From: Halobacterium sp. CBA1132
GTDB taxonomy: Archaea > Halobacteriota > Halobacteria > Halobacteriales > Halobacteriaceae
DNA length: 64,000 nucleotides
Assembly: GCF_001485535.1 (NCBI RefSeq)
Contig: NZ_BCMZ01000001.1
Location: 992,001-1,056,000 of the forward strand
Reading direction: 5' to 3'
Each line of letters begins with the position of its first letter. Positions within the stretch are counted from its first letter, which is position 1. Positions 1-64,000 of this stretch are shown here, one piece after another. The position numbers and the translations under genes were made by a program. The notes below the pieces were generated by a model that saw only the letters and a list, made by a program, of their open reading frames with translations, ran no database searches and had not been told where the DNA came from.

Positions 1-22
1 GAGCGGCAGGCGAAGTACTGAC

Positions 23-2065
23 TCACTCGCTTCTCACCGACGCGTTCACGTAGGCGCCGTCCGGCCCGACGCCGGGCACGTACGCGGCGGCGCCCTCGCA
101 GTTCCGCAAGTCCGTGCAGAGTTCTCGATATGGCGTCATCGTCCGGTAGCCGTCGTCGGTCCGCTGGACGGGGAACCGGACGCGGTACGCGAACCCGGCG
201 CCGTAGCCGCCGTCGACGTGCGCGTCGAGTACGACGCTGGCCGCTTCACCGAGCGGCACCGACGCGTTCTCGCTCCCGGAAGATAGTCGCACGCGTCCGT
301 TCGAGACCGCGAGCGAGACGTTCGCACTCGACGCGTTCCGTGGCGTGACCGTGACGTACGTCTCCTCGTCGCCCGCCGTCAGCGTGAGCGTCACCGTCTG
401 CGTCCACGACGGCAGCCCCAACTCCGTGTCCACGGTCAGCGACTCGCCGCCCGCGACCTGAATTCGCCGGAGGTCGGGGTCGACCGGGTCGCCGCCGTAC
501 GGCGACCACGACCCGCGGTAGACGTACCGGTAGAGCGTGCGGTCCGGGTACTCGTCGGCGACGGCGAGCGGGCGCTCGTCGAGCGCGTAGACGGTCCGGC
601 CGTCGAAGCCCGGGTCGTTGCGCAGCGGCTGGAACGGGTGGTTCAGCCAGTCGCCGTACGGGTCCGGGAGGAAGACGACGCTGTTCGCGGGCGGCCGCGG
701 CTCGAACGGCTCGTAGGCGGCCTCGTAGTGGTCGGTGAGTTCGGCGTTGTCCCGGACTTGCTCGGCCGTCGCGGACGCCGCGACGCCTCCGAGAACCGCG
801 CTCGCGACGAGCAGGACGGCCAGCGCCGCTGCGAGCGCGCGGTTCGTGGAGAGCCGGCTCGCGGCGGCGTCGCGGACGCGCTCGGCGCCCGCGAGCAGGC
901 CGGCGCCGGCGAACGCGCTCACGGGGACGAGCAGGTCGAAGTGGTAGTACGGCCCGAGCGTCGTAATCAGGCCGTTCGGGTCGTCGATGTCCCCGAGGAT
1001 GTTGAAGTTCCCCCAGAAGTAGACGTTCCCGACGACGACGCTGACCGCGACGCCCGCGAGGACGGCTTGCTGCCACGTCCAACCCCGACGATGGGTGGCG
1101 TACGCGCCGACGGCCGCCAGCGGCACGCCGAGCGCGCCGAACGGCGCCCACTCGGTGACGAACTGTTCGAGGACGCTCGCGTTCGCGCGCAGCGCCACCT
1201 CGACGGTGTACTGAATCTCGTGGTTCAGTATCTCGCGGCGGCCGAAGCCGAGGCCGTCCAGCGGCGCGAACGCCTGATACGGGAACACCAGCGGGTCGCC
1301 CGTGACGACGGCGTTGTACGCGAGCGCGACGGCGACCCCACAGAGACCGAACGCGGCGGTCGCGACGCGCCGGCGGAACAGTTCGGAGAAACGGCGTTCG
1401 CGGAGTGGCCCGCGGAGCGTCCAGACGGCGTGCAGGATGAACGGCGTCGCGAACAGGACGGCCGTGTAGGGACGCGAGAAGAACGCGAGGCCGACCGACG
1501 CGCCCGCGACGGCCGCCCACCGAGTGCTCCCGGTGCGTTCGGCGCGGAAGTACGCGAGCGCGAACGCGAGGTTCAGCATCGTCGTCGGCGCGTACGGCAG
1601 GAAGACCGCCGACTGCACGGCGAACAGCGGTGAGCACAGCAGGACGACGGCTGCGAGCAGCCCCGTCCGGTGGTCGAAGGCGTTGCGGACGACGCCGTAG
1701 AGCAGGGCGACGTTGGCGGCGGCGACGGCGGGGAGCGCGTACCGGTAGCTCCCGGCGAGTTCGCCGAGCGCGTAGACGGCGGCGGTGACGGGCGCGTACT
1801 TCGAATAGAGGCCGCGCGGCGAGTCCACGAAGAACCACGGGCGGAACGAGCCCTCGACGGGCGGGTGGAGGAACAGTTTGCCGTCCAGCAGCATCGCGGC
1901 CTGCTGGAGGTAGACGGCTTCGTCGTGGTTCGTGGAGTGGTACGGAAAGACGGTAACGGAGAGCGCGTACGCCGCGAGCGCGGCGACGACCGCGAGTACT
2001 GCTGGCGTGAAAAGGCGACTGCCGCGGGCGTGAGAGACGAGTTGGCGGATGCGCCCGCCCGTCAT
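23..2065 (-). CDS. GT-C family membrane glycosyltransferase (ArnT/PMT-like)
   Basis: A 680-residue membrane protein that probably moves a sugar from a lipid-phosphate carrier to an acceptor on the outer face of the membrane. After a first membrane segment (about residues 15-40) comes a luminal-type loop with NHDEAVYLQQA, matching the acidic DE motif of GT-C enzymes. Some ten further hydrophobic segments follow, then a soluble C-terminal domain from about residue 450 with several N-x-S/T sequons. The ATG at 2065 is chosen over an upstream in-frame GTG because it overlaps the stop of the ABC ATPase gene as ATGA, so it is probably the last gene of the iron transporter operon. The sugar and the acceptor cannot be read from the sequence. 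Confidence 0.8.
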   Translation of the reverse strand: MTGGRIRQLVSHARGSRLFTPAVLAVVAALAAYALSVTVFPYHSTNHDEAVYLQQAAMLLDGKLFLHPPVEGSFRPWFFVDSPRGLYSKYAPVTAAVYALGELAGSYRYALPAVAAANVALLYGVVRNAFDHRTGLLAAVVLLCSPLFAVQSAVFLPYAPTTMLNLAFALAYFRAERTGSTRWAAVAGASVGLAFFSRPYTAVLFATPFILHAVWTLRGPLRERRFSELFRRRVATAAFGLCGVAVALAYNAVVTGDPLVFPYQAFAPLDGLGFGRREILNHEIQYTVEVALRANASVLEQFVTEWAPFGALGVPLAAVGAYATHRRGWTWQQAVLAGVAVSVVVGNVYFWGNFNILGDIDDPNGLITTLGPYYHFDLLVPVSAFAGAGLLAGAERVRDAAASRLSTNRALAAALAVLLVASAVLGGVAASATAEQVRDNAELTDHYEAAYEPFEPRPPANSVVFLPDPYGDWLNHPFQPLRNDPGFDGRTVYALDERPLAVADEYPDRTLYRYVYRGSWSPYGGDPVDPDLRRIQVAGGESLTVDTELGLPSWTQTVTLTLTAGDEETYVTVTPRNASSANVSLAVSNGRVRLSSGSENASVPLGEAASVVLDAHVDGGYGAGFAYRVRFPVQRTDDGYRTMTPYRELCTDLRNCEGAAAYVPGVGPDGAYVNASVRSE

Positions 2066-3192
2066 CCTTGCTTGGGGTACCACGCCAGCGAGTGGTCGGC
2101 GACGAGGTCGACGGTGACGGGTTCGCCGACGGCCATGTCCTCGGCGTGGTTGTGCAGGCAGCGCACGACGTCGCCGTTGTCCAGTTCGACGTGGTAGATG
2201 AACGACGGTCCGGTGTACTGTCGGCGGACGATGGTGCCGTTGGCGTTGGCCTCGTTGTCGGGGACGGCGCGGAGGTCGTCCGGTCGCACGAGCACGTCGA
2301 CCATCGCGCCGGCGTAGCCGTCGGCCAACCCCTTCAACAGCGTCCGGTCGTAGCTCCCGATGGACGTGTCGACGGTGTCGCCGCCGACGCGCGCGGAGAG
2401 GAACCCCGCCTGTCCGAGGAAGGACGCGACGAACCGCGACTCGGGGTGCTCGAACACCTCTTCGGGGTCGCCGACCTGTTCGAGTTGGCCGTCGTTGAGC
2501 ACCGCGACGCGGTCCGAGATGGAGAGCGCTTCCTCCTGGTCGTGGGTGACGGAGACGGCGGTGACGCCGGCCTCCTTGAGGATGCGCCGGACCTCCTCGC
2601 GCATCTCCACGCGCAGGCGGACGTCCAGATTCGAGAACGGCTCGTCCAACAGGAGGATGTCGGGTTCGGGCGCGAGACTGCGCGCGAGCGCGACGCGCTG
2701 CTGTTGGCCGCCCGAGAGCTGGTCGGGCGAGCGGTCGCCCATCCCGGGCATGTCCACGAGGTCGAGCAGGTCGTCGACGCGCTCGTCGGCGGCGTCGCCG
2801 TCGCGGTCGGTGAGTCCGAACGCGACGTTCTCCCGGACCGAGAGGTGCGGGAACAGCGCGAAGTCCTGAAAGACGATGCCGACGCCCCGCGACTCGGCCT
2901 CCACGAACGTCGACGGCCCCGCGACCGTCTCGTCACCCAGCGAGATGACGCCCTCACTGGGGCGTTCGAGGCCGGCGAGCATGCGCAGCGTCGTCGTCTT
3001 CCCGCAGCCCGACGGTCCCAGGAGTGTGAGGAGTTCGCCGTCGCGGACGGACAGCGAGAGGTCCGTGACCGCGGTCTCGGAGCCGTACTCCTTGGTCACG
3101 GCGTCGAGTTCGAGCACCGCGTCGGCGGCGTCGGTCGGTCCGTCGGCGTCGGAGTCGACCGTCGCGTTCGTCGTGAGTTCGCTGTCAGCCAT
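2062..3192 (-). CDS. ABC transporter ATP-binding protein (iron(III)/thiamine/spermidine type)
   Basis: The 376-residue energy-coupling subunit of the importer encoded by the two upstream genes. It shows Walker A GPSGCGKTTT, a Q-loop (VFQDFALFPHLSVRENVAFGL), the signature LSGGQQQRVALARSL, Walker B ILLLDEPFSNLD and the switch His in SVTHDQEEAL. A TOBE-type C-terminal domain follows. The start is set at MADSELTTNAT because the upstream part of the open frame lies inside the permease gene; the ATG overlaps the permease stop by 8 bp. It is followed by the glycosyltransferase through an ATGA overlap. The substrate is inferred from the binding protein to be ferric iron. Confidence 0.93.
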   Translation of the reverse strand: MADSELTTNATVDSDADGPTDAADAVLELDAVTKEYGSETAVTDLSLSVRDGELLTLLGPSGCGKTTTLRMLAGLERPSEGVISLGDETVAGPSTFVEAESRGVGIVFQDFALFPHLSVRENVAFGLTDRDGDAADERVDDLLDLVDMPGMGDRSPDQLSGGQQQRVALARSLAPEPDILLLDEPFSNLDVRLRVEMREEVRRILKEAGVTAVSVTHDQEEALSISDRVAVLNDGQLEQVGDPEEVFEHPESRFVASFLGQAGFLSARVGGDTVDTSIGSYDRTLLKGLADGYAGAMVDVLVRPDDLRAVPDNEANANGTIVRRQYTGPSFIYHVELDNGDVVRCLHNHAEDMAVGEPVTVDLVADHSLAWYPKQG

Positions 3193-4792
3193 TGTATCGT
3201 TCCTGTGCGAGGATGACGACCATCGAGAGCGCGGACACGCCCACGAGCACGAGCGCGGGTATCGCGGCCGCGCCGTACGAGCCGGCCCCTCTGACGAGCC
3301 AGATGTAGGAGACGAGGGTTTCAAAGCCTATCGGACTGAGCATCAGTGTCGCCGGGAGTTCCTTCATCGTCGTGAGGAAGACCAAGGCAGCGCCGGCGGC
3401 GACGCCGGGCGCGATGAGCGGCAGCGTCACCTTCCGGAACGCGCCGAACGGCGACCGGCCGAGCGTGCGCGCGGCCTCCGTGAGTTTCGGGTCGACCTGG
3501 AGGACCGACGAGCGCACCGTGCCGACTGCCTGCGGGAGGAAGCGCACGACGTACGCGAACACGAGCAGCGGCACGGTCTTGTACAGCGACTGGGTGAACT
3601 CCGTGGAGAGGTACAGCAGTGCGAGCCCGACGACGACGCCGGGAATCGCGTAGCCGACGTACGTCAGTCGGTCGGTCAGCGTCGAGAACAGCGACGAGGA
3701 GCGCGCGGCGTATCCGGCGACGGGCAGCGCCAGCAGGGACGCGACGAGGGCGGCGGCGACGGCGACTTTGAGGGAGTTCCACGCGACCACGGGTTCGAAA
3801 TCGAAGACCGCGGCGCCGGCCTGCTCGAACCACCACGCGAGCACGCCCAGCGGCACGCCCAGCGAGAGCACCGCGACGGCCGCACAGAACGCCATCGCGG
3901 GCCACTTCCAGACGCCGAGCGTGATGCGGCCGGGCTGGCGGGAGCCACGGGAGACGTAGGACGCGTCGCCCTCGCCGATGCGGGATTCGAGCGCGAGCAC
4001 GACGGCGACCACCGCCAGCAGTTGCAGCGAGAGCAACGCGGGGTAGCCCTCGGGGACGCCGAGGCTGCGCTGGGCGATGTATATCTGCTGGGTGAACACC
4101 TCGTAGCGCATGATGGAGGGCGTCCCGAAGTCAGAGAGCGCGTACAGCGCCGCCAGCAGCGCGCCGGCGGTGACGCCGGGCAGAATCTGGGGGACGGTGA
4201 CGCGCTTGAACGCTTCCCAGCGCGAGTGGTTGAGGGTGCGCGCGGCTTCCACGAGCGTGCCGTCGAAGGACAGCAGCGCGGCCCGCGTGGTGAGGAAGAC
4301 GTAGGGGTACGTGAACAGAATCAACACGAGCGCGGTGCCGTGGAGCCCGTAGATGGCGGGGATGCGTTCGACGCCCAGCGGCGCGAGCGCGTCCGCGAGG
4401 TCGCCCTGGGGGCCGAACGCGGAGGCGAACGTGAACGCGCCGATGTAGCTGGGGACGACCAGCGGGAGCGCGGCGACGACGGTCCAGAATCGCCGCCCCG
4501 GAAGGTCGGTTTGGACCGTGAGGACGGCCAACGGGACCCCGATGAGCACACAACCCAGTGTCACCCAGAACACGAGCACGAGGCTGTTGGCGAGCACGTC
4601 GAGGCTGCCGGTCTGCGTGAGGAGGCCGAAGAGGTGGCCGAACCCGTAGTTCGACGCGCGAACGAGCAGGCCGACCAGCGGCAGGGAGACGAACGCGGCG
4701 ACGGCGCCGGCGAGCACGGCGAGCGAGAGCCCCGGCTCGTCGTCGCCACCGACCGCGTCTCGGAGGCGTGCGAGGCGCTCGCTGGCCGCCAT
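3185..4792 (-). CDS. ABC transporter permease, fused two-domain type (FbpB/ThiP-like)
   Basis: A 535-residue permease with about twelve membrane segments, formed by two tandem BPD_transp_1 domains (about residues 60-260 and 330-530). Each half carries the EAA loop that contacts the ATPase: EAARTLNHSRWEAFKRVTVPQILPG in the first half (seen in part) and EAARTLGRSPFGAFRKVTLPL in the second. This fused layout is usual in ferric iron and thiamine importers. The ATG directly abuts the stop codon of the binding-protein gene with no gap, so the two are co-transcribed. Confidence 0.92.
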   Translation of the reverse strand: MAASERLARLRDAVGGDDEPGLSLAVLAGAVAAFVSLPLVGLLVRASNYGFGHLFGLLTQTGSLDVLANSLVLVFWVTLGCVLIGVPLAVLTVQTDLPGRRFWTVVAALPLVVPSYIGAFTFASAFGPQGDLADALAPLGVERIPAIYGLHGTALVLILFTYPYVFLTTRAALLSFDGTLVEAARTLNHSRWEAFKRVTVPQILPGVTAGALLAALYALSDFGTPSIMRYEVFTQQIYIAQRSLGVPEGYPALLSLQLLAVVAVVLALESRIGEGDASYVSRGSRQPGRITLGVWKWPAMAFCAAVAVLSLGVPLGVLAWWFEQAGAAVFDFEPVVAWNSLKVAVAAALVASLLALPVAGYAARSSSLFSTLTDRLTYVGYAIPGVVVGLALLYLSTEFTQSLYKTVPLLVFAYVVRFLPQAVGTVRSSVLQVDPKLTEAARTLGRSPFGAFRKVTLPLIAPGVAAGAALVFLTTMKELPATLMLSPIGFETLVSYIWLVRGAGSYGAAAIPALVLVGVSALSMVVILAQERYNG

Positions 4793-5947
4793 CTACGAGA
4801 GGATGCCGACGTCCTCCAGCAGTTCGATGGTGGGTTGGACGTCCGACAGCGACTGGAGGTCCAACTCCGGCGGCGACAGTTCCTCGATGGTGGGCAGCGG
4901 GCCGACGGGCTCGACGCCGTCTATCATCGGGAACGCGAACCCGCGGGTGGCGAGGAACTCCTGTGCTTCCGCGGAGAGCAGGTGGCGAACGAACAGGTCC
5001 GCGAGGTCGGCGTCGCTGGCGCCGTCGAGGACGCTGGCGCCCGCGGTGTTGACGAACGCGCCGGCGTCGTTCTCGGTGAACGCGAGGTCGAGGGGGGCGT
5101 CGGGGCTGTTCGCGAACACGAGAATCGGGTAGTAGTGGTTCGTGAGCCCGAGGCCGACTTCGCCGTTCGCGATGCCCTGCGAGACGGCGGCGTACTCGCT
5201 GCCGTAGCGCGCGGGGTTCTGTTCGAGCATGTTGTTCAGCCACTCGCGGGTGCCGTCGTCGCCGCGGAGTTGGCGCATCGCGGTGACGAACCCGTGGAAC
5301 GCGCCGTAGGTGGGCGCCCACCCGATGGACTCGGTGAAGCGGTCGGCGGTCGCGATTTCGTCGACGCTGGTGGGAATCTCGTCGGCGCTGAACTGATTGG
5401 TGTTGTACGGAACCGCGCGCGACCGGCCGGCGACGCCCGCCCACTGGTCGGTGACGAATCGGTCGTCGCCGACCATCGAGCGGGCGTTGCTGGACAGCTC
5501 GAGGGTCGCGCCGTTCTCCGCGACGTACGCCAGCGAGCCGGCGTCGACGGACCAGAACACGTCGGCCTGCGTGGTCCCGCTCTCGTATTCGTCGACGATG
5601 ACGTTCGCGAGCTGGGAGGAGGGCTGCGTCTGCGTGGACGCCGTGAAGCCGTCGTAGTACTGGTCGAGCAGGTCGATGAGCGTGGTGTAGCGGCCGCCTT
5701 CGCCGCCGCCGAGGTAGATGGAGAGTTCGCCTTCGAGGTCCGGGAGGTCCTCGATGGAGGTGCCGCCGGGGACGGGTCGGTCGGAGACGATTTCGCCGGA
5801 GCCGCGGAAGTCCGCGAGCGTCGGCCGGTCGTCACTGTCGCTGCCGCCACTGCCGAGGATACCCGAACAGCCGGCGAGTGCGGTCGTCGAAGCTACGCCC
5901 GCCGCCGCGAGGAAGCGCCGACGCGTCTGACTCTGTCGCTCTCTCAT
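4793..5947 (-). CDS. Iron(III) ABC transporter substrate-binding lipoprotein
   Basis: A 384-residue extracytoplasmic solute-binding protein. The N-terminus has a twin-arginine motif (RRRFL) and a lipobox (LAGC), so it is probably exported by Tat and anchored by a lipid. The body reads as a family-1 periplasmic binding protein of the FbpA type; NHYYPIL in the second half recalls the paired tyrosines that bind ferric iron in FbpA. It heads the binding protein-permease-ATPase-glycosyltransferase operon. A TATA-like element and a DtxR-type palindrome lie immediately upstream, and the TATA spacing predicts a leaderless mRNA starting near the ATG. Another oxidised metal or thiamine is a less likely substrate. 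Confidence 0.9.
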   Translation of the reverse strand: MRERQSQTRRRFLAAAGVASTTALAGCSGILGSGGSDSDDRPTLADFRGSGEIVSDRPVPGGTSIEDLPDLEGELSIYLGGGEGGRYTTLIDLLDQYYDGFTASTQTQPSSQLANVIVDEYESGTTQADVFWSVDAGSLAYVAENGATLELSSNARSMVGDDRFVTDQWAGVAGRSRAVPYNTNQFSADEIPTSVDEIATADRFTESIGWAPTYGAFHGFVTAMRQLRGDDGTREWLNNMLEQNPARYGSEYAAVSQGIANGEVGLGLTNHYYPILVFANSPDAPLDLAFTENDAGAFVNTAGASVLDGASDADLADLFVRHLLSAEAQEFLATRGFAFPMIDGVEPVGPLPTIEELSPPELDLQSLSDVQPTIELLEDVGILS

Positions 5948-5955
5948 GTGTTGGA

Positions 5956-5969
5956 TTAGGCTGGCCTAA
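5956..5969. promoter_or_regulatory. DtxR/IdeR-like metal-regulator operator upstream of the iron ABC operon
   Basis: TTAGGCTGGCCTAA is a near-perfect inverted repeat (TTAGGC / GCCTAA) matching the form of DtxR/IdeR-family sites. It lies between the TATA-like element and the ATG of the binding-protein gene, where a bound repressor would block the preinitiation complex. Haloarchaea have Idr-type DtxR homologues that control iron genes; binding here is inferred. Confidence 0.75.
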
Positions 5970-5970
5970 A

Positions 5971-5980
5971 ACTCTTATAA
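5971..5980 (-). promoter_or_regulatory. TATA box of the iron ABC operon
   Basis: On the minus strand this reads TTATAAGAGT, about 25-30 nt upstream of the ATG at 5947, which is the spacing for a leaderless archaeal transcript. Confidence 0.65.
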
Positions 5981-6001
5981 CTACCGGTTCCGGCGTCCGG
6001 G

Positions 6002-7150
6002 TCAGTCGTCGGCGGGCGCCGCCGCGCGCTGCTCGGCCAGTTCCGCACAGCAGTCCACCCAGTCGAGCAGGTACTCCCCGCACTCCGCGAGGAACGCGCC
6101 GTTGTTGTACTCCTCGTAGTCGCCCTCGACGAGGCGCTCGCCGACCGCCCGCGCGACTGCCTCGTAGGAGTCCTCGTCGGGCTCGACGGCGGCGACTTCC
6201 TTCCAGAAGTGCTCGTTCAGTTCGAGGCCCGCGACCTCGTTGGCGAGGTCGTCGAACGTCGACCGCGGCGCCTTGTTGTGCTCGCACAGCGGCGCGCCGT
6301 TGTAAATCTCGCCGCCCACCACGTCGGCCGCGCGCTTCAGGAGGACGCCGCTCCAGATGTCGTCGAAGCGCCCGACCTCCCACGCGTTGTCGTCCATCGG
6401 GAACTGGTAGAACGCGGGTACGACCTCGCGGCGGAACGCGAGGTTCATCGAGCACACCGTGAGGTAGTTCTCTTCGGCGGCGACGAAGTCGCGGTCGAAG
6501 TCCGCGAAGTCCGTGCGCGTCTGGGCCTGTCCCTGCAGGTCGCCGTCCATCAGGATGCGCACCGCGTCGAGGTCCGGGACGTTCGTCCAGAGCCCCTGCG
6601 AGGCGACCACGTGCTCCGTCTCTGTGGTGTCTGTCTCGATGTCCTCGTCCATCGCGGCGTAGGGGTAGCCGCGCGGGTAGAGGTCCGAGTCGGACTGGAA
6701 GAGGACGTTCACCCACTGCTCGTCGGAGGACACTTCCTCGACGCTTCCCTCGTGGGCGAGGTTGTCGAGGTGCGTTCCGAAGAAGTCCCACTCGTCGTGG
6801 GGGAGCGTGTCGTCGTCGATGAACACGCCGTACTCGAAGTCGTTGGCCCACAGATAGAGGAGGCCGAACGACGTCTGCGCGTGGCTGGCGGCGGGAATCA
6901 GGTGGCTGTACTCGGCAATGTCCTGTTCGGCGAACCACGATTCGCGGTCGCTGCCGTCGAAGACGGCGCCGGCGACGCCCTCCTCGTCGAGCATCGCGCG
7001 CATCCCGTCGGTGTCACAGAAGTCCTCGGTGACGAGGACGACGAACAGGCGGTCGAGGTCGAAGCCGTGGTCGCGGGCGTTCTGGAAGTACTCCCGCATG
7101 CACTCGTACTCCCGAATCGTCGGCACGACCACGCAGACGTCTCGGTTCAT
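6002..7150 (-). CDS. Reversibly glycosylated polypeptide / UDP-arabinopyranose mutase-like protein
   Basis: A 382-residue soluble protein resembling the RGP family (often labelled alpha-1,4-glucan-protein synthase). Supporting motifs are an N-terminal VVVPTIRE, the acidic FIDDDTLP near residue 115 (nucleotide-sugar site), YPRGYPY, ASQGLWTNVPDLDA, CSMNLAFRREV and GRFDDIWSGVLLK. In plants these proteins interconvert UDP-arabinopyranose and UDP-arabinofuranose or are self-glycosylated; the archaeal role is unknown. It sits upstream of the iron importer in the same direction, separated by 54 bp that carry the importer promoter. Two DtxR-like palindromes precede it, one in the core-promoter position, so metal control is likely. 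Confidence 0.8.
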   Translation of the reverse strand: MNRDVCVVVPTIREYECMREYFQNARDHGFDLDRLFVVLVTEDFCDTDGMRAMLDEEGVAGAVFDGSDRESWFAEQDIAEYSHLIPAASHAQTSFGLLYLWANDFEYGVFIDDDTLPHDEWDFFGTHLDNLAHEGSVEEVSSDEQWVNVLFQSDSDLYPRGYPYAAMDEDIETDTTETEHVVASQGLWTNVPDLDAVRILMDGDLQGQAQTRTDFADFDRDFVAAEENYLTVCSMNLAFRREVVPAFYQFPMDDNAWEVGRFDDIWSGVLLKRAADVVGGEIYNGAPLCEHNKAPRSTFDDLANEVAGLELNEHFWKEVAAVEPDEDSYEAVARAVGERLVEGDYEEYNNGAFLAECGEYLLDWVDCCAELAEQRAAAPADD

Positions 7151-7166
7151 CCGTTGGACTCGTCTA

Positions 7167-7182
7167 TTTAGGCCACCCTAAA
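7167..7182. promoter_or_regulatory. DtxR-like palindrome overlapping the promoter of the RGP-like gene
   Basis: TTTAGGCCACCCTAAA is a 16-bp imperfect inverted repeat of the same type as the site before the iron operon. It lies 17-32 nt upstream of the ATG at 7150, overlapping the likely TATA position on the minus strand. Confidence 0.7.
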
Positions 7183-7195
7183 ATGGGTGTCGATG

Positions 7196-7211
7196 TTTAG
7201 GCCGTCCTAAA
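7196..7211. promoter_or_regulatory. Second DtxR-like palindrome upstream of the RGP-like gene
   Basis: TTTAGGCCGTCCTAAA is another 16-bp inverted repeat, spaced 29 bp from the first (start to start, nearly three helical turns). It begins just after the stop codon of the upstream membrane-protein gene. Two sites in nearly the same helical phase suggest cooperative binding. Confidence 0.7.
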
Positions 7212-7214
7212 CAC

Positions 7215-7922
7215 TCAGGTGAGGCCGGCGACCGACTGCTGGAGGCGCACCGTCGGCGGCACCAGCAGGCCGCCGAGCAACACGAGGAACACGTAGAAGA
7301 CGCCGTCCGCGACAGCAGCGGGCGCCAGCAGCGCCAACGCGTCCGCGACCGCGACGCCGGTCGCGCACACCAACACCAACAACAGGTGGCGGCGCAGCGT
7401 ATCCAGCACCGTTCCGTGGGCCAGCGACTCCAGTCGCTCGCTGAACGCCACGCCGTACGTCGCGAACGCGAGCGCGCCAACCGCCTTCACGCCCGCCGCC
7501 ACCGCCGGCTGGTCGATGAGCACGACGACCAGCCACTCCACGGCGACGACGACCACGAACCCGAACTCCAGCCGCCGCACCCGTTCGAGGGAGACGGCGC
7601 GCTCGTCGGGCGACGGCGCGAGCGCGCTGTTGAAGTACACCTCCCGGAGCGCGAACGTCAGGAACGCGATGGCGACCAACAGCGAGACGTCCGCGAACGC
7701 GCGCACCACGCTCCCCGCGCCCGCCGTCAGCGCCAGTCCGAGCGCGCCGAACACCGCGAACGCCAACCCGAGGTACGTGAGGTACCCCCAGAAGTCGTCG
7801 TACCCCTCCAGCCGGTCGAACGCGTAGTTCTGGACCGCGTAGTACGTGAACGACAGCCCCGCGACCACGACGATGCCGTAGCCCGCGAACGCGACCGCAA
7901 ACAGCGTCTCCGCGGCGGTCAT
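7215..7922 (-). CDS. Multi-pass membrane protein paired with a pseudokinase
   Basis: A 235-residue hydrophobic protein with about six or seven membrane segments and a short charged cytoplasmic loop near residues 100-115. I do not recognise a characterised family. Its ATG overlaps the stop of the HEAT/kinase-like gene as ATGA, so the two are co-translated and may act together at the membrane. No catalytic motif is visible. Confidence 0.75.
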   Translation of the reverse strand: MTAAETLFAVAFAGYGIVVVAGLSFTYYAVQNYAFDRLEGYDDFWGYLTYLGLAFAVFGALGLALTAGAGSVVRAFADVSLLVAIAFLTFALREVYFNSALAPSPDERAVSLERVRRLEFGFVVVVAVEWLVVVLIDQPAVAAGVKAVGALAFATYGVAFSERLESLAHGTVLDTLRRHLLLVLVCATGVAVADALALLAPAAVADGVFYVFLVLLGGLLVPPTVRLQQSVAGLT

Positions 7923-9427
7923 CGCTGCACCCCGTCGATGCCCGCAGCGAGGTCGTCGAACGCGCGCTGGAAGTCCAGCACGGTCGCGAACCGCGCGCGC
8001 TTCTCCGGCGCCAGCGCACGCGCGAACAGGTCGTCCGCCTCCTCCGGCAGCGCGGGGTTCCGCTCGGACGCGGGAATCCGCGTGTCGCGGCTGCCCGGCG
8101 GTTCACCCGTGAGCAGGAAGTACGCGAGCGCGCCCAGCCCGTAGACGTCCGTCGCTTGGTCGAAGCGCCCGTACGTCTCCGGGTCACGGTGCTCGGGCGC
8201 CGCGAACGCCCCCGGAATCGGCGGTGTCTGCCGCGCGCTCGCGGCGTGTGCGAACCCCCAGTCGCCCAGCAGCGGCGCGTCCCACGTCCGCGGGCCCGTC
8301 GCCACGAACCGCACCGCGCCCGGGTGGACGCCGCCGTGGACGACGCCCCGCGAGTGCGCGTGGCTGACGGCGCGCGTGAGGACGCTGGCGTCCCAGACGG
8401 CTTCCGCGAGCGTCGCCGGCGCACCGCGGCCCTCCAGCGTGTCGCCGTCGTCGTAGCGGGTCGCTAGCCACCGCGGCCCGTGCCCGAGGACGGCGACCAC
8501 GTGGTCGTGGTCGTCCACGCCCGCCCACTGCTCGACCGCGTCCGCGAACGCGGACGTGACCTCGCTCTCGTCGGCGTGCAGTCGACGGACCGTCGCCAGC
8601 CCGTGTTCGAGCACGTCCTCGTCGACGTCCGCCCGGTAGTCCGTCGTCAGCACGCCCGCCCGGAGTTTCATGTTCGGCGAGACGTCGTCGGCAGCCAGCG
8701 TCACTTCCGGTGGGTCCGGAATCTCCTTCGGGCGCCCTGCCTCGGTCTCCTCGCCCTCGCGTTCCTCGCTGTGGACGGGCGCGTTCTGCCCGAAGGAGAC
8801 GTGAATCGGCTGCGAGCGGTCGTCGTCGCCGCCCGTCTCGACCACGGAGACGCCGTCCGGGAAGAGGTCCGCGTACGCCGGATGCGAGCGCACGACCACC
8901 GGGTAGCCGGCGTCCTCGGCGCGCGCCGCGATGGCCGCGGTCACTTCCTCGACGGCCTGCTCGGCGTACCGCTTCACGAGCGCGTTCTCGGACTGCGTGA
9001 GCGCCGCGATTGCCGACAGGCCAGAAGAGGCCCGCGCCGGATAGGACTTCGTGACGCCCGCGACCGCGACCACGGCGTTCTGCTGGACGAGCGGGTCCGA
9101 CGCCCGCGTCAGCGACACGAGGTCGGAGAACTGCACGGAGAGCGCGTCAGGCTGGCGCTCCGCGAGCTCCGCGAGCACCCACGTCGCGCCCCGTCGCACC
9201 CACACGTCGTCGTCCTCGACGGCGCCTCGAACGTCGTCGAGGACGGCGCGAACCCCCGTCGGGTCGGTGGTGACGGCGTCAACGAGGCGCCACGCGGCGC
9301 CCGCGCGCTCGTCGGCGTCGTCGCTGTGGAGTCGCGCTGCGAGCTCCTCGACGCCGTCGGCGTCGACCGACCGCCGGAGCGCCGCAATCCGCTCCTCGTC
9401 GACCGAGCCGTCAGTGTGGCGGTCCAT
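7919..9427 (-). CDS. HEAT-repeat protein with C-terminal Ser/Thr kinase-like domain (probable pseudokinase)
   Basis: A 502-residue protein. Residues about 10-170 are alpha-helical repeats of HEAT type (paired helices ending in VRRGATWVLAEL and LVQQNAVVAVAGV). Residues about 290-495 follow the eukaryote-like kinase fold: HSRGVVHGGVHPGAVRF stands where HRDLKPxN is expected, GDWG at the DFG position, AAPEH at APE, and a DVYGLGALAYFLLTG helix. The catalytic-loop Asp and Lys are replaced, so phosphotransfer is doubtful. The start is the ATG at 9427, just outside the divergent glycerate kinase promoter; a longer open frame upstream is antisense to that gene. It is coupled to the downstream membrane protein. 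Confidence 0.85.
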   Translation of the reverse strand: MDRHTDGSVDEERIAALRRSVDADGVEELAARLHSDDADERAGAAWRLVDAVTTDPTGVRAVLDDVRGAVEDDDVWVRRGATWVLAELAERQPDALSVQFSDLVSLTRASDPLVQQNAVVAVAGVTKSYPARASSGLSAIAALTQSENALVKRYAEQAVEEVTAAIAARAEDAGYPVVVRSHPAYADLFPDGVSVVETGGDDDRSQPIHVSFGQNAPVHSEEREGEETEAGRPKEIPDPPEVTLAADDVSPNMKLRAGVLTTDYRADVDEDVLEHGLATVRRLHADESEVTSAFADAVEQWAGVDDHDHVVAVLGHGPRWLATRYDDGDTLEGRGAPATLAEAVWDASVLTRAVSHAHSRGVVHGGVHPGAVRFVATGPRTWDAPLLGDWGFAHAASARQTPPIPGAFAAPEHRDPETYGRFDQATDVYGLGALAYFLLTGEPPGSRDTRIPASERNPALPEEADDLFARALAPEKRARFATVLDFQRAFDDLAAGIDGVQR

Positions 9428-9517
9428 GCGCTTGGTAACGGACCGACTTGGCCGGCGGCCGCATTCAACCTTCGGCTTTCCCCGGTGGTTTTGCCACGTC
9501 GCTGCGTCGCGTCGTGT

Positions 9518-10846
9518 ATGGTGGACATCCGAGACCGAGCGGCGCTCGCCGACACGCCCGCCCGCGAGACGGCGCTGGCGTGCGTCGCCGCCGGCATCGA
9601 CGCGGCGCGTCCCGACCGCGTCGTTGCCGACGAACTCGCAGTCGATGGAGCCACGCTCCGCATCGCGGATGCGACCTACGACCTCGCCGACTACGACCGC
9701 GTCGTCGTACTCGGCGGCGGGAACGCAGCCGCACACGTCGCTCGCGCGCTCGCTGACGTGCTCGGTGACCGACTCGACGGCGGGTGCGTCGTGACCGACG
9801 ACCCCGTAGCAGTGCCGGGCGTCGACGTGCTCCCCAGCGACCACCCCGTGCCCTCCGAACGCGGCGTCGAATCCACCGCGGAGCTGCTCGCCGCCGCCCG
9901 CGACTACGGCGAGGAGACGCTCGTGCTCGCGGTGATAACCGGCGGCGGCAGCGCTGTCATGCCCGCGCCGGCCGACGGCCTCTCGCTGTCGGACTTGCAG
10001 GAGACGACGGAAGCCCTGCTGCGCTCGGGCGCGACGATTCACGACGTGAACGCCGTCCGCAAGCACTGCTCGGCGCTGAAAGGCGGGCGGCTCGCGCGAG
10101 CGCTCGCGCCGGCGACCGTCACGACGCTCGTGTTCAGCGACGTCGTCGGCAACGACCTCGACGTGATTGCGAGCGGGCCGACCGCCCCCGATACGTCGAC
10201 CTATGGCGACGCGCTGGTCGTGCTGGACGACTACGCGGTCGGCGTTCCGGCCGCCGTCCGCGTCCACCTCGAACGCGGCGCGCGCGGCGACCGCCCCGAG
10301 ACGCCCAGCAAGGGCGACCCGGCGTTCGAGGACGTTCACACGCACGTACTGGCGGACGGTTCGACCGCACTCGCCGCTGCGCGTGCCGCCGCCAGCGAAC
10401 GCGGCTACGAGCCGCTCGTGTTGTCCTCGCGCATCGAGGGCGAAGCCCGCGAAGTCGGCGGCGTCCACGCCGCGATTGCCAGCGAGGCCGCGGCCACGGG
10501 CGACCCCGTCGAACCGCCCGCAGTCGTCCTCTCGGGGGGCGAACTCACGGTGACCGTCGTGGGCGACGGCGACGGCGGCCCGAACCAGGAGTGCGCGCTC
10601 GCCGCTGCCCACCGGCTCCCCGACGGCGCGGCGCTCGCGTGCGTGGACACGGACGGCATCGACGGCGCGAGCGAGTACGCCGGCGCGCTCGTCGACGGCG
10701 AGACGGTCGACGACCCCGCTGATGCCCGCGCGGCGCTCCGCGAGAACGACGCCGGCGGCTTCCTCGCCGACCGGAACGCGCTGATTCGGACGGGACCGAC
10801 GGGGACGAACGTCAACGACCTGCGCGTGTTGGTCGTGACGGACTGA
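9518..10846 (+). CDS. Glycerate 2-kinase (MOFRL family)
   Basis: A 442-residue kinase that phosphorylates D-glycerate to 2-phosphoglycerate, the form of glycerate kinase used by archaea. Seen in the sequence are VVLGGGNAAAHVA near residue 65, the glycine-rich ITGGGSAVMPAP, NAVRKHCSALKGGRLA and SDVVGNDLDVIASGPTAPD, and a C-terminal MOFRL domain with LSGGELTVTVVGDGDGGPNQECALAAA and DTDGIDGASEYAGA. The ATG at 9518 is chosen; the open frame extends far upstream only because it is antisense to the kinase-like gene. It is divergently transcribed from that gene with a 90-bp gap. Confidence 0.93.
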   Translation: MVDIRDRAALADTPARETALACVAAGIDAARPDRVVADELAVDGATLRIADATYDLADYDRVVVLGGGNAAAHVARALADVLGDRLDGGCVVTDDPVAVPGVDVLPSDHPVPSERGVESTAELLAAARDYGEETLVLAVITGGGSAVMPAPADGLSLSDLQETTEALLRSGATIHDVNAVRKHCSALKGGRLARALAPATVTTLVFSDVVGNDLDVIASGPTAPDTSTYGDALVVLDDYAVGVPAAVRVHLERGARGDRPETPSKGDPAFEDVHTHVLADGSTALAAARAAASERGYEPLVLSSRIEGEAREVGGVHAAIASEAAATGDPVEPPAVVLSGGELTVTVVGDGDGGPNQECALAAAHRLPDGAALACVDTDGIDGASEYAGALVDGETVDDPADARAALRENDAGGFLADRNALIRTGPTGTNVNDLRVLVVTD

Positions 10847-10850
10847 CGGC

Positions 10851-11252
10851 CTACTGGTCGGCCAGCCACGACAGCGCTTCGCGGTTGCTGGAGAAGATGC
10901 GGTACTCGAAGCCGGAGTCGATGGCGTTCAACTGCTCTTCGATGCGCTCGTTGTCCATCTTCGCGATGGCGGAGTCGGCGTAGACGCCGGCGCCCGCGTG
11001 GACGCCGTTCTCGATGAGGTTCGGGACCCACGTCTCAGCGAGCCACTGCTTGTCCTCGTCGTCGTGTGCGGCAATCGCCTGCGCGTTCACGACGTACCGC
11101 TCGGCGCCCCGGTCGAAGGCGACGTCCGCCCACTCGCGGGCGATGTCGCGGAGCTCCTCGCCGGAGACGTGCGCCTCGTAAGTGAACACGGGGATGCCGT
11201 GGTCGTCGTCGACTGCGACGGTGTGTTCGTCAGTCTGCTGTAGCGTTTGCAT
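10851..11252 (-). CDS. Small STAS-like / SpoIIAA-like haloarchaeal protein
   Basis: A 133-residue acidic soluble protein with alternating strands and helices (VNAQAIAAHDDEDKQWLAETW, GVYADSAIAKMDNERIEEQL, YRIFSSNREALSWL) like STAS-type domains. I infer this from pattern only; the function is unknown. The ATG at 11252 is used rather than an upstream TTG. It ends 4 bp from the convergent glycerate kinase gene. Confidence 0.65.
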   Translation of the reverse strand: MQTLQQTDEHTVAVDDDHGIPVFTYEAHVSGEELRDIAREWADVAFDRGAERYVVNAQAIAAHDDEDKQWLAETWVPNLIENGVHAGAGVYADSAIAKMDNERIEEQLNAIDSGFEYRIFSSNREALSWLADQ

Positions 11253-11324
11253 CGACACTCCGAGACGCGACAATCGCGTACTTGAAGGTTACTCTACAGT
11301 TATCGCGCGTGATACCGGCGGCGC

Positions 11325-12194
11325 CTACACCCAGCGGGAGAGCACGGACTCGTCCGTGTCGCGGTGGACCGTCAGCACGGGCCCGGACTCGCCGTCTCGC
11401 TCGACGTCGTCGGTCGTCGACCCGAACAGGAACCGCCTGAGCCGCCCCTTCTCGGGCGCGCCCAGCACGGTCACGTCGTGGTAGCTGGCGTGCTCGATGA
11501 TTTCGTCGGCGGGTTCGGCGGCTTCGACGACGTGGTGGTCGACGTCGACGTCGTCGCCGAGGCGGTGCTCGTAGGCGTCCAGCAGGGCGTCCGCGTCCCC
11601 CTTCTCCTGTTCGGTGGCGTCCTCGCCGACGACGTGGAAGACCTCTATCCAGCAGCCGGTAGCGCGCGCAATCGCCTCCGCGATTCGCGTCGCCAGCCCC
11701 GAGTGGGGCCCCTTCGCCACGGGGACGAGGATGCTAGACGGCGACTCGAAGTCGTCCATGCGCGTCCCGACGACGGTGTGACACCCCGACGCGACCGTCT
11801 GCTCGTCGCGCCCGCGAGCGAAGAACTCCCGCTCCTCGCGGTCGACGACGGTCGCCGTTATCGAGTGCGCGTCGACGAACGAGTCCAAGACGCCCTTCGA
11901 GAACTCCGACTCGAACTGCGTCACGGGGACCGAGAACTCCTCGCGCAGTTCTAGTTCCAGTTCCGCCTCGTGACGGAGTTCGTCGCCATTCACGGAGTCG
12001 CCACCGGCGATGGCGTGCAGGAGGTACAGTTCGCCGTCGCTCCCGAACGCGATGCTCGCGCCGAGCCGACTCGTCTCCGTCCGGTTCGCCGCCTCGCAGA
12101 ACGGGACGAGCACGCGCTGCTCGTCGGACGGCCAGTCCACGCCGTCGTGGTCGAGCACCTGCGGCCACGGCCGGTCCTCGGAGTTGATGCTCAT
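11325..12194 (-). CDS. UspA-like universal stress domain protein
   Basis: A 289-residue cytosolic protein with two stretches like Usp domains: RVLVPFCEAANRTETSRLGASIAFGSDGELYLLHAI near residue 28 (shown in part in the family as the first strand and helix), and ILVPVAKGPHSGLATRIAEAIA near residue 155, ending HDVTVLGAPEKGRLRRFLFGS and PVLTVHRD. The GxxxGxxxRFLFGS element matches the ATP-binding end of Usp proteins and the cytosolic tails of some haloarchaeal transporters. The start is the ATG at 12194, with an AT-rich TATA-like stretch (12216-12228) about 27 nt upstream, so a leaderless mRNA is likely. Confidence 0.75.
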   Translation of the reverse strand: MSINSEDRPWPQVLDHDGVDWPSDEQRVLVPFCEAANRTETSRLGASIAFGSDGELYLLHAIAGGDSVNGDELRHEAELELELREEFSVPVTQFESEFSKGVLDSFVDAHSITATVVDREEREFFARGRDEQTVASGCHTVVGTRMDDFESPSSILVPVAKGPHSGLATRIAEAIARATGCWIEVFHVVGEDATEQEKGDADALLDAYEHRLGDDVDVDHHVVEAAEPADEIIEHASYHDVTVLGAPEKGRLRRFLFGSTTDDVERDGESGPVLTVHRDTDESVLSRWV

Positions 12195-12245
12195 TAGCCG
12201 CCGGTTCGACCGAGGGAGTAATAAAGTATCCCGTTCGCGCCACAC

Positions 12246-12391
12246 TCGGAAAATTCGTACGTACAGATAATACGGAAAGTACGTGATGTACGCAGGATAT
12301 TAGAAATAGATAGCGAACAATTATATTGTAATATGTCTCTTTACCACTAGTACGGGAAGAAACATATGTGGGGCGGGTGGACGTGGTAACG
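12246..12391. promoter_or_regulatory. AT-rich divergent intergenic region with TACG repeats
   Basis: This stretch separates the UspA-like gene from the PAS sensor gene and is far more AT-rich than its surroundings. It holds several TACGTAC/GTACGTG-type repeats near 12255-12295 and TATA-like runs (attatattgtaatat, 12321-12335). It probably contains the sensor gene promoter; no known operator is recognised. Confidence 0.45.
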
Positions 12392-13438
12392 ATGGACGAA
12401 ACCGATGCTGGTCCCCTCGAAACTCGAGAGGACGGCGGTCGCTTCCGGTATCTCTTCGAGAACGTACAGGACGCCGTCGTGGAGTTCGAACTGCACGGCG
12501 AGGAACCGGTCGTCGCGAGGGTCAACGACTCGTTCTGCGAGATGTTCGGCGTGGAGCGCGGGTCGGTCGTGGGCGCGTCGCTGAACGACCTCATCGTCCC
12601 GAACGAGCGGATGACCGAGAGCAATCGCTTCGACCAGCGCACCGCCGCGGGCAAGCCGAACTACGCCATCGTCGACCGGCGCACGGAGGACGGCCTGAAG
12701 ACGCTTCTGTACCGCGGCATCCCCTACGACGGCGGCGACGGCGGGTTCGCCCTCTACACCGACCTCACCGACGAGATTCGCCAAGAGCGCGAACTCGCGG
12801 TGCTCAACCGCGTGCTCCGGTACAATCTCTCCGAGGACATCGACGCGCTGCTCGACCACGCCGAACGCCTCGCTGACGGCGTCGAGGACCCGGAACTGGT
12901 CGACGCAGCGCGCGGCGTCCGGGAGCGCGCGCTCGCACTCGACCGCACCAGCGAGGAAGCGCGCGACATCGAGCGCGTACTGGACGCCGACCCCGACCTC
13001 GAACCGACGGACCTCGGGGACGCGGTGGCGGCGGCGCTCAACGACGTGCCGCTAGCGGACTACGCCGACGTGACTGTCGACGTCGACGACGCGCCAGCCG
13101 TCCTGTCGGCCGGCCACCTCGACCGCGCGGTCGCCGCGCTCGTCGACAACGCGATTCGGTACACCGACGACCAGACGCCAACGGTGCAGATTCGGGGGCG
13201 CCGCACGGACAGCGGGGTCGCACTCACGGTGAGCGACGACGGTCCCGGGCTCCCGGACAAAGAGCGGCGCCTCCTCACGGGGGACATCGAACTGACGCCG
13301 CTGGACCACGGAAGCGGTCTCGGCCTGTGGCTGGTGCGCTGGATTGCGACCGCGTACGACGGCGCGGTCACCTACGAGGAGCGCGCGGGCGGCGGGAGCG
13401 ACGTCACGCTCGAACTCCGCGCCGCACCGGGCCGCTGA
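12392..13438 (+). CDS. PAS-domain histidine kinase-like protein lacking the phospho-acceptor histidine
   Basis: A 348-residue soluble protein with an N-terminal PAS domain (about 18-130), a DHp-like helix pair and a C-terminal HATPase domain (about 230-345). The ATPase boxes look intact: N box ALVDNAIRYT, G1 DDGPGLP, G2 HGSGLGLWLV. The H-box reads LNRVLRYNLSED: Tyr144 stands where haloarchaeal kinases have His (LNRVLRHNL). The protein can probably bind ATP but not autophosphorylate in the usual way. The ATG at 12392 is preferred over an upstream in-frame GTG. No response regulator is adjacent. Confidence 0.85.
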   Translation: MDETDAGPLETREDGGRFRYLFENVQDAVVEFELHGEEPVVARVNDSFCEMFGVERGSVVGASLNDLIVPNERMTESNRFDQRTAAGKPNYAIVDRRTEDGLKTLLYRGIPYDGGDGGFALYTDLTDEIRQERELAVLNRVLRYNLSEDIDALLDHAERLADGVEDPELVDAARGVRERALALDRTSEEARDIERVLDADPDLEPTDLGDAVAAALNDVPLADYADVTVDVDDAPAVLSAGHLDRAVAALVDNAIRYTDDQTPTVQIRGRRTDSGVALTVSDDGPGLPDKERRLLTGDIELTPLDHGSGLGLWLVRWIATAYDGAVTYEERAGGGSDVTLELRAAPGR

Positions 13439-13523
13439 ACGCCAGCGCGCCGATTCGCGGCTCGGGCGCGTTCGTCGGCGTGAACGTGAAAGCGTAAAGA
13501 CCCCGCTCCGAGACGGTGCGGGT

Positions 13524-14675
13524 ATGGACCGCGTAGCAATCATCGGTGCGTCGATGACGACGTTCGGCGACCGCGACGCGTGGGTGCGGGAGTTGCTGGC
13601 GGAGGCCGGCGACGCCGCCCTGCGGGACGCGGGCGTGGACGGCGACGACCTCGACCACCTCTACGTCTCGAACATGGCCAGCGGCGAGTTCGAGGGACAG
13701 ACCGGCGTCCCGAACGCGCTCGCCCACGACCTCGGCGCGCTCGGCGCGTACACCCAGCGCGTCGACCAGACGAGCGCGTCCGGCGGCGCGGGCATCTACG
13801 CCGCGTGGCAGTCCGTCGCCTCCGGCGCCAGCGACATGACGCTGCTCGTCGGCGGCGAGAAGATGACCCACAAGACCACCGGCGAAGCCACGGACGTCAT
13901 CGCGAGCCTCACGCATCCCGTGGAGTACAAGCACGGCGTCACGCTCCCGAGTTTCGCGGGCCTCACCGCGCGCAAGTACCTCGACGAGTACGACGCGCCC
14001 CGCGAGAGCCTCGGGCAGGTCGCCGTGAAGAACCACCGCAACGGCGTCGACAACCCCCACGCGCAGTTCCGCAAGGAGGTCGACCTGGAGACCGTCCTCG
14101 AAAGCCCAATCGTCGCGGACCCTCTCCGGCTGTACGACTTCTGCCCGATTACGGACGGCAGCGCGGCGCTGCTGTTCTGCCCGGAGTCCGTCGCCGAGCA
14201 GTACGCCGACGACTACGTGGTCGTCTCCGGCATCGGCGGCGCGACGGACACGCACGTCGTCCACGAGCGCGACGACCCGACGACGATGAACGGCGTCGTC
14301 GAGTCCTCCGACATCGCCTACGAGATGGCCGACCGCGGCCCCGAGGACGTCGACTTCGCGGAGCTCCACGACATGTTCACGATTCTGGAGTTCCTCCAGA
14401 GCGAGGACCTCGGCTTCTTCGAGAAGGGAGAGGGCTGGAAGGCCGTCGAAGAGGGCGTCACGGACCGCGACGGCGACCTCCCCATCAACACCTCTGGAGG
14501 GTTAAAGTCGAAGGGCCACCCGCTCGGCGCGAGCGGCGTCGCACAGGCGTACGAACTCTACGTGCAGTTGCTCGGCGACGCGGGCGACCGACAGGTCGAG
14601 GGCGATGTCGGCCTCGCGTGCAACGTCGGCGGCTTCGGCAACTGCGTGACCACCACCATCCTCGAACAGCCATGA
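13524..14675 (+). CDS. Thiolase-family acyl-CoA acetyltransferase
   Basis: A 383-residue enzyme of the archaeal thiolase clade, expected to condense or cleave acyl-CoA. The N-terminal half has the nucleophile region QTSASGGAGIYAAWQSV (Ser-Ala-Ser where classical thiolases have Cys, as is common in this clade), followed by GGEKMTHK. The C-terminal half has NTSGGLKSKGHPLGASGVAQAYEL (catalytic His) and ACNVGGFGNC (second Cys). Its stop overlaps the DUF35 gene as ATGA. In archaea thiolase, HMG-CoA synthase and DUF35 proteins form a complex for mevalonate synthesis; this pair without HMG-CoA synthase may be that or a paralogous lipid enzyme. Confidence 0.88.
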   Translation: MDRVAIIGASMTTFGDRDAWVRELLAEAGDAALRDAGVDGDDLDHLYVSNMASGEFEGQTGVPNALAHDLGALGAYTQRVDQTSASGGAGIYAAWQSVASGASDMTLLVGGEKMTHKTTGEATDVIASLTHPVEYKHGVTLPSFAGLTARKYLDEYDAPRESLGQVAVKNHRNGVDNPHAQFRKEVDLETVLESPIVADPLRLYDFCPITDGSAALLFCPESVAEQYADDYVVVSGIGGATDTHVVHERDDPTTMNGVVESSDIAYEMADRGPEDVDFAELHDMFTILEFLQSEDLGFFEKGEGWKAVEEGVTDRDGDLPINTSGGLKSKGHPLGASGVAQAYELYVQLLGDAGDRQVEGDVGLACNVGGFGNCVTTTILEQP

Positions 14676-15037
14676 GCTTCGACGCACACCGCTGCCCGAA
14701 CGGCCACGTCACGTACCCCGGACACACGCGCTGCCCGGAGTGCGGGGAAGAACAGACCGAGACCGTCGACCTCGCCGACCGCACCGGCACGGTCGTCACG
14801 TGGACGACCTCCACGGCGACGCCACCGGGCGTCCGCGAGCCAAACCACCTCGCAATCGTCGAGTTCGAGGTGCAGGGCGAGAGCGTGCGCGCGCTCGGCC
14901 AGCTCACGACCGCCGACGGCGTCGAAATCGGCGACGACGTCGAACCAGTGTACGAGGAAGAGCTACGCGACCCCGAAGCGGGCATCCGCGAGCCCGACAG
15001 CCAAGCGTGGGACGGCTACCGGTTCGAGCCGGTCTAG
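14672..15037 (+). CDS. DUF35 OB-fold/zinc-ribbon acyl-CoA-binding partner of thiolase
   Basis: A 121-residue protein with an N-terminal rubredoxin-like zinc ribbon (CPNGHVTYPGHTRCPECG) and a C-terminal OB fold beginning at GTVVTWTT. DUF35 proteins bridge thiolase and HMG-CoA synthase in archaea and channel acyl-CoA. It is coupled to the thiolase by ATGA. The first zinc ligand pair is C-x-x-G-H rather than C-x-x-C, so His may serve as a ligand. Confidence 0.88.
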   Translation: MSFDAHRCPNGHVTYPGHTRCPECGEEQTETVDLADRTGTVVTWTTSTATPPGVREPNHLAIVEFEVQGESVRALGQLTTADGVEIGDDVEPVYEEELRDPEAGIREPDSQAWDGYRFEPV

Positions 15038-15040
15038 TTG

Positions 15041-15610
15041 TCACTCGAGGCGGTCTCGTAACTGCGCAACGTAGGGGCTGTTGCCCCAGCTCCGGTGTGG
15101 ACCAATCGTTTCCAACAGCGTTCGCGCGTCGTCGTTGCTCATGTGGCCGTTGCGAGCGTAGTCACAGACGAGCCGCGGCGTCGGAACGATTCGTGGCCCC
15201 TGCAAGACCGCGTGGACGAGCGGGAAGTTCGTTCCGCCGAACTCGTCGGTGAGGAAGCTATCGACGGCGAGCGCGTTCGCCAGAACGATTCCATCGGTTT
15301 CCCCGTCGTCGAGACCGAACGTCGGACGCGAGTTCGGCGTGTCGTCACGCTCGTAGGGGTCTTCGACGGTGTAGTAGTCGCGAGCCGCGAGGACGTTCGT
15401 CGCTGCGGCGCCGTGAATATCCTGGTACTGCGTGAGCTCTTGGAGTTCCGTGACGACTTCCGGCGGGATGGAGATGTCACACGAGGTGAGCAGGAACTGC
15501 AGCGGGTCCGGAGCGGCACCGGTATCGTACGTCGCGTCGGCACGGGGCACAGCCAGACTGACGAGCGCGCTCGTGTCGGCGACGACCGTCCGCAGTCGGT
15601 GGCCGGTCAT
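15041..15610 (-). CDS. PIN-domain toxin-like ribonuclease
   Basis: A 189-residue PIN-fold protein. Expected acidic active-site residues are visible: VVADTSALVSL near residue 11, PPEVVTELQEL, then DDGETDG and LTDE in the C-terminal half. Such proteins cut RNA and are usually toxins in VapBC-like pairs. At 189 residues it is longer than typical VapC (about 130). Its ATG overlaps the stop of the upstream ribbon-helix-helix gene as ATGA, the usual toxin-antitoxin arrangement. Confidence 0.82.
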   Translation of the reverse strand: MTGHRLRTVVADTSALVSLAVPRADATYDTGAAPDPLQFLLTSCDISIPPEVVTELQELTQYQDIHGAAATNVLAARDYYTVEDPYERDDTPNSRPTFGLDDGETDGIVLANALAVDSFLTDEFGGTNFPLVHAVLQGPRIVPTPRLVCDYARNGHMSNDDARTLLETIGPHRSWGNSPYVAQLRDRLE

Positions 15611-15972
15611 CGCTCGTCGTCGGCGTCGTCGACCGCCGTCGCATCGTCACCGTAGATGTCGACGTCCTCGGGCGCGTCAAGGTCTAGTGGCTCGTCTTCG
15701 AGGTCGGCCTTGAGGAGGCGGAGGCGCTGGGCGGTTTCGGTGCCGACCAGTTGCTTGACGGTCTCGAATTCGAGCTGGTCGTCGTAGTACTTCGTCGCAA
15801 CCAGTTCTTGGAACGTCTCGCTGTCGGCTGTCTCTTCGAGATACTCGCGAATCGCTTCGACGAGCAGGTCCGTCCGGTCGGTATCGAAGAGGTCGGCGAC
15901 CGCGTCGAGCCGCTCGACGAGGTACTCCGGGGACTGGAAGTGTACCCGTCGTGGCTCGTCGCTCGCGCTCAT
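15607..15972 (-). CDS. Ribbon-helix-helix antitoxin-like protein
   Basis: A 121-residue acidic protein that starts MSASDEPRRVHFQSPEYLVERLDAVA (ribbon strand then first helix; shown here in part) followed by DRTDLLVEAIREYL, a classical ribbon-helix-helix layout. The acidic C-terminal tail would neutralise the PIN partner encoded directly downstream. The ATG at 15972 is preferred to upstream in-frame starts because a palindrome and a promoter-like region precede it. Confidence 0.8.
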   Translation of the reverse strand: MSASDEPRRVHFQSPEYLVERLDAVADLFDTDRTDLLVEAIREYLEETADSETFQELVATKYYDDQLEFETVKQLVGTETAQRLRLLKADLEDEPLDLDAPEDVDIYGDDATAVDDADDER

Positions 15973-15975
15973 AAC

Positions 15976-15994
15976 ATGTGCATCTTCTGCACAT
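15976..15994. promoter_or_regulatory. Perfect inverted repeat before the antitoxin gene (autoregulatory operator candidate)
   Basis: ATGTGCA, five bases, TGCACAT: a perfect 7-bp inverted repeat 4 nt upstream of the antitoxin ATG. Ribbon-helix-helix antitoxins commonly repress their own operon at such sites. A related GCACA/TGTGC-type motif lies further upstream near 16018-16036. Confidence 0.65.
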
Positions 15995-16165
15995 AGATTG
16001 ATAACCGTTTCGGCGACTGCACACAGCTTGCACATCCACTTCGGCCGCGAGCTGTCGGTCGTCGCTTGCGGTATCGAACTCATCGACCACGGGAGACGGT
16101 GTTTCACCCGTCGCGAGCGACGGTCTCGCGTCGAGGACCGGACGACGCACTCGTATTCGGAACGG

Positions 16166-17263
16166 TCAGAACGCGCGGTGGTATTGGACCGGGACGTCGA
16201 CTTCGTCTTCGCGGCCGAGTTCCTTCGCGGCGTGCAGCGGGAAGTAGGGGTCGCGGAGGAACTCGCGGCCGACGATAGCGACGTCCGCGCGGTCGTTCCG
16301 AATCACGGCGTCGGCCTGCTCGGCAGACGTGATGCCGCCGACCGTGCCGACCTTCACGTCGGTGTCGCGCTCGTTCCGGATCTGTTCGGCGAACCGGAGC
16401 TGGTAGTTCGGGCCGACCCACTCGATGTCCTGTGCGGGGTGGATGCCGCCCGAGGAGACGTCGATGAGGTCGGCGCCGACCTCGTAGAGGTCGTCGGCGA
16501 GTCGCGCGGACTGCTCGACGTCCCACGAGTCCCGGTCGTCCAGCCAGTCGGTCGCGGAGATGCGCACGAACACGGCGTTGTCCTCGCCCATCTCCTCGCG
16601 GACGGCTTCCGTGACCTCGCGCACGATGCGCGTGCGGTTCTCGAAGCTCCCGCCGTACTCGTCGTCGCGGTCGTTCGTCACCGGGGAGAGGAACTCGTGG
16701 AGGAGGTAGCCGTGGGCGGCGTGGACCTCCGCGATTTCGAAGCCGGCCTCCCGGGAGCGGCGCGCAGCCTGCCGGAAGGATTCGATTACCTCGTCGATAC
16801 CGTCTTTGTCGAGGGCTTCGGTCGCTGGCGGCTCCTCGTCGTAGGGCCACGGTTCGTCGGAGGGACCGACGACCGTCCAGCCGCCGTCCTCGGGGGGGAC
16901 GGGCTCGGAGCCCTCCCACGGTCGGGACTTCGAGCCCTTCCGGCCGGCGTGCGCGAGCTGGATGCCCGGCGTCGCGCCGTGGGACTTGACGAAGTCGACG
17001 ACCGGTTCGATGGCGTCGCGGTGCTCGTCGCTCCAGATGCCGAGGTCTTCGGGCGTGATGCGGCCGCGGGCTTCGACGGCGGTGGCTTCGGTCATCACGA
17101 TGCCGGCGCCGCCGACGGCCCGCGACCCGAGGTGGACGCGGTGCCAGTCGGTCGCGAGGCCGTCGCGGTCCTCGACGGAGTACTGGCACATCGGGGACAC
17201 GACGAAGCGGTTGCGGGCGGTCACGTCTCGCAACTCCAGCGGCGAGAACACGTCGTCTGTCAT
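16166..17263 (-). CDS. Old yellow enzyme-family NADH:flavin oxidoreductase (YqjM-like)
   Basis: A 365-residue FMN enzyme that reduces activated alkenes. It belongs to the thermophilic-like YqjM class: SPMCQYSVEDRDG carries the conserved Cys near residue 25, IQLAHAGRKG and the active-site EVHAAHGYLLHEFLSP follow, and GTVGGI and VGREFLRDPYFP bind the FMN phosphate. A TATA-like element (17286-17297, minus strand CCGATAAAGC) lies 27 nt upstream of the ATG, indicating a leaderless transcript. The physiological substrate is unknown. Confidence 0.92.
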   Translation of the reverse strand: MTDDVFSPLELRDVTARNRFVVSPMCQYSVEDRDGLATDWHRVHLGSRAVGGAGIVMTEATAVEARGRITPEDLGIWSDEHRDAIEPVVDFVKSHGATPGIQLAHAGRKGSKSRPWEGSEPVPPEDGGWTVVGPSDEPWPYDEEPPATEALDKDGIDEVIESFRQAARRSREAGFEIAEVHAAHGYLLHEFLSPVTNDRDDEYGGSFENRTRIVREVTEAVREEMGEDNAVFVRISATDWLDDRDSWDVEQSARLADDLYEVGADLIDVSSGGIHPAQDIEWVGPNYQLRFAEQIRNERDTDVKVGTVGGITSAEQADAVIRNDRADVAIVGREFLRDPYFPLHAAKELGREDEVDVPVQYHRAF

Positions 17264-17395
17264 CGAATTCTCGTAGCGCTGCCGGGGCTTTATCGGCGGT
17301 GGACGAGGGGGTGTTTGCCGGCTTCGCCCCGAGATTTTATCGCGCGAAGAATACCCAAAATATTTATCGGTTCGGTTGGCGTCCGTACACGTACG

Positions 17396-18064
17396 ATGAC
17401 AGACAGTTCCCCGGCGCGTGAGTGGGTCGACGACCCGGCCACCTTCGCGGCGGCCCTCGACGACCTCAAGTCCACGGGGTGTCTCCTCCTCGTCCTCGAA
17501 GCCGGCGGCAGCGACGCGGGCGGCGACGGTTGCCGGCGCCTCCTCGCCAGCGACCGCGGCGGACGGCGGAAGCGCCTGTTCGTCCGCAGCGAGGCGGACA
17601 CGCACACGACCAGTTCGTCGCCGACCGGCGACGACCCCGACGAGCGAACGGTCGTCTACCGGTCGGCCGCCCGCGGCGCGGCCGCCGCCCCGCCGGAGCC
17701 GTCGATACCGGCGACGACAGTCGCTTCCGACGTAGACGCGCTCGGCGACGCCGTCGAGGACGAAGCCGAGTCGCTGGGCGGCTACGAACCCGGCCAGTTC
17801 CGTCTGTGCGTGGACGCGCTCGGCGCACTCCTCGAAGACGACAACCTCCTCAACGTGCTCGAACTCACGAAGACAGTCGGCTCAGTCGCCCGCGAGCGCG
17901 ACGGCATCGCGCACGTCCACGTCGGCCAGCACGTCCCCGGCATCGCTGTCGAGGGGCTGCTCGGGCAGTTCGACGCCGTGGTCGAAGTCAGCGGGGACGA
18001 CGACCCCCGGCAGCGCTGGCACCTCCCCGACGAGTCGCTGTCCACGCGCTGGCTGGAGCTCTAG
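17396..18064 (+). CDS. Haloarchaeal RecA-superfamily-like protein (DUF7504-type)
   Basis: A 222-residue acidic protein. The core from about residue 20 (GCLLLVLEAGG) to HVPGIAVEGLLGQFDAVVEV looks like a degenerate RecA/KaiC-type fold, similar to haloarchaeal proteins found near signalling genes, but no Walker A lysine loop is visible. The function is unknown. The ATG at 17396 follows a good TATA element (tatttatcgg, 17361-17370). Its stop overlaps the convergent small acidic gene by 4 bp (ctag). Confidence 0.65.
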   Translation: MTDSSPAREWVDDPATFAAALDDLKSTGCLLLVLEAGGSDAGGDGCRRLLASDRGGRRKRLFVRSEADTHTTSSSPTGDDPDERTVVYRSAARGAAAAPPEPSIPATTVASDVDALGDAVEDEAESLGGYEPGQFRLCVDALGALLEDDNLLNVLELTKTVGSVARERDGIAHVHVGQHVPGIAVEGLLGQFDAVVEVSGDDDPRQRWHLPDESLSTRWLEL

Positions 18065-18324
18065 TCTTCTTCGTCGAGTTCCATCCCCTCGGCTTCCGGC
18101 GCGTAGTACTCGTCTTCGCCCTTCTCGGCTTCCTCGCCCTCCTCGGCTTCCTTGCGCTCTTCGGCTGCTTCCTCGCCGGCGACCTCGATTTCGGCTTCCA
18201 CTTCGATGGAGACGCCGGGCGCGTCCAGTTCCGCCTCGAACTCGTCCTCCTCGCCGGCTTCGACTTCGAGTTCGGTCGAGTCGACTTCCACTTCGACCTC
18301 GGTGTCGACGTACGTATCGGACAT
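18061..18324 (-). CDS. Small, extremely acidic protein
   Basis: An 87-residue protein, about 45% Asp plus Glu, with a strand-like alternating N-terminal half (VDTEVEVEVDSTELEVEAGEE in part) and a helical Glu/Ala-rich second half. No family is recognised. The ATG at 18324 (MSDTYVDTE) is preferred. It overlaps its convergent neighbour by 4 bp. Confidence 0.55.
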   Translation of the reverse strand: MSDTYVDTEVEVEVDSTELEVEAGEEDEFEAELDAPGVSIEVEAEIEVAGEEAAEERKEAEEGEEAEKGEDEYYAPEAEGMELDEED

Positions 18325-18411
18325 ACTCGGAGCCACGCCACGACGACTGGTAAACGGTGTGGCCGGTCGCGCGGCTGTCCGGCGTGAAAAGACTGCAGGA
18401 GAGCGGAGCCG

Positions 18412-19053
18412 TTAGAAGGTCTCGCGGTGGAGGACTTCCTCGACGTCGCGGCGCGGCAGGCGCTCGGGTTCGTCGCCGCCGCTCGGGCCGACCGCAATCA
18501 GGACGACCGGAATCGTGTCCTCGGGGAGGTCGACGAACTCCGCGGCGGCCTCGAAGTCGAAGCCGGTCATCGGCGTGGCGGTGAGGTCGCGGGCGTGCGC
18601 GGACAGCAGGATGTTCTGCGCGGCCAGCGAGGCGTTGCGAATCGCGTAGTCGCGGCCGGCGCGGTCGGACTCGTAGCCCGCGACGGTCCGCTCTTTCATC
18701 GCTTCGCCGGTCTCGGCGTCGACGCGGCCGGCCTCGACCCACTCGTCGAAGACGCGGTCGGCGGTCTTGGGCTCGGTGTGGCCGGCGACGAGAATCGCGG
18801 TGCCCGCCTCCCGAATGTGTTCTTGGCCGTTCGCGATGTCGACGAGTTCGTCGAGGCGGTCGTCGTCTCGAATCGCGACGAACTCCCACGGCTGGAGGTT
18901 GAACGACGATGGCGCGAGCGTCGCATCCTCGACGATCTCCTCGAGCGTCTTCTCGGCGACGTCCGAGTCCGGGTCGAAGTTGTGCCCGGAGCGGCGACTT
19001 CGAAGGACTTCGATGGCGGCGTCGGTTCGCGGCTGCTGGCTGGCTTCTGACAT
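18412..19053 (-). CDS. Nitroreductase-family FMN oxidoreductase
   Basis: A 213-residue NAD(P)H-dependent flavoprotein. Family hallmarks are RRSGHNFDPD near residue 20 (FMN phosphate), APSSFNLQPWEFVAI near residue 50, and AAQNILLSAHARDLTATPMTGFD in the second half. It is divergently transcribed from a TetR-type regulator across 142 bp that contain paired repeats, so it is probably the target of that regulator. Confidence 0.9.
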   Translation of the reverse strand: MSEASQQPRTDAAIEVLRSRRSGHNFDPDSDVAEKTLEEIVEDATLAPSSFNLQPWEFVAIRDDDRLDELVDIANGQEHIREAGTAILVAGHTEPKTADRVFDEWVEAGRVDAETGEAMKERTVAGYESDRAGRDYAIRNASLAAQNILLSAHARDLTATPMTGFDFEAAAEFVDLPEDTIPVVLIAVGPSGGDEPERLPRRDVEEVLHRETF

Positions 19054-19057
19054 CGAG

Positions 19058-19078
19058 TTACCATACGTTACCCATACG
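19058..19078. promoter_or_regulatory. Tandem repeat between nitroreductase and TetR genes (operator candidate)
   Basis: On the minus strand CGTATGGGTAA is followed directly by CGTATGGTAA, ending 4 nt before the nitroreductase ATG. The near-identical direct repeats lie between the core promoter and the start codon. They could be the binding site of the adjacent TetR protein, although TetR sites are usually inverted repeats. Confidence 0.5.
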
Positions 19079-19195
19079 GAGAGGGCTGGCGGTCCCAGCG
19101 CGTCCCGCCGATTGGCGTGCGTCAGCGACCGACACGGGCCCGGCGAGCCCGGCCATCGACATCGCTTTCCCGCTCGGCTGACTATCCGTTCACCG

Positions 19196-19801
19196 ATGGC
19201 GGACGCTCACCCGTTCTCCGGCGAGCCAGAGACCACGCGGGAAGCGATAATGCAGGCGACGTTCCGCGCGCTCCGCGAGCACGGCTACGCGGGACTGACG
19301 ATTCAACGCATCGGCGACCACTTCGAGAAGAGCAAGTCGCTGCTGTACCACCACTACGACAGCAAGGACGAACTCCTGTTGGACTTCCTGGAGTACATGC
19401 TCGCGGAGTTCGAGCAGGCCGCGCCCGACGACGACCTGCCGCCCCGCGAACACCTCGACGCGATTCTCGACCACGTGCTCGCCACCGAGTACCCCGACGA
19501 GCGACACGAGTTCACGAAAGCGATGGTCGAACTGCGCGCGCAGGCCGCCCACGACGAGCGCTACCGCGACCACTTCACGCGCAGCGACGACTCCTTCCGC
19601 GACGAACTCGCGGGCATCGTCCGCGAGGGCGTCGAAACTGGCGCGTTCCGCGATGTCGATCCGGATAGCGTCGCGTCCGTTCTGCTGACGCTCGTCAACG
19701 GCGCGATGAACCAGCGCGTCACCGCCGAGAACGCGCGCACCGAGACCGTCCGCGAGGAAGTCGACGCCTACCTCGAATCGCGAGTGCTGGCCGACGAGTA
19801 G
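19196..19801 (+). CDS. TetR/AcrR-family transcriptional regulator
   Basis: A 201-residue repressor-type protein. The N-terminal helix-turn-helix (about 15-60) reads AIMQATFRALREHGYAG then LTIQRIGDHFEKSKSLLYHHY with KDELLLDFLEYM, typical of TetR. The all-helical C-terminal domain would bind a ligand. Divergence from the nitroreductase gene suggests local control. Confidence 0.92.
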   Translation: MADAHPFSGEPETTREAIMQATFRALREHGYAGLTIQRIGDHFEKSKSLLYHHYDSKDELLLDFLEYMLAEFEQAAPDDDLPPREHLDAILDHVLATEYPDERHEFTKAMVELRAQAAHDERYRDHFTRSDDSFRDELAGIVREGVETGAFRDVDPDSVASVLLTLVNGAMNQRVTAENARTETVREEVDAYLESRVLADE

Positions 19802-19804
19802 GCC

Positions 19805-20161
19805 TCAGAACGTGATAATCTCGTAGTCGTCGTCGACGAGCGAGCGGATGCTCGGGTGGCCGTCGTGTTCGTCGACGGTGACGACGCCGGCGTCAGCGAC
19901 GGCGTCCTCGACGCCGAACGCGCCCGAACAGTGGTCGCACGCGGAGCTGTCGTCCTTGACGGCGGCGTAGAGGTCGTGGTAGTCGTGGTCGGGGTCTTCG
20001 AGTTCCGGAATCCACTGCGTGCCCGCGCCGTCGAAGATGAGTTCGAGGTCGTCCTCGGGGTTCTCGGCGAACTCGCGGGCGGCTTCGAGGCCGTTGACGA
20101 GCCGACCGAGGTTGCTGTGTCCGTCCGTCCCTGCCAGAATCACGATTGCTGCTTTCGTCAT
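19805..20161 (-). CDS. DsrE/DsrF-like sulfur-relay family protein
   Basis: A 118-residue Rossmann-like protein. The first strand KAAIVILAGTDGHSNLGRLVNG and the central LELIFDGAGTQWIPEL match DsrE-like proteins. CDHCSGAFGVEDAV near residue 83 offers two Cys close together for sulfur or redox chemistry. The start is MTKAAI at 20161, with a TATA-like CCTTTTGTG about 29 nt upstream. It lies just downstream of a disulfide oxidoreductase gene, which suggests but does not prove a thiol link. Confidence 0.8.
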   Translation of the reverse strand: MTKAAIVILAGTDGHSNLGRLVNGLEAAREFAENPEDDLELIFDGAGTQWIPELEDPDHDYHDLYAAVKDDSSACDHCSGAFGVEDAVADAGVVTVDEHDGHPSIRSLVDDDYEIITF

Positions 20162-20240
20162 TGCGTCCCCACCGACGAGCGCCGCCCACAAAAGGTCGCG
20201 CGAACGGACCGGTAACGGGGTTACGGGTCCGTAATCCCGG

Positions 20241-21671
20241 TCAGTGGTGGTGTTCGTGGCCGCCGCGCGAGAACTGCCCGGAGAACGCGCGCTGGACGAC
20301 CTCCGGGAGCGCGGGATGCACGTGGACGGACTCGCGGATGTCCCGCACGGTCCCGGACCCGGCTTTCATCGCGGTGACAACCTCCTGAATCAGCGTCGAC
20401 GCCTCCGGGCCGATAATGTGACAGCCCAGAATCTCGCCGTCGAGGTCGACGAGCACCTTCACGAAGCCGTCGGCGTGCATCGCGTCGCCGCGAGCGGTGT
20501 CCGCGAAGTCGTAGGTGTTGGTCGCGTACTCCCGGCCCGCGTCCCGGAGTTCGGCTTCGGTGGCGCCGACGCCCGCGACCTCAGGCGACGCGAACACCGC
20601 GAACGGCATCGCCGAGTAGTCCACGGGCTCGGCGTCCCGGCCGAAGATGTTGCGCGCGACCGCTTGCGCCTCGTGGTTCGCGCTGTGCTTGAGGAGGTAC
20701 TCGCCGACCACGTCGCCGAGCGCCCACACGTCCTCGGTGTCGGTTTCGAGGTAGTCGTCGGTCACCACGAACCCGCGGTCGTCGGTCTCGATGCCCGTGG
20801 CGTCGAGGTTCAGGGTGTCCGTGTTCGGCGTGCGGCCTGCCGCGACGAGGAGTTCGTCACCCGTGACGGAGATGGTGTCACCGTCCTCGACGACGCCCGC
20901 GTCGTCGCCGTATTCGTACTCTCGGGCTTCGAGCGTGACGTCGCCGCCGGACTCGGTGACGCTCGTCGCCTCGTAGCCCGTGTAGACGTCCGCGCGCTCG
21001 GCGAAGCGCTCGGTGAACGCGTCGGCCACCTCCTCGTCGGCCTCCGGGAGGAGGCGCGGGCGGCGCCCGACGACCGTGACGTCGCTCCCGAACGCCTCGA
21101 AGAAGTGCCCGAGTTCCGCGGCGATGTAGCCACCGCCGACCACGACGAGGTGGTCGGGCGGCGCCTCCAACTGGAGCGCCTCAGTGCTCGTGAGGTAGTC
21201 GGTGTCCTCGATGCCGTCGATGGGCGGAATTGCGGGTCGCGTGCCGGCCGCGATTAGTACGGTGTCGGCACGGATGCGCGCACCGTCGTCTTCACCGCCC
21301 GAAATCTCGACCTCGTGGTCGGCCACGAAGCGGGCTTCGCCCTCGTAGAGGGTGTGCTGGTTCGACGAGCGCAGACCTCGCCGAATCGACGCCGCATCGT
21401 CGCTCACTTCCTCGTTGACTTGCTCCACGATGCCCGCGAAGTCGACGCCGTTCACCTCGGCGTCGATGTCGAACTCGCCGGCGCGCTCGACGGTTTCGAG
21501 GACGTCGGCGTGGTAGAGCAGGAGCTTCGAGGGGATGCAGCCGCGGTTCAGGCACGTCCCGCCGAGCGGCCCCCTCTCCACGACGGCGACCGACTGCCCT
21601 TGATTGGCGGCGACGTTCGCGACGTCCAGCCCCGACCCCGACCCGACGACCAGAAAGTCGAATTCGTCCAT
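20241..21671 (-). CDS. Class I pyridine nucleotide-disulfide oxidoreductase (dihydrolipoamide dehydrogenase / mycothione reductase-like)
   Basis: A 476-residue FAD enzyme. It has the FAD dinucleotide fold VVGSGSGLDVANVA, the redox-active GGTCLNRGCIPSK (two Cys near residues 40-45), the NAD(P)H fold VVVGGGYIAAELGHFF, the second FAD motif VWALGDVVGEY, and the catalytic HPALPEVVQRAF. The C-terminus ends GGHEHHH, a possible metal-binding tail. The start is MDEFDFLVVG; the open frame upstream is antisense to the HAD gene. The exact disulfide substrate is undetermined; it is not beside pyruvate dehydrogenase genes. Confidence 0.88.
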   Translation of the reverse strand: MDEFDFLVVGSGSGLDVANVAANQGQSVAVVERGPLGGTCLNRGCIPSKLLLYHADVLETVERAGEFDIDAEVNGVDFAGIVEQVNEEVSDDAASIRRGLRSSNQHTLYEGEARFVADHEVEISGGEDDGARIRADTVLIAAGTRPAIPPIDGIEDTDYLTSTEALQLEAPPDHLVVVGGGYIAAELGHFFEAFGSDVTVVGRRPRLLPEADEEVADAFTERFAERADVYTGYEATSVTESGGDVTLEAREYEYGDDAGVVEDGDTISVTGDELLVAAGRTPNTDTLNLDATGIETDDRGFVVTDDYLETDTEDVWALGDVVGEYLLKHSANHEAQAVARNIFGRDAEPVDYSAMPFAVFASPEVAGVGATEAELRDAGREYATNTYDFADTARGDAMHADGFVKVLVDLDGEILGCHIIGPEASTLIQEVVTAMKAGSGTVRDIRESVHVHPALPEVVQRAFSGQFSRGGHEHHH

Positions 21672-21770
21672 ACGGCGTCCAGGGCTGCCGGCGTCAAGAA
21701 ACCGGCTGCCGTCGCGAACCCCGCCGGTTGGCCCGAGAGTTATCCGGGCCGGCGGTGAAAGCGAGCACGA

Positions 21771-22454
21771 ATGAGCTTCGACCCGGAGCGCGTCACGACG
21801 GTGACCTTCGACTCGTACAGCACGCTCGTGGACGTCGACGCGGCCGAGCGCGCGCTCGCCGACCGCGTCGCCGACCCCGAACCAGTCTCCCGGCTGTGGC
21901 GGTCGCGGTCGCTGGCGTACACGTTCGTCGCCAATCAAATCGACGCCTACCAGCCGTTCTACGAGATGAACCGCGACGCGCTCCAGTACGCGCTGGACGC
22001 CCACGGCGTCGACGTGACGACCGCGGAGCGCGACGAGATTCTCGCGGTCTACCACGAACTGGACGTCTTCGACGACGTGCGCGACGGTCTCGAAGCGCTC
22101 GGGCACGCGGGCTACGACTGCTACGTCGTCTCGAACGGCAACCCCGAGATGCTGGCGTCGATGGTCGAGCACGCCGGCATCGGCGACGTGCTCGAAGACA
22201 CGGTGAGCGCCGACGAGGTGGAGACGTTCAAGCCCAACGCGGAGTTGTACCGCCACGCCGCCGCCCGCACGGGGACGCCCATCGACGAAATCGTCCACGT
22301 CACCGCGGGCTGGTTCGACGTGCTCGGCGCGAGCCACGCGGGGATGCAGAGCGCGTGGGTCGACCGGAAGGCGACGCCGTGGGAGCCGTTCGCGGGCGAC
22401 CCCGACATCACGATTACGGACTTCCACGACCTCGTCGCGGCGCTGTCGGCCTGA
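21771..22454 (+). CDS. HAD-superfamily hydrolase, haloacid dehalogenase type II-like
   Basis: A 227-residue hydrolase. Motif I is TFDSYSTLVD near residue 12 (nucleophile Asp), motif II VVSNGNPEM near residue 122, motif III with Lys in ETFKPNAELY, and motif IV HVTAGWFDVLGASHAGM. The S-Y-S-T-L form and the cap resemble L-2-haloacid dehalogenases and related phosphatases. The substrate is unknown. Confidence 0.87.
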   Translation: MSFDPERVTTVTFDSYSTLVDVDAAERALADRVADPEPVSRLWRSRSLAYTFVANQIDAYQPFYEMNRDALQYALDAHGVDVTTAERDEILAVYHELDVFDDVRDGLEALGHAGYDCYVVSNGNPEMLASMVEHAGIGDVLEDTVSADEVETFKPNAELYRHAAARTGTPIDEIVHVTAGWFDVLGASHAGMQSAWVDRKATPWEPFAGDPDITITDFHDLVAALSA

Positions 22455-22533
22455 CCCGCCGACACAGCGGCGCGTGGTATCCGCCTCAACCCCGAGCTAT
22501 TTGTCCCCGCGTGACACACCAACTGACGATTAG

Positions 22534-23403
22534 ATGACGACCGAAGAGACGAGCGTCGAGCCGCAGGCGGTCGGGGACGCGCTCGACCGAATCAAGTCCG
22601 CCGCGACCGTACTCGGGATTCCCGCGGAGACGACCGAGACGGCGGTCGCGGTGTTCCGACGACACCGCGACCAGCAAGCGGTCCACGCGCACCACGTCGC
22701 GACGACGTCGGCAGCGTGTCTCTACGTCGCCTGCAAGGTCGAACGAGTCCCACGCACGGTCGACGAATTCGTGGAGGCTACCGACGTCGACCGCACGCAA
22801 CTACTTCGCCGCGCGAAGGAGGTCACCAGCGAACTCGGCATCGACCTCTCGGGGTTCGCGGACGCCTCCCAGTACGTCGACCGGTACGCCGGGGAACTCG
22901 CGCTCCCGGAGGGCGTCGCCGAGCGCGCCCGCGAAATCGTCGACCACTGCGAGGAGGCCGGCATCGCGGGCGGGAAGTCCCCGAGCGGGTGGGCGGCGGC
23001 CGCCATCTACAACGCCTGCGTGGAAGCCGACATGAAGGTCCGGCAGGACACGCTCACGGAACTGGCGGACGTCACGCACGTCACCATCCGGAACCGCTAC
23101 AAGGAGCAACGTGAGGTGTTGCGAGAGCGGAATCCGCCGCCCGCGACGGCGATGGCGGCCATCGACTGGTACTGCGAGTACCTGCCCGCCTCCGAGTACG
23201 TCGCGAGTACGGCGCGGGACCTGCTGACGGCAGCGACTGACAAGCACTCCGTCGACGACGAACCGGCCGCGTGGGCCGCTGCCGCGCTCCGCGTCGCCGG
23301 GGAGCGCGCCGGCTCACCGTTCGGGATGAAGGCGCTGAAGACGCCCGCGGGCTGTTCTTCCTCGGACATCCACGAGCGCGCCGCCGACCTCGAATCGCTG
23401 TAG
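22534..23403 (+). CDS. TFB-like transcription factor without zinc ribbon, with an apparent third cyclin repeat
   Basis: A 289-residue relative of archaeal TFB/TFIIB. Two cyclin folds span about residues 12-100 (SAACLYVACKVERVPRTVDEF) and 110-197 (SGWAAAAIYNACVEADMKVRQDTL, shown in part; then VTHVTIRNRYKEQREVL). There is no N-terminal Cys zinc ribbon or B-reader; the protein begins directly with the first repeat. A further 85 residues follow, with AWAAAALRVAGERAGSP and CSSSDIHERAADL aligning to the second repeat, i.e. a degenerate third cyclin unit. Without the ribbon it should contact TBP/BRE DNA but not recruit RNA polymerase normally, so it may compete with other TFBs. Confidence 0.85.
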   Translation: MTTEETSVEPQAVGDALDRIKSAATVLGIPAETTETAVAVFRRHRDQQAVHAHHVATTSAACLYVACKVERVPRTVDEFVEATDVDRTQLLRRAKEVTSELGIDLSGFADASQYVDRYAGELALPEGVAERAREIVDHCEEAGIAGGKSPSGWAAAAIYNACVEADMKVRQDTLTELADVTHVTIRNRYKEQREVLRERNPPPATAMAAIDWYCEYLPASEYVASTARDLLTAATDKHSVDDEPAAWAAAALRVAGERAGSPFGMKALKTPAGCSSSDIHERAADLESL

Positions 23404-23413
23404 TCGGCGGCGT

Positions 23414-24187
23414 TCACGCTCCGTCGAACACGCCGACGAACTCGCGCTGTTCTGCCAGAATCTCGCGGTCGAGGTCGGCGACGAGTGTGCGTTCGTCGCG
23501 GTTGAGCGCGGCGCTGACGGCGCCGTCGGGTCGCACGACAGCGGACGCGCCGGCGTAGTCGACGGCGCGGGCGTCGGGGAGTTCGCGGCGGCCGGTGCGG
23601 CCGCAGCCGACGACCCAGCGCACGCCGTCGAGGGCGCGGGCGCGCAGGAGGAGTCGCCAGTTCTCGCTGTGCGCGCCCGGCCACGCGCCGACGACGAAGA
23701 GGGCGTCGACGCGCTCGCGGGCGAACTCGGCGCTGACGTCCACGAAGTTGAGGTCGTAGCAGGTCACGATGCCCGTCTCGCCAGCGGGCGTCGACACCGT
23801 CACGGCCTCGTCACCGGCGGCGAGCACGTCGGCTTCGCCGCCCCAGAGGTTGCGCTTCCGGTAGAAGGTGCGGTCGCCGTCGGGTGTGACGTAGCCGACG
23901 GTGTTGTAGTAGTCGTCGCCGGCGTCTTCGACGAACCCGGCGAGCACGCTCACGTCGTAGTCGGCGGCCGACGCGGCGAGTCGGTCGAGTTCGTCGCCGT
24001 CGCGAGCGAGCGCGGTGTCGTAGGCGCGTTCGTCGGCGACGAAGCCGGTGAGGGCGTACTCGGGGAACAAGGCGACGTCGACGTGGTCGTCGAGGCCGGC
24101 GAGGCGCTCGCCGACGGTGGCGAGGTTCGCTGGCGGGTCGAGGTCCGCGAGGTCGGTCTGACAGGCGGCGACGGTCGGTGTCTGCAC
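23414..24187 (-). CDS. Carbon-nitrogen hydrolase (nitrilase superfamily)
   Basis: A 257-residue amidase/nitrilase-type enzyme. The catalytic triad is visible: Glu in LFPEYALTGF near residue 42, Lys in FYRKRNLWGGE near residue 110, Cys in GIVTCYDLNF near residue 142. The start is a GTG at 24187 giving MQTPTVAACQTDL, which fits the family N-terminus; a TTG 27 nt upstream is also possible and better spaced from the TATA-like CGTATTAACG. It is divergent from the aldehyde dehydrogenase gene. The substrate is unknown. Confidence 0.87.
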   Translation of the reverse strand: MQTPTVAACQTDLADLDPPANLATVGERLAGLDDHVDVALFPEYALTGFVADERAYDTALARDGDELDRLAASAADYDVSVLAGFVEDAGDDYYNTVGYVTPDGDRTFYRKRNLWGGEADVLAAGDEAVTVSTPAGETGIVTCYDLNFVDVSAEFARERVDALFVVGAWPGAHSENWRLLLRARALDGVRWVVGCGRTGRRELPDARAVDYAGASAVVRPDGAVSAALNRDERTLVADLDREILAEQREFVGVFDGA

Positions 24188-24282
24188 GCCGCGGAGTCGG
24201 CGCGCAGCGGGCAAAAAGCCGACGGATGGCGTTAATACGAATTTGAGTAAAGTCTTTACCGCGGGCGTGCCAACCCACGTGT

Positions 24283-25728
24283 ATGGAACGAGAGGCCATC
24301 CGTCGCCGGGAGCGGCTGTACGTGGGCGGCGAGTGGGTCACGGGGCCGGACACCTTCCCCGTCACCGACCTCGCCGACGGCGGGACGTTCGCCGAAGTCG
24401 CCGCGGCCGACGTGGACGCTGCCGACAGCGCGCTCGCCGCCGCCGAGGACGCGAAAGCGACGCTCCGAGACACGACGATTCCCCAGCGCTGCGAGTGGCT
24501 GCAGGCCATCGCCGACGGCCTGCGCGACCGCAAGACCGAACTCGCGGAAGTCATCGTCCGCGAGGCCGGCAAGCCAATCTCCTCGGCCCGCGGGGAGGTC
24601 GACAGCGCCGCCGAGCGCTTCGAGCGCGCGAAAGAGGAGATTCGCCACCTCAAGGGCGAGTACCGCGAGGGCACCACCAGCGGCCACGAGGGCTGGGAGG
24701 CCATCGTGAAACACGAGCCGGTCGGCGCCGTGCTCTGTATCACGCCGTACAACTACCCGCTGGCGACGACGGCGCTGCAGGTCGCGCCCGCGCTGGCCGC
24801 GGGCAACGCGGTCGTCCTGAAGCCCGCGAGCAAGACGCCCGTCAGCGCCGCCATCCTCGCGGAAATCGTCGACGCTGCGGGCCTGCCCGACGGCGCGTTC
24901 AACTTCGTGCCGGGGAAGGCCAGCGTCATCGGCGACGAACTCGCCGGCGACGACCGCGTGAACGCCATCGCGATGACCGGCTCGTCGGGCGCCGGCAAGC
25001 ACGTCGCCTACGAGTCCGGGATGGTAAACCTCCACATGGAGCTCGGCGGGAACGCGCCCGCTGTCGTCTTCGAGGACGCGGACCTCGACGAGGCCGCCGG
25101 CGCGGCCGCGAAGGGGTCGCTGAAGTACGCCGGCCAGCGCTGTTCGGCCATCTCGCGCGTGCTCGCTCACGAGTCCGTCCACGACGACCTCGTCGAGCGC
25201 ATCGACGCCGGGATGGACGACTGGGTGCAGGGCGACCTCTTCGACGAGGACACCGACCTCGGCCCGCTCATCAGCGAAGACCAGGCGGACTGGGTGGAGG
25301 AACTGGTCGATGACGCCGTCGACCGCGGCGCGACGGTCGTGCGCGGCGGCGACCGCCACGAGCAGGAGGAGGGCGTCCACGTCTTCGAGCCGACGCTGCT
25401 CGCGGACGTCCCGCAGGACGCGCGCATCGTGGACGAGGAGCAGTTCGGCCCCGTCTGCGCGGTGACGACGTTCGAGGACGACGAGGAAGCCCTCGAAATC
25501 GCGAACCGGTCGGACCTCGCGCTGGACGCGTGCGTGTTCACGAGCGACTACGACCGCGCGATGCGGATGGCCGAGTACATCGACGCGGGCGCGGTCCGCA
25601 TCAACGGCGCGCCCTCCCACGGTCTCGGTGACATCCCGTTCGGCGGGAACGAGGACTCCGGCATCGGCCGCGAAGGACTGGACTCCACCATCCACGAGTT
25701 CGTCCGAAAGAAGTCCATCATTCTGTAG
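24283..25728 (+). CDS. NAD(P)-dependent aldehyde dehydrogenase, GAPN-like
   Basis: A 481-residue aldehyde dehydrogenase. It has ITPYNYPLATTALQVAPALA near residue 150, the cofactor-binding GSSGAGKH, the general base in HMELGGNAP and the nucleophile in KYAGQRCSAISRV, and ends INGAPSHGLGDIPFGGNEDSGIG. The GAPSxGxDxxPFGG region resembles non-phosphorylating glyceraldehyde-3-phosphate dehydrogenases of archaea, but lactaldehyde or succinate-semialdehyde is possible. It overlaps the convergent MFS gene by 11 bp. Confidence 0.88.
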   Translation: MEREAIRRRERLYVGGEWVTGPDTFPVTDLADGGTFAEVAAADVDAADSALAAAEDAKATLRDTTIPQRCEWLQAIADGLRDRKTELAEVIVREAGKPISSARGEVDSAAERFERAKEEIRHLKGEYREGTTSGHEGWEAIVKHEPVGAVLCITPYNYPLATTALQVAPALAAGNAVVLKPASKTPVSAAILAEIVDAAGLPDGAFNFVPGKASVIGDELAGDDRVNAIAMTGSSGAGKHVAYESGMVNLHMELGGNAPAVVFEDADLDEAAGAAAKGSLKYAGQRCSAISRVLAHESVHDDLVERIDAGMDDWVQGDLFDEDTDLGPLISEDQADWVEELVDDAVDRGATVVRGGDRHEQEEGVHVFEPTLLADVPQDARIVDEEQFGPVCAVTTFEDDEEALEIANRSDLALDACVFTSDYDRAMRMAEYIDAGAVRINGAPSHGLGDIPFGGNEDSGIGREGLDSTIHEFVRKKSIIL

Positions 25729-27007
25729 TCCGGCGGGTCGCCGCCGCGACTACCGCTCCTGCGAGTACGAGCCCGCCAGCGACGGCGAACGCGCCGACGT
25801 AGCTGAGTTCTGTGGCGAGGAGACCGCCGACGACGCTGCCGACTGCCGTGCCGAGTCCGCCGAGTGCGGTGTACGCGCCGAGCGCGTCGCCGCGGACCGC
25901 GGGCGGCGCGAGTCGCGCGACGATCGTCGTGCCGGTGACGGCGACGACCGCCCACGTCAGACCGACTGCGACGAACAGCACGACCAGTCCCGGGAGCGCG
26001 AGCGCACCGAGCACGGCTGCGAACGCGACTGCCGGGAACAGGACGACGCGCGCAGCGAGCGCGACGGTCTGGACGACTTCCGGGCTGCGCGCCGCGGCCA
26101 GCGCGCCGACGCGCTCGTAGGCGACCGCGGAGGCCGCACTGGAGACGAGGAACAGCGCGAACACGCTCCCCGACCCGAGGCCGAGGTCGGTCGCGAGATA
26201 CGACGGGAGCGGGCCGAAGAACACTGCGAACCCCGTGAAGAACAGCGTCGCGGCTGCGAGGTAGCCCGAGAGCGGCGGCGTCAGTCGGGCGGCGAGCGCG
26301 CGCGGGTCGAGCCGGCGGAGCGCCCAGAACGACCGCACGCCGGAGAACGGCGCGAGTCGGGCGGCTCGACCCGCGCCGCGCTGGAGGCGCTCGATGGAGA
26401 CGGTGGCGCGACCGAACCGCACCGCGGAGATGTCCGGGCGGTCGGGCAGCCAGCGCCACGCGAGCACGGTGGCGAGCGCGCACGCCGCCGCGCAGACGTA
26501 GAAGAACCAGCGGTGGGCGGTGACTGCGGCCGTGTACTGGCCGGCGACCGTGGTCCACGCCGCGCCGACGAGCAGGCCGGCGAGCCAGCCGTACCCCTGC
26601 CACGCGTTCAGCACGCCGATGCGGCGGTCCCACTCCGCGTCGGGGTGGCCGGAGACGACCAGCAGCGCGAGCACGGGCGCGGCCGCGGCGACGGCGAACT
26701 GGAGCGCGGCGTTCGCGGCGACGACCGCGGGCAGCGACTCAGCGAGCGGGAGCGCGACGAACGAGACGGCAGACAGGCCGAGACTGACGAGGAGGAATGG
26801 CCGGTAGCGACCGGTGCGGGTGGCGAGGGCGCCCCACGCGAGCGCGCCGGGGATGCCGGCGAAGGCGGCGGTCGCGGCGACGACGGCGACGACGAACGCG
26901 TCCGCGCCGAGCGCGATGGCGTACAGCGGCACGAGCACGGACGCGGCGCCGACGGCGGCGTAGCCGAGACTCCACGCGACCAGCCAGCGGTCCCCGGTGT
27001 CGAACAC
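25718..27007 (-). CDS. Major facilitator superfamily transporter
   Basis: A 429-residue permease with about twelve membrane segments in two halves, split by a charged loop near residues 190-225. The loop between segments 2 and 3 reads GALATRTGRYRPFLL, the MFS motif A. The start is a GTG at 27007 giving MFDTGDRWLVAWSLGYA; the open frame upstream runs antisense through the ZIP and MazG-like genes and is not coding. The substrate is unknown; a drug or metabolite efflux role is typical. Confidence 0.87.
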   Translation of the reverse strand: MFDTGDRWLVAWSLGYAAVGAASVLVPLYAIALGADAFVVAVVAATAAFAGIPGALAWGALATRTGRYRPFLLVSLGLSAVSFVALPLAESLPAVVAANAALQFAVAAAAPVLALLVVSGHPDAEWDRRIGVLNAWQGYGWLAGLLVGAAWTTVAGQYTAAVTAHRWFFYVCAAACALATVLAWRWLPDRPDISAVRFGRATVSIERLQRGAGRAARLAPFSGVRSFWALRRLDPRALAARLTPPLSGYLAAATLFFTGFAVFFGPLPSYLATDLGLGSGSVFALFLVSSAASAVAYERVGALAAARSPEVVQTVALAARVVLFPAVAFAAVLGALALPGLVVLFVAVGLTWAVVAVTGTTIVARLAPPAVRGDALGAYTALGGLGTAVGSVVGGLLATELSYVGAFAVAGGLVLAGAVVAAATRRTTE

Positions 27008-27039
27008 GCCCGAACCGTCGCAGGGCGGGGACAAATCGC

Positions 27040-27837
27040 TTACGCGACGAGCAGCGGGAGCATCGCGAGCACGCCGACGACCAGCCCGACGAGCAGTTCG
27101 CGGTGGCCGCCGTTCGGGAGGCGGCGACCGACTTCGCGCGCTTCGGGGATGAACTCGGTGAGCACGAGGTAGACCATCGCGCCGCCGGCGAACCCGTAGC
27201 CGATGGGGAGCAGCGGGCGCGCGAACTGGACGAACGCGAACGCCAGCACCGCGCCGATTGGCTGGGGGATGCTCGTGAACACGGCGACGCCGACGAGCTT
27301 CCAGTGGCGCGCGCCGTGCTCGTGGAGGGGAATCGACACCGCCAGCCCCTCCGGGATGTTGTGGATGGAGATGGCGATGGTCATGAAGACGGCGAGCAGG
27401 GGCACGGAGAAGCCCAAAATCGGGTAGCCGCCCTCCAGCCCCATGTCGGCGAAGGAGACGCCGACGGCGACGCCCTCCGGGAACGAGTGGACCGTGAGCA
27501 CGCCCGCGACGAGCACGAGCTTCTCGAAGTCGGCTTGCGCGATTTCGCGGGGTTCGAACTCGTGGTCGTCGATGACGCGGCGCGCCGCGACGACGAGCGC
27601 GACGCCGACGAGCGCGCCCGCGCCGACGTCGAGTGGGGTGCCGTAGTTGAGGCCTTCGCGGAACAGCCCGAACCCGGACGCCGACAGCATGATGCCGGAG
27701 GCCAGTCCCCAGAGGGCGACGCGCCAGCGGTCGTCGACGTCGTCGACGAAGAAGAACGGGAGTGCCCCGAGGCCGGTGGCGAGATCCGTCAGCAGGCCCG
27801 CGAAGAACACGAACGCGAGCGCTCCCGTCAGTTCCAT
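27040..27837 (-). CDS. ZIP-family divalent metal transporter
   Basis: A 265-residue membrane protein with eight predicted segments. The metal-path motifs of segments IV and V are present: TVHSFPEGVAVGVSFADMG and IHNIPEGLAVSIPL. A His-containing loop (DDHEFEP) lies between segments III and IV. It is expected to import zinc or a related metal. The ATG at 27837 is preferred over an upstream GTG. A single GCCTAAA element lies in the 107 bp before the divergent MazG-like gene. Confidence 0.9.
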   Translation of the reverse strand: MELTGALAFVFFAGLLTDLATGLGALPFFFVDDVDDRWRVALWGLASGIMLSASGFGLFREGLNYGTPLDVGAGALVGVALVVAARRVIDDHEFEPREIAQADFEKLVLVAGVLTVHSFPEGVAVGVSFADMGLEGGYPILGFSVPLLAVFMTIAISIHNIPEGLAVSIPLHEHGARHWKLVGVAVFTSIPQPIGAVLAFAFVQFARPLLPIGYGFAGGAMVYLVLTEFIPEAREVGRRLPNGGHRELLVGLVVGVLAMLPLLVA

Positions 27838-27944
27838 ATCCGAGAACACGAACGTCGCGCGAATAGTTCTTTTCTTTCGAGAAACAATTTTTTGGAAAGC
27901 CTAAACCGTGCGAGTGAAGGTGGTTCGGTCTCACCCCTCGGCGT

Positions 27945-28247
27945 ATGGACGAACAAGCCCGTGTCGCCGCGTTCCTCGACGACGAGGAGCTCCACGCACC
28001 GCCAGCCAACCGCGTCCTCGACCTCACCAGCGAGGTCGGTGAACTCGCGAAGAACGTCAACGAATCCACCGACTACGGGGCAAATTCGGACGCGGACGTC
28101 GACCGCGACGAACTCGGGGACGCCCTGTTCTGCCTGCTCGCGCTCGCCGACGAACTCGACTACGACGCCGGAGCCGCCCTCGACGAGGCGATCGCGAAGT
28201 ACGAGGACCGGCTCGCTGACTCGGGAAGCGCCGGCTCGGGCGAGTAG
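27945..28247 (+). CDS. MazG-like nucleotide pyrophosphohydrolase
   Basis: A 100-residue all-alpha NTP-PPase-like protein. The metal-binding acidic pattern is present: LTSEVGELAKNV in the first core helix and DELGDALFCLLALADEL in the second (E-x-x-E then E-x-x-D). Such enzymes hydrolyse (d)NTPs to NMPs. It stands alone, 64 bp before the acetyl-CoA synthetase gene. Confidence 0.85.
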   Translation: MDEQARVAAFLDDEELHAPPANRVLDLTSEVGELAKNVNESTDYGANSDADVDRDELGDALFCLLALADELDYDAGAALDEAIAKYEDRLADSGSAGSGE

Positions 28248-28311
28248 GGTTCTCGTTTCGCGGGAGCCGCGGACGCTTTTATGCCTCTGCTGGGCGTCGG
28301 TCCACGTGAAG

Positions 28312-30408
28312 ATGGAAGACGACGCAAGCGGGCTGTTCGCGCCCGACAGAGTCGCCGTCGTCGGTGCGACCGACCGAGAGGGGTCTATCGGTCGCGCCAT
28401 CGTGACGAACCTCGCTGACTTCGACGGCGCCGTCGTCGCCGTCAACCCGGGCCGCGACGAAGTGCTGGGCTACGACTGCTACCCGGACCTCCAGTCCGCC
28501 CCCGACACCGACCTCGCGGTCGTCGTCGTCCCGCCGTCGGTGGTGGTCGACGCGGTCCGCGACGCGGGCGAGGCGGGCGTCCGGAACGTCGTCGTCATCA
28601 CCGCGGGATTCAGCGAGACCGGCAGCGAGGGCGCCGACCGCGAGCGCGAACTCGCGGCCGTCGCCGACGACTACGACCTCGACCTCGTCGGCCCGAACAG
28701 CCTCGGCGTGCTCTCCACGCCGTCGAACATGAACGCGACGTTCGGCCCGTCGAACGCGCTCCCGGGTTCGCTGTCGTTCATGAGCCAGTCGGGCGCGTTC
28801 ATCACGGCCGTACTGGACTGGGCGAACGACCAGGGAATCGGCTTCAAGGACGTCGTCAGCCTCGGGAACAAGGCCGTCATGGACGAGACCGACTTCCTCC
28901 GGCAGTGGCACGACGACCCGGAGACGAACGTCGTCCTCGGCTACCTCGAAGGCATCGAGTCAGGCCGCGAGTTCATCGACACCGCCCGCGAGGTCACGCA
29001 GGACACGCCCGCGGTCGTCGTGAAGTCCGGCCGCACGGAGGCCGGCGCGCAGGCCGCGTCCTCGCACACGGGGACCATCGCGGGCAGCGAGGCCGCCTAC
29101 GAGGCGGGATTCGAGCAGGCTGGCGTGGTGCGCGCGGAGAACGTCCAAGAGCTGTTCGACTTCGCGCGCGCTCTCGACGGCCTCCCGCTGCCGGACTCCG
29201 AGGAGGTCGCCGTCGTCACGAACGCGGGCGGCCCGGGCGTGATGGCGACGGATGCGGTCGGCGACGCCCGGCTCTCGATGGCGTCGTTCGGCGACGACAC
29301 GCTCGACGCGCTCTCCGAGTCGCTGCCGGACGCGGCGAATGTCTACAACCCCGTGGACGTGCTCGGGGACGCCGGCGTCGAGCGGTTCACGGACACACTC
29401 GACACCGTGCTCGGCTCCGAGGACGTCGGCTGCGCGGTCGTCGTGGCTGCGCCCACGGCAGTCCTCGACTTCGACGACCTCGCGGAGGTCTTGGCCGACA
29501 AGCAGGCGGCTCACGGCAAGCCCGTGGTCGCGTGTCTGATGGGCGGCGAACGCACCGAGGCCGCGGCCGACGCGCTCTCGGAGGCGGGCATCCCGAACTA
29601 CTTCGACCCCGCACGAGCGGTGAGCAGCCTCGACGCGCTCGCCGTCCAGCGCGCCGTCGAGGCCCGCGAGTACGAGGAACCGACCGAGTTCGACGTGGAC
29701 CGCGAACGCGCCCGAGAGATTCTCGACGCCGCAGCCGAACGGGACTCCCGCCGGCTCGGTGTCGAAGCGATGGACCTGCTGGACGCCTACGGCATCCCGA
29801 CGCCCGAGGGCGATGTCGTCGACCACCCCGAAGAAGCGGAGGCGGTCGCTCACGACATCGCGGGCGACGTCGTGATGAAAATCGTCAGCCCGGACATCCT
29901 CCACAAGTCCGACATCGGCGGCGTGAAAGTCGGCGTCCCCGACGAGGAGGTCCGGGACGCCTACGAGGACCTCGTGACGCGCGCGAAGAACTACCAGCCC
30001 GACGCCACCGTGCTCGGTGTCCAGGTGCAGGAGATGGTGGACACCGAAGCCGGGACGGAGACGATTCTCGGGATGAACCGCGACCCCCAGTTCGGGCCGC
30101 TCGTGCTGTTCGGGCTGGGCGGCATCTTCGTCGAAGTCCTGGAGGACACGAGCGTCCGCGTCGCGCCCGTCTCCGAGCGCGAGGCCGACGAGATGCTAGA
30201 CGACCTCGACTCCGCGCCGCTGCTGCGCGGGGCGCGCGGCCGCGAGCCGGCCGACGAGGCAGCAGTTACGGACGCCGTCCAGCGGCTCAGCCAGCTGGTC
30301 ACCGACTTCCCCGCGATACTGGAACTCGACGTGAACCCGCTGCTGGCGACCGCGGACGGCGTGCAGGCGCTGGACGTCCGACTCACCATCGACCCCGAAC
30401 AGCTATGA
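28312..30408 (+). CDS. ADP-forming acetate--CoA ligase (alpha-beta fusion)
   Basis: A 698-residue enzyme that converts acetyl-CoA, ADP and phosphate to acetate, CoA and ATP, the archaeal route for making ATP from acyl-CoA. The order is a CoA-binding domain (VAVVGATDREGSIGRAI), ligase domains with the phospho-histidine segment SSHTGTIAGSEAA near residue 250, then the ATP-grasp beta part (KIVSPDILHKSDIGGVKVG in part) ending ELDVNPLLA. Fusion of alpha and beta subunits is usual in haloarchaea. A TATA element (gcttttatgcc, 28275-28285) lies about 30 nt upstream of the ATG. The stop overlaps the next gene as ATGA. Confidence 0.93.
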   Translation: MEDDASGLFAPDRVAVVGATDREGSIGRAIVTNLADFDGAVVAVNPGRDEVLGYDCYPDLQSAPDTDLAVVVVPPSVVVDAVRDAGEAGVRNVVVITAGFSETGSEGADRERELAAVADDYDLDLVGPNSLGVLSTPSNMNATFGPSNALPGSLSFMSQSGAFITAVLDWANDQGIGFKDVVSLGNKAVMDETDFLRQWHDDPETNVVLGYLEGIESGREFIDTAREVTQDTPAVVVKSGRTEAGAQAASSHTGTIAGSEAAYEAGFEQAGVVRAENVQELFDFARALDGLPLPDSEEVAVVTNAGGPGVMATDAVGDARLSMASFGDDTLDALSESLPDAANVYNPVDVLGDAGVERFTDTLDTVLGSEDVGCAVVVAAPTAVLDFDDLAEVLADKQAAHGKPVVACLMGGERTEAAADALSEAGIPNYFDPARAVSSLDALAVQRAVEAREYEEPTEFDVDRERAREILDAAAERDSRRLGVEAMDLLDAYGIPTPEGDVVDHPEEAEAVAHDIAGDVVMKIVSPDILHKSDIGGVKVGVPDEEVRDAYEDLVTRAKNYQPDATVLGVQVQEMVDTEAGTETILGMNRDPQFGPLVLFGLGGIFVEVLEDTSVRVAPVSEREADEMLDDLDSAPLLRGARGREPADEAAVTDAVQRLSQLVTDFPAILELDVNPLLATADGVQALDVRLTIDPEQL

Positions 30409-31466
30409 ACACGCTACTGGTCACATCCACGGAAGCAGGCACCGGCAAGACCGCGGTCGCGCTCGCGCTGGCGCGGCTCGCGACCGAACGCGGCGACGAC
30501 GTCGGCTACATGAAGCCCAAGGGCACCCGGCTGGAGAGCAACGTCGGGAAGACCCTCGACGCGGACCCGATGCTCGCCCGCGAACTGCTCGGGCTCGACG
30601 CCGAGATGCACGAACTCGAACCCGTCGTCTACTCGCCGACGTTCGTCGAGGGCGCGATTCGCGGCCGCGAGAACCCCGCGGAACTCCGCGAGCGCGTGCG
30701 GGATGCCTTCGACGGTCTCGCCGAAGAGAAAGACCTGATGGTGGTAGAAGGCGCCGACGACCTCGCGACCGGCGGCATCGTCGACCTCACCGACGCCGAC
30801 GTCGCGAAGCTACTGGACGCGGAGGTCGTCGTTCTCTCGAAATACAGCGAACCGGGCGATGTCGATGACGTGCTCGCGGCCGCCGAGGACCTCGGTGACC
30901 GCTGCGCGGGCGTCGTCTTCAACGCCGTCCAGGACGCCGTCTACGACGACGTGGAGACAGACGTCGCGCCGTTCCTCGACGGCCGCGACGTGCCCGTGCT
31001 CGGCGTGCTCCCGCGGGACGCAGACCTCGCGGGTGTGACGGTCGAAGACCTCGCGACGGAACTCGGCGCCGAGGTACTCACCGAGGACGGCGCGGGGACC
31101 GACGAGCGCGTCGAGCGCTTCCTCGTCGGCGCGATGAGCGGGGAAGCCGCGCTGAGTCACTTCCGGCGCACGAAAGACGCCGCGGTCATCACGGGCGGCG
31201 ACCGCGCGGACGTCCAGACGGCGGCCCTCGACGCCCCCGGTGTAACGTGTCTCGTGCTCACGGGCGGCCACCGGCCCTCGGGCGCGGTCCTCGGGAAAGC
31301 CGCAGAGAGCGGCGTGCCCGTTCTCTCGGTGCAGTCGGACACGCTGACGACCGTCGAGCGCGCAGAAGAACTCGTCCGCGGCGGGCGCGTCCGCGACGAA
31401 CACACCGTCGACCGGATGCAGGAACTGCTCTACGACCACGCCGACGTCGACGCCCTGCTCGACTAG
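30405..31466 (+). CDS. Phosphotransacetylase N-terminal-like P-loop/DRTGG protein
   Basis: A 353-residue protein with an N-terminal BioD-like P-loop domain (TSTEAGTGKTAVALALA) and a DRTGG domain from about residue 215 (GAMSGEAALSHFRR, AVITGGDRADVQTAAL). It lacks the catalytic phosphate acetyltransferase domain that follows these two in bacterial Pta. Coupling by ATGA to the ADP-forming acetyl-CoA synthetase suggests an allosteric or accessory role in acetate metabolism. It overlaps the convergent cheW by 4 bp. Confidence 0.82.
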   Translation: MNTLLVTSTEAGTGKTAVALALARLATERGDDVGYMKPKGTRLESNVGKTLDADPMLARELLGLDAEMHELEPVVYSPTFVEGAIRGRENPAELRERVRDAFDGLAEEKDLMVVEGADDLATGGIVDLTDADVAKLLDAEVVVLSKYSEPGDVDDVLAAAEDLGDRCAGVVFNAVQDAVYDDVETDVAPFLDGRDVPVLGVLPRDADLAGVTVEDLATELGAEVLTEDGAGTDERVERFLVGAMSGEAALSHFRRTKDAAVITGGDRADVQTAALDAPGVTCLVLTGGHRPSGAVLGKAAESGVPVLSVQSDTLTTVERAEELVRGGRVRDEHTVDRMQELLYDHADVDALLD

Positions 31467-31858
31467 ACGAGTGCGTCCGGTTCGACCCAGACGACGAAGC
31501 GGTCGTCGCGCCGGATGACGCCGCGCGTCGTCTCGGAGGCCGCGGAGTCGTCGATGTCGTCGGGGTCGACGGACTCGACTTCGTGGACGTCGTCGACCAG
31601 CAGGCCCGTGCTCTCGTGGTCGGAGAGCACGACGATGCGACTGCCGTCCGGCGACCCGTCGACGCCGAGTCGGACGCGCGGGTCGACGACCGTCGTCGTC
31701 TCGCCGCGGAGGTCGACGACGCCGACCACGTTGGCGTCGGCGTTCGGAATCGCCGTGACGTCCTCCGTCGCGTCCACGATTTCGTCGACGTGCGCGATGT
31801 CGATGCAGTAGCGGTCTTCGCCGAGCGAGAACTCCAGCACGTCCGTCTCCGATGTCAT
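31463..31858 (-). CDS. cheW: CheW adaptor (short form)
   Basis: A 131-residue CheW-domain protein that couples transducers to CheA. It has the SH3-like pattern VLEFSLGEDRYCIDIAHVDEIV, VVGVVDLRGETTTVVDPRVRLG and GLLVDDVHEV. It lies far from the main che operon, at the other edge of the archaellum island, so the window holds two cheW genes. A TATA-like GCTTAATTC about 27 nt upstream fits a leaderless mRNA. Confidence 0.92.
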   Translation of the reverse strand: MTSETDVLEFSLGEDRYCIDIAHVDEIVDATEDVTAIPNADANVVGVVDLRGETTTVVDPRVRLGVDGSPDGSRIVVLSDHESTGLLVDDVHEVESVDPDDIDDSAASETTRGVIRRDDRFVVWVEPDALV

Positions 31859-32013
31859 ACCGCCGAATCTGCCGCCGACCGAATTAAGCGTTGGGTCTAC
31901 GCCGCCGGAAGTGTCGTCTGTTCAACGTCTCTCCGCTCTGTCGGCCGATTTTCCGCCGTCCCGACACGACAACCCCGACACTCTTTTTTCCCTCCATCAT
32001 CATCATCAGTTCG

Positions 32014-32355
32014 ATGGACCCGGTGGACGTGTTGCGGGTTCTCGGCAACAAGTACAATGCCGAGATTCTCGAAGCCACTCACTCGCCGAAGTCGGCCCAA
32101 GAGCTCAGCGAAGAGCTCGACATTCCGATTGCGACGAGCTACCGGCGCATCGAGGAGCTCAACGAACACGACCTCCTCAAACTCGAAGGAAAGGAACTCT
32201 CCGACGAGGGCCGCCGCACGAAAGTGTACCGCCGGCGGGTCGACGAAATCTCGGTGAAGTTCGGCGTCGACGAAACCGAAATCGAGACCACCGAACGCAC
32301 CGAAGCGAAGAACGCCCTCGTGGACGTCTGGAGCGACCTCCGCTCCGAGCAGTGA
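32014..32355 (+). CDS. Winged-helix (ArsR-like) transcriptional regulator
   Basis: A 113-residue DNA-binding protein. The N-terminal winged helix-turn-helix reads VLRVLGNKYNAEILEATHSPKSAQELSEELDIPIATSYRRIEELNEHDLL (in part), with a KVYRRRVDEISVKFG wing and a helical tail. Its position at the edge of the archaellum/chemotaxis island suggests a role in motility gene control, but that is context only. A T-rich tract (31981-31990) and a CATCAT run precede the ATG. Confidence 0.85.
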   Translation: MDPVDVLRVLGNKYNAEILEATHSPKSAQELSEELDIPIATSYRRIEELNEHDLLKLEGKELSDEGRRTKVYRRRVDEISVKFGVDETEIETTERTEAKNALVDVWSDLRSEQ

Positions 32356-32446
32356 GCGCCGGCCGGCGCGCGGGATTCTACGAGATAATAATTACAGGGA
32401 CATCTTTATACTGGGTCTGCGGGACGTGCGTACGAGTCACGCGCCC

Positions 32447-32731
32447 ATGCGCCCCATCGAAGTAATCTACCTGGTCTTCAGCGCGACCCTCGCCACCGCC
32501 GGCCTCAGCATGGTGGCGTTCGCGATTCGCGCCTACCTCCACACCGGTCGGCACTCGATGATGCATCTCTCGGTCGGCTTCACTCTCGTCGTCGCCGCCG
32601 CAATCAGCACCACCATCGTGGCGTTCGTGACGGATTTCGAACACACGCGGACGCTTTTGACGGCGAACTACGTGCTCACGACGGTGGGATACCTCTTCGT
32701 GATGTACAGTATCGTCACGCCGGAACGCTGA
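32447..32731 (+). CDS. Small three-helix membrane protein (DUF7521-like)
   Basis: A 94-residue protein with three hydrophobic helices (about 5-25, 38-60, 68-90) and a His-rich loop (LHTGRHSMMHL). Similar small proteins accompany winged-helix regulators in haloarchaea. The ATG at 32447 is used; a TATA box (catctttata, 32401-32410) lies about 40 nt upstream, leaving a short leader. Function unknown. Confidence 0.7.
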   Translation: MRPIEVIYLVFSATLATAGLSMVAFAIRAYLHTGRHSMMHLSVGFTLVVAAAISTTIVAFVTDFEHTRTLLTANYVLTTVGYLFVMYSIVTPER

Positions 32732-32737
32732 CTGCCG

Positions 32738-33676
32738 CTACGAGAACTTCGACTTCACGCGGTCGTACAGTTTCACGCGGCGCTTCGAGGTCTCTTCGTC
32801 CGCGTCCAGCCCTGCCTCCTCGATGAGGTCTTCGAGCGGGATTTCGTAGACGGGACCGTCCTCCGCTGCCGATTCCGCCGGCTCCTCTGTCTCGCCCGTG
32901 TCCGGGTCGACCCACTCGAAGCCCGTCGGCTCCGGCTCCGCCGGCTCCATGCCGACGCTGTCCGCGAGCTTCGCGGCGAGGCGGTCGTACGCGCGCGCCG
33001 CCGGACTCTCCGGCTTCAGCGCGACGACGGGGCGGCCCTTCCGGACCGCGAGTTTCACCGCGTCGTCGTGGGGGATGCTGGCGGTCACGGCGTCGGTCGT
33101 CCCGAGCGCCGCCGCAATCCCCTCCACGTCGTCGAAGCCGCCGTCGCCGGTGCGCGTGAACACCGCGCCCACGACCGGCTTGTCGAGTTTTCCGACGAGT
33201 TTCCCGGTCTTAGTCGCGTCCGTCAGCGAGTTCAACTCCGCAGTCGTCACGAGCAACACGCCGTCGGCGACGCTCATCGCCATCGCGATGTCGTAGCTCA
33301 GGCCCGCGCCCGCGTCCAACAGGACGACGTCGTTGCGCTCGCGGAGATACTCCACGACCCGGTGGAGGGACTTGGCGTCGGCGCGCGCAAACTGGTCTAA
33401 GTCAGTCGAACCGGGGACGAGCGTGAGGCCGTTCGTCTCGTAGGTGGCTTCCGCGGGCGCCGCGTCACCGCCGAGCACGTCGTGGAGGGTCACGTCCGGT
33501 TCGACACCGAGGAGTCCGGCGAGATTCGCCATCCCGAGGTCGACGTCCACGACGGCCACGTCGAACCCGTCGTCGGCGAGCGCGACACCGAGGTTCGCCG
33601 TGGTCGTCGACTTCCCGACGCCACCCTTCCCGCTGGCGACGGCGAACACCCGTCCGTCGCCTCCGGCCTCGTTCAT
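32738..33676 (-). CDS. MinD/ParA-family ATPase
   Basis: A 312-residue deviant Walker ATPase: ASGKGGVGKSTTTANLG near residue 15, VVDVDLGMANL and VLLDAGAGLSYD. The C-terminal 60 residues are an acidic linker with a basic end (KRRVKLYDRVKSKFS) that could touch membrane. Haloarchaeal MinD homologues place archaella and chemosensory arrays at the poles; the position beside arlJ is consistent with that. A TATA element (minus strand ACTTATGTATC, near 33700-33710) lies about 27 nt upstream. Confidence 0.88.
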   Translation of the reverse strand: MNEAGGDGRVFAVASGKGGVGKSTTTANLGVALADDGFDVAVVDVDLGMANLAGLLGVEPDVTLHDVLGGDAAPAEATYETNGLTLVPGSTDLDQFARADAKSLHRVVEYLRERNDVVLLDAGAGLSYDIAMAMSVADGVLLVTTAELNSLTDATKTGKLVGKLDKPVVGAVFTRTGDGGFDDVEGIAAALGTTDAVTASIPHDDAVKLAVRKGRPVVALKPESPAARAYDRLAAKLADSVGMEPAEPEPTGFEWVDPDTGETEEPAESAAEDGPVYEIPLEDLIEEAGLDADEETSKRRVKLYDRVKSKFS

Positions 33677-33719
33677 CGTGGGAGAGATAGCGGACTACGA
33701 TACATAAGTGTGGCTCCCC

Positions 33720-35459
33720 TCAGACCGACAGCAGCGACTCGACGAGCCGTAGTGTCATCGAGCCAATTATCGAGGATATCCACGTCAACACCACGAAGTG
33801 GATGTACGCGTTCACCTTGTGGCCGCCGTCGACCACCCGAATCATCAGCGACGACAACACGGCGTTGACCAGCACCGTCACCACCAGCAAGTACTCGATG
33901 AGTTGGATGTCGTATATGCCGGTGTTGATGAGGTCGTCGACGGGGAGCGCGGAGTTCGAGAAGCTCAACCCCAGCCCCGAGATGACGTCCACGATACCCA
34001 GTCCGATGAAGAACGCGAACGTCGCCGCGGCGGTGATGCCGTACAGCACGCCGACCATCGTCGACGCGGCCTGATTACGGCGCTGGCGCAACTGCTGGAC
34101 TTCCCCCATGTTCCCGGAGATGAGGTCGCCGAGGTGCTTCGGGTCGCCACCCATCTGCCGGCCGATGAGGTACATCTCGCTGAACTTCTGAATCAGGTAC
34201 GAGTGGGCGTCCGCGGTGAAGTACCGCCACGCCTTCGACGCGTCCAGACGGAGGTTCAGGCGCTTGTAGAGGTCGTCGATGAGGTCGGTGAGCGCGCCGA
34301 AGTTCTTGTTCCGCAGCGTCTCCAGCACGCGCGTGGTGGTCGTCTGTCGCGCCGTCTCGCTGGCGCCCAGCGCGCGGATGAAGTTCGTGAACGCGTCGTC
34401 GCGGTCTTTCACGCGCTTCTCCTCGGCGCGCGCGACCAACCCCGGAATGAGCAGCGGCGTCGTCGGCACCGCCGCGTACATCGGCAGCGGCACGCTGTGC
34501 GGGTCGATGCTCGTCCACCCGAGGAACACCGCGACAGTCCCCGCCACGAGCGCCAGCGCCAGTCCGACGCCGAGGCCCGTCGCGATGCGGAGGCGCCACT
34601 CCGCCCACGTCGTCCGGTTCTCCGGGAAGTACCACAGCGGGTCGCTGGGCGCGACCGTGTAGATGGCGTACAGGAACCCGATCTGGATGAACGAGTACAA
34701 CACGACGACCGCCGACACCGTCATCGTCGGGTTCGTCCCCGAGAGAATCGGGAGGACGGTCGCGAACACCAGCGCGAACGTCACGGACAACACCATCGAC
34801 AGGTAGAGGTCTTTCATCACCTGTAGGTTCTCCAGTTGTCCCTCGTAGACGGTCGCGTAGTTCCGGATGATGGCGTCCTGCTCGGAGGTCAAGTACGCCT
34901 CGAGGCTCTCACCGGAGTTGATGGTGTACGCCAACCGGTCGAGGAAGTCCGCCACGAGGTCGCTGGGTACCTTGTTCGCGCGCATCCGACAGGCGTCGTC
35001 GAGGCTCTGGTTCCACGCGTCGATGAGTTGCACGATGCGACGGGACTCCTCGGCAAGCGGCCCGTACTCCGCCTCGGCGCCCATCCGTCGGAACACCTCC
35101 ACGCGGTCGATGTTCGTCGTCGACAGGATGGTCATGTGCGTGACGAACAGGTGGAAGCGGTTCTCCATGCGCGTGCGGCGCTGGTCGCGCTTGATTTTCG
35201 GGTACAGGACCGCCGTCACGAGCGCGAGCGCGCCCAGCATCGGAATCGGGACGGCGATGAACATCGGCAGGTCGACGACGAACGCGGCCGCGATGGACGC
35301 GAACAGGAAGACCACCGACGGCACGATGACGAGTAACGCGTACGTGTACGCCGGCATCGACATCTCGCGGTAGGACTCGACGACGGAGTCGACGAGGTCG
35401 CCGAACTCGATGTCTTCGAGCGTCCCAGTCGGCTCGACGTCGACGTCCTCCGCGGCCAT
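33720..35459 (-). CDS. arlJ: Archaellum membrane platform protein ArlJ (FlaJ)
   Basis: A 579-residue polytopic protein of the T2SF/GspF superfamily, the membrane platform on which ArlI drives archaellum assembly and rotation. It has two cytoplasmic domains, each with the family helix bundle (EESRRIVQLIDAWNQSLDDAC in part; FTNFIRALGASETARQTTTTRVLETL in part), and about nine membrane segments. It follows arlI with a 1-bp gap, as the last gene of the arl operon. Confidence 0.95.
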   Translation of the reverse strand: MAAEDVDVEPTGTLEDIEFGDLVDSVVESYREMSMPAYTYALLVIVPSVVFLFASIAAAFVVDLPMFIAVPIPMLGALALVTAVLYPKIKRDQRRTRMENRFHLFVTHMTILSTTNIDRVEVFRRMGAEAEYGPLAEESRRIVQLIDAWNQSLDDACRMRANKVPSDLVADFLDRLAYTINSGESLEAYLTSEQDAIIRNYATVYEGQLENLQVMKDLYLSMVLSVTFALVFATVLPILSGTNPTMTVSAVVVLYSFIQIGFLYAIYTVAPSDPLWYFPENRTTWAEWRLRIATGLGVGLALALVAGTVAVFLGWTSIDPHSVPLPMYAAVPTTPLLIPGLVARAEEKRVKDRDDAFTNFIRALGASETARQTTTTRVLETLRNKNFGALTDLIDDLYKRLNLRLDASKAWRYFTADAHSYLIQKFSEMYLIGRQMGGDPKHLGDLISGNMGEVQQLRQRRNQAASTMVGVLYGITAAATFAFFIGLGIVDVISGLGLSFSNSALPVDDLINTGIYDIQLIEYLLVVTVLVNAVLSSLMIRVVDGGHKVNAYIHFVVLTWISSIIGSMTLRLVESLLSV

Positions 35460-35460
35460 A

Positions 35461-37350
35461 CTAGAACCCGCGCGTGATGGTGAACGGCAGACCCTCGATG
35501 CCGTCCCGCTGGAACGACTGAATGGTCTCGTTGAACTCGTGGTACCCGGTCAAGTCCTCCTGGATGATGCGCTCGATGATGTCCGCGCGGAAGTCTAGTT
35601 CGTCGTAAATCTCGCGGGTGTCGGCGTACCCCAGCAGCGTCGCAATCTGTTCTTCGAGGACGTAGGAGTTGTTCCGACCCTGGAAGACAATCTCGTCCTC
35701 GACGGGGTCCCAGTAGAACGCCTGCCGGGTGACGACACCGCCCATCTCCTTGGAGTAGCCCTCGATTTCCTGCACGGAGGTGACGCGGCGCAGCACGTCG
35801 TCGCCCTGCTTGACGCGGTTCTGGAACAGCGCCACGTCGGCGTTGTCCATGAACGTCTCCGGGACGTTGATCGGCTCCCCGGTGAAGCGCTGAATCATCG
35901 AGACGATGTCGCTGGCGTGGAAGGTGAGCATCACGGGGTGGCCGGTCTGGGCGGCCTGGAACGCCATCCGACCCTCCTCGCCACGCACCTCACCGACGAC
36001 GATGTAGTCGGGGCGGGAACGCAGCGCCGCCGCGACCAAGTCGAACATGTCCACGTCCGCGGAGTTCTCGCCCTGCCCCTCCCGGGTGAGCAGTTGCTGC
36101 CACGTGTCGTGGGGCGGCAGCACTTCGGCGGTGTCCTCCGCGGTGTAAATCTTGGAGTCCTGCGGGATGAACGACATGATGGCGTTCAGCGTCGTCGTCT
36201 TCCCGGACGCCGTCTCCCCGACGACGAACACCGTCTGTTCGTTCTCCAAGCACAACCAGAGGTACGCCGCCAACTCGGGGGAGAGCGTCCCCCAGTTCGT
36301 AATCTGGCCGACGGACAGCGGCACCTCGTCGCCCTGACGAATCGTCAGCGACGGCCCCTTCAGGGAGACGTCGTCGCTGTAGATGATGTTCACACGGGAG
36401 CCGTCCGGGAGCGTGGAGTCCACGATGGGGTCGCTGTCGGAGACCGGGTCGCCGATGCGTTCGCCCATGTTCCGCAGCCAGCCGTCGAACTCGTCGGGCG
36501 TCCCGAAGTCCACGGTGGTCTCCAACATTCCGAACGTCCCGTGGTCGACGTAGCAGTGACTCGGGCCGATAACGTGAATGTCCTCGTTGTAGGGGTCACG
36601 CATCACCGGTTCGAGCGGCCCGAAGCCGACGATGTCGCGGTTCAACTGGTAGCGGATGTTCTCGTAGGTCGACTGCGTGACGGGAATCCGCCCGAACCCG
36701 AACGCCTCTTCGAGGGCGTCCCGGACCAGCGGCGCCGCCGCGCGGAACTGGCGGGCGGCCTGCCTGGGCGCGGTGGCAACGCGGCGCGCGCCCGCCTTCA
36801 CTTGCTTCCCCGAGAGGTCCCCGGAGTCGAGCGACATCTGTCCGCGCTCGTCGCTGACCATCCGGTCGGCGATGTCGGACGCGTCGAAGTTCCGGACCAG
36901 CGACCCGAGGTTGTTCGGGAGCGTGCGCATCCGCTGGAAGACGCCGCCCTCGTCGTCGTCGTTGATGCGGACCGTCTCCTCAAGTAGCTCCTCGATGCGG
37001 TCGTCGTACTCGGCTTCCTGCTCGGGCGCCGGCTTGTTCACGGACTTCTCGAGGATGCGCTCGCGGACCTGATCGAACACCGCACCCTCCGGACCGGAGA
37101 GCTCCGGCTCGATGGTGTAGTACTTCGTGTCCTTCCCGAGGTCGCCGTACACGTGGCAGTAAATCGGGCCGCCGACCGGATACAGCACGTTCGGCTTGTC
37201 CGCCTCCCACTCGTCGTCGGGTTCGTCGATAAATTCCGGGAACTCCCCCGTGAACTGCTTGAACCGCTGGAGGTACTCGCGCAGATGGGTGTTCCGACTC
37301 GCGGTCTCCCGCAACTCGTGCCCGATCTGGCGGCTCCCGTGGTCTGCCAT
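35461..37350 (-). CDS. arlI: Archaellum motor ATPase ArlI (FlaI)
   Basis: A 629-residue secretion-type ATPase that powers archaellum assembly and rotation. The C-terminal RecA domain shows Walker A VVGETASGKTTTLNAIM, an Asp/His box and Walker B YIVVGEVRGEE followed by the TGHPVMLTFHA arginine/His region. The N-terminal third includes a haloarchaeal acidic extension (residues about 1-60). It lies 15 bp after arlH. Confidence 0.96.
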   Translation of the reverse strand: MADHGSRQIGHELRETASRNTHLREYLQRFKQFTGEFPEFIDEPDDEWEADKPNVLYPVGGPIYCHVYGDLGKDTKYYTIEPELSGPEGAVFDQVRERILEKSVNKPAPEQEAEYDDRIEELLEETVRINDDDEGGVFQRMRTLPNNLGSLVRNFDASDIADRMVSDERGQMSLDSGDLSGKQVKAGARRVATAPRQAARQFRAAAPLVRDALEEAFGFGRIPVTQSTYENIRYQLNRDIVGFGPLEPVMRDPYNEDIHVIGPSHCYVDHGTFGMLETTVDFGTPDEFDGWLRNMGERIGDPVSDSDPIVDSTLPDGSRVNIIYSDDVSLKGPSLTIRQGDEVPLSVGQITNWGTLSPELAAYLWLCLENEQTVFVVGETASGKTTTLNAIMSFIPQDSKIYTAEDTAEVLPPHDTWQQLLTREGQGENSADVDMFDLVAAALRSRPDYIVVGEVRGEEGRMAFQAAQTGHPVMLTFHASDIVSMIQRFTGEPINVPETFMDNADVALFQNRVKQGDDVLRRVTSVQEIEGYSKEMGGVVTRQAFYWDPVEDEIVFQGRNNSYVLEEQIATLLGYADTREIYDELDFRADIIERIIQEDLTGYHEFNETIQSFQRDGIEGLPFTITRGF

Positions 37351-37365
37351 AAGTGTGTGCTCCCC

Positions 37366-38121
37366 TTACGCTACGCTCCGACTCTCTATGACGATGCCGG
37401 TCCCGGACCGCACCGAATAGCCGATCGTGTCACCGACCTGCTCGCCCATCCCGGCGAAGCGACGCACCGCGATAGAGCGGCGGACGTCGTTGCCGACCTC
37501 CGCCATCTGTAACTCGAAGTACACGTCCGCGATGGAGCGGAACGGACCAATCGCCTCTTCGTCTACAGTACTGGGGTCCACGGTCAAAACGATGACCTTT
37601 CCTTTCGAAACCAAGTCCCTGAAGAAGGAAATGATTTCCAGTGCGGCCTGGCGCTCCTCGTTCTGCCGAACGAGCGCCTCGAACTTCGGGTCGTTCCGGA
37701 GGATGGCGTCGAACGTGTCGACGATGACGACGTCGGCCTCCCACATCTTCTCGGCCTCCATCAGCCGCTTGAGCAACTGCTTGCGGTTCCCCTCGTCGTT
37801 CCCGCGCAGCGTGCTGCCGCCCGAGTCGACGTCCGCCTGGAAGAACAACAGATTCTCGTTCAGGAGGTGTTCCTCGACGTCGTAGCTCAGCGAGTGCATC
37901 TGGTCGATGAACCCGCGTACCGTCAGCTCCGTCGACACCAGCGTCACCGAGTGTTCCTCCTCGCAGAGACCGTAGGTGAGCCGCTGGCTCAGCGCGGACT
38001 TCCCCGCACCGTAGTCGCCCTCCACGAGAACGATGCTCCCTCCCGGGATGCCGCCCCCGAGTTCGTTGTTCAGTCGGTCGTGTTCGTCCAGCCCGAGCGA
38101 GTAGAGGTTTCGCGTGCTCAT
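37366..38121 (-). CDS. arlH: Archaellum ATP-binding regulator ArlH (FlaH)
   Basis: A 251-residue RecA/KaiC-like protein that binds ATP and ArlI in the motor cytoplasmic ring. Walker A is [14 protein letters not shown] near residue 37 and the Walker B region is [11 protein letters not shown]. As in other ArlH proteins no catalytic Glu is obvious. It is coupled to arlG by an ATGA overlap. Confidence 0.95.
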
Positions 38122-38564
38122 GATGTTCTGAACTCCAGCAGCTCTTCGTCACCGTTGACGGTCACCAAGATGCGGTGGTCGCCGGCGGAGAGATTCTGCT
38201 CCAACGTCACCCGCGCGACGTCTCCAGTCTGCCACCGGCCGCCGTTGAGAACCGTCACGTTCGACGGCGGGACGTACCGGCCGTCCACGAGGACGTCGAA
38301 CGTCCCCGGCCTCGCCGGTAACGCCTTCGACCCCGTGTTCTTCACGAGCAGCGTCACGTTCCCGTCCGCGTAAATCGAGGACGGCGACGCGGGGTCGTTG
38401 ATGAGTTCGATGTCCGTCCGAATCTGCTCGCTGACGTCGACGCTCCGGTCGCCCAGCGCGCTGCTCAGCCGCTGGACGCCGTTTGTCATCGTTCCGGCGA
38501 CCGACGCCGCCACGAGGATGCTCGCGATGAAGATGATGAGCGTCGACGAGGAGACACTCGCCAT
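38118..38564 (-). CDS. arlG: Archaellum stator-complex protein ArlG (FlaG)
   Basis: A 148-residue protein with an N-terminal membrane helix ([20 protein letters not shown]) followed by an extracellular beta-sandwich. ArlG forms filaments that, with ArlF, anchor the motor to the S-layer. It starts directly after the arlF stop with no gap. Confidence 0.92.
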
Positions 38565-39008
38565 TCAGGCCACCTCCGCGGTCGCCGTGACGCCGCCCGC
38601 GGTCACGACCTTCACGCGGGACCCGCTGGTGCCCGCGGCGAGCGTCACGTTGTAGGTCTCTCCCGGCAGCCATAGCGTCGTGTTCGTCTGTCCCTCGACG
38701 TCCCAGTCCACGTACCTGTCCCGCGGCTGGAACTCGCCATCGACGAGGATGTCGGTCTCGTTGACGGACAGCGTCGTCGACCCCTCGTTGGTCACGCTCA
38801 CCGCCACGTTCTCCTCCCCGCTGGCGTTGTACGTCGCGTTAGTGACGTTCACGACGGTGTTGCGCTGTTCGAGCATCCGATCGTCGTAGCTGTCGTCGGC
38901 GTCCTGGACGCGCTCGTACCCGTTGTACGCCGCCGAGTAGAGGATGCCGACACTGATGAACGCGGCAATGAACAGGATTGCCGCGGAGCCACTAACGCTG
39001 AATCCCAT
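38565..39008 (-). CDS. arlF: Archaellum S-layer anchor ArlF (FlaF)
   Basis: A 147-residue protein with an N-terminal membrane helix (GSAAILFIAAFISVGILYSAA in part) and an immunoglobulin-like beta domain that binds S-layer protein. It carries several N-x-S/T sequons (NVTNATYNAS), fitting an exported glycosylated domain. It overlaps arlCE by 17 bp. Confidence 0.93.
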   Translation of the reverse strand: MGFSVSGSAAILFIAAFISVGILYSAAYNGYERVQDADDSYDDRMLEQRNTVVNVTNATYNASGEENVAVSVTNEGSTTLSVNETDILVDGEFQPRDRYVDWDVEGQTNTTLWLPGETYNVTLAAGTSGSRVKVVTAGGVTATAEVA

Positions 39009-40446
39009 TCCTATGGAGGTCGTCGAAGCGGTCGACGATGGCGCGCTCGATGTTCTCGCTCGCCAACTCGTCGATGTAGTCGAGGCTCTCTAAGTGGTCG
39101 TCCATCGTGAGGTCCGTCGTCCCGAACTCCTCGCGGTAGAGGTAGTCCGAGTCGGTCAGCCCTTCGAGGTAGTCGAAGAGGTGGTCTCGGACCGGCTCGC
39201 CGATCCAGCCGATGCGCTCGTAGTAGTTCAGCGTCCGGACCGTGTTCTTCGGCCCGAACTCCGAGAGCAAGTAGTCCAGCCACTCCAGGGCGACGACGTC
39301 CGCGAGGTAGCCCGTCGGCGGCTCCGAGAGGTGCGGTTCGTCGCCGTCCGAAGCGAACCCGAGTCCCGGTGCGGCGGGCGCGCTGCCACCGCTCTCGTCG
39401 ACGCTCTCGGGCTCCGCTGGTTCCTCTTCTTCGAACTCGAACCCGTCTTCGGACTCGTCCTCACCGACATCGTCCGTATCGTCGGCTGCCTCGGCCTCCG
39501 CTTCGAGGTCGGAGTCGTCGAAGCCAAGTTCCGAGTCGTCGGCTTCCACGGTCGCCGGCTCGTCGTCGCTCGGTGCGTCGTCCGGCGCCGGTTCGGCTTC
39601 GTCCTCCTCGGCCCAGTCGGCGTCACCGGACTCGTACTCTTCTTTGAGTTCTTCGAAGGACGTGCCGTCGCCGCCCGTCTCGGCGTCGTCGTCGCCGCCG
39701 AAGTCGTCCATTTCGTCGTCGTCCTCTTCGTCGAACTCGCCGAACTCCCCCATCTCGTCGTCGCCGTCGTCGAAGTCCTCTTCGAATCCGCCCTCTTCGA
39801 AGTCGTCCATCTCGTCGTCCTCCTCGAAGTCGTCTTCGAGGCCCCCCATCTCGTCGTCTTCCTCGTCGAACGCGTCGTCCTCGAAGAAGTCGTCGGCGTC
39901 GGCGTCCGTAATGTCCGCGTCGAGGTCGTCGTCGGCGGCGTCGTCGCCACCGCCGTCCTCGTCGTCGAACAAGCCGAAACTGTCGGCGCCGCCACCGCCC
40001 ATCGCGTCGGCGTTGACGTCGTCGACGAACGGATTGACCCCGCGGGTCACCATTTCGTATATCTCTAAGAGCTTCCGGACGTTCTCTTCGACGTCCTCGA
40101 CGCTCTCACTGATCTGTTCGTTCTCGCTGCGGACAGTGTTGGCTTTCGACGCGACGTTCGACACTTCGGTTTCGAGTTCCTCGATACGGTGTTCGAGCTC
40201 GTTCACGGACGAATCTTGGGCGCCCGCACCACCGCCCCCGCCGCCGTCCATATCGTCGAACGACCCGAACTCGTCGTCGAAGTCGTCGTCGAACTCCTCG
40301 TCGTCGACGCCGAACTCGTCGTCGTCGCCGCCGCCGGAGTCCCCCGACCCCTCCTCGTCGTCGTCGAGCCAACTGGCCATCCCGACGGCCAGCGCCCCGA
40401 ACTGAACGAAGACGAGCGCAGCCGGGGTGAGGTGGATAAACTTCAT
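38992..40446 (-). CDS. arlCE: Archaellum cytoplasmic ring protein ArlCE (FlaCE) with long acidic linker
   Basis: A 484-residue protein. It has a FlaC-like coiled coil (about 85-135, ELEHRIEELETEVSNVASKA in part), then about 220 residues dominated by Asp/Glu with recurring D-E-M-x-x-F blocks, then a FlaD/E domain (about 375-484, GYLADVVALEWLDYLLSEFG in part). ArlCDE form the ring that receives the CheY-CheF signal. The start at 40446 adds a hydrophobic N-terminal segment (LVFVQFGALAVGMASWL); codon third positions support it, but the ATG at 40380 (MASWLDDDEE) is an alternative. It is the first gene of the arlCE-F-G-H-I-J operon. Confidence 0.9.
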   Translation of the reverse strand: MKFIHLTPAALVFVQFGALAVGMASWLDDDEEGSGDSGGGDDDEFGVDDEEFDDDFDDEFGSFDDMDGGGGGGAGAQDSSVNELEHRIEELETEVSNVASKANTVRSENEQISESVEDVEENVRKLLEIYEMVTRGVNPFVDDVNADAMGGGGADSFGLFDDEDGGGDDAADDDLDADITDADADDFFEDDAFDEEDDEMGGLEDDFEEDDEMDDFEEGGFEEDFDDGDDEMGEFGEFDEEDDDEMDDFGGDDDAETGGDGTSFEELKEEYESGDADWAEEDEAEPAPDDAPSDDEPATVEADDSELGFDDSDLEAEAEAADDTDDVGEDESEDGFEFEEEEPAEPESVDESGGSAPAAPGLGFASDGDEPHLSEPPTGYLADVVALEWLDYLLSEFGPKNTVRTLNYYERIGWIGEPVRDHLFDYLEGLTDSDYLYREEFGTTDLTMDDHLESLDYIDELASENIERAIVDRFDDLHRNGIQR

Positions 40447-40469
40447 TCGGAGTGATACAGGTGCTCCCG

Positions 40470-40482
40470 ACGTAATTAATGT
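40470..40482 (-). promoter_or_regulatory. Promoter of the arlCE-FGHIJ operon (TATA-like)
   Basis: The minus strand reads CATTAATTACG about 27-30 nt upstream of the ATG at 40446. This fits a leaderless mRNA and supports the longer arlCE start. Confidence 0.5.
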
Positions 40483-40523
40483 TCTCCCCCAGTTCTCAAA
40501 ACGAACAATTGGTATCGCAGTAC

Positions 40524-40557
40524 CTGCGGCCGTCGAAGCGACGTGAAACGGCCGCAG
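40524..40557 (-). terminator. Hairpin with T-rich tail after arlD (terminator candidate)
   Basis: CTGCGGCCGT and ACGGCCGCAG form a perfect 10-bp inverted repeat with a 14-nt loop. On the minus strand it is followed by a T-rich stretch (TTGTTCGTTTTG). It lies 55 bp after the arlD stop and before the arlCE promoter, so it probably separates the transducer-arlD unit from the arl operon. Confidence 0.6.
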
Positions 40558-40611
40558 AAGACGGGAGAAGCAGCCAACTCGCTCAGAAACAGCCGGTGGT
40601 CTGTCGAGCGG

Positions 40612-41082
40612 TCACTCCATCGACGCGAGGCGCGCGATGAACACGAGACTGAGCACGTGGTCGGTCATCTCGAAGTCCGAGTGCGACTCCTCGTCGGCCG
40701 GCCCCGCGAACCCACGGACGTGGTCGCGCAGTTCCTCGGCGGCGCTCTCGCCGACCCAGCCGATGGACTCGTAGTAGTCGATGGCGTTCAACGAGCGCTT
40801 CACGCCCCCGCGCTCCAAGAGGAACTCCAGCCACTCGAACAGCGTAATCTCGGCCGCGTACTTCCCCGGCATCGTCTCCAAGTACGGCCGCTGGAGGTTC
40901 TGTTCGCTCGCGCTCGAGTGCATGAACAGCAGCTGCTTGAGCTGGCTCGACCGGACCGCCTCGTCGGCGGTCTGCTCGTGCTCCGTGAGCCGCTCTTTGA
41001 GCTCGCGGATGTTCTGGCCGTCGCTCTGACGGGCGGCACTGCGCAGTTCCTCGGGGTCGTACTCGCGTGGGTTCAGGGTCAT
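40612..41082 (-). CDS. arlD: Archaellum cytoplasmic protein ArlD (FlaD)
   Basis: A 156-residue FlaD/E-domain protein: [11 protein letters not shown] at the N-terminus, a coiled-coil-like helix ([19 protein letters not shown]), then [20 protein letters not shown] and [24 protein letters not shown], matching the C-terminal domain of ArlCE. It is coupled by ATGA to the transducer gene upstream, which ties motor and sensor expression together. Confidence 0.9.
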
Positions 41083-42977
41083 CGTTCGGTCTCCTCGATG
41101 AGCTGCTCGTCACTGGACGTCAACTGGTCGACGCTCTCGTCCAGTTCCTGCACCGTCTCGGACTGCTCGCGGGTCGCGTCGACGATGCGCTGGGACGCGT
41201 CCGCCGCCTGCTCGGCCTGGTCTTGGACTTCCTCGATGGTGATGATGACGTCCTCGACGGTGTTCGCCTGTTCGTCGTTCGCGCGCGCGACCTCCGTAAT
41301 TCCGGTGGCCGCCTCGTCGACCGCGTCCGCGATTTCTTCGAGTGCCGTCAGCGCGTCGTCGATTTCGTCGCCCGCGCGGTAAATCTGTTCGTGGGACTCC
41401 TCGACGGCGAGGACGGTCTCGTTGGCCTGCTGTTGCACGTCGTCGATGCTGCCCGCGATGCGCTCGGTGTGTTCGCGGGTCTCGTTCGCCAACTGCTTGA
41501 CCTCGTCGGCGACGACTTCGAAGCCGCTGCCGGCCTCGCCGGCGCGCGCGGCCTCGATGTTCGCGTTGAGCGCCAGCAGATTCGTCTGGTCGGCGACCTC
41601 CGCGATGACGTCCACGACGTCCTCGATCTCGTCCATCTTCTCCTCGAGTTCGGAGACGCTGTCCACGAGGTCGTCGCTGATCTCGATGACCTCGTCCGTC
41701 GCCTGACTCGCGCCCTCGCTGGCGTCGAGACCGTTCTCGGCGGCGGTCTGGGCTTGCTCGGCGGCGGCCGCGACCTGGTCGGAGCTGGCCGCGACTTCTT
41801 GCATGCTCGCCGAGAAGTTCTGCATCTCGCTGGCGGCGTCCGACAGCATCTCGTTTTGCTCGTCGACCGTCTCCGCGATCTCGTTCGCGTCGTCGGTCGC
41901 ACGACGAATCGAATCCGCCAGTTCCTGCGTCCGCCCGTCGACCTGCCCAACGAGGCGCTCGAACTCGTCGGCCATTCCGTTCAGGTCGTCGACGACGCCG
42001 AGCAGTCGCTCGTCGATGATACCGTCGTGCTCGAAGGACGCGCGCTGCTCCAAGTGGCCGTTCGACAGCGCGTCGATAGTCGAACTGAGCTCCGCGACGA
42101 GGTCCTCGACGGCCTCCGTGCGCTTGACGTCCTCCGTCCGGTCCTCGACGGTCTCGACGACAGCGACCAGCTCCCCGTCGTCGAATATCGGCGACGCCGT
42201 GAATCGGATTTCGCGTTCCTCGCCGTCGGCGGTCACCATCGTGCTGGAGTCGACGTAGCCGTCGCCGGTAGCGGCGTGGTCGACGCCGAACTCGCGGTCC
42301 GCGGTCTCCGGCGCCTCGATGACCTTGTCCGCGAGCGTCTGGACGCGACGCCCGTCCGGATAGAATCCCTCGCTGGCGTGGCTCATACCGATTGCTTCCT
42401 CGGCCGAACACCTCGTGAGGTCCGCGAGCGCCTCGTTCCACGCGACGACCTCACCATCGGCGTCGAGCATGAACACCGGCACGCCGACGCCATCCAGCAG
42501 TTCGTCGTCCTCGACGTTCAGCTCGTCGCCACCACCACCGCCGCCGAAGGCGTCGACGCCGGCCGCCGCGTTCTGTACCACGGCGTCCAGTCCCGTCTGC
42601 AGTTCGGCTTCCGCGCGGTCGAGTGCTTGCTCGTCAAGGCCCTCCTCGCGGAGCCGGTCGAACACCGAACGCACGACGCCGTCGACGGCGGCGTCGTGTG
42701 CGGAGACGAACCCCGCAGCGTCCACACCCGCGGCTTCGTAGGCGGGCACGTACGTCGCGGGTTCCGGGCCAGTCTCGTCGAGGAGTCCGCCGAGGTGGTC
42801 GCGAGCCTCCTCGGGGAGGCCCGCGTCGAGGCGAGCGCTCTCGATTTCGTAGCCGTCGCGGACCGCCGCCGCGTGTCTGTCCTGGCCGCCGAAGGAGAAC
42901 CGGCCGGTGTCGGTGCCGCCGTCCGTTGCCGGCTGCTCCGACCCCCGGCCGAGCAGTTTTCGAAGCGTACCCAGCAT
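41079..42977 (-). CDS. Soluble methyl-accepting chemotaxis transducer (Htr) with PAS domain
   Basis: A 632-residue cytoplasmic transducer with no membrane helices. It has an N-terminal helical domain (about 1-130), a PAS domain (about 150-275), a HAMP-like/coiled-coil region, and a signalling domain whose tip reads [37 protein letters not shown] (in part), the CheW/CheA contact. The start at 42977 follows a strong TATA element by 27-30 nt. The N-terminal helices ([21 protein letters not shown], then [14 protein letters not shown]) faintly resemble the globin sensor of HemAT, but no clear heme-binding His is assigned. It resembles the H. salinarum transducer encoded beside the archaellum genes. 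Confidence 0.9.
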
Positions 42978-43002
42978 TCGTGGCCCAAGACGTGCCAAGT
43001 AG

Positions 43003-43011
43003 CTATAAAAG
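43003..43011 (-). promoter_or_regulatory. TATA box of the transducer-arlD unit
   Basis: The minus strand reads CTTTTATAG, centred about 29 nt upstream of the ATG at 42977. The spacing decides the start codon and predicts a leaderless mRNA. Confidence 0.75.
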
Positions 43012-43049
43012 GTTTCCCCCACGGTTACCAATTCGTATAATCGTGCCCG

Positions 43050-43283
43050 CTACGCGTGCGTGAAGATAATTATACGATTTGCCTCCCGTACGATACAGAC
43101 GTCGACGTCCGGACCGGGAGATAGCTGACACGTGCGCTCGGTCGTTGCCAGCGCCTCCGTGAACGCCTCGCCGCAGGCCGGACACGCCACTCCGTCCCGG
43201 TTCTCGAACAATCGCTCCGTACCGGTGTCCTGGCGTAGCTTCACGCGATGCCTGACAGCCTCGAAATCGACTCCGTCGCCCAT
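43050..43283 (-). CDS. Small zinc-finger-like flagella-cluster protein (DUF7385-like)
   Basis: A 77-residue protein with [15 protein letters not shown], then RTCQL and VDVCIV: two Cys pairs that could bind zinc. It starts [18 protein letters not shown]. From memory, similar small proteins in haloarchaeal archaellum clusters are annotated only as flagella cluster protein. It diverges from the archaellin genes across 157 bp. The role is unknown. Confidence 0.75.
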
Positions 43284-43323
43284 ATACGCCAACACGACTC
43301 CCGGGTGTTTAGCTCTTAGCGGA

Positions 43324-43370
43324 CGGTTACCGGCGTTTTCACGGCTGATAACCGGGGGCGTACCTTTTAG
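43324..43370 (+). promoter_or_regulatory. Archaellin promoter region with inverted repeat
   Basis: CGGTTA (43324-43329) and TAACCG (43349-43354) form an inverted repeat just upstream of a TATA-like element, taccttttag (43361-43370). The ATG lies about 70 nt further on, so this transcript should have a leader of about 45-50 nt, unlike most genes here. Confidence 0.5.
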
Positions 43371-43440
43371 TGTAGTTCCGGATTCGATAGGAGTGAGCCC
43401 CAGGTGCCCGTCTCGGGAACGGGGCAACGAAACCACAACA

Positions 43441-44271
43441 ATGTTCGAATTCATCAACGACGAGGAAGCACGCGGTCAGGTGGGGATCGGGACGCTCATC
43501 GTGTTCATCGCGATGGTCCTAGTCGCCGCAATCGCCGCCGGCGTCCTCATCAACACCGCGGGTGTCCTCCAGACGCAAGCCGAGGACACCGGCCAAGACA
43601 GTACCGACCAGGTCGCAAACAACGTCAACATCATCGGCGCAGTCGGTGATGTTGCGAACGCGAGTGCAACTGATACTGCGATCGTCAACGCTAGCAACAA
43701 TATTTCCGACTTCAACACAGAACTTAGTGACTCGGAGGTCCACACGCTCCGCTTGACCGTCCAGAAGTCGCCCGGCGCGGGTGACATCGATCTCTCCGGG
43801 CTGAGCATCCAGTACGTCGGCGGGGATTCCTTCGCGAACCTAATCCACCACACCCAGGCGAAAGCCCCTGCGATCAACGCATCCGATAGCTTCTCTGACG
43901 GGCCGTGGGTGAAGGGTGAAGGCACTGCTGCGTACTTCGTACAAGCGATTACGGCGGACACGGAGACGGACACGGTGATGACAAGCGAGAGCGACCGCTA
44001 CGAGATCGTCATCCCGCTCCAGCAGGTCTACAACTCGAGTGCTGCTATCAGTTCTGGTTCTAAAGCAGCGGGCCAATACATTGAAAGCGTCGAGCAGATT
44101 AATGACTCGGCCTCGAATTATCAGGGCTACGACAACAGCGACCTTGGCCTCCTCGAGGAGAGCGAAAACGTCGAACTAACGATTACCACGGAATCCGGTT
44201 CGCAGCGGTACGCGAATCTGCAGGTTCCTGACTCCCTCATCGGTGAGGGTGGCAGCTCGGTGCAACTCTAA
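43441..44271 (+). CDS. arlA1: Archaellin (major archaellum filament protein), first copy
   Basis: A 276-residue class III signal-peptide protein. The short N-terminus [22 protein letters not shown] (in part) has the ArlK/PibD prepilin peptidase site after ARG, followed by the hydrophobic helix that packs the filament core. The C-terminal ends are beta-rich ([37 protein letters not shown]). About six N-x-S/T sequons suggest glycosylation. It is followed after 9 bp by a second archaellin. In the first 180 nt the two copies differ at only six positions, all silent. Confidence 0.96.
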
Positions 44272-44280
44272 TCCAGAATA

Positions 44281-45087
44281 ATGTTTGAATTCATCAACGA
44301 CGAGGAAGCACGCGGTCAGGTGGGGATTGGGACGCTCATCGTGTTCATCGCGATGGTCCTAGTCGCCGCAATCGCCGCCGGCGTCCTCATCAACACCGCA
44401 GGTGTCCTCCAGACGCAGGCCGAGGACACCGGACAGGACAGTACCGACCAGGTCGCAAACAACATCAATATCATCGGCGCTGTCGGTGATATTGCCAATA
44501 CATCCGGAACGACACAAATCGTCGCCAATACGACTGATCAGTCCACTGTACAGAATTTCACGGACTTCAATAATACAACCGATACGCCGAAGGCTCACAC
44601 TATCCGGCTGGCCGTTCAGAAGTCACCGGGAGCCAGCGACATTGACCTCTCGGGACTGAGCATTCAGTACGTCGGTGGGGATTCCTTCGCGAACCTCGTC
44701 CATGCAAGTGAGGCTGAGGCACCGATTACCGTAGACAATACTGGAAGCCCAGACCAAATTAAAGCAGACGGGAACGGTGAACCCGGTTACTTCGTCGGGA
44801 AGATTACTGCAGAAAGTGACGACACGGTGATGACCTCCGAAAGCGATCGATACGAGATCATCATCCCGCTTCAGCAGGCCTACAATAATACTGGGAATGG
44901 GGTCGGCCAGCCTGTTGCTGGTGCCCTCGATTCCAGTGGGACGTACGACAACAGCCAACTCGGGCTCCTCAGTGAGAGCGCGAACGTTGAACTGACGATT
45001 ACGACGGAATCCGGCTCGCAGCGCTACGCGAACCTGCAGATCCCTGACTCGCTCGTTGGCGATGAAGGCAGCACGGTTCCGCTGTAA
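44281..45087 (+). CDS. arlA2: Archaellin, second tandem copy
   Basis: A 268-residue archaellin with the same signal peptide and core helix as the first copy and a matching C-terminal domain ending [11 protein letters not shown]. The central surface-exposed part (about residues 60-100 and 150-235) differs strongly and is richer in Asn, Thr and A+T, with about six sequons. It is co-transcribed with the first copy; no ribosome-binding site is evident in the 9-bp gap. Confidence 0.96.
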
Positions 45088-45099
45088 TCGGCTCCGCTC

Positions 45100-45118
45100 G
45101 ATTCTTTACTTTTTGCGC
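45100..45118 (+). terminator. T-rich terminator after the archaellin genes
   Basis: The run attctttactttttgcg starts about 15 bp after the second archaellin stop. T-rich tracts end archaeal transcripts. Confidence 0.55.
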
Positions 45119-45165
45119 GTGACTCTCGTCGAACAGCGATAGCGACAGCAGAACAGACCGAAACG

Positions 45166-45831
45166 CTACTCGGAGGCGTTCGTCGGGGCGGCCGTCGTGG
45201 AGTTGTCCGCGGTCTCGTTCGCGAGCGCCTCGTCCGTGTAGGAGCTACCGAACACCGTGTTCAGCGTCTTGTTCCCGTCCCATTCGCCGCTGTTGTACTT
45301 CTCGACCCACTCGCGGCGCACGAGGTAGCCGTCGGGCTGTTCGGCGGGCTCGCTGGGGTTCTCGATGTGGGCGTGAATGACGTCGGCCTTGTCGCCGCCC
45401 TGCGCGACGTACTCGGCGTACATGCGAACCATCTGACCGACTTCCCGGACGTGCTGGCGCTGCGGTGGGACGTCCTCGACCTCGCCGGCGCGCGTCCGAT
45501 AGGAGATTCTGACGGTGTCGTCGTCGCTGTAGTAGACGAATTCCGTGACGTCGAGGCGGGCGCCCTCCGTGCCGCTGTTTTCGAGGATGTAGTGGAGTTC
45601 ACCGAGCGACGCCGTCCCGTCTTCGTCGGGCTGTTCCGGTTCGATGGCACGACTCTGGTTCCCGTTCGACCCGCCGAGCACGGCGTAGCCGACGCCGAGC
45701 ACCGATCCGAGGCCGATACCGGCGGCGCCGACGACCACTGTCCGTCGAGAGATGCCGAGTGGGCCTTCGTCGTCTCCCTCGGGGGCGGATTCCGGAGGGT
45801 CACTGGGCGTCGAATCGTCGTCTTCGCTCAT
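45166..45831 (-). CDS. Conserved haloarchaeal Tat-exported protein of unknown function
   Basis: A 221-residue protein. An acidic N-terminus precedes a twin-arginine motif and hydrophobic stretch (ISRRTVVVGAAGIGLGSVLG, residues about 28-50). The exported part contains YRTRAGEVEDVPPQRQHVREVGQMV and ends in a Thr/Asn-rich tail with sequons. No family is recognised. The longer upstream reading is antisense to the HEAT gene. A TATA-like CATATACG lies about 27 nt upstream of the ATG. Confidence 0.75.
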   Translation of the reverse strand: MSEDDDSTPSDPPESAPEGDDEGPLGISRRTVVVGAAGIGLGSVLGVGYAVLGGSNGNQSRAIEPEQPDEDGTASLGELHYILENSGTEGARLDVTEFVYYSDDDTVRISYRTRAGEVEDVPPQRQHVREVGQMVRMYAEYVAQGGDKADVIHAHIENPSEPAEQPDGYLVRREWVEKYNSGEWDGNKTLNTVFGSSYTDEALANETADNSTTAAPTNASE

Positions 45832-45970
45832 GGCCGCGCCTATGCGACCGGCGTATATGTCGCTTGGGCCCTCCTGTTGGCGCGTCGAACAGTCTCGCGT
45901 GGGTTCCGGGGGAGGTGTCGGCCCGAGCCACCGACACCAACTTATGCGTTCTCTCCGTAGCGTTTCGGTA

Positions 45971-47191
45971 GTGCCATCGCTGTACGGGCTCGAACGCTCC
46001 GGTGACGTCGAGAAGCTCGTCGAACTGCTCCGGGAGAGCGAGAAGGAGACGGTTCGGCGCCGCGCAGCCGAGATTCTGGGCAACCTCGACGAGCCGGAGT
46101 CGGAGGGGTTGGACGCGCTCGTGGAGGCGATGAGCGACGAGAACCCGGCAGTGCGTGCGACAGCCATCGACGCGCTCACGCAACAGGAAGCGGTCGAGGC
46201 CCTGATGAAGGGGCTTGGGCAGTCCGTCCCCGAGAGCGGGGCGACGTGGGCGCAGGCCGAGGCGTTCGTTGAGCGTCTGGGCGCCGACACCGTGGAACTG
46301 CGGATGGCGTCCGCGAACGTGCTGGGGCTGTTGGGCGTCGAGGACGCGGCGAAGCCGCTTGCTCAGCGACTGCAGGCAGAACCGCATCCGGAGGTCCGTG
46401 CGCGGATTGCGCGCGCGCTCGGTCGGGTCGGCGACCCCTCAGTCGCGGGCGTGCTCGTCGAACACTTAGACGGGCAGCCACTGGGGGTGCGCCGGGAGGC
46501 CGCCGAATCGCTCGGTCGGCTGAACGGTCCGACAGCCCTGCAGGGGCTGTTGCAGGTCGTCGACGACGACAGCGAGGAGATGCGCCGGACAGCGGTGAGT
46601 TCGCTCGGCCAGTTCGAGAACGCCAAGCCCGTCGACGCGCTCGTCGAGCGGTTGGGCGACGAGAGCGACTTGGTGCGTCGCGCGGCGGTGTTCTCGCTCA
46701 TCGAGATTCTGTCGAACGTCCCGCCGGACCGCAGCCACGAACTCCGGGAGACCATCGTCGACCGGATGGCCGCGCGAAGCGACCCCTCCATCGTGGCGTC
46801 GCTGGTGGAGATTATCGACGAGGGCACCCAGATTCACCAGCGCCGGAACGCGGTGTGGATGCTCGGTCGCGTCGCGGGCGACAAGTCGACGAAGATAGAC
46901 GCCGTGGAGGCGCTCCGTGACGTGCTCGGCGAGGACGACGAGCTCATCTCGCAGTTCGCGTCCACGGGGCTGGCGGAAATCGGCGGTCGGATGGTGGAGA
47001 CGGCGCTGCTGGAGGTCATCGAGACCGACGAGTACGGCGAGGACGCGGTCGCGATGGCGGCGTTCGCGCTCGGGAAGGTCGGCGGCGACCGCTCGCGCAA
47101 GCGCCTCGAGAAGCTCGTCGACGAGACGGAGAACGCGGAGGTGCGGCGGCGGGCGTTCTCCGCGATTTCGAAGCTCGGCGGCCACTCCTGA
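45971..47191 (+). CDS. HEAT/PBS-lyase repeat protein of the archaellum-chemotaxis island
   Basis: A 406-residue protein made almost wholly of HEAT-like helical repeats (RRRAAEILGNLDEP, NPAVRATAIDALTQQ, HPEVRARIARALGRVGDPSV, GVRREAAESLGRLNGPTAL and so on). From memory, H. salinarum has a HEAT-like protein (OE2401F) at this place that binds CheF and Che proteins. The start is probably the GTG at 45971, because the element cttatgcg at 45941 sits at TATA distance; an in-frame ATG at 45944 is the alternative. Confidence 0.85.
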   Translation: MPSLYGLERSGDVEKLVELLRESEKETVRRRAAEILGNLDEPESEGLDALVEAMSDENPAVRATAIDALTQQEAVEALMKGLGQSVPESGATWAQAEAFVERLGADTVELRMASANVLGLLGVEDAAKPLAQRLQAEPHPEVRARIARALGRVGDPSVAGVLVEHLDGQPLGVRREAAESLGRLNGPTALQGLLQVVDDDSEEMRRTAVSSLGQFENAKPVDALVERLGDESDLVRRAAVFSLIEILSNVPPDRSHELRETIVDRMAARSDPSIVASLVEIIDEGTQIHQRRNAVWMLGRVAGDKSTKIDAVEALRDVLGEDDELISQFASTGLAEIGGRMVETALLEVIETDEYGEDAVAMAAFALGKVGGDRSRKRLEKLVDETENAEVRRRAFSAISKLGGHS

Positions 47192-47251
47192 CGGGGCGTC
47201 GATGGGAGGGCGCCAGTCCCGTATCCCGATTTCAAATCCGAGAATCGCACG

Positions 47252-47262
47252 CAAAACGTTAT
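47252..47262 (+). promoter_or_regulatory. TATA box of the leader ORF-cheF unit
   Basis: acgttatatgc lies about 30 nt upstream of the ATG of the short leader ORF and over 100 nt upstream of cheF, so transcription should begin at or just before the leader ORF. Confidence 0.6.
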
Positions 47263-47291
47263 ATGCGCCAGCGGAATAAGTTCCGCAAGTA

Positions 47292-47369
47292 ATGAGTACG
47301 GACGCGTCGGGCAGGCAGACAAGCGACGGGGTCGGGACGCCCGCACGTCCGCTGGAGGAGGCGAAATGA
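47292..47369 (+). CDS. 25-codon leader ORF translationally coupled to cheF
   Basis: ATG AGT ACG at 47292 opens a 25-residue reading frame (MSTDASGRQTSDGV, ending PLEEAK) whose TGA overlaps the ATG of cheF as ATGA. The TATA box at 47252-47262 is spaced for a leaderless start at this ATG. Translation of cheF may thus depend on ribosomes loaded on the leader. Whether the peptide itself has a function is unknown. Confidence 0.5.
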   Translation: MSTDASGRQTSDGVGTPARPLEEAK

Positions 47370-48235
47370 GCGAGTCCGAGTACAAGATAGCCGACGGCGC
47401 GGGTAAGTTCCTGCAGGCGGTCAAGGAGGGGCGCCGGATGAAGGACGCCGAGTGGACGAACGGCCGCATCCTCTTGTCGAACAAGCGCGTCGTCCTCGCG
47501 GGCAACGACGGGAAGCGGAGTCTCCCGCTGTCGGACGTGTCGGGACTGAGCGGCCGCCACGACGTCAATCAGACGGTCGCGAAGGTCAGCGACTACGTGA
47601 GCATTCGGATGAGCTCCGAGAGCGTCGTGTTGATCTCGATGGGGGAGAACACCGAGCAGTTCGAGACCAAACTCTACGGCGCGTTGCTCGACCAGACGGA
47701 ACTGCTGGTAAAACACCCGGCGGTGAAAGGCGGGGTCGTGCAAGACGAGTCCTTCGAGCGCGCGCGAATCAAAGTCGACGACGAACAGTTGAGCGTCGCG
47801 ATGCAGAACGGGTCGTTCGTCTCCGTGGACCTCGACGACGTCGGTTCCGCCGAGGCCGCCTCCTTGGACGTGCAAGGCGAGAAGAGCCCCGTGCTGAAAG
47901 TCGAGCACACCGTCGAGGACACGAGCGTGCAGACGTACTTCTCCAGTGACTCGCACACGTGTTCGATTCTGGAGTCGCTGCTGACGAAGGAAGCCGAGAA
48001 GAGTCAGGGGTCGGTGGAGCTCTCCGAGACGGAGAAGCGCGTGCTGATGGCGGTGTACTCGGGGGTGTCGTCGTTCGAGATTCCGGACTTCCTCGGGATG
48101 GACGTCGACGAAGTCGAGTCCATCTTCGACCGGCTCATCGAAGTCGACGTGCTCGAAGAGGTGCGCAAGCGCCGCGAGGTCACGATGAAGACCCGTGGCC
48201 GCAACATCGCCAGCGAAGCAATCAACGAGGAGTAG
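47366..48235 (+). CDS. cheF: Chemotaxis-archaellum adaptor CheF
   Basis: A 289-residue member of the DUF439 family. CheF proteins in H. salinarum link CheY and other Che proteins to the archaellum switch. Seen are an N-terminal PH-like beta region (GRILLSNKRVVLAGNDGKRSLPLSDVSGL in part), LLVKHPAVKGGVVQDESFERARI, and a C-terminal winged-helix-like part (LMAVYSGVSSFEIPDFLGMDVDEVESIFDRL in part). It is the first of two paralogues, here convergent to the second. The start overlaps the leader ORF. Confidence 0.9.
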   Translation: MSESEYKIADGAGKFLQAVKEGRRMKDAEWTNGRILLSNKRVVLAGNDGKRSLPLSDVSGLSGRHDVNQTVAKVSDYVSIRMSSESVVLISMGENTEQFETKLYGALLDQTELLVKHPAVKGGVVQDESFERARIKVDDEQLSVAMQNGSFVSVDLDDVGSAEAASLDVQGEKSPVLKVEHTVEDTSVQTYFSSDSHTCSILESLLTKEAEKSQGSVELSETEKRVLMAVYSGVSSFEIPDFLGMDVDEVESIFDRLIEVDVLEEVRKRREVTMKTRGRNIASEAINEE

Positions 48236-48264
48236 CGCGCCGTTCGGCGCCGCGGACTGCCGAG

Positions 48265-48350
48265 CCGGCTACATATTGACGTCTTCGATGTGTTCGCTGA
48301 CAGCGGCCCGGCTACATATTGACGTCTTCGATGTGTTCGCTGACAGCGGC
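48265..48350. repeat. Perfect 43-bp tandem duplication at the end of the second cheF
   Basis: Positions 48265-48307 and 48308-48350 are identical over 43 bp. The second copy contains the last twelve or so codons and stop of the minus-strand cheF; the first lies just beyond its stop. A further 5 bp (ccggc) continue the match. Since 43 is not a multiple of three and the extra copy lies after the stop, the protein is unchanged. Confidence 0.9.
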
Positions 48351-49175
48351 CCGGCCCATCGACGTGAGGTGGACGCCGTCGTCGTCGCGGACGAGTGCTT
48401 TCTCGATGAGGTCGTTGAGGAACATCGTGAGCTGGCTCGCGTCGACGCCGAGGACGGTCGCGAGGTCGGCGTTCGAGCCGCCGGAGTAGATGGCGATCAG
48501 CGCTTCGATTTCCTCGTCGGTGAGTTCGACGTCCGCCAGTTCCTGCTTGAGTTTCGTGTACCGCAGGCGGATGAACCGCCCGAGGAGGTTCATCTCCCGC
48601 CCGGAGTCGAGCGCGATTTCGGTGGTCACGGCGCCGGTCGCCCCCATGTGGCGCACGGAGAGCAGTTGGCGCGTGCTCCCGCCGAGTTCGCGCTCGACGC
48701 GCTCGAAGTGCGTGACCGTGGAGACGTCGATTTCGGTGGCGGCGTCCCCTCGGAGTTCGACAGTGCCCGGTGAGACGGCCAGTTTCGCCGATTCGAAGGG
48801 CTGGTCGGTGATTCGGCCGCCGCGGCGCGCGGGGTGTTTGACGTGGGCCGCCGACCCGTTCAGCAAGCCCTTGAACACGAGGATGACGAATCGTTCGACG
48901 GTGTCGCCGGCGCCCTCGATGACGGCGACGTGGCGCTCGCCGTCGCGCTCGTAGGCGACGGTGACGGTGTCGTCGAAGAACTCCGCGAGGTCGCCGGGCG
49001 CGGTGTCGTGTTGGACGTCGAAGACGCCCTTGAGGGGAATGGTGATGCGGTCGCTGTCGGTCGCGAGTACGATGCGGCGCTTGCTCATCACGACGCGCCC
49101 GCGCACGGGTTCGGCGTGCGTGGCCGTGTCGGGAATGAACGACGTGACGAAGTCCGCGATAGCTGATTCCGACAT
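48312..49175 (-). CDS. cheF2: Chemotaxis-archaellum adaptor CheF, second paralogue
   Basis: A 287-residue paralogue of the upstream CheF with the same layout: GRVVMSKRRIVLATDSDRITIPLKGVFDV (in part), HVKHPARRGGRITDQPFESAKL, and C-terminal LIAIYSGGSNADLATVLGVDASQLTMFLNDL (in part). It heads the minus-strand side that faces the che operon and presumably also bridges CheY and the ArlCDE ring. It ends inside a 43-bp tandem duplication. Confidence 0.9.
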   Translation of the reverse strand: MSESAIADFVTSFIPDTATHAEPVRGRVVMSKRRIVLATDSDRITIPLKGVFDVQHDTAPGDLAEFFDDTVTVAYERDGERHVAVIEGAGDTVERFVILVFKGLLNGSAAHVKHPARRGGRITDQPFESAKLAVSPGTVELRGDAATEIDVSTVTHFERVERELGGSTRQLLSVRHMGATGAVTTEIALDSGREMNLLGRFIRLRYTKLKQELADVELTDEEIEALIAIYSGGSNADLATVLGVDASQLTMFLNDLIEKALVRDDDGVHLTSMGRAAVSEHIEDVNM

Positions 49176-49234
49176 CCCCCTGTATGGGGAGTAGTTGGTC
49201 AGTCAGGTAGAATAAGCGTTACTCCTCGCCGCGG

Positions 49235-50038
49235 TCAGTCCTCGGACAGCCGACGGTAGATGCGGATGCGTGGGTCGGCGGCCTCGAAGCGCTCCTTGAC
49301 GCCGCTCGGGAGCGTCTCCGTCTGTCCGAGCACGAGGTGGCCGCCCGGGCGCAGCGACGCGCTGACGGTGTCGAGGATGGGGCGTTTGTACTGCTTGTCG
49401 ATGTAGATGCAGACGTTCCGACAGCACACCAAGTCGAAGCCCGACTTGGGGTCGTCGGTGATGAGGTCGTGGCGTTCGAACGTCACGAGGTCTTTGACGT
49501 GGTCGGCGACGACAAAGCCGTCGTCGCCCTGCTCGTCGACGTACGCCATCGGGTCGTCGAGGAAGCCCAGTTGCTCGCGGATGTCTGCGGTGCGCGTGCT
49601 CTGGTAGTAGCCTTGGCGCGCGCGGTCGAGGGCGTCCTCGTCGATGTCGGTGGCGAGAATATCGACGTCCCGCGGCGAGAGGCCGGCGTCGAGCGCGAGC
49701 ATCGCCAGCGAGTACGGCTCGCGGCCGTCCGCGCACGCCGCCGACCAGATGGAGACCGACGACTGGTCGGCGGCGGTCTCCACGAGGACGTCTTCGAGCG
49801 CGGCCCACACCTTCCGGTCCCGGAAGAACTGCGTGACGTTGACGCTGAGCGTGTCCAGCAGTTCGGCGCGCTCGTCGCGGTCCTCGCGGAGCACGTCGAG
49901 GTACTCGGCGTACGTGTCGGCGTCCTGGCGGCGCATCCGCGCGGAGACGCGGCGGTCGAGGTAGGCGTCGTCGTAGTAGCTGGTCGCGAACGTCGTCTCG
50001 CGCTCGACGAACGCCAGCAGGTCTTCGAAGTCTGTCAA
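49235..50038 (-). CDS. cheR: Chemotaxis protein methyltransferase CheR
   Basis: A 267-residue SAM-dependent enzyme that methylates transducer glutamates. The N-terminal helical domain includes [19 protein letters not shown]; the SAM domain has [38 protein letters not shown] and [13 protein letters not shown]. Its start is a TTG at 50038 that overlaps the cheD stop codon; no better in-frame start is present, so translation probably depends on coupling. Confidence 0.94.
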
Positions 50039-50511
50039 ATCACGTTCACCCCGTCGACGCGGTCTATCTGCACGTCACCGCTCGCGGGGGAAAAGGTCAC
50101 CGACCGTCCCGTACTGCCGCCGGTCTCGCTTGCGAGCAACGGCACGCCGGCGTCTTCGAGCGCGCGCTCGGCGGCGTCGACGTTTCGGTCGCCGATGGCG
50201 TCGCCGACGGAGATGTCCAGCATCGCGGAGCCACCGACCAGTTTCGCCGCGACGTTGTCGGGGTCGGCGCCGCGGCGGTACATCGCCGCGAGCATCTCGT
50301 CGAGGCCGGAGTCGACGTACTTCGCGGGCGTCTCGGCGGGCGACGGCGCGGCGGGCAGCATCGCGTGCAGCAGTCCCCCGACCGACGCGCCCTCGTCGTA
50401 GACTGCGACTGCGACGCAGGAACCAAGCCCGCTCGTGACGAGGGTGTCGTCGCCGTCGGTCACGCGCCAGTCGGCGACGCTCACGCGCGCCTTCTGCGCC
50501 TCGCTGCTCAC
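50035..50511 (-). CDS. cheD: Chemoreceptor glutamine deamidase CheD
   Basis: A 158-residue CheD that deamidates transducer glutamines and works with CheC. The catalytic elements are visible in [16 protein letters not shown] (Cys) and GGLLHAMLP (His), followed by [10 protein letters not shown]. The start is a GTG at 50511 overlapping the stop of the upstream cheC-like gene as GTGA. Confidence 0.93.
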
Positions 50512-51674
50512 GACTCCTCACCCCGGTACTCCGGCGGGTACTCCGGGTCCGCGTCGTCCGCGGAGAGCGCGCCCGCGATTTCGGCGACGGTGTCGGCGTC
50601 CTCGGGACTGGGGAACGCGCAGACGCGACACGTCAGGTCGTCGCTGAGCGCGACCGTGGCGTCGACGACGGCGACGGTGTCGGCGTGACGGCCGTAGGCC
50701 GCGGCGACCGTGTCCAGCACCGCACGCCCGTCGTCGTGGACGTGCGACGGCGTGGAGACGTCGATAGTAGCGTCGAGCGCGTTCGCCCAGCCGTCGAGGA
50801 CGCCGCTGGCGGTGACGTTCCCGAGTTCCGCGATGGCGCTCTCCGCGAGCGCCGGGTCCGGGTCCTCGCCGGGAACGAGCGCGTCCGCGACGGCGCCGGA
50901 CTCGTCCTCGTCGAAGAGCACCGCGAGGACGGTGTTCACGGGGCCGTCGCTCTCGAAGACGGCGCCCTCGTAGGCGGCGTCGTCGAGCAGCGACGGCACG
51001 TCCTCGACGGGCACGAAGTCGAAGTGGGATTCGACGGTGTCCGGGTCGATGCCGGTCATCGCGGCGAGGTGGTCGGCGACGGCGTCCGCACTGTGCGCAG
51101 TCAGTTGCGCGTAGGCCGCGAGCGCGTCCGCCGAGAGCGCGTCGTCGGCGCCGAGGTAGTCGACGAACTCGTCGGCCGCCGGCAGCACCGCGAACCGGCA
51201 GACGCCGTCCACGCCCGCGAGACCGATGCGGCTCTCGAAGACGAACGCGGCGCCGTCGACCACGGCCACGTCGTCGACGAGCGCGTCGTCGCCGTCGACC
51301 GCCTGCGGCGGCTGGATGTCGATGGTCTCGTCGGCTCGTTCGGCCCAGCCGTCGACGAACCCGCTGGTGAGAATGTTCGCGACTTCCGCGAGTGCGTCCT
51401 CCCCCATCCCGGTCTCCTCGCCGACGCGCTCCGCGAACGACGCCTCGAAGGAGACGAGCGCGCGACCCGCGAGCGCGCCGTCGAACGGCACCGCGATGCG
51501 GGTGGCTGCGTCGCCGAGGAACGCCGCGAGTCCGTCGGCGTCGACGAGCGTGGTCCGGGAGAGTTCGCAGTGCGCGGGGACGCCGGTCAGGGTTTCGAGC
51601 GCGTCGGCCGCGCGCTGGCCGCCTTCCGCGCCCGTGTGGCTGAACGACGCCAGCGAGTCCAGGTCGACGCGCAT
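50508..51674 (-). CDS. cheC: CheC-family phosphatase, long two-domain form
   Basis: A 388-residue protein with two CheC-like units. Each has a phosphatase-type helix: EDALAEVANILTSGFVDGWAE in the first and AESAIAELGNVTASGVLDGWAN in the second (E-x-x-N pattern). Such proteins remove phosphate from CheY. It overlaps the adjacent single-domain cheC stop by one base (TGATG). Confidence 0.88.
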   Translation of the reverse strand: MRVDLDSLASFSHTGAEGGQRAADALETLTGVPAHCELSRTTLVDADGLAAFLGDAATRIAVPFDGALAGRALVSFEASFAERVGEETGMGEDALAEVANILTSGFVDGWAERADETIDIQPPQAVDGDDALVDDVAVVDGAAFVFESRIGLAGVDGVCRFAVLPAADEFVDYLGADDALSADALAAYAQLTAHSADAVADHLAAMTGIDPDTVESHFDFVPVEDVPSLLDDAAYEGAVFESDGPVNTVLAVLFDEDESGAVADALVPGEDPDPALAESAIAELGNVTASGVLDGWANALDATIDVSTPSHVHDDGRAVLDTVAAAYGRHADTVAVVDATVALSDDLTCRVCAFPSPEDADTVAEIAGALSADDADPEYPPEYRGEES

Positions 51675-52261
51675 CAGATGCTGTTTATCATCGAGACGAA
51701 CTCTTCGATGTCCGGGAACGAGTAAATCTTGGCCTCGATGTCGGCGTCCGGCGCGGACAGCGTGGCGTCGAACACCATCGCGATCTCGTGCTCGCCGGGG
51801 TCGACGCAGTGCGCGACGATGTCGTCGCCCGAGGCCCGGAAGAGGTTCGGCGTGGAGATGTCGATGGTGCGCCCGAGCACGTTCGCCCAGCCGTCGATGA
51901 ACCCGCTGGTCATGATGTTGCCGACCTCCTGAATCGCCGAGCGCTCCATGTCGCTGTACGCGCCGCCGTCGCTCTCGATGCCGCCCATCATCGTGGACGC
52001 GACGCGGCGCGCGCTCGCGTCGTCGAACAGCACGAGCACGGAGCCGTAGGGCTTCTCGGTCAGCGGGACGTTGACGCCGACCTGCTTCTGGTTGCCGAGG
52101 TGGGCGCCGAGGTCCTCGACGTCGAGGACGTTGATTTTCGTGATCTCCATCTCCGTCTCGACGCCGGTGAGCTGGCTGAGGTTGTCCGCCACCGTCGACG
52201 CGCCCTCGCGGGCGAGTTCGTTCACCGTCTGTAACCGCCGGATGTCTATCATCGTGCTCAT
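51674..52261 (-). CDS. cheC: CheC-family CheY-P phosphatase
   Basis: A 195-residue CheC. The phosphatase signature is SDMERSAIQEVGNIMTSGFIDGWANVLG; the N-terminal part reads ELAREGASTVADNLSQLTGVETEMEITKINV (both in part in family alignments). It is second in a cheA-cheC-cheC-cheD-cheR run, 2 bp after cheA. Confidence 0.92.
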   Translation of the reverse strand: MSTMIDIRRLQTVNELAREGASTVADNLSQLTGVETEMEITKINVLDVEDLGAHLGNQKQVGVNVPLTEKPYGSVLVLFDDASARRVASTMMGGIESDGGAYSDMERSAIQEVGNIMTSGFIDGWANVLGRTIDISTPNLFRASGDDIVAHCVDPGEHEIAMVFDATLSAPDADIEAKIYSFPDIEEFVSMINSI

Positions 52262-52263
52262 GG

Positions 52264-54288
52264 TCAGAGAGTCGAGACGTCGAGGATGGTCACCACGTCG
52301 CCCTCGCCGAGGACGGCCGCGCCCGAGAGTCCCGGGATGCCCGAGAGGATGCCCTCGAAGGGCTTGACGACGACTTCCTCCTGTCCGCGGACGTCGTCGC
52401 AGTGGACCGCGACCTGCCGTTCGGCGTCGCGGATGCGGACGAGCATTCCGTCGTCTTCGCGGGTGTCGCCCGGAACGTCGAGCGCGTCACCGAGGCGAAC
52501 GAGCGGGTAGACGGTCTCGTCGTACGTGATGACTTCTTCGCCGTCGACGGTCTTGACCGGCTTCATCCGGGAGATTTCGTCGACGGTCTTGATGGGGATG
52601 CCGTACTCCTCGCCGCCGCTCTCGACGAACAGCACCTTCACGATGGCCACCGTCACCGGCAGCGTCATCGTGAACGTCGTCCCCTCGCCGGGGACGCTGG
52701 AGACGGAGACGGAGCCGTCGAGTCGCGTGACGGTGTCGCGGACGACGTCCATCCCGACGCCGCGCCCGGAGACGTCCGTCACTTCGTCGTTCGTGGAGAA
52801 CCCGGGGTGGAAGACGAGATCCTCGACCTCCGCGTCGGTGAGCTCGTCGGCCTCCTCGCTGGTCAGGATGTCCTTCTCGACGGCTTTCTCGCGGACGCGC
52901 TCGCGGTCGATGCCGCCGCCGTCGTCCCGCACTTCGATGATGACTTGGTCGCGGTTGCGCTCCGCGGACAGCGTCACCGTCCCCTCGGGGTCTTTTCCGT
53001 TGGACTTCCGGACTTCGGGGGGTTCGATGCCGTGGTCGACGGCGTTGCGCAGCAGGTGCATCAGCGGGTCGCTGATTTCGGTGAGGATGGTGCGGTCGAG
53101 TTCGACGTCGTCGCCCTCCACCACGAACTCGATATCCTTGTCCTGCTCGCGCGCGAGGTCCCGGACGAGTCGCGGGAACTTCCCGACGATCTTCTTCATC
53201 GGGACCAGCCGCATGTCCATCACGGTGTCCTGGAGGCTCCCCGAAATCTTGTCGAGTTCGTCGAGTTCGTCGTCGACCTGCCGGTCGCTTCCCTCCATTC
53301 CGCGGCGGAGCTTGATGCGCGTGGTCACGAGCTGTTCGACGAGCCCGTGGAGTTCGTCGAGTTGGTCGACGTCGACGCGCACGGACTGAATTTCGGTGTC
53401 CGTCGACGCCACCGCGTCACTGTCGTCCTCGGAGTCGCCGCCGTCCTCACCCTCGGCGTCGGCGTCTTCGCCGCTACTGTCGGCTGCCTCGGAACTGGTT
53501 TCGTCGGCCGTCTCGTCGGCCTCCGAGTCCGCGTCGGCCGCCGCCTCGTCGGTGAGTTCCGTCACCGTGGCGTCGTCGAGTTTCGGGAACGAGTGGGCGG
53601 TCGCCGCGACGTCCGCGACATCGCTGGCGACGACGAGGTCGAAGCCGTCCTCGTATTCGCCGTCGTTGATTTCGTCCGGGCTCGGGTCGGTACCGAGCAG
53701 GTCGAACTCCTCTTGGGCGGCCTCCAGCACGAACATCCCGTCGACGCCCTTCATCTGGGAGTCGCCCATGTCGACGTGGACGTGGAAGACACGCCGGTCG
53801 ACGTTCGCGACGGTCTCGCGGTCGACTATCGCGAACGGGTCGACGCCGAGTGCGTCGCCGTCGCCGCCCGCGTCCGCCGGCCCCGCAGTCTCCTCTTCGG
53901 TCTCCGCTTCGTCGGTCTCGTCCAGCACCGCGCGGACCGACTCGACGGTGTCGGAGACGTCGCGTTCGACCTCGCCGTTCGCCTCGATCTCGTCGAGGCA
54001 CGCCTCGATCTCGTCGACGCCCTCGAAGATGCGGTCCATCCGGTCGCCGGTGACCGAGAGCTCGCCCTGTCGCATCGCGTCGAGGAGGTCCTCGACGGCG
54101 TGAGCGAGGTTGCTGGCGTCCTCGAAGCCCATCGCGCCGAAGTTCCCCTTCAGCGTGTGAGCGGTCCGGAAGATGGCGTCCATCGCCTCCTCGTTGTTGG
54201 GGTCGGACTCCAGCTCCAGCAGCGCGTTGTTCAGATTCGTTACGTGTTCTTCGCCCTCGCGCACGAACGCTTCCAAGTAGTCGTCCAT
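52264..54288 (-). CDS. cheA: Chemotaxis histidine kinase CheA
   Basis: A 674-residue kinase with the full domain set: Hpt domain with RTAHTLKGNFGAMGF near residue 46 (phospho-His), an acidic P2-like linker, a second conserved region near residues 165-235, dimerisation helices (QLDELHGLVEQLVTTRIKLR), HATPase with LMHLLRNAVDHGIE, VRDDGGGID and GRGVGMDVV, and a CheW-like C-terminal domain (VLFVESGGEEYGIPIKTVDEI). It phosphorylates CheY and CheB. It abuts cheB without a gap. Confidence 0.96.
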   Translation of the reverse strand: MDDYLEAFVREGEEHVTNLNNALLELESDPNNEEAMDAIFRTAHTLKGNFGAMGFEDASNLAHAVEDLLDAMRQGELSVTGDRMDRIFEGVDEIEACLDEIEANGEVERDVSDTVESVRAVLDETDEAETEEETAGPADAGGDGDALGVDPFAIVDRETVANVDRRVFHVHVDMGDSQMKGVDGMFVLEAAQEEFDLLGTDPSPDEINDGEYEDGFDLVVASDVADVAATAHSFPKLDDATVTELTDEAAADADSEADETADETSSEAADSSGEDADAEGEDGGDSEDDSDAVASTDTEIQSVRVDVDQLDELHGLVEQLVTTRIKLRRGMEGSDRQVDDELDELDKISGSLQDTVMDMRLVPMKKIVGKFPRLVRDLAREQDKDIEFVVEGDDVELDRTILTEISDPLMHLLRNAVDHGIEPPEVRKSNGKDPEGTVTLSAERNRDQVIIEVRDDGGGIDRERVREKAVEKDILTSEEADELTDAEVEDLVFHPGFSTNDEVTDVSGRGVGMDVVRDTVTRLDGSVSVSSVPGEGTTFTMTLPVTVAIVKVLFVESGGEEYGIPIKTVDEISRMKPVKTVDGEEVITYDETVYPLVRLGDALDVPGDTREDDGMLVRIRDAERQVAVHCDDVRGQEEVVVKPFEGILSGIPGLSGAAVLGEGDVVTILDVSTL

Positions 54289-55335
54289 TCAGGTACTCCT
54301 CCGTATCGAGTCAGTGATTGCTTCGGTCAGTCTGTCCGCCGGCAGCACGTCGTCCACGCAGCCGGTCTCGATGGCGCGCTCCGGGATGCCGAACACCGCG
54401 CTGGTCGCCTCGTCTTGGGCGAACGTCGCGCCGCCGGCTTCCTTGACGGCGCGGATGCCGTCGGCGCCGTCGGTGCCCATCCCCGTCAACACGACGGCGA
54501 CGAGCGGGTCGGTGATGCGTTCGGCCGCGGACTCCATCGTCACGTCGATGGCGGGGCGCACGCTGTGGCGGCGCTCGCTCTGGTCGAGGCGCACGCGCAA
54601 GCGGCCGTTCGAGTACCCCGACACCTCCATGTGGTAGTCGCCGCGCGCGACCAAGCCCTCGCCGCCGCTGATGCGGTCGCCGTCCTCAGCCTCCTTGATG
54701 TCGTACTCGCTGGTCTGGTCGAGTCGGTTCGCGAACCGCGACGTGAACTGGTCGGGCATGTGCTGGACGATCAACACCCGGAAGTCCGCCTCCCCGGGGA
54801 GCGCGCTCAGAATCGACTCGACGACGTTCGGGCCGCCGGTCGACGCGCCGACGAGCAGCGTCGGGTTCTCGACGTACTCGGCGTCGGCCGCCGGCGTACT
54901 GCTCGTCGGCGCCGACTGCTCGACGTCGTGGCCGGCCGTCGGGTCCGCGGCGGCGACGCGCTCGACGGCCCCCACGAGTTCCTCGCTGTGGCCCGAGAGC
55001 TCCGTCGAGATGGTGCCGCCGGGCTTCGCGAACGTGTCCACGGCGCCCTTCTCCATCGCTTCCAGCGTCGCGTCTGCGTCTTCGGTGGTCAGCGCGGACA
55101 GCATCAGAATCGGCGTCGGGTGGCGGTCGTTGATGGCCTCGACGGCCTCGATGCCGTTCATCTCCGGCATCTCCACGTCCATCGTCACCACGTCCGGATC
55201 GAGTTCCTCGACTCGCTTGACGGCCTGCTTGCCGTTGGCCGCGGTGTCGACGACGTCGATGCCACCGTTCTCCAAGATGTCGCTGATGACCGTCCGCATG
55301 AAATGCGAGTCGTCGACCACCAGCGCCCGCGTCAT
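54289..55335 (-). CDS. cheB: Chemoreceptor methylesterase CheB
   Basis: A 348-residue two-domain protein. The receiver domain has PDVVTMDVEMPEMNG (phospho-Asp) and a C-terminal methylesterase has LLVGASTGGPNVVESIL (Ser), VLIVQHMPDQFTSRFANRLD (His) and VVLTGMGTDGADG (Asp). It overlaps cheY by ATGA. Confidence 0.96.
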   Translation of the reverse strand: MTRALVVDDSHFMRTVISDILENGGIDVVDTAANGKQAVKRVEELDPDVVTMDVEMPEMNGIEAVEAINDRHPTPILMLSALTTEDADATLEAMEKGAVDTFAKPGGTISTELSGHSEELVGAVERVAAADPTAGHDVEQSAPTSSTPAADAEYVENPTLLVGASTGGPNVVESILSALPGEADFRVLIVQHMPDQFTSRFANRLDQTSEYDIKEAEDGDRISGGEGLVARGDYHMEVSGYSNGRLRVRLDQSERRHSVRPAIDVTMESAAERITDPLVAVVLTGMGTDGADGIRAVKEAGGATFAQDEATSAVFGIPERAIETGCVDDVLPADRLTEAITDSIRRST

Positions 55336-55694
55336 GCCGCCAACACGTCAGAGATGGCGTCCATGACGCTGGGCTTCTGGAACGGCTTCGTGATGTAGCC
55401 GTCCGCGCCCGCTTTCACGGCCTTCTTCATCTTCTCCTCTTGGCCGATGCTCGTACACATGATGATGTGGGCGCTGGAGTCGTGGTTCTTGATTTCCGAG
55501 GTCGCCTCGATGCCGTCACGTATCGGCATCACGATGTCCATCATCACGAGGTCGGGGTCGTACTGCTTGTACATCTCGACGGCTTCGACCCCGTTCTCGG
55601 CCTCGTCCGCGATCTCGAATTCCTCTTCGAGAATCTCGCGGAGCAAGTTCCGCATAAACTCAGAGTCGTCCACCAGTAGGACCTGCTTCGCCAT
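55332..55694 (-). CDS. cheY: Chemotaxis response regulator CheY
   Basis: A 120-residue single receiver domain. Key residues are the acidic pair in LLVDDSEFM, phospho-Asp in PDLVMMDIVMP, Thr/Ser in IIMCTSIG and Lys in YITKPF. In archaea CheY-P acts on the archaellum through CheF. A TATA element (GTTTATTAGC, about 55716-55726) lies 27 nt upstream, indicating a leaderless mRNA and making cheY the likely first gene of the cheY-B-A-C-C-D-R operon. Confidence 0.96.
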   Translation of the reverse strand: MAKQVLLVDDSEFMRNLLREILEEEFEIADEAENGVEAVEMYKQYDPDLVMMDIVMPIRDGIEATSEIKNHDSSAHIIMCTSIGQEEKMKKAVKAGADGYITKPFQKPSVMDAISDVLAA

Positions 55695-55741
55695 GCTTCT
55701 CCCGTTTGGGGAAGGGGCTAATAAACCCTCCTCACCGATTA

Positions 55742-56284
55742 TCAGCGCTGATTGTCGCCGTTTTCGGTGTCCGCGACCGCGTCGATGAGCCGGTCGATGT
55801 CCAGCCACAACACGAGGTCGACCTCGGCGTCCTCGATGTCGTCGTCTTCCGCTAACTCCTCGTTCAGTTTCCGGATGACGCCCTTTACGAGGTCGCGCTC
55901 GACGGCCGCAGTGCCGATTCGGCTCACGTCGTCGCCCGTGTCGACCTGCATCCCGGGGTAGTCCGAGACTTCCGTGACTTCCGCGACCCGCAATCCAATC
56001 TTCTGCTTGTCGTCGGCGCGGTCGAGCACGAGGATGTTGTCGGAGGCGAGGTCGCCCTCGATAGCGAGGAACTCCCGGGGGTCGACGATGGCGGTGGTCT
56101 CCCCGCGGAGGTCCATCACGCCCTCGACGGCGTCCGGCGCGCGCGGGACGCGAGTGACCTGCTTGGATTCGACGATGCTGTCGACGGCGTCGATGTCGAT
56201 TGCGCACACCTCGTTGCCGAGTTCGAACTCGACGACGTGGGCGGCCGTGTCGGCTTGCCGCTCGCCACCCTCTAGGTTCATCAT
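55742..56284 (-). CDS. cheW: CheW adaptor (long form)
   Basis: A 180-residue CheW. Core motifs: VVEFELGNEVCAIDIDAVDSIVES, GVMDLRGETTAIVDPREFLAI and IGLRVAEVTEVSDYPGMQV, plus an acidic 30-residue C-terminal extension compared with the other CheW in the window. It has its own promoter (minus strand TTTTATC, 56307-56314), 27 nt upstream of the start. Confidence 0.94.
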   Translation of the reverse strand: MMNLEGGERQADTAAHVVEFELGNEVCAIDIDAVDSIVESKQVTRVPRAPDAVEGVMDLRGETTAIVDPREFLAIEGDLASDNILVLDRADDKQKIGLRVAEVTEVSDYPGMQVDTGDDVSRIGTAAVERDLVKGVIRKLNEELAEDDDIEDAEVDLVLWLDIDRLIDAVADTENGDNQR

Positions 56285-56352
56285 GGCTGTGAGAACAGGC
56301 GACCACCGATAAAACCCTTTCGTGGCCGTTATCAGCGCGGAAAACCGGGCCG

Positions 56353-56994
56353 CTATCTGCGCTTCGGGAAGACGAGTCCGTCGTTGTCCGAAACCGTCTC
56401 CACGAGGTCCGCGATGGAGTCCTCGGGCCCGAGGTCGTTGGCTTCGAGGTACGCCACGAGCCGCGAGGTCGGGTAGCGGGCCTGCACGCTGGACTCCGAG
56501 AGGAGGATGCCGAGCGCTTCGTCGACGGGTGTGCCGGCGGAGACCTGCTGGGCGTACCAGACCAGCAGGCCGTCGAACGCCGCGCCGATGTCGTCGGTCG
56601 CGAGCTGCTGGTGGTTGATGGCGTTACCGGACTTGGCGGCGATGCGGTAGGCGTACTCGCTGTCGTGTTCGTCGAGTTCGTCGCCGAGCCACCGCTTCAC
56701 GTCCCGGCCAGTGAGTTCGCCGGCCTCGTCGGACTCGCTTCCGTCCACTGATTGCTCGGTCGCGTCTCCGTCTCCAGCGTCGCCGCTGTCGTCCTGCGCT
56801 GATTCGGTCGCCGTGGATTCGTCGGCGTCGCCGCTGTCGTCAGTCTCGTCAGACTCCGGGGGGTCTGGTGGGCCGTCGGGTCCGATGACGTACCGGTCCT
56901 CACCTATCGAAGCCACCTCCTCGCGGGCCTCGATGTCGAGTTCGTCCGGAGAGAGGACGGTTTCGTCGGCGTCCGAGTCGCCGGATGGGGGCAT
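56353..56994 (-). CDS. Haloarchaeal protein with acidic linker and conserved C-terminal domain (DUF7500-like)
   Basis: A 213-residue protein. Residues 1-40 form a conserved start (DETVLSPDELDIEAREEVASIGEDRYVIG in part), 40-95 a Ser/Asp/Glu-rich disordered linker, 95-213 a helical domain with LTGRDVKRWLGDEL and AYRIAAKSGNAINHQQLATDDIGAAFDGLL (in part). The function is unknown; it flanks the che operon. Confidence 0.72.
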   Translation of the reverse strand: MPPSGDSDADETVLSPDELDIEAREEVASIGEDRYVIGPDGPPDPPESDETDDSGDADESTATESAQDDSGDAGDGDATEQSVDGSESDEAGELTGRDVKRWLGDELDEHDSEYAYRIAAKSGNAINHQQLATDDIGAAFDGLLVWYAQQVSAGTPVDEALGILLSESSVQARYPTSRLVAYLEANDLGPEDSIADLVETVSDNDGLVFPKRR

Positions 56995-57106
56995 ACCTAG
57001 AGGTTCGCCACGCGCGGTCTAAAGTCTATCGCGGGGACTCGCCCGGCCGCGACAGCAATACGCGCCGAGAACTCGATATTATTCCGCCACAATTAACGTT
57101 CATGGA

Positions 57107-57138
57107 ATTTCGATACACGAAATATTATGTTTCGAAAC
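57107..57138. promoter_or_regulatory. Two palindromes upstream of the subtilase gene
   Basis: ATTTCG, five bases, CGAAAT (57107-57123) is followed by the perfect palindrome GTTTCGAAAC (57129-57138). Both share TTTCG/CGAAA half-sites in an AT-rich stretch 46-77 nt upstream of the ATG. They are a good candidate operator or activator site for protease expression. Confidence 0.5.
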
Positions 57139-57183
57139 AGTTAGTAATCTTTTTCAGGTGCCTGCAATTTAGTACCTGTTGGT

Positions 57184-58608
57184 ATGGCAGACCATAGCAG
57201 ACGGCGCTTCCTCAAGGGCGCCGGACTCGCAGTAGGGGGACTGACGCTCGGCGTAACGCCCGTCTCCGCGGGTAGCGGCGACGACCAGCGATTCCTCGTC
57301 GACCTCAAGCAAGTCGACCGCAGCGACGTGCCCGACGACGTCGAAATCGTCCACGACATCTCGCAAATCGACCTCCTCGCGGCGCGCGGCGACCCCGACG
57401 CCGTTCCGGGTGGTGACTCGACGGCGCCGGACATCGCCGTCCAGCGCGACGACGCCGGGCCGCCGGTCGAACACGGCGGGCCGAACGCGAGCGGTCGCAG
57501 CAACAGCCACAACCACGACGGCGCACCGACGAACACCGAGTACCAGTGGGACAAGCGCGTGCAGGACGTGAACAACGAACTCACTGACAAGCCCGGCGGC
57601 GGGAAGTCGATTCACGACACGACAGCGGGCGAGGGGACCCGCGTCGCCGTCGTGGACACCGGCGTCTACGACGACCACCCCGACCTCGCGGGCGTCGTGA
57701 ACGAGGACCTCTCGGAGAACTTCACCACCGACGACTACGACTGGCGGCCGAACGGCGCGGGCGACCACGGCACCCACGTCGCGGGCATCATCGCGGGCAC
57801 GAACGACAACGACGGCCCCGCGGGCGGCGTCCTTGGCACCGCGCCCGAGACGGAAATCGTCGCCCACCGCGTGTTCTCCGGCGTGGAGGGCGCGAGCGGC
57901 GACTCCATCGCGGCGCTCGTCGCCGCCGCCGAGAAAGGCTGTGACGCGGCGAACTTCAGCGTCGGCTACCCGCCGCTCGACCCCGAGGCGGAGGGCGTCC
58001 AGATGATTGTCGAGGCGTACGAGCGCGTCGTCGAGTACGCTCGCGCGAACGACATGGTGTTCGTCAACTCCGCGGGCAACGCCGGCATCGACATGACGCC
58101 CGAGAGCGTGCTCAGTCTCCCCACCGAGGTCGAGGGCGTCTTCGGCGTGAGCGCGACCGGCCCCATCGGCTACGGTTGGGGCGGCAAGCACGCCGACAAC
58201 GAGGCGAAGTGGCTCACCGGCAACCGCCTGCAGGAGCCGACCACCGAGCCCGCGTTCTACACGAACTACGGCGAGGGCGTCGACGTGAGCGCGGCGGGCG
58301 GCAACGCGGACTTGGACGCCATCGGCGCCGGCAACGAGGCCGCGTACAACGACCTCGTCTACTCGACGGTGTACGAGACGACTGACGACGGCGAGACCGC
58401 ACCGGGATACGGCTGGAAGGCCGGCACGTCGATGGCCGCCCCGCAGGTCGCGGGCGCCGTCGCACTCGTGCGCTCGCTGCGCCCGGACGCCAGCGCCGAG
58501 GAAGTCGAGGCCCTGATTCGAGAGACCGCAAGCGCGCCCGCGGAGGGCGAACTGTATCACGGCGACGGCCACCTCGACCTCGAAGCGCTCGTGGCGGCCG
58601 CCGAGTAG
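57184..58608 (+). CDS. Tat-exported subtilisin-like serine protease (S8, halolysin-like)
   Basis: A 474-residue protease. The N-terminus has a twin-arginine signal (RRRFLKGAGLAVGGLTLG) and an unusual His/Asn/Ser-rich segment near residues 95-120. The catalytic triad is visible at about Asp158 (RVAVVDTGVYDDHPDL), His195 (GDHGTHVAG) and Ser416 (GTSMAAPQVAGA), with the oxyanion Asn in VNSAGNAG. There is no C-terminal PKD-type extension as in classical halolysins; it ends soon after the Ser helix. Confidence 0.93.
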   Translation: MADHSRRRFLKGAGLAVGGLTLGVTPVSAGSGDDQRFLVDLKQVDRSDVPDDVEIVHDISQIDLLAARGDPDAVPGGDSTAPDIAVQRDDAGPPVEHGGPNASGRSNSHNHDGAPTNTEYQWDKRVQDVNNELTDKPGGGKSIHDTTAGEGTRVAVVDTGVYDDHPDLAGVVNEDLSENFTTDDYDWRPNGAGDHGTHVAGIIAGTNDNDGPAGGVLGTAPETEIVAHRVFSGVEGASGDSIAALVAAAEKGCDAANFSVGYPPLDPEAEGVQMIVEAYERVVEYARANDMVFVNSAGNAGIDMTPESVLSLPTEVEGVFGVSATGPIGYGWGGKHADNEAKWLTGNRLQEPTTEPAFYTNYGEGVDVSAAGGNADLDAIGAGNEAAYNDLVYSTVYETTDDGETAPGYGWKAGTSMAAPQVAGAVALVRSLRPDASAEEVEALIRETASAPAEGELYHGDGHLDLEALVAAAE

Positions 58609-58618
58609 CGACCCCGGC

Positions 58619-58634
58619 CACCTACCTTTTTCGC
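58619..58634 (+). terminator. T-rich terminator after the subtilase
   Basis: cacctacctttttcgc lies about 12 bp downstream of the protease stop; the T5 tract fits archaeal termination. Confidence 0.45.
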
Positions 58635-58656
58635 GCGCCCAGTCGAACATTCGCGT

Positions 58657-59559
58657 ATGTCGTGGTACGCGGTCGAGTCACTCGACGACGCGCTCGCCGA
58701 GACGAAGTCCCTGCTGGTTCCCGTCGACGTCGGCGTGTGGGTCCGTCTCGCAGTCATCGCGCTGTTCGCGGGGCTGTCACCGCCGCAGGCGCCGACGGCC
58801 TCCGTCGACATCCCGCCGCAGGCGGTCGTCGACTACGGGGAGGCGTTCACGCGACCCGAATTCATCGCGACCGCACTTTCGCTGCTCGCGATAGGGATTG
58901 TCGTCGTGCTCGCGTTCGCCGCCGTCGGCGCAGTCATGGAGTTCGTGCTCGTGGACGCGCTCCGCACCCGGAACGTCCGCCTCCTCGCGCCGCTCCGCGA
59001 GCGACTCGGCCCGGGGTTGCGGCTGTTCGGCTTCCGCCTCCTCGTCCTGTTCGCTGTCCTGCTCGCGGCCGCCGGCGTCGCAGTCCCGGTGTTCTTCGCG
59101 GCGACCACGGACGCCGTGCTGGTGCTGCTCGCGCTCGTCGTGTCCGTTCCGCTGTTCGCCGTCGTCGGCGCCGTCGCCGCGCTCGTCTCCGAGTTCACGA
59201 CCGCGTTCGTCGTGCCGCTGATGGCCGAACACGGCAGCGGCGTGCTCGACGGCTGGCGGCGCTTCTGGCCGACGCTGCGCGCGGAGTGGCGCGAGTTCGC
59301 GGTGTACGTTCTCGTGAAAATCGTCCTGCTGGTCGGTGTCGGCATCGTGTTCGGTCTCGTCGGCGCCATCGTCGCAGTGCCGGTCGGCCTCGCGGTGTTC
59401 GGTGCCGCGATAACGCCGCTCGCGCTCGTCGCCGTCGCGGTCGCGGGGCTGGTCGGGTTCGTCGTCCTCGCCGCGGTCAGCGTCCCGATTATGACCGCGC
59501 TGCGCTACCACTCGCTGCGGACGCTCGCGGCGTCCGAAGCCGCGTTCACGCTCCGGTGA
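58657..59559 (+). CDS. Multi-pass membrane protein (DUF7544-like)
   Basis: A 300-residue protein. The N-terminal soluble stretch MSWYAVESLDDALAETK precedes about six membrane segments, with conserved-looking LRTRNVRLLAPLRERLGPGLRLF between segments 2 and 3 and FVVPLMAEHGSGVLDGWRRF (in part) before segment 5. Similar uncharacterised membrane proteins are common in haloarchaea. It overlaps the convergent helicase gene by 14 bp. Confidence 0.75.
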   Translation: MSWYAVESLDDALAETKSLLVPVDVGVWVRLAVIALFAGLSPPQAPTASVDIPPQAVVDYGEAFTRPEFIATALSLLAIGIVVVLAFAAVGAVMEFVLVDALRTRNVRLLAPLRERLGPGLRLFGFRLLVLFAVLLAAAGVAVPVFFAATTDAVLVLLALVVSVPLFAVVGAVAALVSEFTTAFVVPLMAEHGSGVLDGWRRFWPTLRAEWREFAVYVLVKIVLLVGVGIVFGLVGAIVAVPVGLAVFGAAITPLALVAVAVAGLVGFVVLAAVSVPIMTALRYHSLRTLAASEAAFTLR

Positions 59560-61845
59560 GCGCGCCGAGTAAGTCGGTTGCGAGTTCCTTGTCGAGTGGG
59601 TCGTTGGCGTTCCCGCACTGCGGGGACTGCACGCACGCCGGACAGCCGTCCGCGCAGTCGCAGGCTTCCAGCATCGAGCGCGTGCGCTCCGCGAGGTCCG
59701 CGACGGAGTCGAAGCCCGCTCTCGCGAGGCCGACGCCGCCCGGGTAGCCGTCGTAGATGAAGATGGTCGGTCGTCCCGTGTGCGGGTGGACTGGCGTCGA
59801 GAGCCCGCCGATGTCGCCGCGGTCGCAGAGCAACTCCGTCGGGAACATCGAAATCATCGCGTGCTCGGCGGCGTGAATCGCGCCCGGCAGGTCGCCCGCC
59901 GCGCGCAACTCGGCTTCCACGTCCGGCGGCACCGTGTAGTAGAGCGCGCGGGTGTCGAGGGGCTGCTCGGGGAGGTCCAGACTCACCGTCGCCTCCGTCT
60001 CCCCGCGCTTGGCGTTCCGGCGCTCGTAGCCCGTCACTTGCTCGGTGAGCGTGACGTCAGCGAAGCACACCGGGACGTCCTCGCGGGCGAACGGCGCGCG
60101 CTCCTCGCGGTCCTCGCGAACAGTCATGTCCTTGTCCGTGAGGACGCGGGTGTAGTGGTCCGCGTACGTCGGCTGGAGGTCGGCGATGTCGTTCGCGAGG
60201 TCGAGGTCCACTACCTCGTAGCGCTGCCCCTGATGGTGGTAGATTGCGCCCGGGTGGGCGTCCCGGAGCGCGTCGGCGAACTCCATCGTCGCGACGGTGT
60301 CCCCGGAGGGGTCCAGCAGTCGGATTTCGCGGTCGTCGATGGAGCGCAGGCTCATCTCGTGTTGGGGACTGCCGTCGCCGGCGTACGTCCAGCGCGTGCC
60401 CGAGTCGGTCTCGCGGCGTTCGAGCGCGCCCCGGTCTTCGAGTGTTCGCACGCGCTCGGCGAACCGCGGGAAGTAGCGTTCGTCCTCGGGGGACAGCCAG
60501 TTCTCGCGCGCCGCCGACGACAGGTGTGGGTCCAGCAAGTGTTCGTTCGCCGGGTCGACGATGGCGTCCTCGGCGTCCCCCGAAAACAGTTCCTCGGGGT
60601 GGTTCATCACGTACTGGTCGAGTTGGTCCTCGCCCGCGACGAGCGCGACGGCAGCGGGGTCGGTGCCCCGACCAGCGCGGCCCGCGCGCTGGAACGTGTT
60701 CATCCGCGTGCCCGGGTAGCCGTCCAAGAGAACGGCGTCGAGGCCGCCGACGTCCACACCGAGTTCGAGCGCGCTCGTGCTCCAGACGCCGCGCAGGCTC
60801 CCGTCGTGCAGGCCGGCTTCGAGGCTGCGCCGCCGGTCGTCGGTCAGCGCGGCCTGGTACGCCGCAATCTCGCTTGCGAGGTCGTGCTGGCCGCGGTCGC
60901 GGAGGTCGTCGGCGGTGCCGGTGGCGTTGCGCTCGGCGCCCTGTCGCGAGCGCGTGAACGCCAGCGTCTGGTGACCGCGCATCACGAGGTCGGCCATCAG
61001 GTGCCGGGTTTCGACGTGCGAGGACCGCCGTCGCCCCTCGCCACCGGCCTCCTCGGGGGATTCCACAGCAGCCAGTGTCGCGGCCCGCGCTCGCTGGTAT
61101 CCTCGTCGACGAGCGCGAAGTCGGACTCCGCGCGCCCCGTCACGCGCGCGGCGTGCTCGACGGGGTTGCCGATGGTCGCCGAACAGCAGACGAACTGAGG
61201 GTCCGCGTCGAATCGCTCGCAGACTCTTCGCAGGCGTCGCAGTACGTGCGCGACGTGCCCGCCGAAGACGCCGCGGTACTCGTGGACCTCGTCGACGACG
61301 ACGGTTTCGAGACCGGAGAAGAACCACTCCCAGAGCCGCCGGGCGTGGGGCAACAGCGCGTAGTGCAGCATCTCGGGGTTCGAGAGCAGGACGGTCGGCC
61401 GGCGGTCTCGAACGGCTTCCTTCTCCGAGCGCGAGAGCCGGCCCGTGTACGTGTCCACCTGCACGCGGCTCCCGAACCCGAGGTCGTTCGCGAGTCCCGA
61501 CAGCGTCTCCTCCTGGTCGGCGACGAGCGCGTTCTGGGGCGCAATATAGAGTGTGCGGCCGCCGTGATCCATCGCGCGCTCGAACGCCGGCACCGTGTAC
61601 GCGAGGCTCTTCCCGCTCGCGGTCGGCGTCGCGACCACCACGTCGTCGCCGTCCCGTACGGCGTCGATGGCGTCGGCTTGGTGGTCGTAGAGGTCGTCGA
61701 TGCCGCGGTCGGCGAGCGCGGATTCGAGGCGGGATTCGAGGGGCACGTCCCGCGTGCTCGGGTCGCGACCGGGAAGCGTGCGCTCGTCGACGAGTTGGCC
61801 GTCGTAGTGCGGGCGGTCCCGGAGCCAGTCGGCGAGGTCGTCCAC
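59546..61845 (-). pseudogene. DEAD/DEAH-box helicase of the MrfA/YprA type, frameshifted
   Basis: Two overlapping reading frames make one helicase of about 766 residues. The first (60997-61845) holds the Q-motif region, Walker A VVATPTASGKSLAY and DEVH (VVVDEVHEYRGVFGGH). The second (to 59546) continues from HVETRHLMADLVMRG and holds the C-terminal RecA domain (STSALELGVDVGGLDAVLLDGYPG in part, RAGRAGRG) and a DUF1998 end with CDCADGCPACVQSPQCGN (four Cys). The frame breaks at a run of five G (61055-61059, plus strand): six would read WNPPEEAGG straight through. A sequencing error, a true mutation or a slippery tract are all possible. Confidence 0.85.
61055..61059. other. G5 tract at the helicase frameshift
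   Basis: On the gene strand the sequence is AAT-CCCCC-GAGGAG. One added C (or two removed) joins the WLLWNP frame to EEAGGEGRRRSS and restores the gene. Confidence 0.8.
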
Positions 61846-61884
61846 GCCCGTGGGTCGGGGCTGGTCGGCCTAACGGCTTCCGAT

Positions 61885-61920
61885 CACCTACCTCGGCGTG
61901 AACGCCGAGGTTTGTAGGTG
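61885..61920. repeat. Compound hairpin at the right end of the tnpB element
   Basis: Outer arms CACCTAC (61885-61891) and GTAGGTG (61914-61920) enclose inner arms CCTCGGCG (61891-61898) and CGCCGAGG (61903-61910). It lies 18-53 bp beyond the tnpB stop codon. This matches the subterminal hairpin recognised at the right end of IS200/IS605 elements and the 3' end of the guide (omega) RNA. Confidence 0.75.
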
Positions 61921-62080
61921 AACTCCCGGTCTGTCCACTATACCGTGGAAGGCGAATACTCGCCGTTCCCGTTCAACGTTCCCGACTTGAGGGCGAGGTG
62001 ATGGGTCGCCCGTCCAGAACCAGACTTGAGCCGGTTCTGGATATATCTGTGTGCGATATTGCGTGCCGCGTTGTAGTCGC
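61885..62080 (-). ncRNA. Possible omega RNA (reRNA) overlapping the 3' end of tnpB
   Basis: TnpB proteins work with an RNA transcribed from the end of their own gene through the right-end hairpin, with the guide taken from DNA just beyond the element. The tnpB tail plus the hairpin fit this layout. The 5' limit is a guess; no direct evidence for the transcript exists in the sequence. Confidence 0.4.
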
Positions 62081-63155
62081 TATGTAGCTCTTTACCGCAC
62101 TTCTGGCAGGTGAAGTTGTCCCCGTCGCGGTTTTCCTCATGCGTGAATCCACACTCAGCGTGACTACACCGCTGACTGGTGTATGCCGGATGGACTGACT
62201 TGACGGCGATTCCCTCAGCACGGGCTTTGTACTCGGTTTGGCGTTTCAACTCGCGGAACGCCCACTGCTGGAATTTCGAGGCATTAGAGATCCGTTCACG
62301 TATCTGTTCCAAGTCCTCGAACACGATTACCGAACAGCCCTGTGAAGCGGCTTCTTTGACCAACTGTTTCGACGCTCGATGCAGAAAGTTCTCGGACCAG
62401 TTGGCAAAGGTATCACCAATAGACTGGATTGTGAGGTGGGCGCTTCGCGTCCCTTGCTGTTGTAGCCGAGCGCGGCGACGTTCGTACTCGCGGCGCTTGT
62501 GATTCAGTCGGTCAGCGTTGCCGATGAACGCCCCTGTACTAGTGACGGCGAGATACCCGTCTACGTTCCGGTCGACGCCAAGAACTGTTCGGCTCTTGGC
62601 TTTTCCCGACGATTCGTCGCGTTCCTGTTTGACAGAAACGTGAAGATAGTACGTATCAGTCTGGTGGTCGTAGCGGAGTTTCGCGCCCTGTTTGGTCCAC
62701 TCGTCGCTTTCAATATATTCGGCTTGCGGGGAGTTGTCCGGGTAGACGTACTCGGCATGGACACGACCGTCGCCATATGCGGCCAGTGAACAGTAGCCCT
62801 CAAAGTAGCTGATAGCATTAGTGTTGTAGACAGTCGTGTTTGAGGTGAACACCGGTTTTGAGGTTCTTTTTCCCTCTTTCAGTTTGTCTACACACCCAGT
62901 TAGCGCGGCGGCGGCATGGTTGACAGCGGCCACAGTCAAATCGGAGTGTAGCCCAGTATCTTCCCGTATGTCATCGTAGACGAGCGGCTGAAGCCGAGAG
63001 CGCGAAGCTATCACGTACCCGTCGTCGTCACCCTTCCATCCCCGGTTGGCAAATTGCTGCGCGGCGTCCCGAAACGTGTTCATGGTTCGTTTCAGGTCGT
63101 CGCGGCGCTCGTCGGGAACGGTGAGTTTGACGACAGCGGTACGCTGAATCTCCAT
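61938..63155 (-). CDS. tnpB: RNA-guided nuclease TnpB (IS1341 type)
   Basis: A 405-residue protein with all elements of an active nuclease: an N-terminal helix-turn-helix and WED-like part, RuvC I VLGVDRNVDGYLAV (Asp), RuvC II VIVFEDLEQIRERI (Glu), a zinc ribbon (SQRCSHAECGF and FTCQKCG) and RuvC III SDYNAARNIA (Asp). TnpB cuts DNA matching its omega RNA guide and thereby helps keep the element. No frameshift is seen, so it may be functional although no tnpA is adjacent. A TATA-like stretch (63180-63190) lies about 28 nt upstream. Confidence 0.95.
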   Translation of the reverse strand: MEIQRTAVVKLTVPDERRDDLKRTMNTFRDAAQQFANRGWKGDDDGYVIASRSRLQPLVYDDIREDTGLHSDLTVAAVNHAAAALTGCVDKLKEGKRTSKPVFTSNTTVYNTNAISYFEGYCSLAAYGDGRVHAEYVYPDNSPQAEYIESDEWTKQGAKLRYDHQTDTYYLHVSVKQERDESSGKAKSRTVLGVDRNVDGYLAVTSTGAFIGNADRLNHKRREYERRRARLQQQGTRSAHLTIQSIGDTFANWSENFLHRASKQLVKEAASQGCSVIVFEDLEQIRERISNASKFQQWAFRELKRQTEYKARAEGIAVKSVHPAYTSQRCSHAECGFTHEENRDGDNFTCQKCGKELHSDYNAARNIAHRYIQNRLKSGSGRATHHLALKSGTLNGNGEYSPSTV

Positions 63156-63160
63156 CTACA

Positions 63161-63174
63161 TGCCACAAGTGGCA
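63161..63174. repeat. Palindrome just upstream of tnpB
   Basis: TGCCAC-AA-GTGGCA is a perfect 6-bp inverted repeat between the TATA-like element and the tnpB ATG. It could be a left-end hairpin of the element or a site for autoregulation. Confidence 0.5.
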
Positions 63175-63204
63175 CTAACTATACATAATATTCGGGGTGT
63201 TGGA

Positions 63205-63280
63205 CGGGCAGTGACGTGACAGATGGGCACGGGAGCTTACGCGATTCCTGCCCGCCGTGAACAGCGAGACTCTCTCGCTG
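63205..63280. promoter_or_regulatory. Inverted repeats upstream of the aminotransferase gene
   Basis: CGGGCAG (63205-63211) pairs with CTGCCCG (63248-63254), and CAGCGAGA (63262-63269) pairs with TCTCGCTG (63273-63280) across a 3-nt loop. They lie between the tnpB element and the aminotransferase ATG. They may be part of the element end, a promoter site or RNA structure. Confidence 0.4.
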
Positions 63281-63342
63281 AATCAGGTGGTCGCGCACCG
63301 CGAGCGATAACTACTTTCCCACCAGAGAACCGAGACGGGGAC

Positions 63343-64000
63343 ATGTTCCCGCGGCTGGAGTACCTCGAGTGGATTTCCGGACGACCCGAGGTCGCGCTCT
63401 ACGACCTCGCGTCCAGCGACCTGCGCGGCGACCGCGGCCACGAACCCGAGGCCGTTCCGGCGCCCCTAGAGAACCTCGACGACCCGCCGAGGGGCGCGAC
63501 GCTGGAGACCCAGATTGCCGGCGAGTACGGCGTCGAACCCGAGCAAGTGCTGGTGACGGCGGGCGCGACGATGGCGAATGTCGTCGCCGCTGCGACCGCG
63601 CTCGACGGCGGCGCCGACGAGGATGCCGAGGAGAACCAGCGCGTGCTCGTCGAGAAACCGGGCTACGAGCCGCTCGTGAAGACGCCCGCGGCGTTCGGCG
63701 CGGAGATCGACCGCTTCCTGCGCGGCGACGTCTACCGCCTCGACGTCGAACGCGCCGCGAACGCGCTCACGGAGCGGACCGACCTCGTCACGGTGACGAA
63801 CCGCCACAACCCCAGCGGCTCGCTGGCCGAACGCGAGACGCTCGCGGACCTCGCGGGCGTCGCCGGCGAGTCGGACGCGCGCCTGCTCGTCGACGAAGTG
63901 TACGCGCCGTACGTCACCGAACCCCGGGACGCACCGTTCGGCGGGCCGACCGCGGCCGGACTCGACGACACCGTCGTCACGAGTTCGCTGACGAAGTTCT
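63343..64000 (+). CDS. Class I/II aminotransferase-like PLP enzyme (5' part; runs off the window)
   Basis: The first 219 codons of a fold-type I PLP enzyme starting MFPRLEYLEWISGRPE. Visible are VTAGATMANVVAAATALD (cofactor phosphate region), VLVEKPGYEPLVKTPAAFGAEI, VTVTNRHNPSG (Asn that binds PLP), LLVDEVYAPYV (Asp and Tyr) and TSSLTKF, where the Lys probably is the Schiff-base residue, right at the window edge. The specificity cannot be told. Confidence 0.9.
   Translation, partial: MFPRLEYLEWISGRPEVALYDLASSDLRGDRGHEPEAVPAPLENLDDPPRGATLETQIAGEYGVEPEQVLVTAGATMANVVAAATALDGGADEDAEENQRVLVEKPGYEPLVKTPAAFGAEIDRFLRGDVYRLDVERAANALTERTDLVTVTNRHNPSGSLAERETLADLAGVAGESDARLLVDEVYAPYVTEPRDAPFGGPTAAGLDDTVVTSSLTKF

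Follow-up and report, generated by a model that had tools for sequence, protein, structure and literature searches.

A haloarchaeal locus of GT75, FbpA-type importer, and GT-C genes carries DtxR-type operators and is predicted to join surface glycosylation to iron uptake

A locus of Halobacterium places a GT75-family gene, an FbpA-type ferric-iron import operon, and a terminal GT-C glycosyltransferase gene behind DtxR-type operator palindromes. The operators, the gene order, the protein families, the catalytic residues, and the co-inheritance of these components are all evident from sequence comparisons among haloarchaea. Our preferred reading, toward which these features lean, is that iron starvation would switch on both Fe(III) import and a lipid-linked pathway of surface glycosylation whose sugar is probably a furanose.

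Gene order and operators of the locus

The window, which is the entire 64,000-nucleotide stretch of DNA that was analyzed, derives from a Halobacterium genome of 3.01 Mb (G000). The first gene of the locus (6002–7150, reverse strand) encodes a 382-aa candidate RGP-like NDP-pyranose mutase of family GT75 that matches PF03214 and the enzyme MtdL. It is followed on the same strand by genes for an FbpA-type ferric-iron-binding lipoprotein with Tat and lipobox signals (the solute-binding protein, SBP; 4793–5947), an FbpB-like ABC permease with two BPD_transp_1 stretches (3185–4792), an FbpC/PotA-like ABC ATPase with a TOBE_2 domain (2062–3195), and a 686-aa GT-C glycosyltransferase with PMT_2 and DUF7846 matches (23–2083). 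The ABC operon is tightly packed, such that the SBP stop codon is followed directly by the permease ATG. The GT-C open reading frame can start with GTG at 2083 or with ATG at 2065, and the latter overlaps the ATPase stop codon in the sequence ATGA, which agrees with an earlier sequence-only reading that had described the terminal GT-C gene as translationally coupled.

That reading had also placed three palindromes at promoters, one before the iron ABC operon and two before the GT75 gene, and all three are exact matches to TTAGGN4CCTAA. The operator TTAGGCTGGCCTAA (5956–5969) lies 9 bp upstream of the SBP start codon, between a TATA-like TTATAA (5975–5980) and the ATG at 5947. The operator TTAGGCCACCCTAA (7168–7181) occupies positions −31 to −18 relative to the GT75 ATG, whereas TTAGGCCGTCCTAA (7197–7210) is 29 bp further upstream at −60, leaving intervals of 18 and 47 bp, respectively, to the start codon. 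This tandem −60/−31 pair is found in most close Halobacterium relatives. The longer form TTAGGC..GCCTAA that was originally proposed applies to the 5956–5969 site and not to TTAGGCCACCCTAA or TTAGGCCGTCCTAA; the actual consensus is TTAGG-N4-CCTAA, with the extended form TTTAGG-N4-CCTAAA. No exact palindrome is expected by chance (0 in 100 dinucleotide shuffles). The operators do not serve the upstream gene at 7215–7922, because that gene runs in the same direction and ends at 7215.

A scan of the 3.0-Mb genome recovered 19 exact sites compared to two for a reversed control pattern, and no sites for a variant with N5 spacing between the half-sites, so the motif is not equally frequent at unrelated loci. 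Most of the 19 sites precede genes for iron or siderophore transport (Peripla_BP_2 binding proteins, FecCD permeases, and ABC ATPases). The rest are at the GT75 locus, at a gluconate-dehydrogenase-subunit-3/GMC pair, at genes for an FAD oxidoreductase and a regulator, and at a few unknowns. Of 99 genomes across the order, the great majority have more matches to the pattern than to its control; among the exceptions are the f2 genomes without a site, G060, and G063. The genome scan and this wider enrichment, with palindromes at promoters and concentrated at iron genes, indicate that the motif is an iron-type operator rather than common background.

Further sites were noted in the same genome. 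A one-mismatch operator, TTTGGAAAGCCTAA (27891–27904), is located ~42 bp upstream of a gene that by eye resembles ZIP-type metal transporters (27040–27849, reverse strand) and that might also belong to the iron regulon; the operator has the same variant form as the one preceding the GT2 gene described below. Two exact operators (G000:C3:29408 and 29443; L024:5409 and 5444) precede the gene for a 405-aa protein on a replicon. This protein appears to be secreted and C-terminally anchored and could correspond to the secreted protein that adjoins an iron-induced Haloferax RND permease, although its own neighborhood yielded no RND gene. Another exact operator (G000:C1:319000; L017:5001) is situated 8 bp upstream of a gene whose only matches are DUF7551 and DUF7552.

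DtxR-family proteins also sense Mn, and this genome carries at least three DtxR-family genes. The operator might accordingly serve a regulator that responds to Mn or Zn rather than to iron, and GT75 enzymes of known structure indeed use Mn2+ (PMC9937993). Because the sites concentrate at genes for iron and siderophore transport (FbpA, Peripla_BP_2, and FecCD), we regard a signal other than iron as very unlikely. Haloarchaeal iron regulators of this family, as described in PMC11349517, include Idr1 and Idr2 of Halobacterium and Idr, SirR, and TroR of Haloferax.

Importer and sugar enzymes

Among solved structures, the SBP is closest to ferric-iron-binding proteins, with 7w3w as its best PDB match (E 3.9e-44). 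When aligned to these proteins, the tyrosine pair that serves as iron ligand in FbpA proteins corresponds to Y272/Y273, which is retained in 77/77 homologs. A lipobox is present in 75 of the 77, most of which also carry a Tat motif. The system resembles FbpABC, HitABC, and SfuABC ferric importers in its binding-protein tyrosine pair and in its permease and ATPase types, but differs from them in that the last gene of the operon is a translationally coupled GT-C.

The GT75 protein scores 51.1 bits against the Pfam RGP family (curated cut-off 23.8) and matches MtdL in the PDB both by sequence and by predicted fold (AF2 model pLDDT 91; Foldseek TM 0.82, probability 1.00). Its residues DDD112–114, R160, S234, R261, D264, and H291 are invariant wherever aligned. 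We used the MtdL residues previously shown to matter for function (PMC9937993) to map these positions. The aspartates and the metal-binding H291 correspond to D109–111 and H287 of MtdL, and R160, present in 89/89 sequences, aligns with R159, the autoglycosylated or catalytic arginine. All mappable positions at which mutation destroys the mutase activity of MtdL (D109, R159, R257, and D260) are invariant; in place of MtdL Q229 and of an Arg close by, this protein has Met. The fold, the DDD motif, the catalytic Arg, and the equivalents of Asp260 and His287 are common to this protein and to MtdL, Hyg20, and plant UAM/RGP proteins (PMC9937993). Identity to MtdL over the fold alignment is ~21%, and the haloarchaeal gene adjoins an iron importer instead of belonging to an antibiotic or cell-wall locus. 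On the basis of these residues and the modeled fold, the protein is likely to be a mutase.

GT75 proteins also self-glycosylate on the conserved Arg, equivalent to R160 here, and some plant members have neither activity (PMC9937993). These facts could be accommodated if the homolog were a self-glycosylating carrier or primer protein, an interpretation that we consider most improbable with every mapped residue essential for the MtdL mutase left intact.

For the GT-C protein (AF2 model pLDDT 83.5), fold matches include STT3/AglB, ArnT, PMT, and EmbB. Residues N52, D54, and E55 are invariant and form an N-x-D-E motif in the first outer loop, such that the multi-helix fold is accompanied by the acidic motif at the position typical of this class.

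The resemblance of the GT-C protein to the protein-modifying enzymes STT3/AglB and PMT, as well as to ArnT, raises the prospect that, instead of building a general surface glycan, the GT75, GT2, and GT-C proteins specifically glycosylate FbpA or further lipoproteins that bind iron, as a means of protecting or tuning them. Consistent with such a role, every haloarchaeal locus with adequate sequence has the SBP gene between those for GT75 and GT-C, including loci whose permease and ATPase genes are elsewhere in the cluster. However, the SBP alignment lacks a conserved N-X-S/T sequon, which argues against N-glycosylation of FbpA through such a site, and FbpA homologs are kept in genomes devoid of GT75 and GT-C. 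An FbpA homolog occurs in 52 genomes without GT75 (10 of these at E ≤ 1e-80), showing that iron import has no need of the sugar step. We consider lipoprotein glycosylation an unlikely purpose of the module; a surface glycan or glycolipid would be the alternative target.

Conservation across the order and the wider cluster

Among 293 genomes sampled from the order, GT75 was detected in 220 and GT-C in 214 (E ≤ 1e-60). Both genes occur in 213 genomes, and 72 have neither (phi 0.93). Of the seven GT75-only genomes, six belong to one genus (g11) with weak GT-C matches and one matches GT75 only weakly; the lone GT-C-only genome is 77% complete. We regard the association as ancient. The order GT75 > SBP > (permease, ATPase) > GT-C holds in every haloarchaeal locus with enough sequence; three departures (L074, L091, and L097) reflect contig ends or gaps, and Natronomonas aquatica (L107) is the exception. 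Loss of the permease and ATPase genes from some genera can be dismissed, since the permease usually sits 7–9 kb away in the same cluster.

One locus was taken per genus, giving 40 loci from more than 10 families. In all 40, an operator with no more than one mismatch lies 90 bp or less from the GT75 start (exact in 38), compared to a shuffled null of 0.01 to 0.14%. The proximal site falls at −25 to −35 in nearly all loci, although these distances may be off by a few codons because start codons were chosen by script. An exact operator also precedes the SBP gene in 34 of the 40. Sequence counts of this kind do not equal independent events; nevertheless, the breadth of families, the single locus per genus, and the variable spacer bases make inheritance without selection unlikely. 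Chance palindromes are excluded by the dinucleotide shuffles, the genome control pattern, and the 40-genus null, and we hold with very high confidence that the operator and its conservation are real.

The locus belongs to a larger cluster, beyond what the sequence-only reading had encompassed. In many genera, genes within ~10 kb of GT75 also encode a GT2, an NAD-dependent epimerase, a protein of the LPG_synthase_TM (UPF0104) family, and a gluconate-dehydrogenase-subunit-3/GMC pair exported by Tat. The GT2 gene of this genome (C1:990922–991629) is ~0.4 kb outside the window end and is preceded by the one-mismatch operator TTTGGCAAGCCTAA; the best solved relatives of its product are dolichol-P-mannose synthase and ArnC. 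Exact or one-mismatch operators occur at 42/46 GT2, 20/20 LPG_synthase_TM, and 28/35 subunit-3 (GLDH3-GMC) loci, and are essentially absent as separate sites at GT-C, GMC, and epimerase genes (1/20 for the epimerase). In this genome, the GMC pair has moved to a position 97 kb from the locus, yet 12 bp upstream of its start it retains an exact operator (G000:C1:1096936; L019). That the site has persisted although the genes have parted speaks well for shared regulation. The LPG_synthase_TM homolog of Halobacterium is remote from the locus and lacks an operator, as does the UPF0104 homolog found in Haloferax.

AglD, AglR, and AglS of Haloferax constitute a lipid-linked sugar transfer system. This system, ArnC/ArnT, and the mycobacterial decaprenyl-P-arabinofuranose/Emb pathway have in common with the cluster a GT2 resembling polyprenyl-P-sugar synthases, a multi-pass protein, and a GT-C with an ArnT/STT3/EmbB-like fold. 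The haloarchaeal cluster differs in including a GT75 mutase candidate and iron operators.

GT75 proteins 54–60% identical to the haloarchaeal protein are present in Nanohaloarchaea (L104, L105, L106, and L108). Neither there nor in N. aquatica does the gene have an operator or an FbpA neighbor; it instead lies beside genes whose products are sulfatase-like, LPG_synthase_TM, or GT2 proteins. This finding suggests that the enzymatic role of GT75 is not tied to iron, and it is possible that the gene has passed between host and symbiont lineages. In bacteria, other envelope genes also follow iron. Glycan-type neighborhoods without iron boxes, together with the persistence of FbpA without GT75, are what would be expected if iron were merely a cue by which the cell adjusts an ordinary S-layer or lipid glycan during scarcity, with no direct part for the glycan in iron capture. 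The module nonetheless tracks the FbpA gene and the iron operator throughout the order, an association that seems tight for a mere cue, and we find this explanation doubtful.

A predicted pathway and its significance

The conserved operator-GT75-FbpA-GT-C arrangement, the ferric type of FbpA, and the mutase residues and fold of GT75 strongly support the original prediction that DtxR-type iron control would extend to a surface-sugar step together with uptake. In the scheme we favor, an iron-loaded DtxR-family repressor (FerR/Idr type) would occupy TTTAGG-N4-CCTAAA at the GT75 and FbpA-operon promoters. With presumed repression by iron, low iron would release both transcription units together, and the iron operators thus imply that the sugar pathway would be made when iron is scarce. 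FbpABC would import Fe(III), while GT75 would convert an NDP-pyranose to the NDP-furanose if it has the expected mutase activity. GT2 would then transfer the sugar to what is probably dolichyl phosphate, the LPG_synthase_TM protein may aid its passage across the membrane, and GT-C would move it to an acceptor outside the cell, with the steps presumably occurring in this order.

A bolder version is that the cluster makes a dedicated surface glycan or glycolipid containing furanose, possibly oxidized by the exported GMC protein, which collects or reduces Fe(III) at the cell surface and hands it to FbpA. We hold this to be improbable; if true, archaea would have in this sugar an equivalent of a siderophore that stays bound to the cell.

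A ferR regulon signal before fhu operons is described in PMC11349517, and in the archaeal FerR/DtxR-family regulon (Leyn and Rodionov 2015, cited therein) iron and siderophore ABC genes are preceded by palindromes of DtxR-like type, as FbpA is here. What differs is that GT75, GT-C, the cluster GT2, LPG_synthase_TM, and the GMC pair share these operators. Within literature that covers the key regulon papers incompletely, we found no link of GT75 or GT-C to iron in archaea and no description of sugar genes under FerR/DtxR-type operators. In a Haloferax iron-starvation proteome (PMC11349517), no locus gene was recognized in the text passages covered or in the table of changes of at least 10-fold, in which HVO numbers were left unmapped. 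The same source reports increases for HVO_1859 (UPF0104 family, +11.6) and HVO_0655 (GalE family, +12.7), whose families are also represented in the cluster.

The locus is a new module within a known type of regulon. Its genes are present in the genetically tractable organisms Haloferax and Halobacterium salinarum, and the connection between iron status and the cell surface is therefore directly testable. The archaeal GT75 family gains a physiological context, and a regulon type known for uptake genes is widened to an apparently complete lipid-linked glycosylation pathway that is conserved across haloarchaea.

Follow-up and report, generated by a model that had tools for sequence, protein, structure and literature searches.

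A small reading frame upstream of cheF in Halobacterium, kept in start, frame and stop, as a probable leaderless loader of ribosomes

Leaderless initiation is usual in haloarchaea, where most mRNAs start without a leader; the question raised by the cheF1 locus of Halobacterium sp. CBA1132 is what a small open reading frame (mini-ORF), wedged between a TATA box and cheF1 and overlapping the start of that gene with its stop codon, might be kept for. The window, that is, the whole stretch of DNA analysed (64,000 nucleotides), contains in this order two archaellin genes, a HEAT-repeat gene, cheF1, a convergent second cheF gene (cheF2), and cheR (Table 1). CheF is the link between CheY and the archaellum. 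In H. salinarum, taxis requires both the HEAT protein OE2401F and CheF1 (OE2402F), which interact with each other (PMC2666748); judged by position and family, the HEAT-repeat gene of the window is the counterpart of OE2401F.

Table 1. Features of the cheF1 region, in coordinates of the window
Feature	Position	Strand	Basis or remark
Archaellin genes, two	43441-44271, 44281-45087		Pfam Arch_flagellin
HEAT-repeat gene 5′ of cheF1	45971-47191	+	Pfam HEAT_2, E 4e-53; gene-finder start, start codon uncertain
Conserved block GAGAATCGCACGCAAAAC, immediately preceding the TATA box	47240-47257	+	BRE and/or regulator site
TATA box TTATATG	47259-47265	+	sequence
Mini-ORF (putative loader), 25 sense codons + TGA, peptide MSTDASGRQTSDGVGTPARPLEEAK	47292-47369	+	sequence, frame conservation
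Mini-ORF start codon ATG	47292-47294	+	
Shine-Dalgarno-like AGGAGG, within the mini-ORF, 4 nt 5′ of the cheF ATG	47356-47361	+	
ATGA stop/start overlap	47366-47369	+	sequence
cheF start codon ATG	47366-47368	+	
Mini-ORF stop codon TGA	47367-47369	+	
cheF1 (PF04283, CheF-arch)	47366-48235	+	Pfam E 6.6e-73
cheF2, convergent second cheF	48312-49175	minus	
cheR		minus	beyond cheF2

The HEAT stop codon and cheF1 are 174 nt apart, and this spacing contains the conserved block, the TATA box, and the mini-ORF. The original prediction had described the TATA box, the 25-codon ORF, and the TGA overlapping the cheF ATG, and this description proved exact; the AGGAGG was not mentioned in it. From the first T of the TATA box to the mini-ORF ATG there are 33 nt; with transcription starting some 26-30 nt past the box, as the geometry suggests, the leader would be about 0-5 nt long and the mRNA near-leaderless. 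The distance is 1-5 nt above the commonest value in the window's genome, which favors a leader of a few nucleotides over a start that is strictly leaderless. At the other end, the overlap of 4 nt lies within the -8 to +10 nt range of haloarchaeal termination-reinitiation pairs, and the AGGAGG at 4 nt spacing resembles the Shine-Dalgarno (SD) sequence expected of such a pair. The ATGA by itself is weak evidence for coupling, because the second codon of cheF, AGC, makes any open ORF in that frame end there. In size, the 25 codons fall within the 5-50 codons of mycobacterial coupled small ORFs; the peptide matched no Pfam family. An N-terminal extension of CheF was considered and rejected: in the window, the frame of cheF stays open 5′ of the gene but offers no start codon there. 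No comparable mini-ORF is seen by eye at cheF2, the second copy in the window. The 3′ end of cheF2, also by eye, is tandemly duplicated past its stop codon with a period of approximately 43 nt (48270-48355); the duplication sits between the two cheF genes.

A CheF match was present in 18 of the 26 genomes surveyed within the family; the 17 full-length ones were examined, and G021, with a partial match, was left out. In all 17, an ATG occupies the corresponding position downstream of the TATA box, always in the frame ending at ATGA; the TATA-like box stands about 31-33 nt before this ATG (the transcription start being placed by geometry only), and the RTGA overlap with the downstream gene is present in 17 of 17. 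H. salinarum has the same arrangement (locus L007). The mini-ORF ATG is at -74 relative to cheF in 11 genomes, at -71 in four, and at -101 in two, so that, counted from the TATA-proximal ATG, the mini-ORFs comprise 24-34 codons throughout; the differences in length among family members are multiples of three. The frame contains no stop codon in any of the 17 genomes, versus 19 and 9 in the other two frames, 15 of those 19 being supplied by the start ATGA, which contains a TGA. Relative to G010, G011 carries two compensating single-base indels (+1 and -1), which scramble the peptide and restore the frame.

The peptide is conserved less than this linkage. Its first residues, MS, are common to the 13 Halobacterium genomes and the remainder diverges; among the five close species compared, there are no conserved codons, no conserved residue run, and no conserved peptide. 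Changes at codon positions 1/2/3 number 24/57/47 in the mini-ORF versus 4/0/51 in the first 24 codons of cheF (sums over the 10 pairs of these five species, which are non-independent), and the mini-ORF evolves at about the rate of cheF third positions. Conservation of the leader, proposed as a check by the original prediction, is thus found for the frame (17 of 17) and not for the peptide. Judged from these alignments, start, frame, and stop are kept in a constant anatomy, and selection on the peptide is not apparent.

Could a chance ORF have been kept open in this way? In such a scenario, the mini-ORF would be a neutral part of an ordinary 5′-nontranslated region of approximately 76 nt, and cheF would be started directly by its own SD. 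A match of at least 5 nt to AGGAGGTGATCC does precede cheF in 11 of the 17 genomes (4 nt in G010 and G011, just 3 nt in G009, G001, G013, and G014), a 25-codon open frame is nothing unusual at such a high G+C content, and the unconserved peptide fits as well. However, start and frame have been kept in 17 of 17 genomes despite in-frame length changes and the compensated frameshift, and in neutral simulations a 24-codon frame survived uninterrupted at each of the 17 tips in 0.15% of the 4000 runs made without indels and in 0 of 4000 with indels, that is, at a frequency of 0.0015 or less at the full neutral rate. At half that rate the values are 1.2% without indels and none with indels, and at a quarter 7.4% without and 0.7% or none with indels; the simulation tree is scaled to cheF third positions (total length 9.45), the ATG is taken as given, and distant genera are treated as homologous. 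Moreover, haloarchaea use the SD for reinitiation at overlaps and seldom de novo, as far as reported in PMC6728339. A chance ORF is, on balance, unlikely.

The promoter region, too, has been retained. In the aligned upstream regions of Halobacterium, the block GAGAATYGCACGCAAARC (47240-47257) hardly varies (13 of 13); it is the sole exact copy in the window, where one other match, with 3 mismatches, lies at 9126-9143. The block is more invariant than a BRE would need and is possibly a regulator site. Directly before cheF, no TATA-like box is found in 17 of 17 genomes (the TATA matrix scores below zero for TTAAATA variants, to which the A+T count gives 8 of 8). A separate cheF promoter inside the mini-ORF was rejected, as none was seen in these 17 genomes; a transcription start between the leader ATG and cheF, which the original prediction had named as the observation that would speak against it, is therefore not indicated.

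The arrangement is probably best explained by a leaderless mini-ORF that delivers terminating ribosomes to cheF by termination-reinitiation and whose peptide is irrelevant. Transcription from the TATA box would give an mRNA whose 5′ end coincides with the mini-ORF ATG or precedes it by a few nucleotides; leaderless initiation would take ribosomes into the mini-ORF, where they would translate 24-34 arbitrary codons, terminate at the TGA within the ATGA, and reinitiate at the cheF ATG, with the SD-like sequence holding the terminating ribosomes for this purpose. A quantitative effect of the mini-ORF on CheF would be expected from such a route. In Haloferax, coupling is reported to be nearly lost beyond about 20 nt (PMC10666635), and the idea of a short ORF delivering a ribosome is named in a review (PMC12548453). 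Of the interpretation given in the original prediction, the leaderless start and the coupling through ATGA are supported by frame, promoter geometry, and overlap in all 17 genomes; the attenuator-like control that it also proposed is not (see below).

If cheF is fed by reinitiation in the family, the question arises how its start is served elsewhere. Beyond the family, 80 further genomes of the order were surveyed, hand-chosen for genus spread from the 145 with a match among 243 searched; gene starts in this survey were set mechanically and are imprecise. In 31 of the 80, the end of the HEAT gene falls at the cheF start or directly beside it (0 to +4), and the value is +4 in each of the 13 f6 genomes sampled. 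In 18 genomes the pair is gapped, with the HEAT stop 37-123 nt upstream, and in 16 of these 18 the gap is bridged by a relay mini-ORF of 14-40 codons, whose start lies on the HEAT stop (as ATGA, GTGA, or TAGTG) and whose end falls at -6 to +8 relative to cheF. Within genus g25, the overlap is direct in G166 and a relay is present in G098, G150, and G064. In G242 (locus L101) the C-terminal tail of HEAT is apparently duplicated past its stop, which may show the birth of a relay mini-ORF; the HEAT stop can be read at two places there, the relay ending, by eye, at the same point either way.

Applied to control pairs of co-directional genes separated by 20-130 nt, the same test gave relays in 15 of 294 (10 of 186 from two Halobacterium genomes and the window, 5 of 108 from four relay-bearing genomes). 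The difference between HEAT-cheF pairs and controls has a Fisher probability of 1.6e-16, relatedness being ignored in this value; the 18 pairs span 11 genera. Given gap length and start codon, shuffling leads one to expect 7.6 HEAT-cheF relays of 17. Among the Halobacterium controls, 10 relays were observed and 9.8 expected from shuffles given the start codon; relays are therefore not in general excess there, and the excess is one of HEAT-cheF.

Other upstream genes can take the place of HEAT. In genus g17 (judged to be Halorussus), the gene preceding cheF is not HEAT, and the first ATG past the stop of that gene opens a mini-ORF that ends close to the cheF start in 15 of 16 readable genomes, a 17th, G141, being left out of the count; these mini-ORFs end at +4 (10 genomes), -9 (four), or -3 (one), and one further at +17. 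In five f3 genomes, a CheR-like gene (so called from the resemblance of its tail to the CheR of the window, without a family search) ends 3-9 nt before cheF. The other 11 of the 80 show no coupling or are unclear (two gapped pairs without relay, four f11 genomes, and five others). Of the family members outside Halobacterium, of which there are four, three (G020, G022, and G013) have an ORF that begins 0-12 nt past the HEAT stop and either runs up to the ATG of the mini-ORF or is in the same frame as it; possibly, the leaderless mini-ORF originated inside a relay.

SD-like matches of at least 5 nt are found in 27 of the 31 genomes with HEAT overlap and in five of five with an adjacent cheR, and in none of the 13 of 80 cheF genes without a coupled ORF or with an unclear one. 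Such matches are present in 5 of 16 HEAT relays (absent in 11) and in 0 of 15 Halorussus relays; within 8 of the 16 HEAT relays, several of them among the 11 lacking the match, lies an A+T-rich box 24-50 nt before cheF. Where a relay lacks the SD and has an A+T-rich box, cheF could have a start of its own, and its relay could be a relic. The case is strongest for the 17 family members and for the five relays that have an SD.

The relays bear on a second scenario, in which the mini-ORF is a device for continuity of translation: ribosomes covering the 5′ end of the RNA would avert early termination of transcription (polarity, FttA), and reinitiation would be secondary. Relay ORFs filling the HEAT-cheF gaps would serve this end too, and FttA polarity in Archaea is called likely in a review (PMC12548453); however, continuity would call for neither a stop codon few bases from where cheF starts nor an SD-like sequence at that point; the locus has both, and we consider continuity a rather improbable main function. 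Leader peptides of bacteria resemble the mini-ORF in position and length, which would favor an attenuator or sensing leader, with codon-specific stalling of ribosomes or a structural switch controlling cheF, as the original prediction suggested. Yet neither a run of residues nor a codon is conserved in the mini-ORF, changes occur at all three codon positions, and the RNA folds no better than its shuffles in four of four species folded (z 0.28 to 0.76), which makes such control very improbable. A functional microprotein overlapping cheF by accident has the common MS start of the 13 Halobacterium genomes in its favor and is scarcely credible, as the rest of the peptide diverges, position-2 changes are as frequent as position-3 changes, and a Pfam match is absent.

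With a ribosome-loading mini-ORF as the preferred reading, the family and its relatives can be viewed together. The cheF start would have been kept as one of the reinitiation type: in most other haloarchaea examined it would be fed by the HEAT gene or a relay mini-ORF, and by the leaderless mini-ORF in the family, whose cheF has a promoter of its own. That reinitiation has served cheF through much of haloarchaeal history, bridged by a relay or a leaderless loader where needed, is a tentative proposal, to which we give somewhat less than an even chance. The scenario would explain why a gene with its own promoter retains a reinitiation-type start where most mRNAs start leaderless. Since OE2401F and OE2402F interact and are both needed for taxis, the HEAT:CheF ratio may be what coupling protects. 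If the reading is true, contentless mini-ORFs, selected for start, frame, and stop alone and too short for automatic annotation, are a distinct expression element of haloarchaea; comparison of the locus among species would then speak for upstream mini-ORFs being retained in archaea because they are translated, irrespective of the peptide.

Small ORFs preceded by a TATA box peak genome-wide at the ATGA position (11 of the 21 listed lie within -30 to +40), but this peak was set aside as evidence because any open ORF in that frame ends at ATGA wherever the gene begins with ATGA. In a fairer comparison of frames, 93 crossing ORFs are in the ATGA frame versus 33 in the other, and 14 versus 4 if preceded by a TATA box, an excess to which genuine small genes and misplaced gene starts contribute. 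Several other small ORFs were noted in passing. A further coupled small ORF, of 36 codons, TATA-preceded and starting MHAGRRARRGIGTER (L114:19501-19608 in G000, the genome of the window; before L134:18185-18706, minus strand, in G005), has a conserved peptide and ends 4 or 8 nt into the next gene, which has an ACT domain in the G005 copy. Relay mini-ORFs lie 5′ of L115:15868-16263, L111:9243-10424, and L119:6158-7144 (all minus strand) and of their G005 counterparts, leading in both G000 and G005 from the stop of the upstream gene to the ATGA of genes for DUF5611, a PHO4 transporter, and an Mrr-type protein. Finally, 5′ of L123:9219-9641 (minus strand, G000) there is a 52-codon gene for a small Cys-rich protein, zinc-ribbon-like by eye, with its own TATA box and an ATGA overlap with an Hsp20 gene; it is conserved in G005.

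The closest published kind is that of the mycobacterial coupled leaderless small ORFs (Shell et al. 2015, PMC4633059), which share with the cheF mini-ORF the size of 5-50 codons and the RTGA overlap with the next gene and have the leaderless start that is predicted for it; they include a case in which the peptide is not conserved and the leaderless start and coupling are. They are bacterial and known from mapped starts and footprints, whereas the present case is archaeal, has a TATA promoter, and is drawn from sequence comparison in 17 genomes. Haloarchaeal termination-reinitiation (Huber et al. 2019, 2023; PMC6728339, PMC10666635) involves the same 4-nt ATGA overlap and an SD-like sequence, and the HEAT-cheF pairs of 31 of the 80 other haloarchaea stand in the same relation as the overlapping gene pairs reported there; those pairs are full-length protein genes, whereas cheF1 is preceded by a mini-ORF whose peptide shows no sign of constraint. 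The upstream ORFs of Haloferax volcanii (PMC4983044) are likewise small (15-31 amino acids, in 16 of 97 long leaders) and precede ordinary genes, but neither a stop/start overlap nor conservation of the frame apart from the peptide is described in the available portion of that paper. In the leaderless bicistronic design for Corynebacterium (PMC10367133), a leaderless fore-cistron and an SD likewise feed a second cistron, and both the fore-cistron start and the SD are needed for expression; unlike the cheF mini-ORF, this is an engineered construct. A mini-ORF before cheF, or relay mini-ORFs of haloarchaea, were not found described in the open-licence PMC literature as far as it was covered, which does not prove their absence. 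As the mycobacterial ORFs have the same anatomy, loss of peptide conservation included, the kind is already known; what is new, within the literature searched, is a multi-species archaeal case and the form of a relay between HEAT and cheF.
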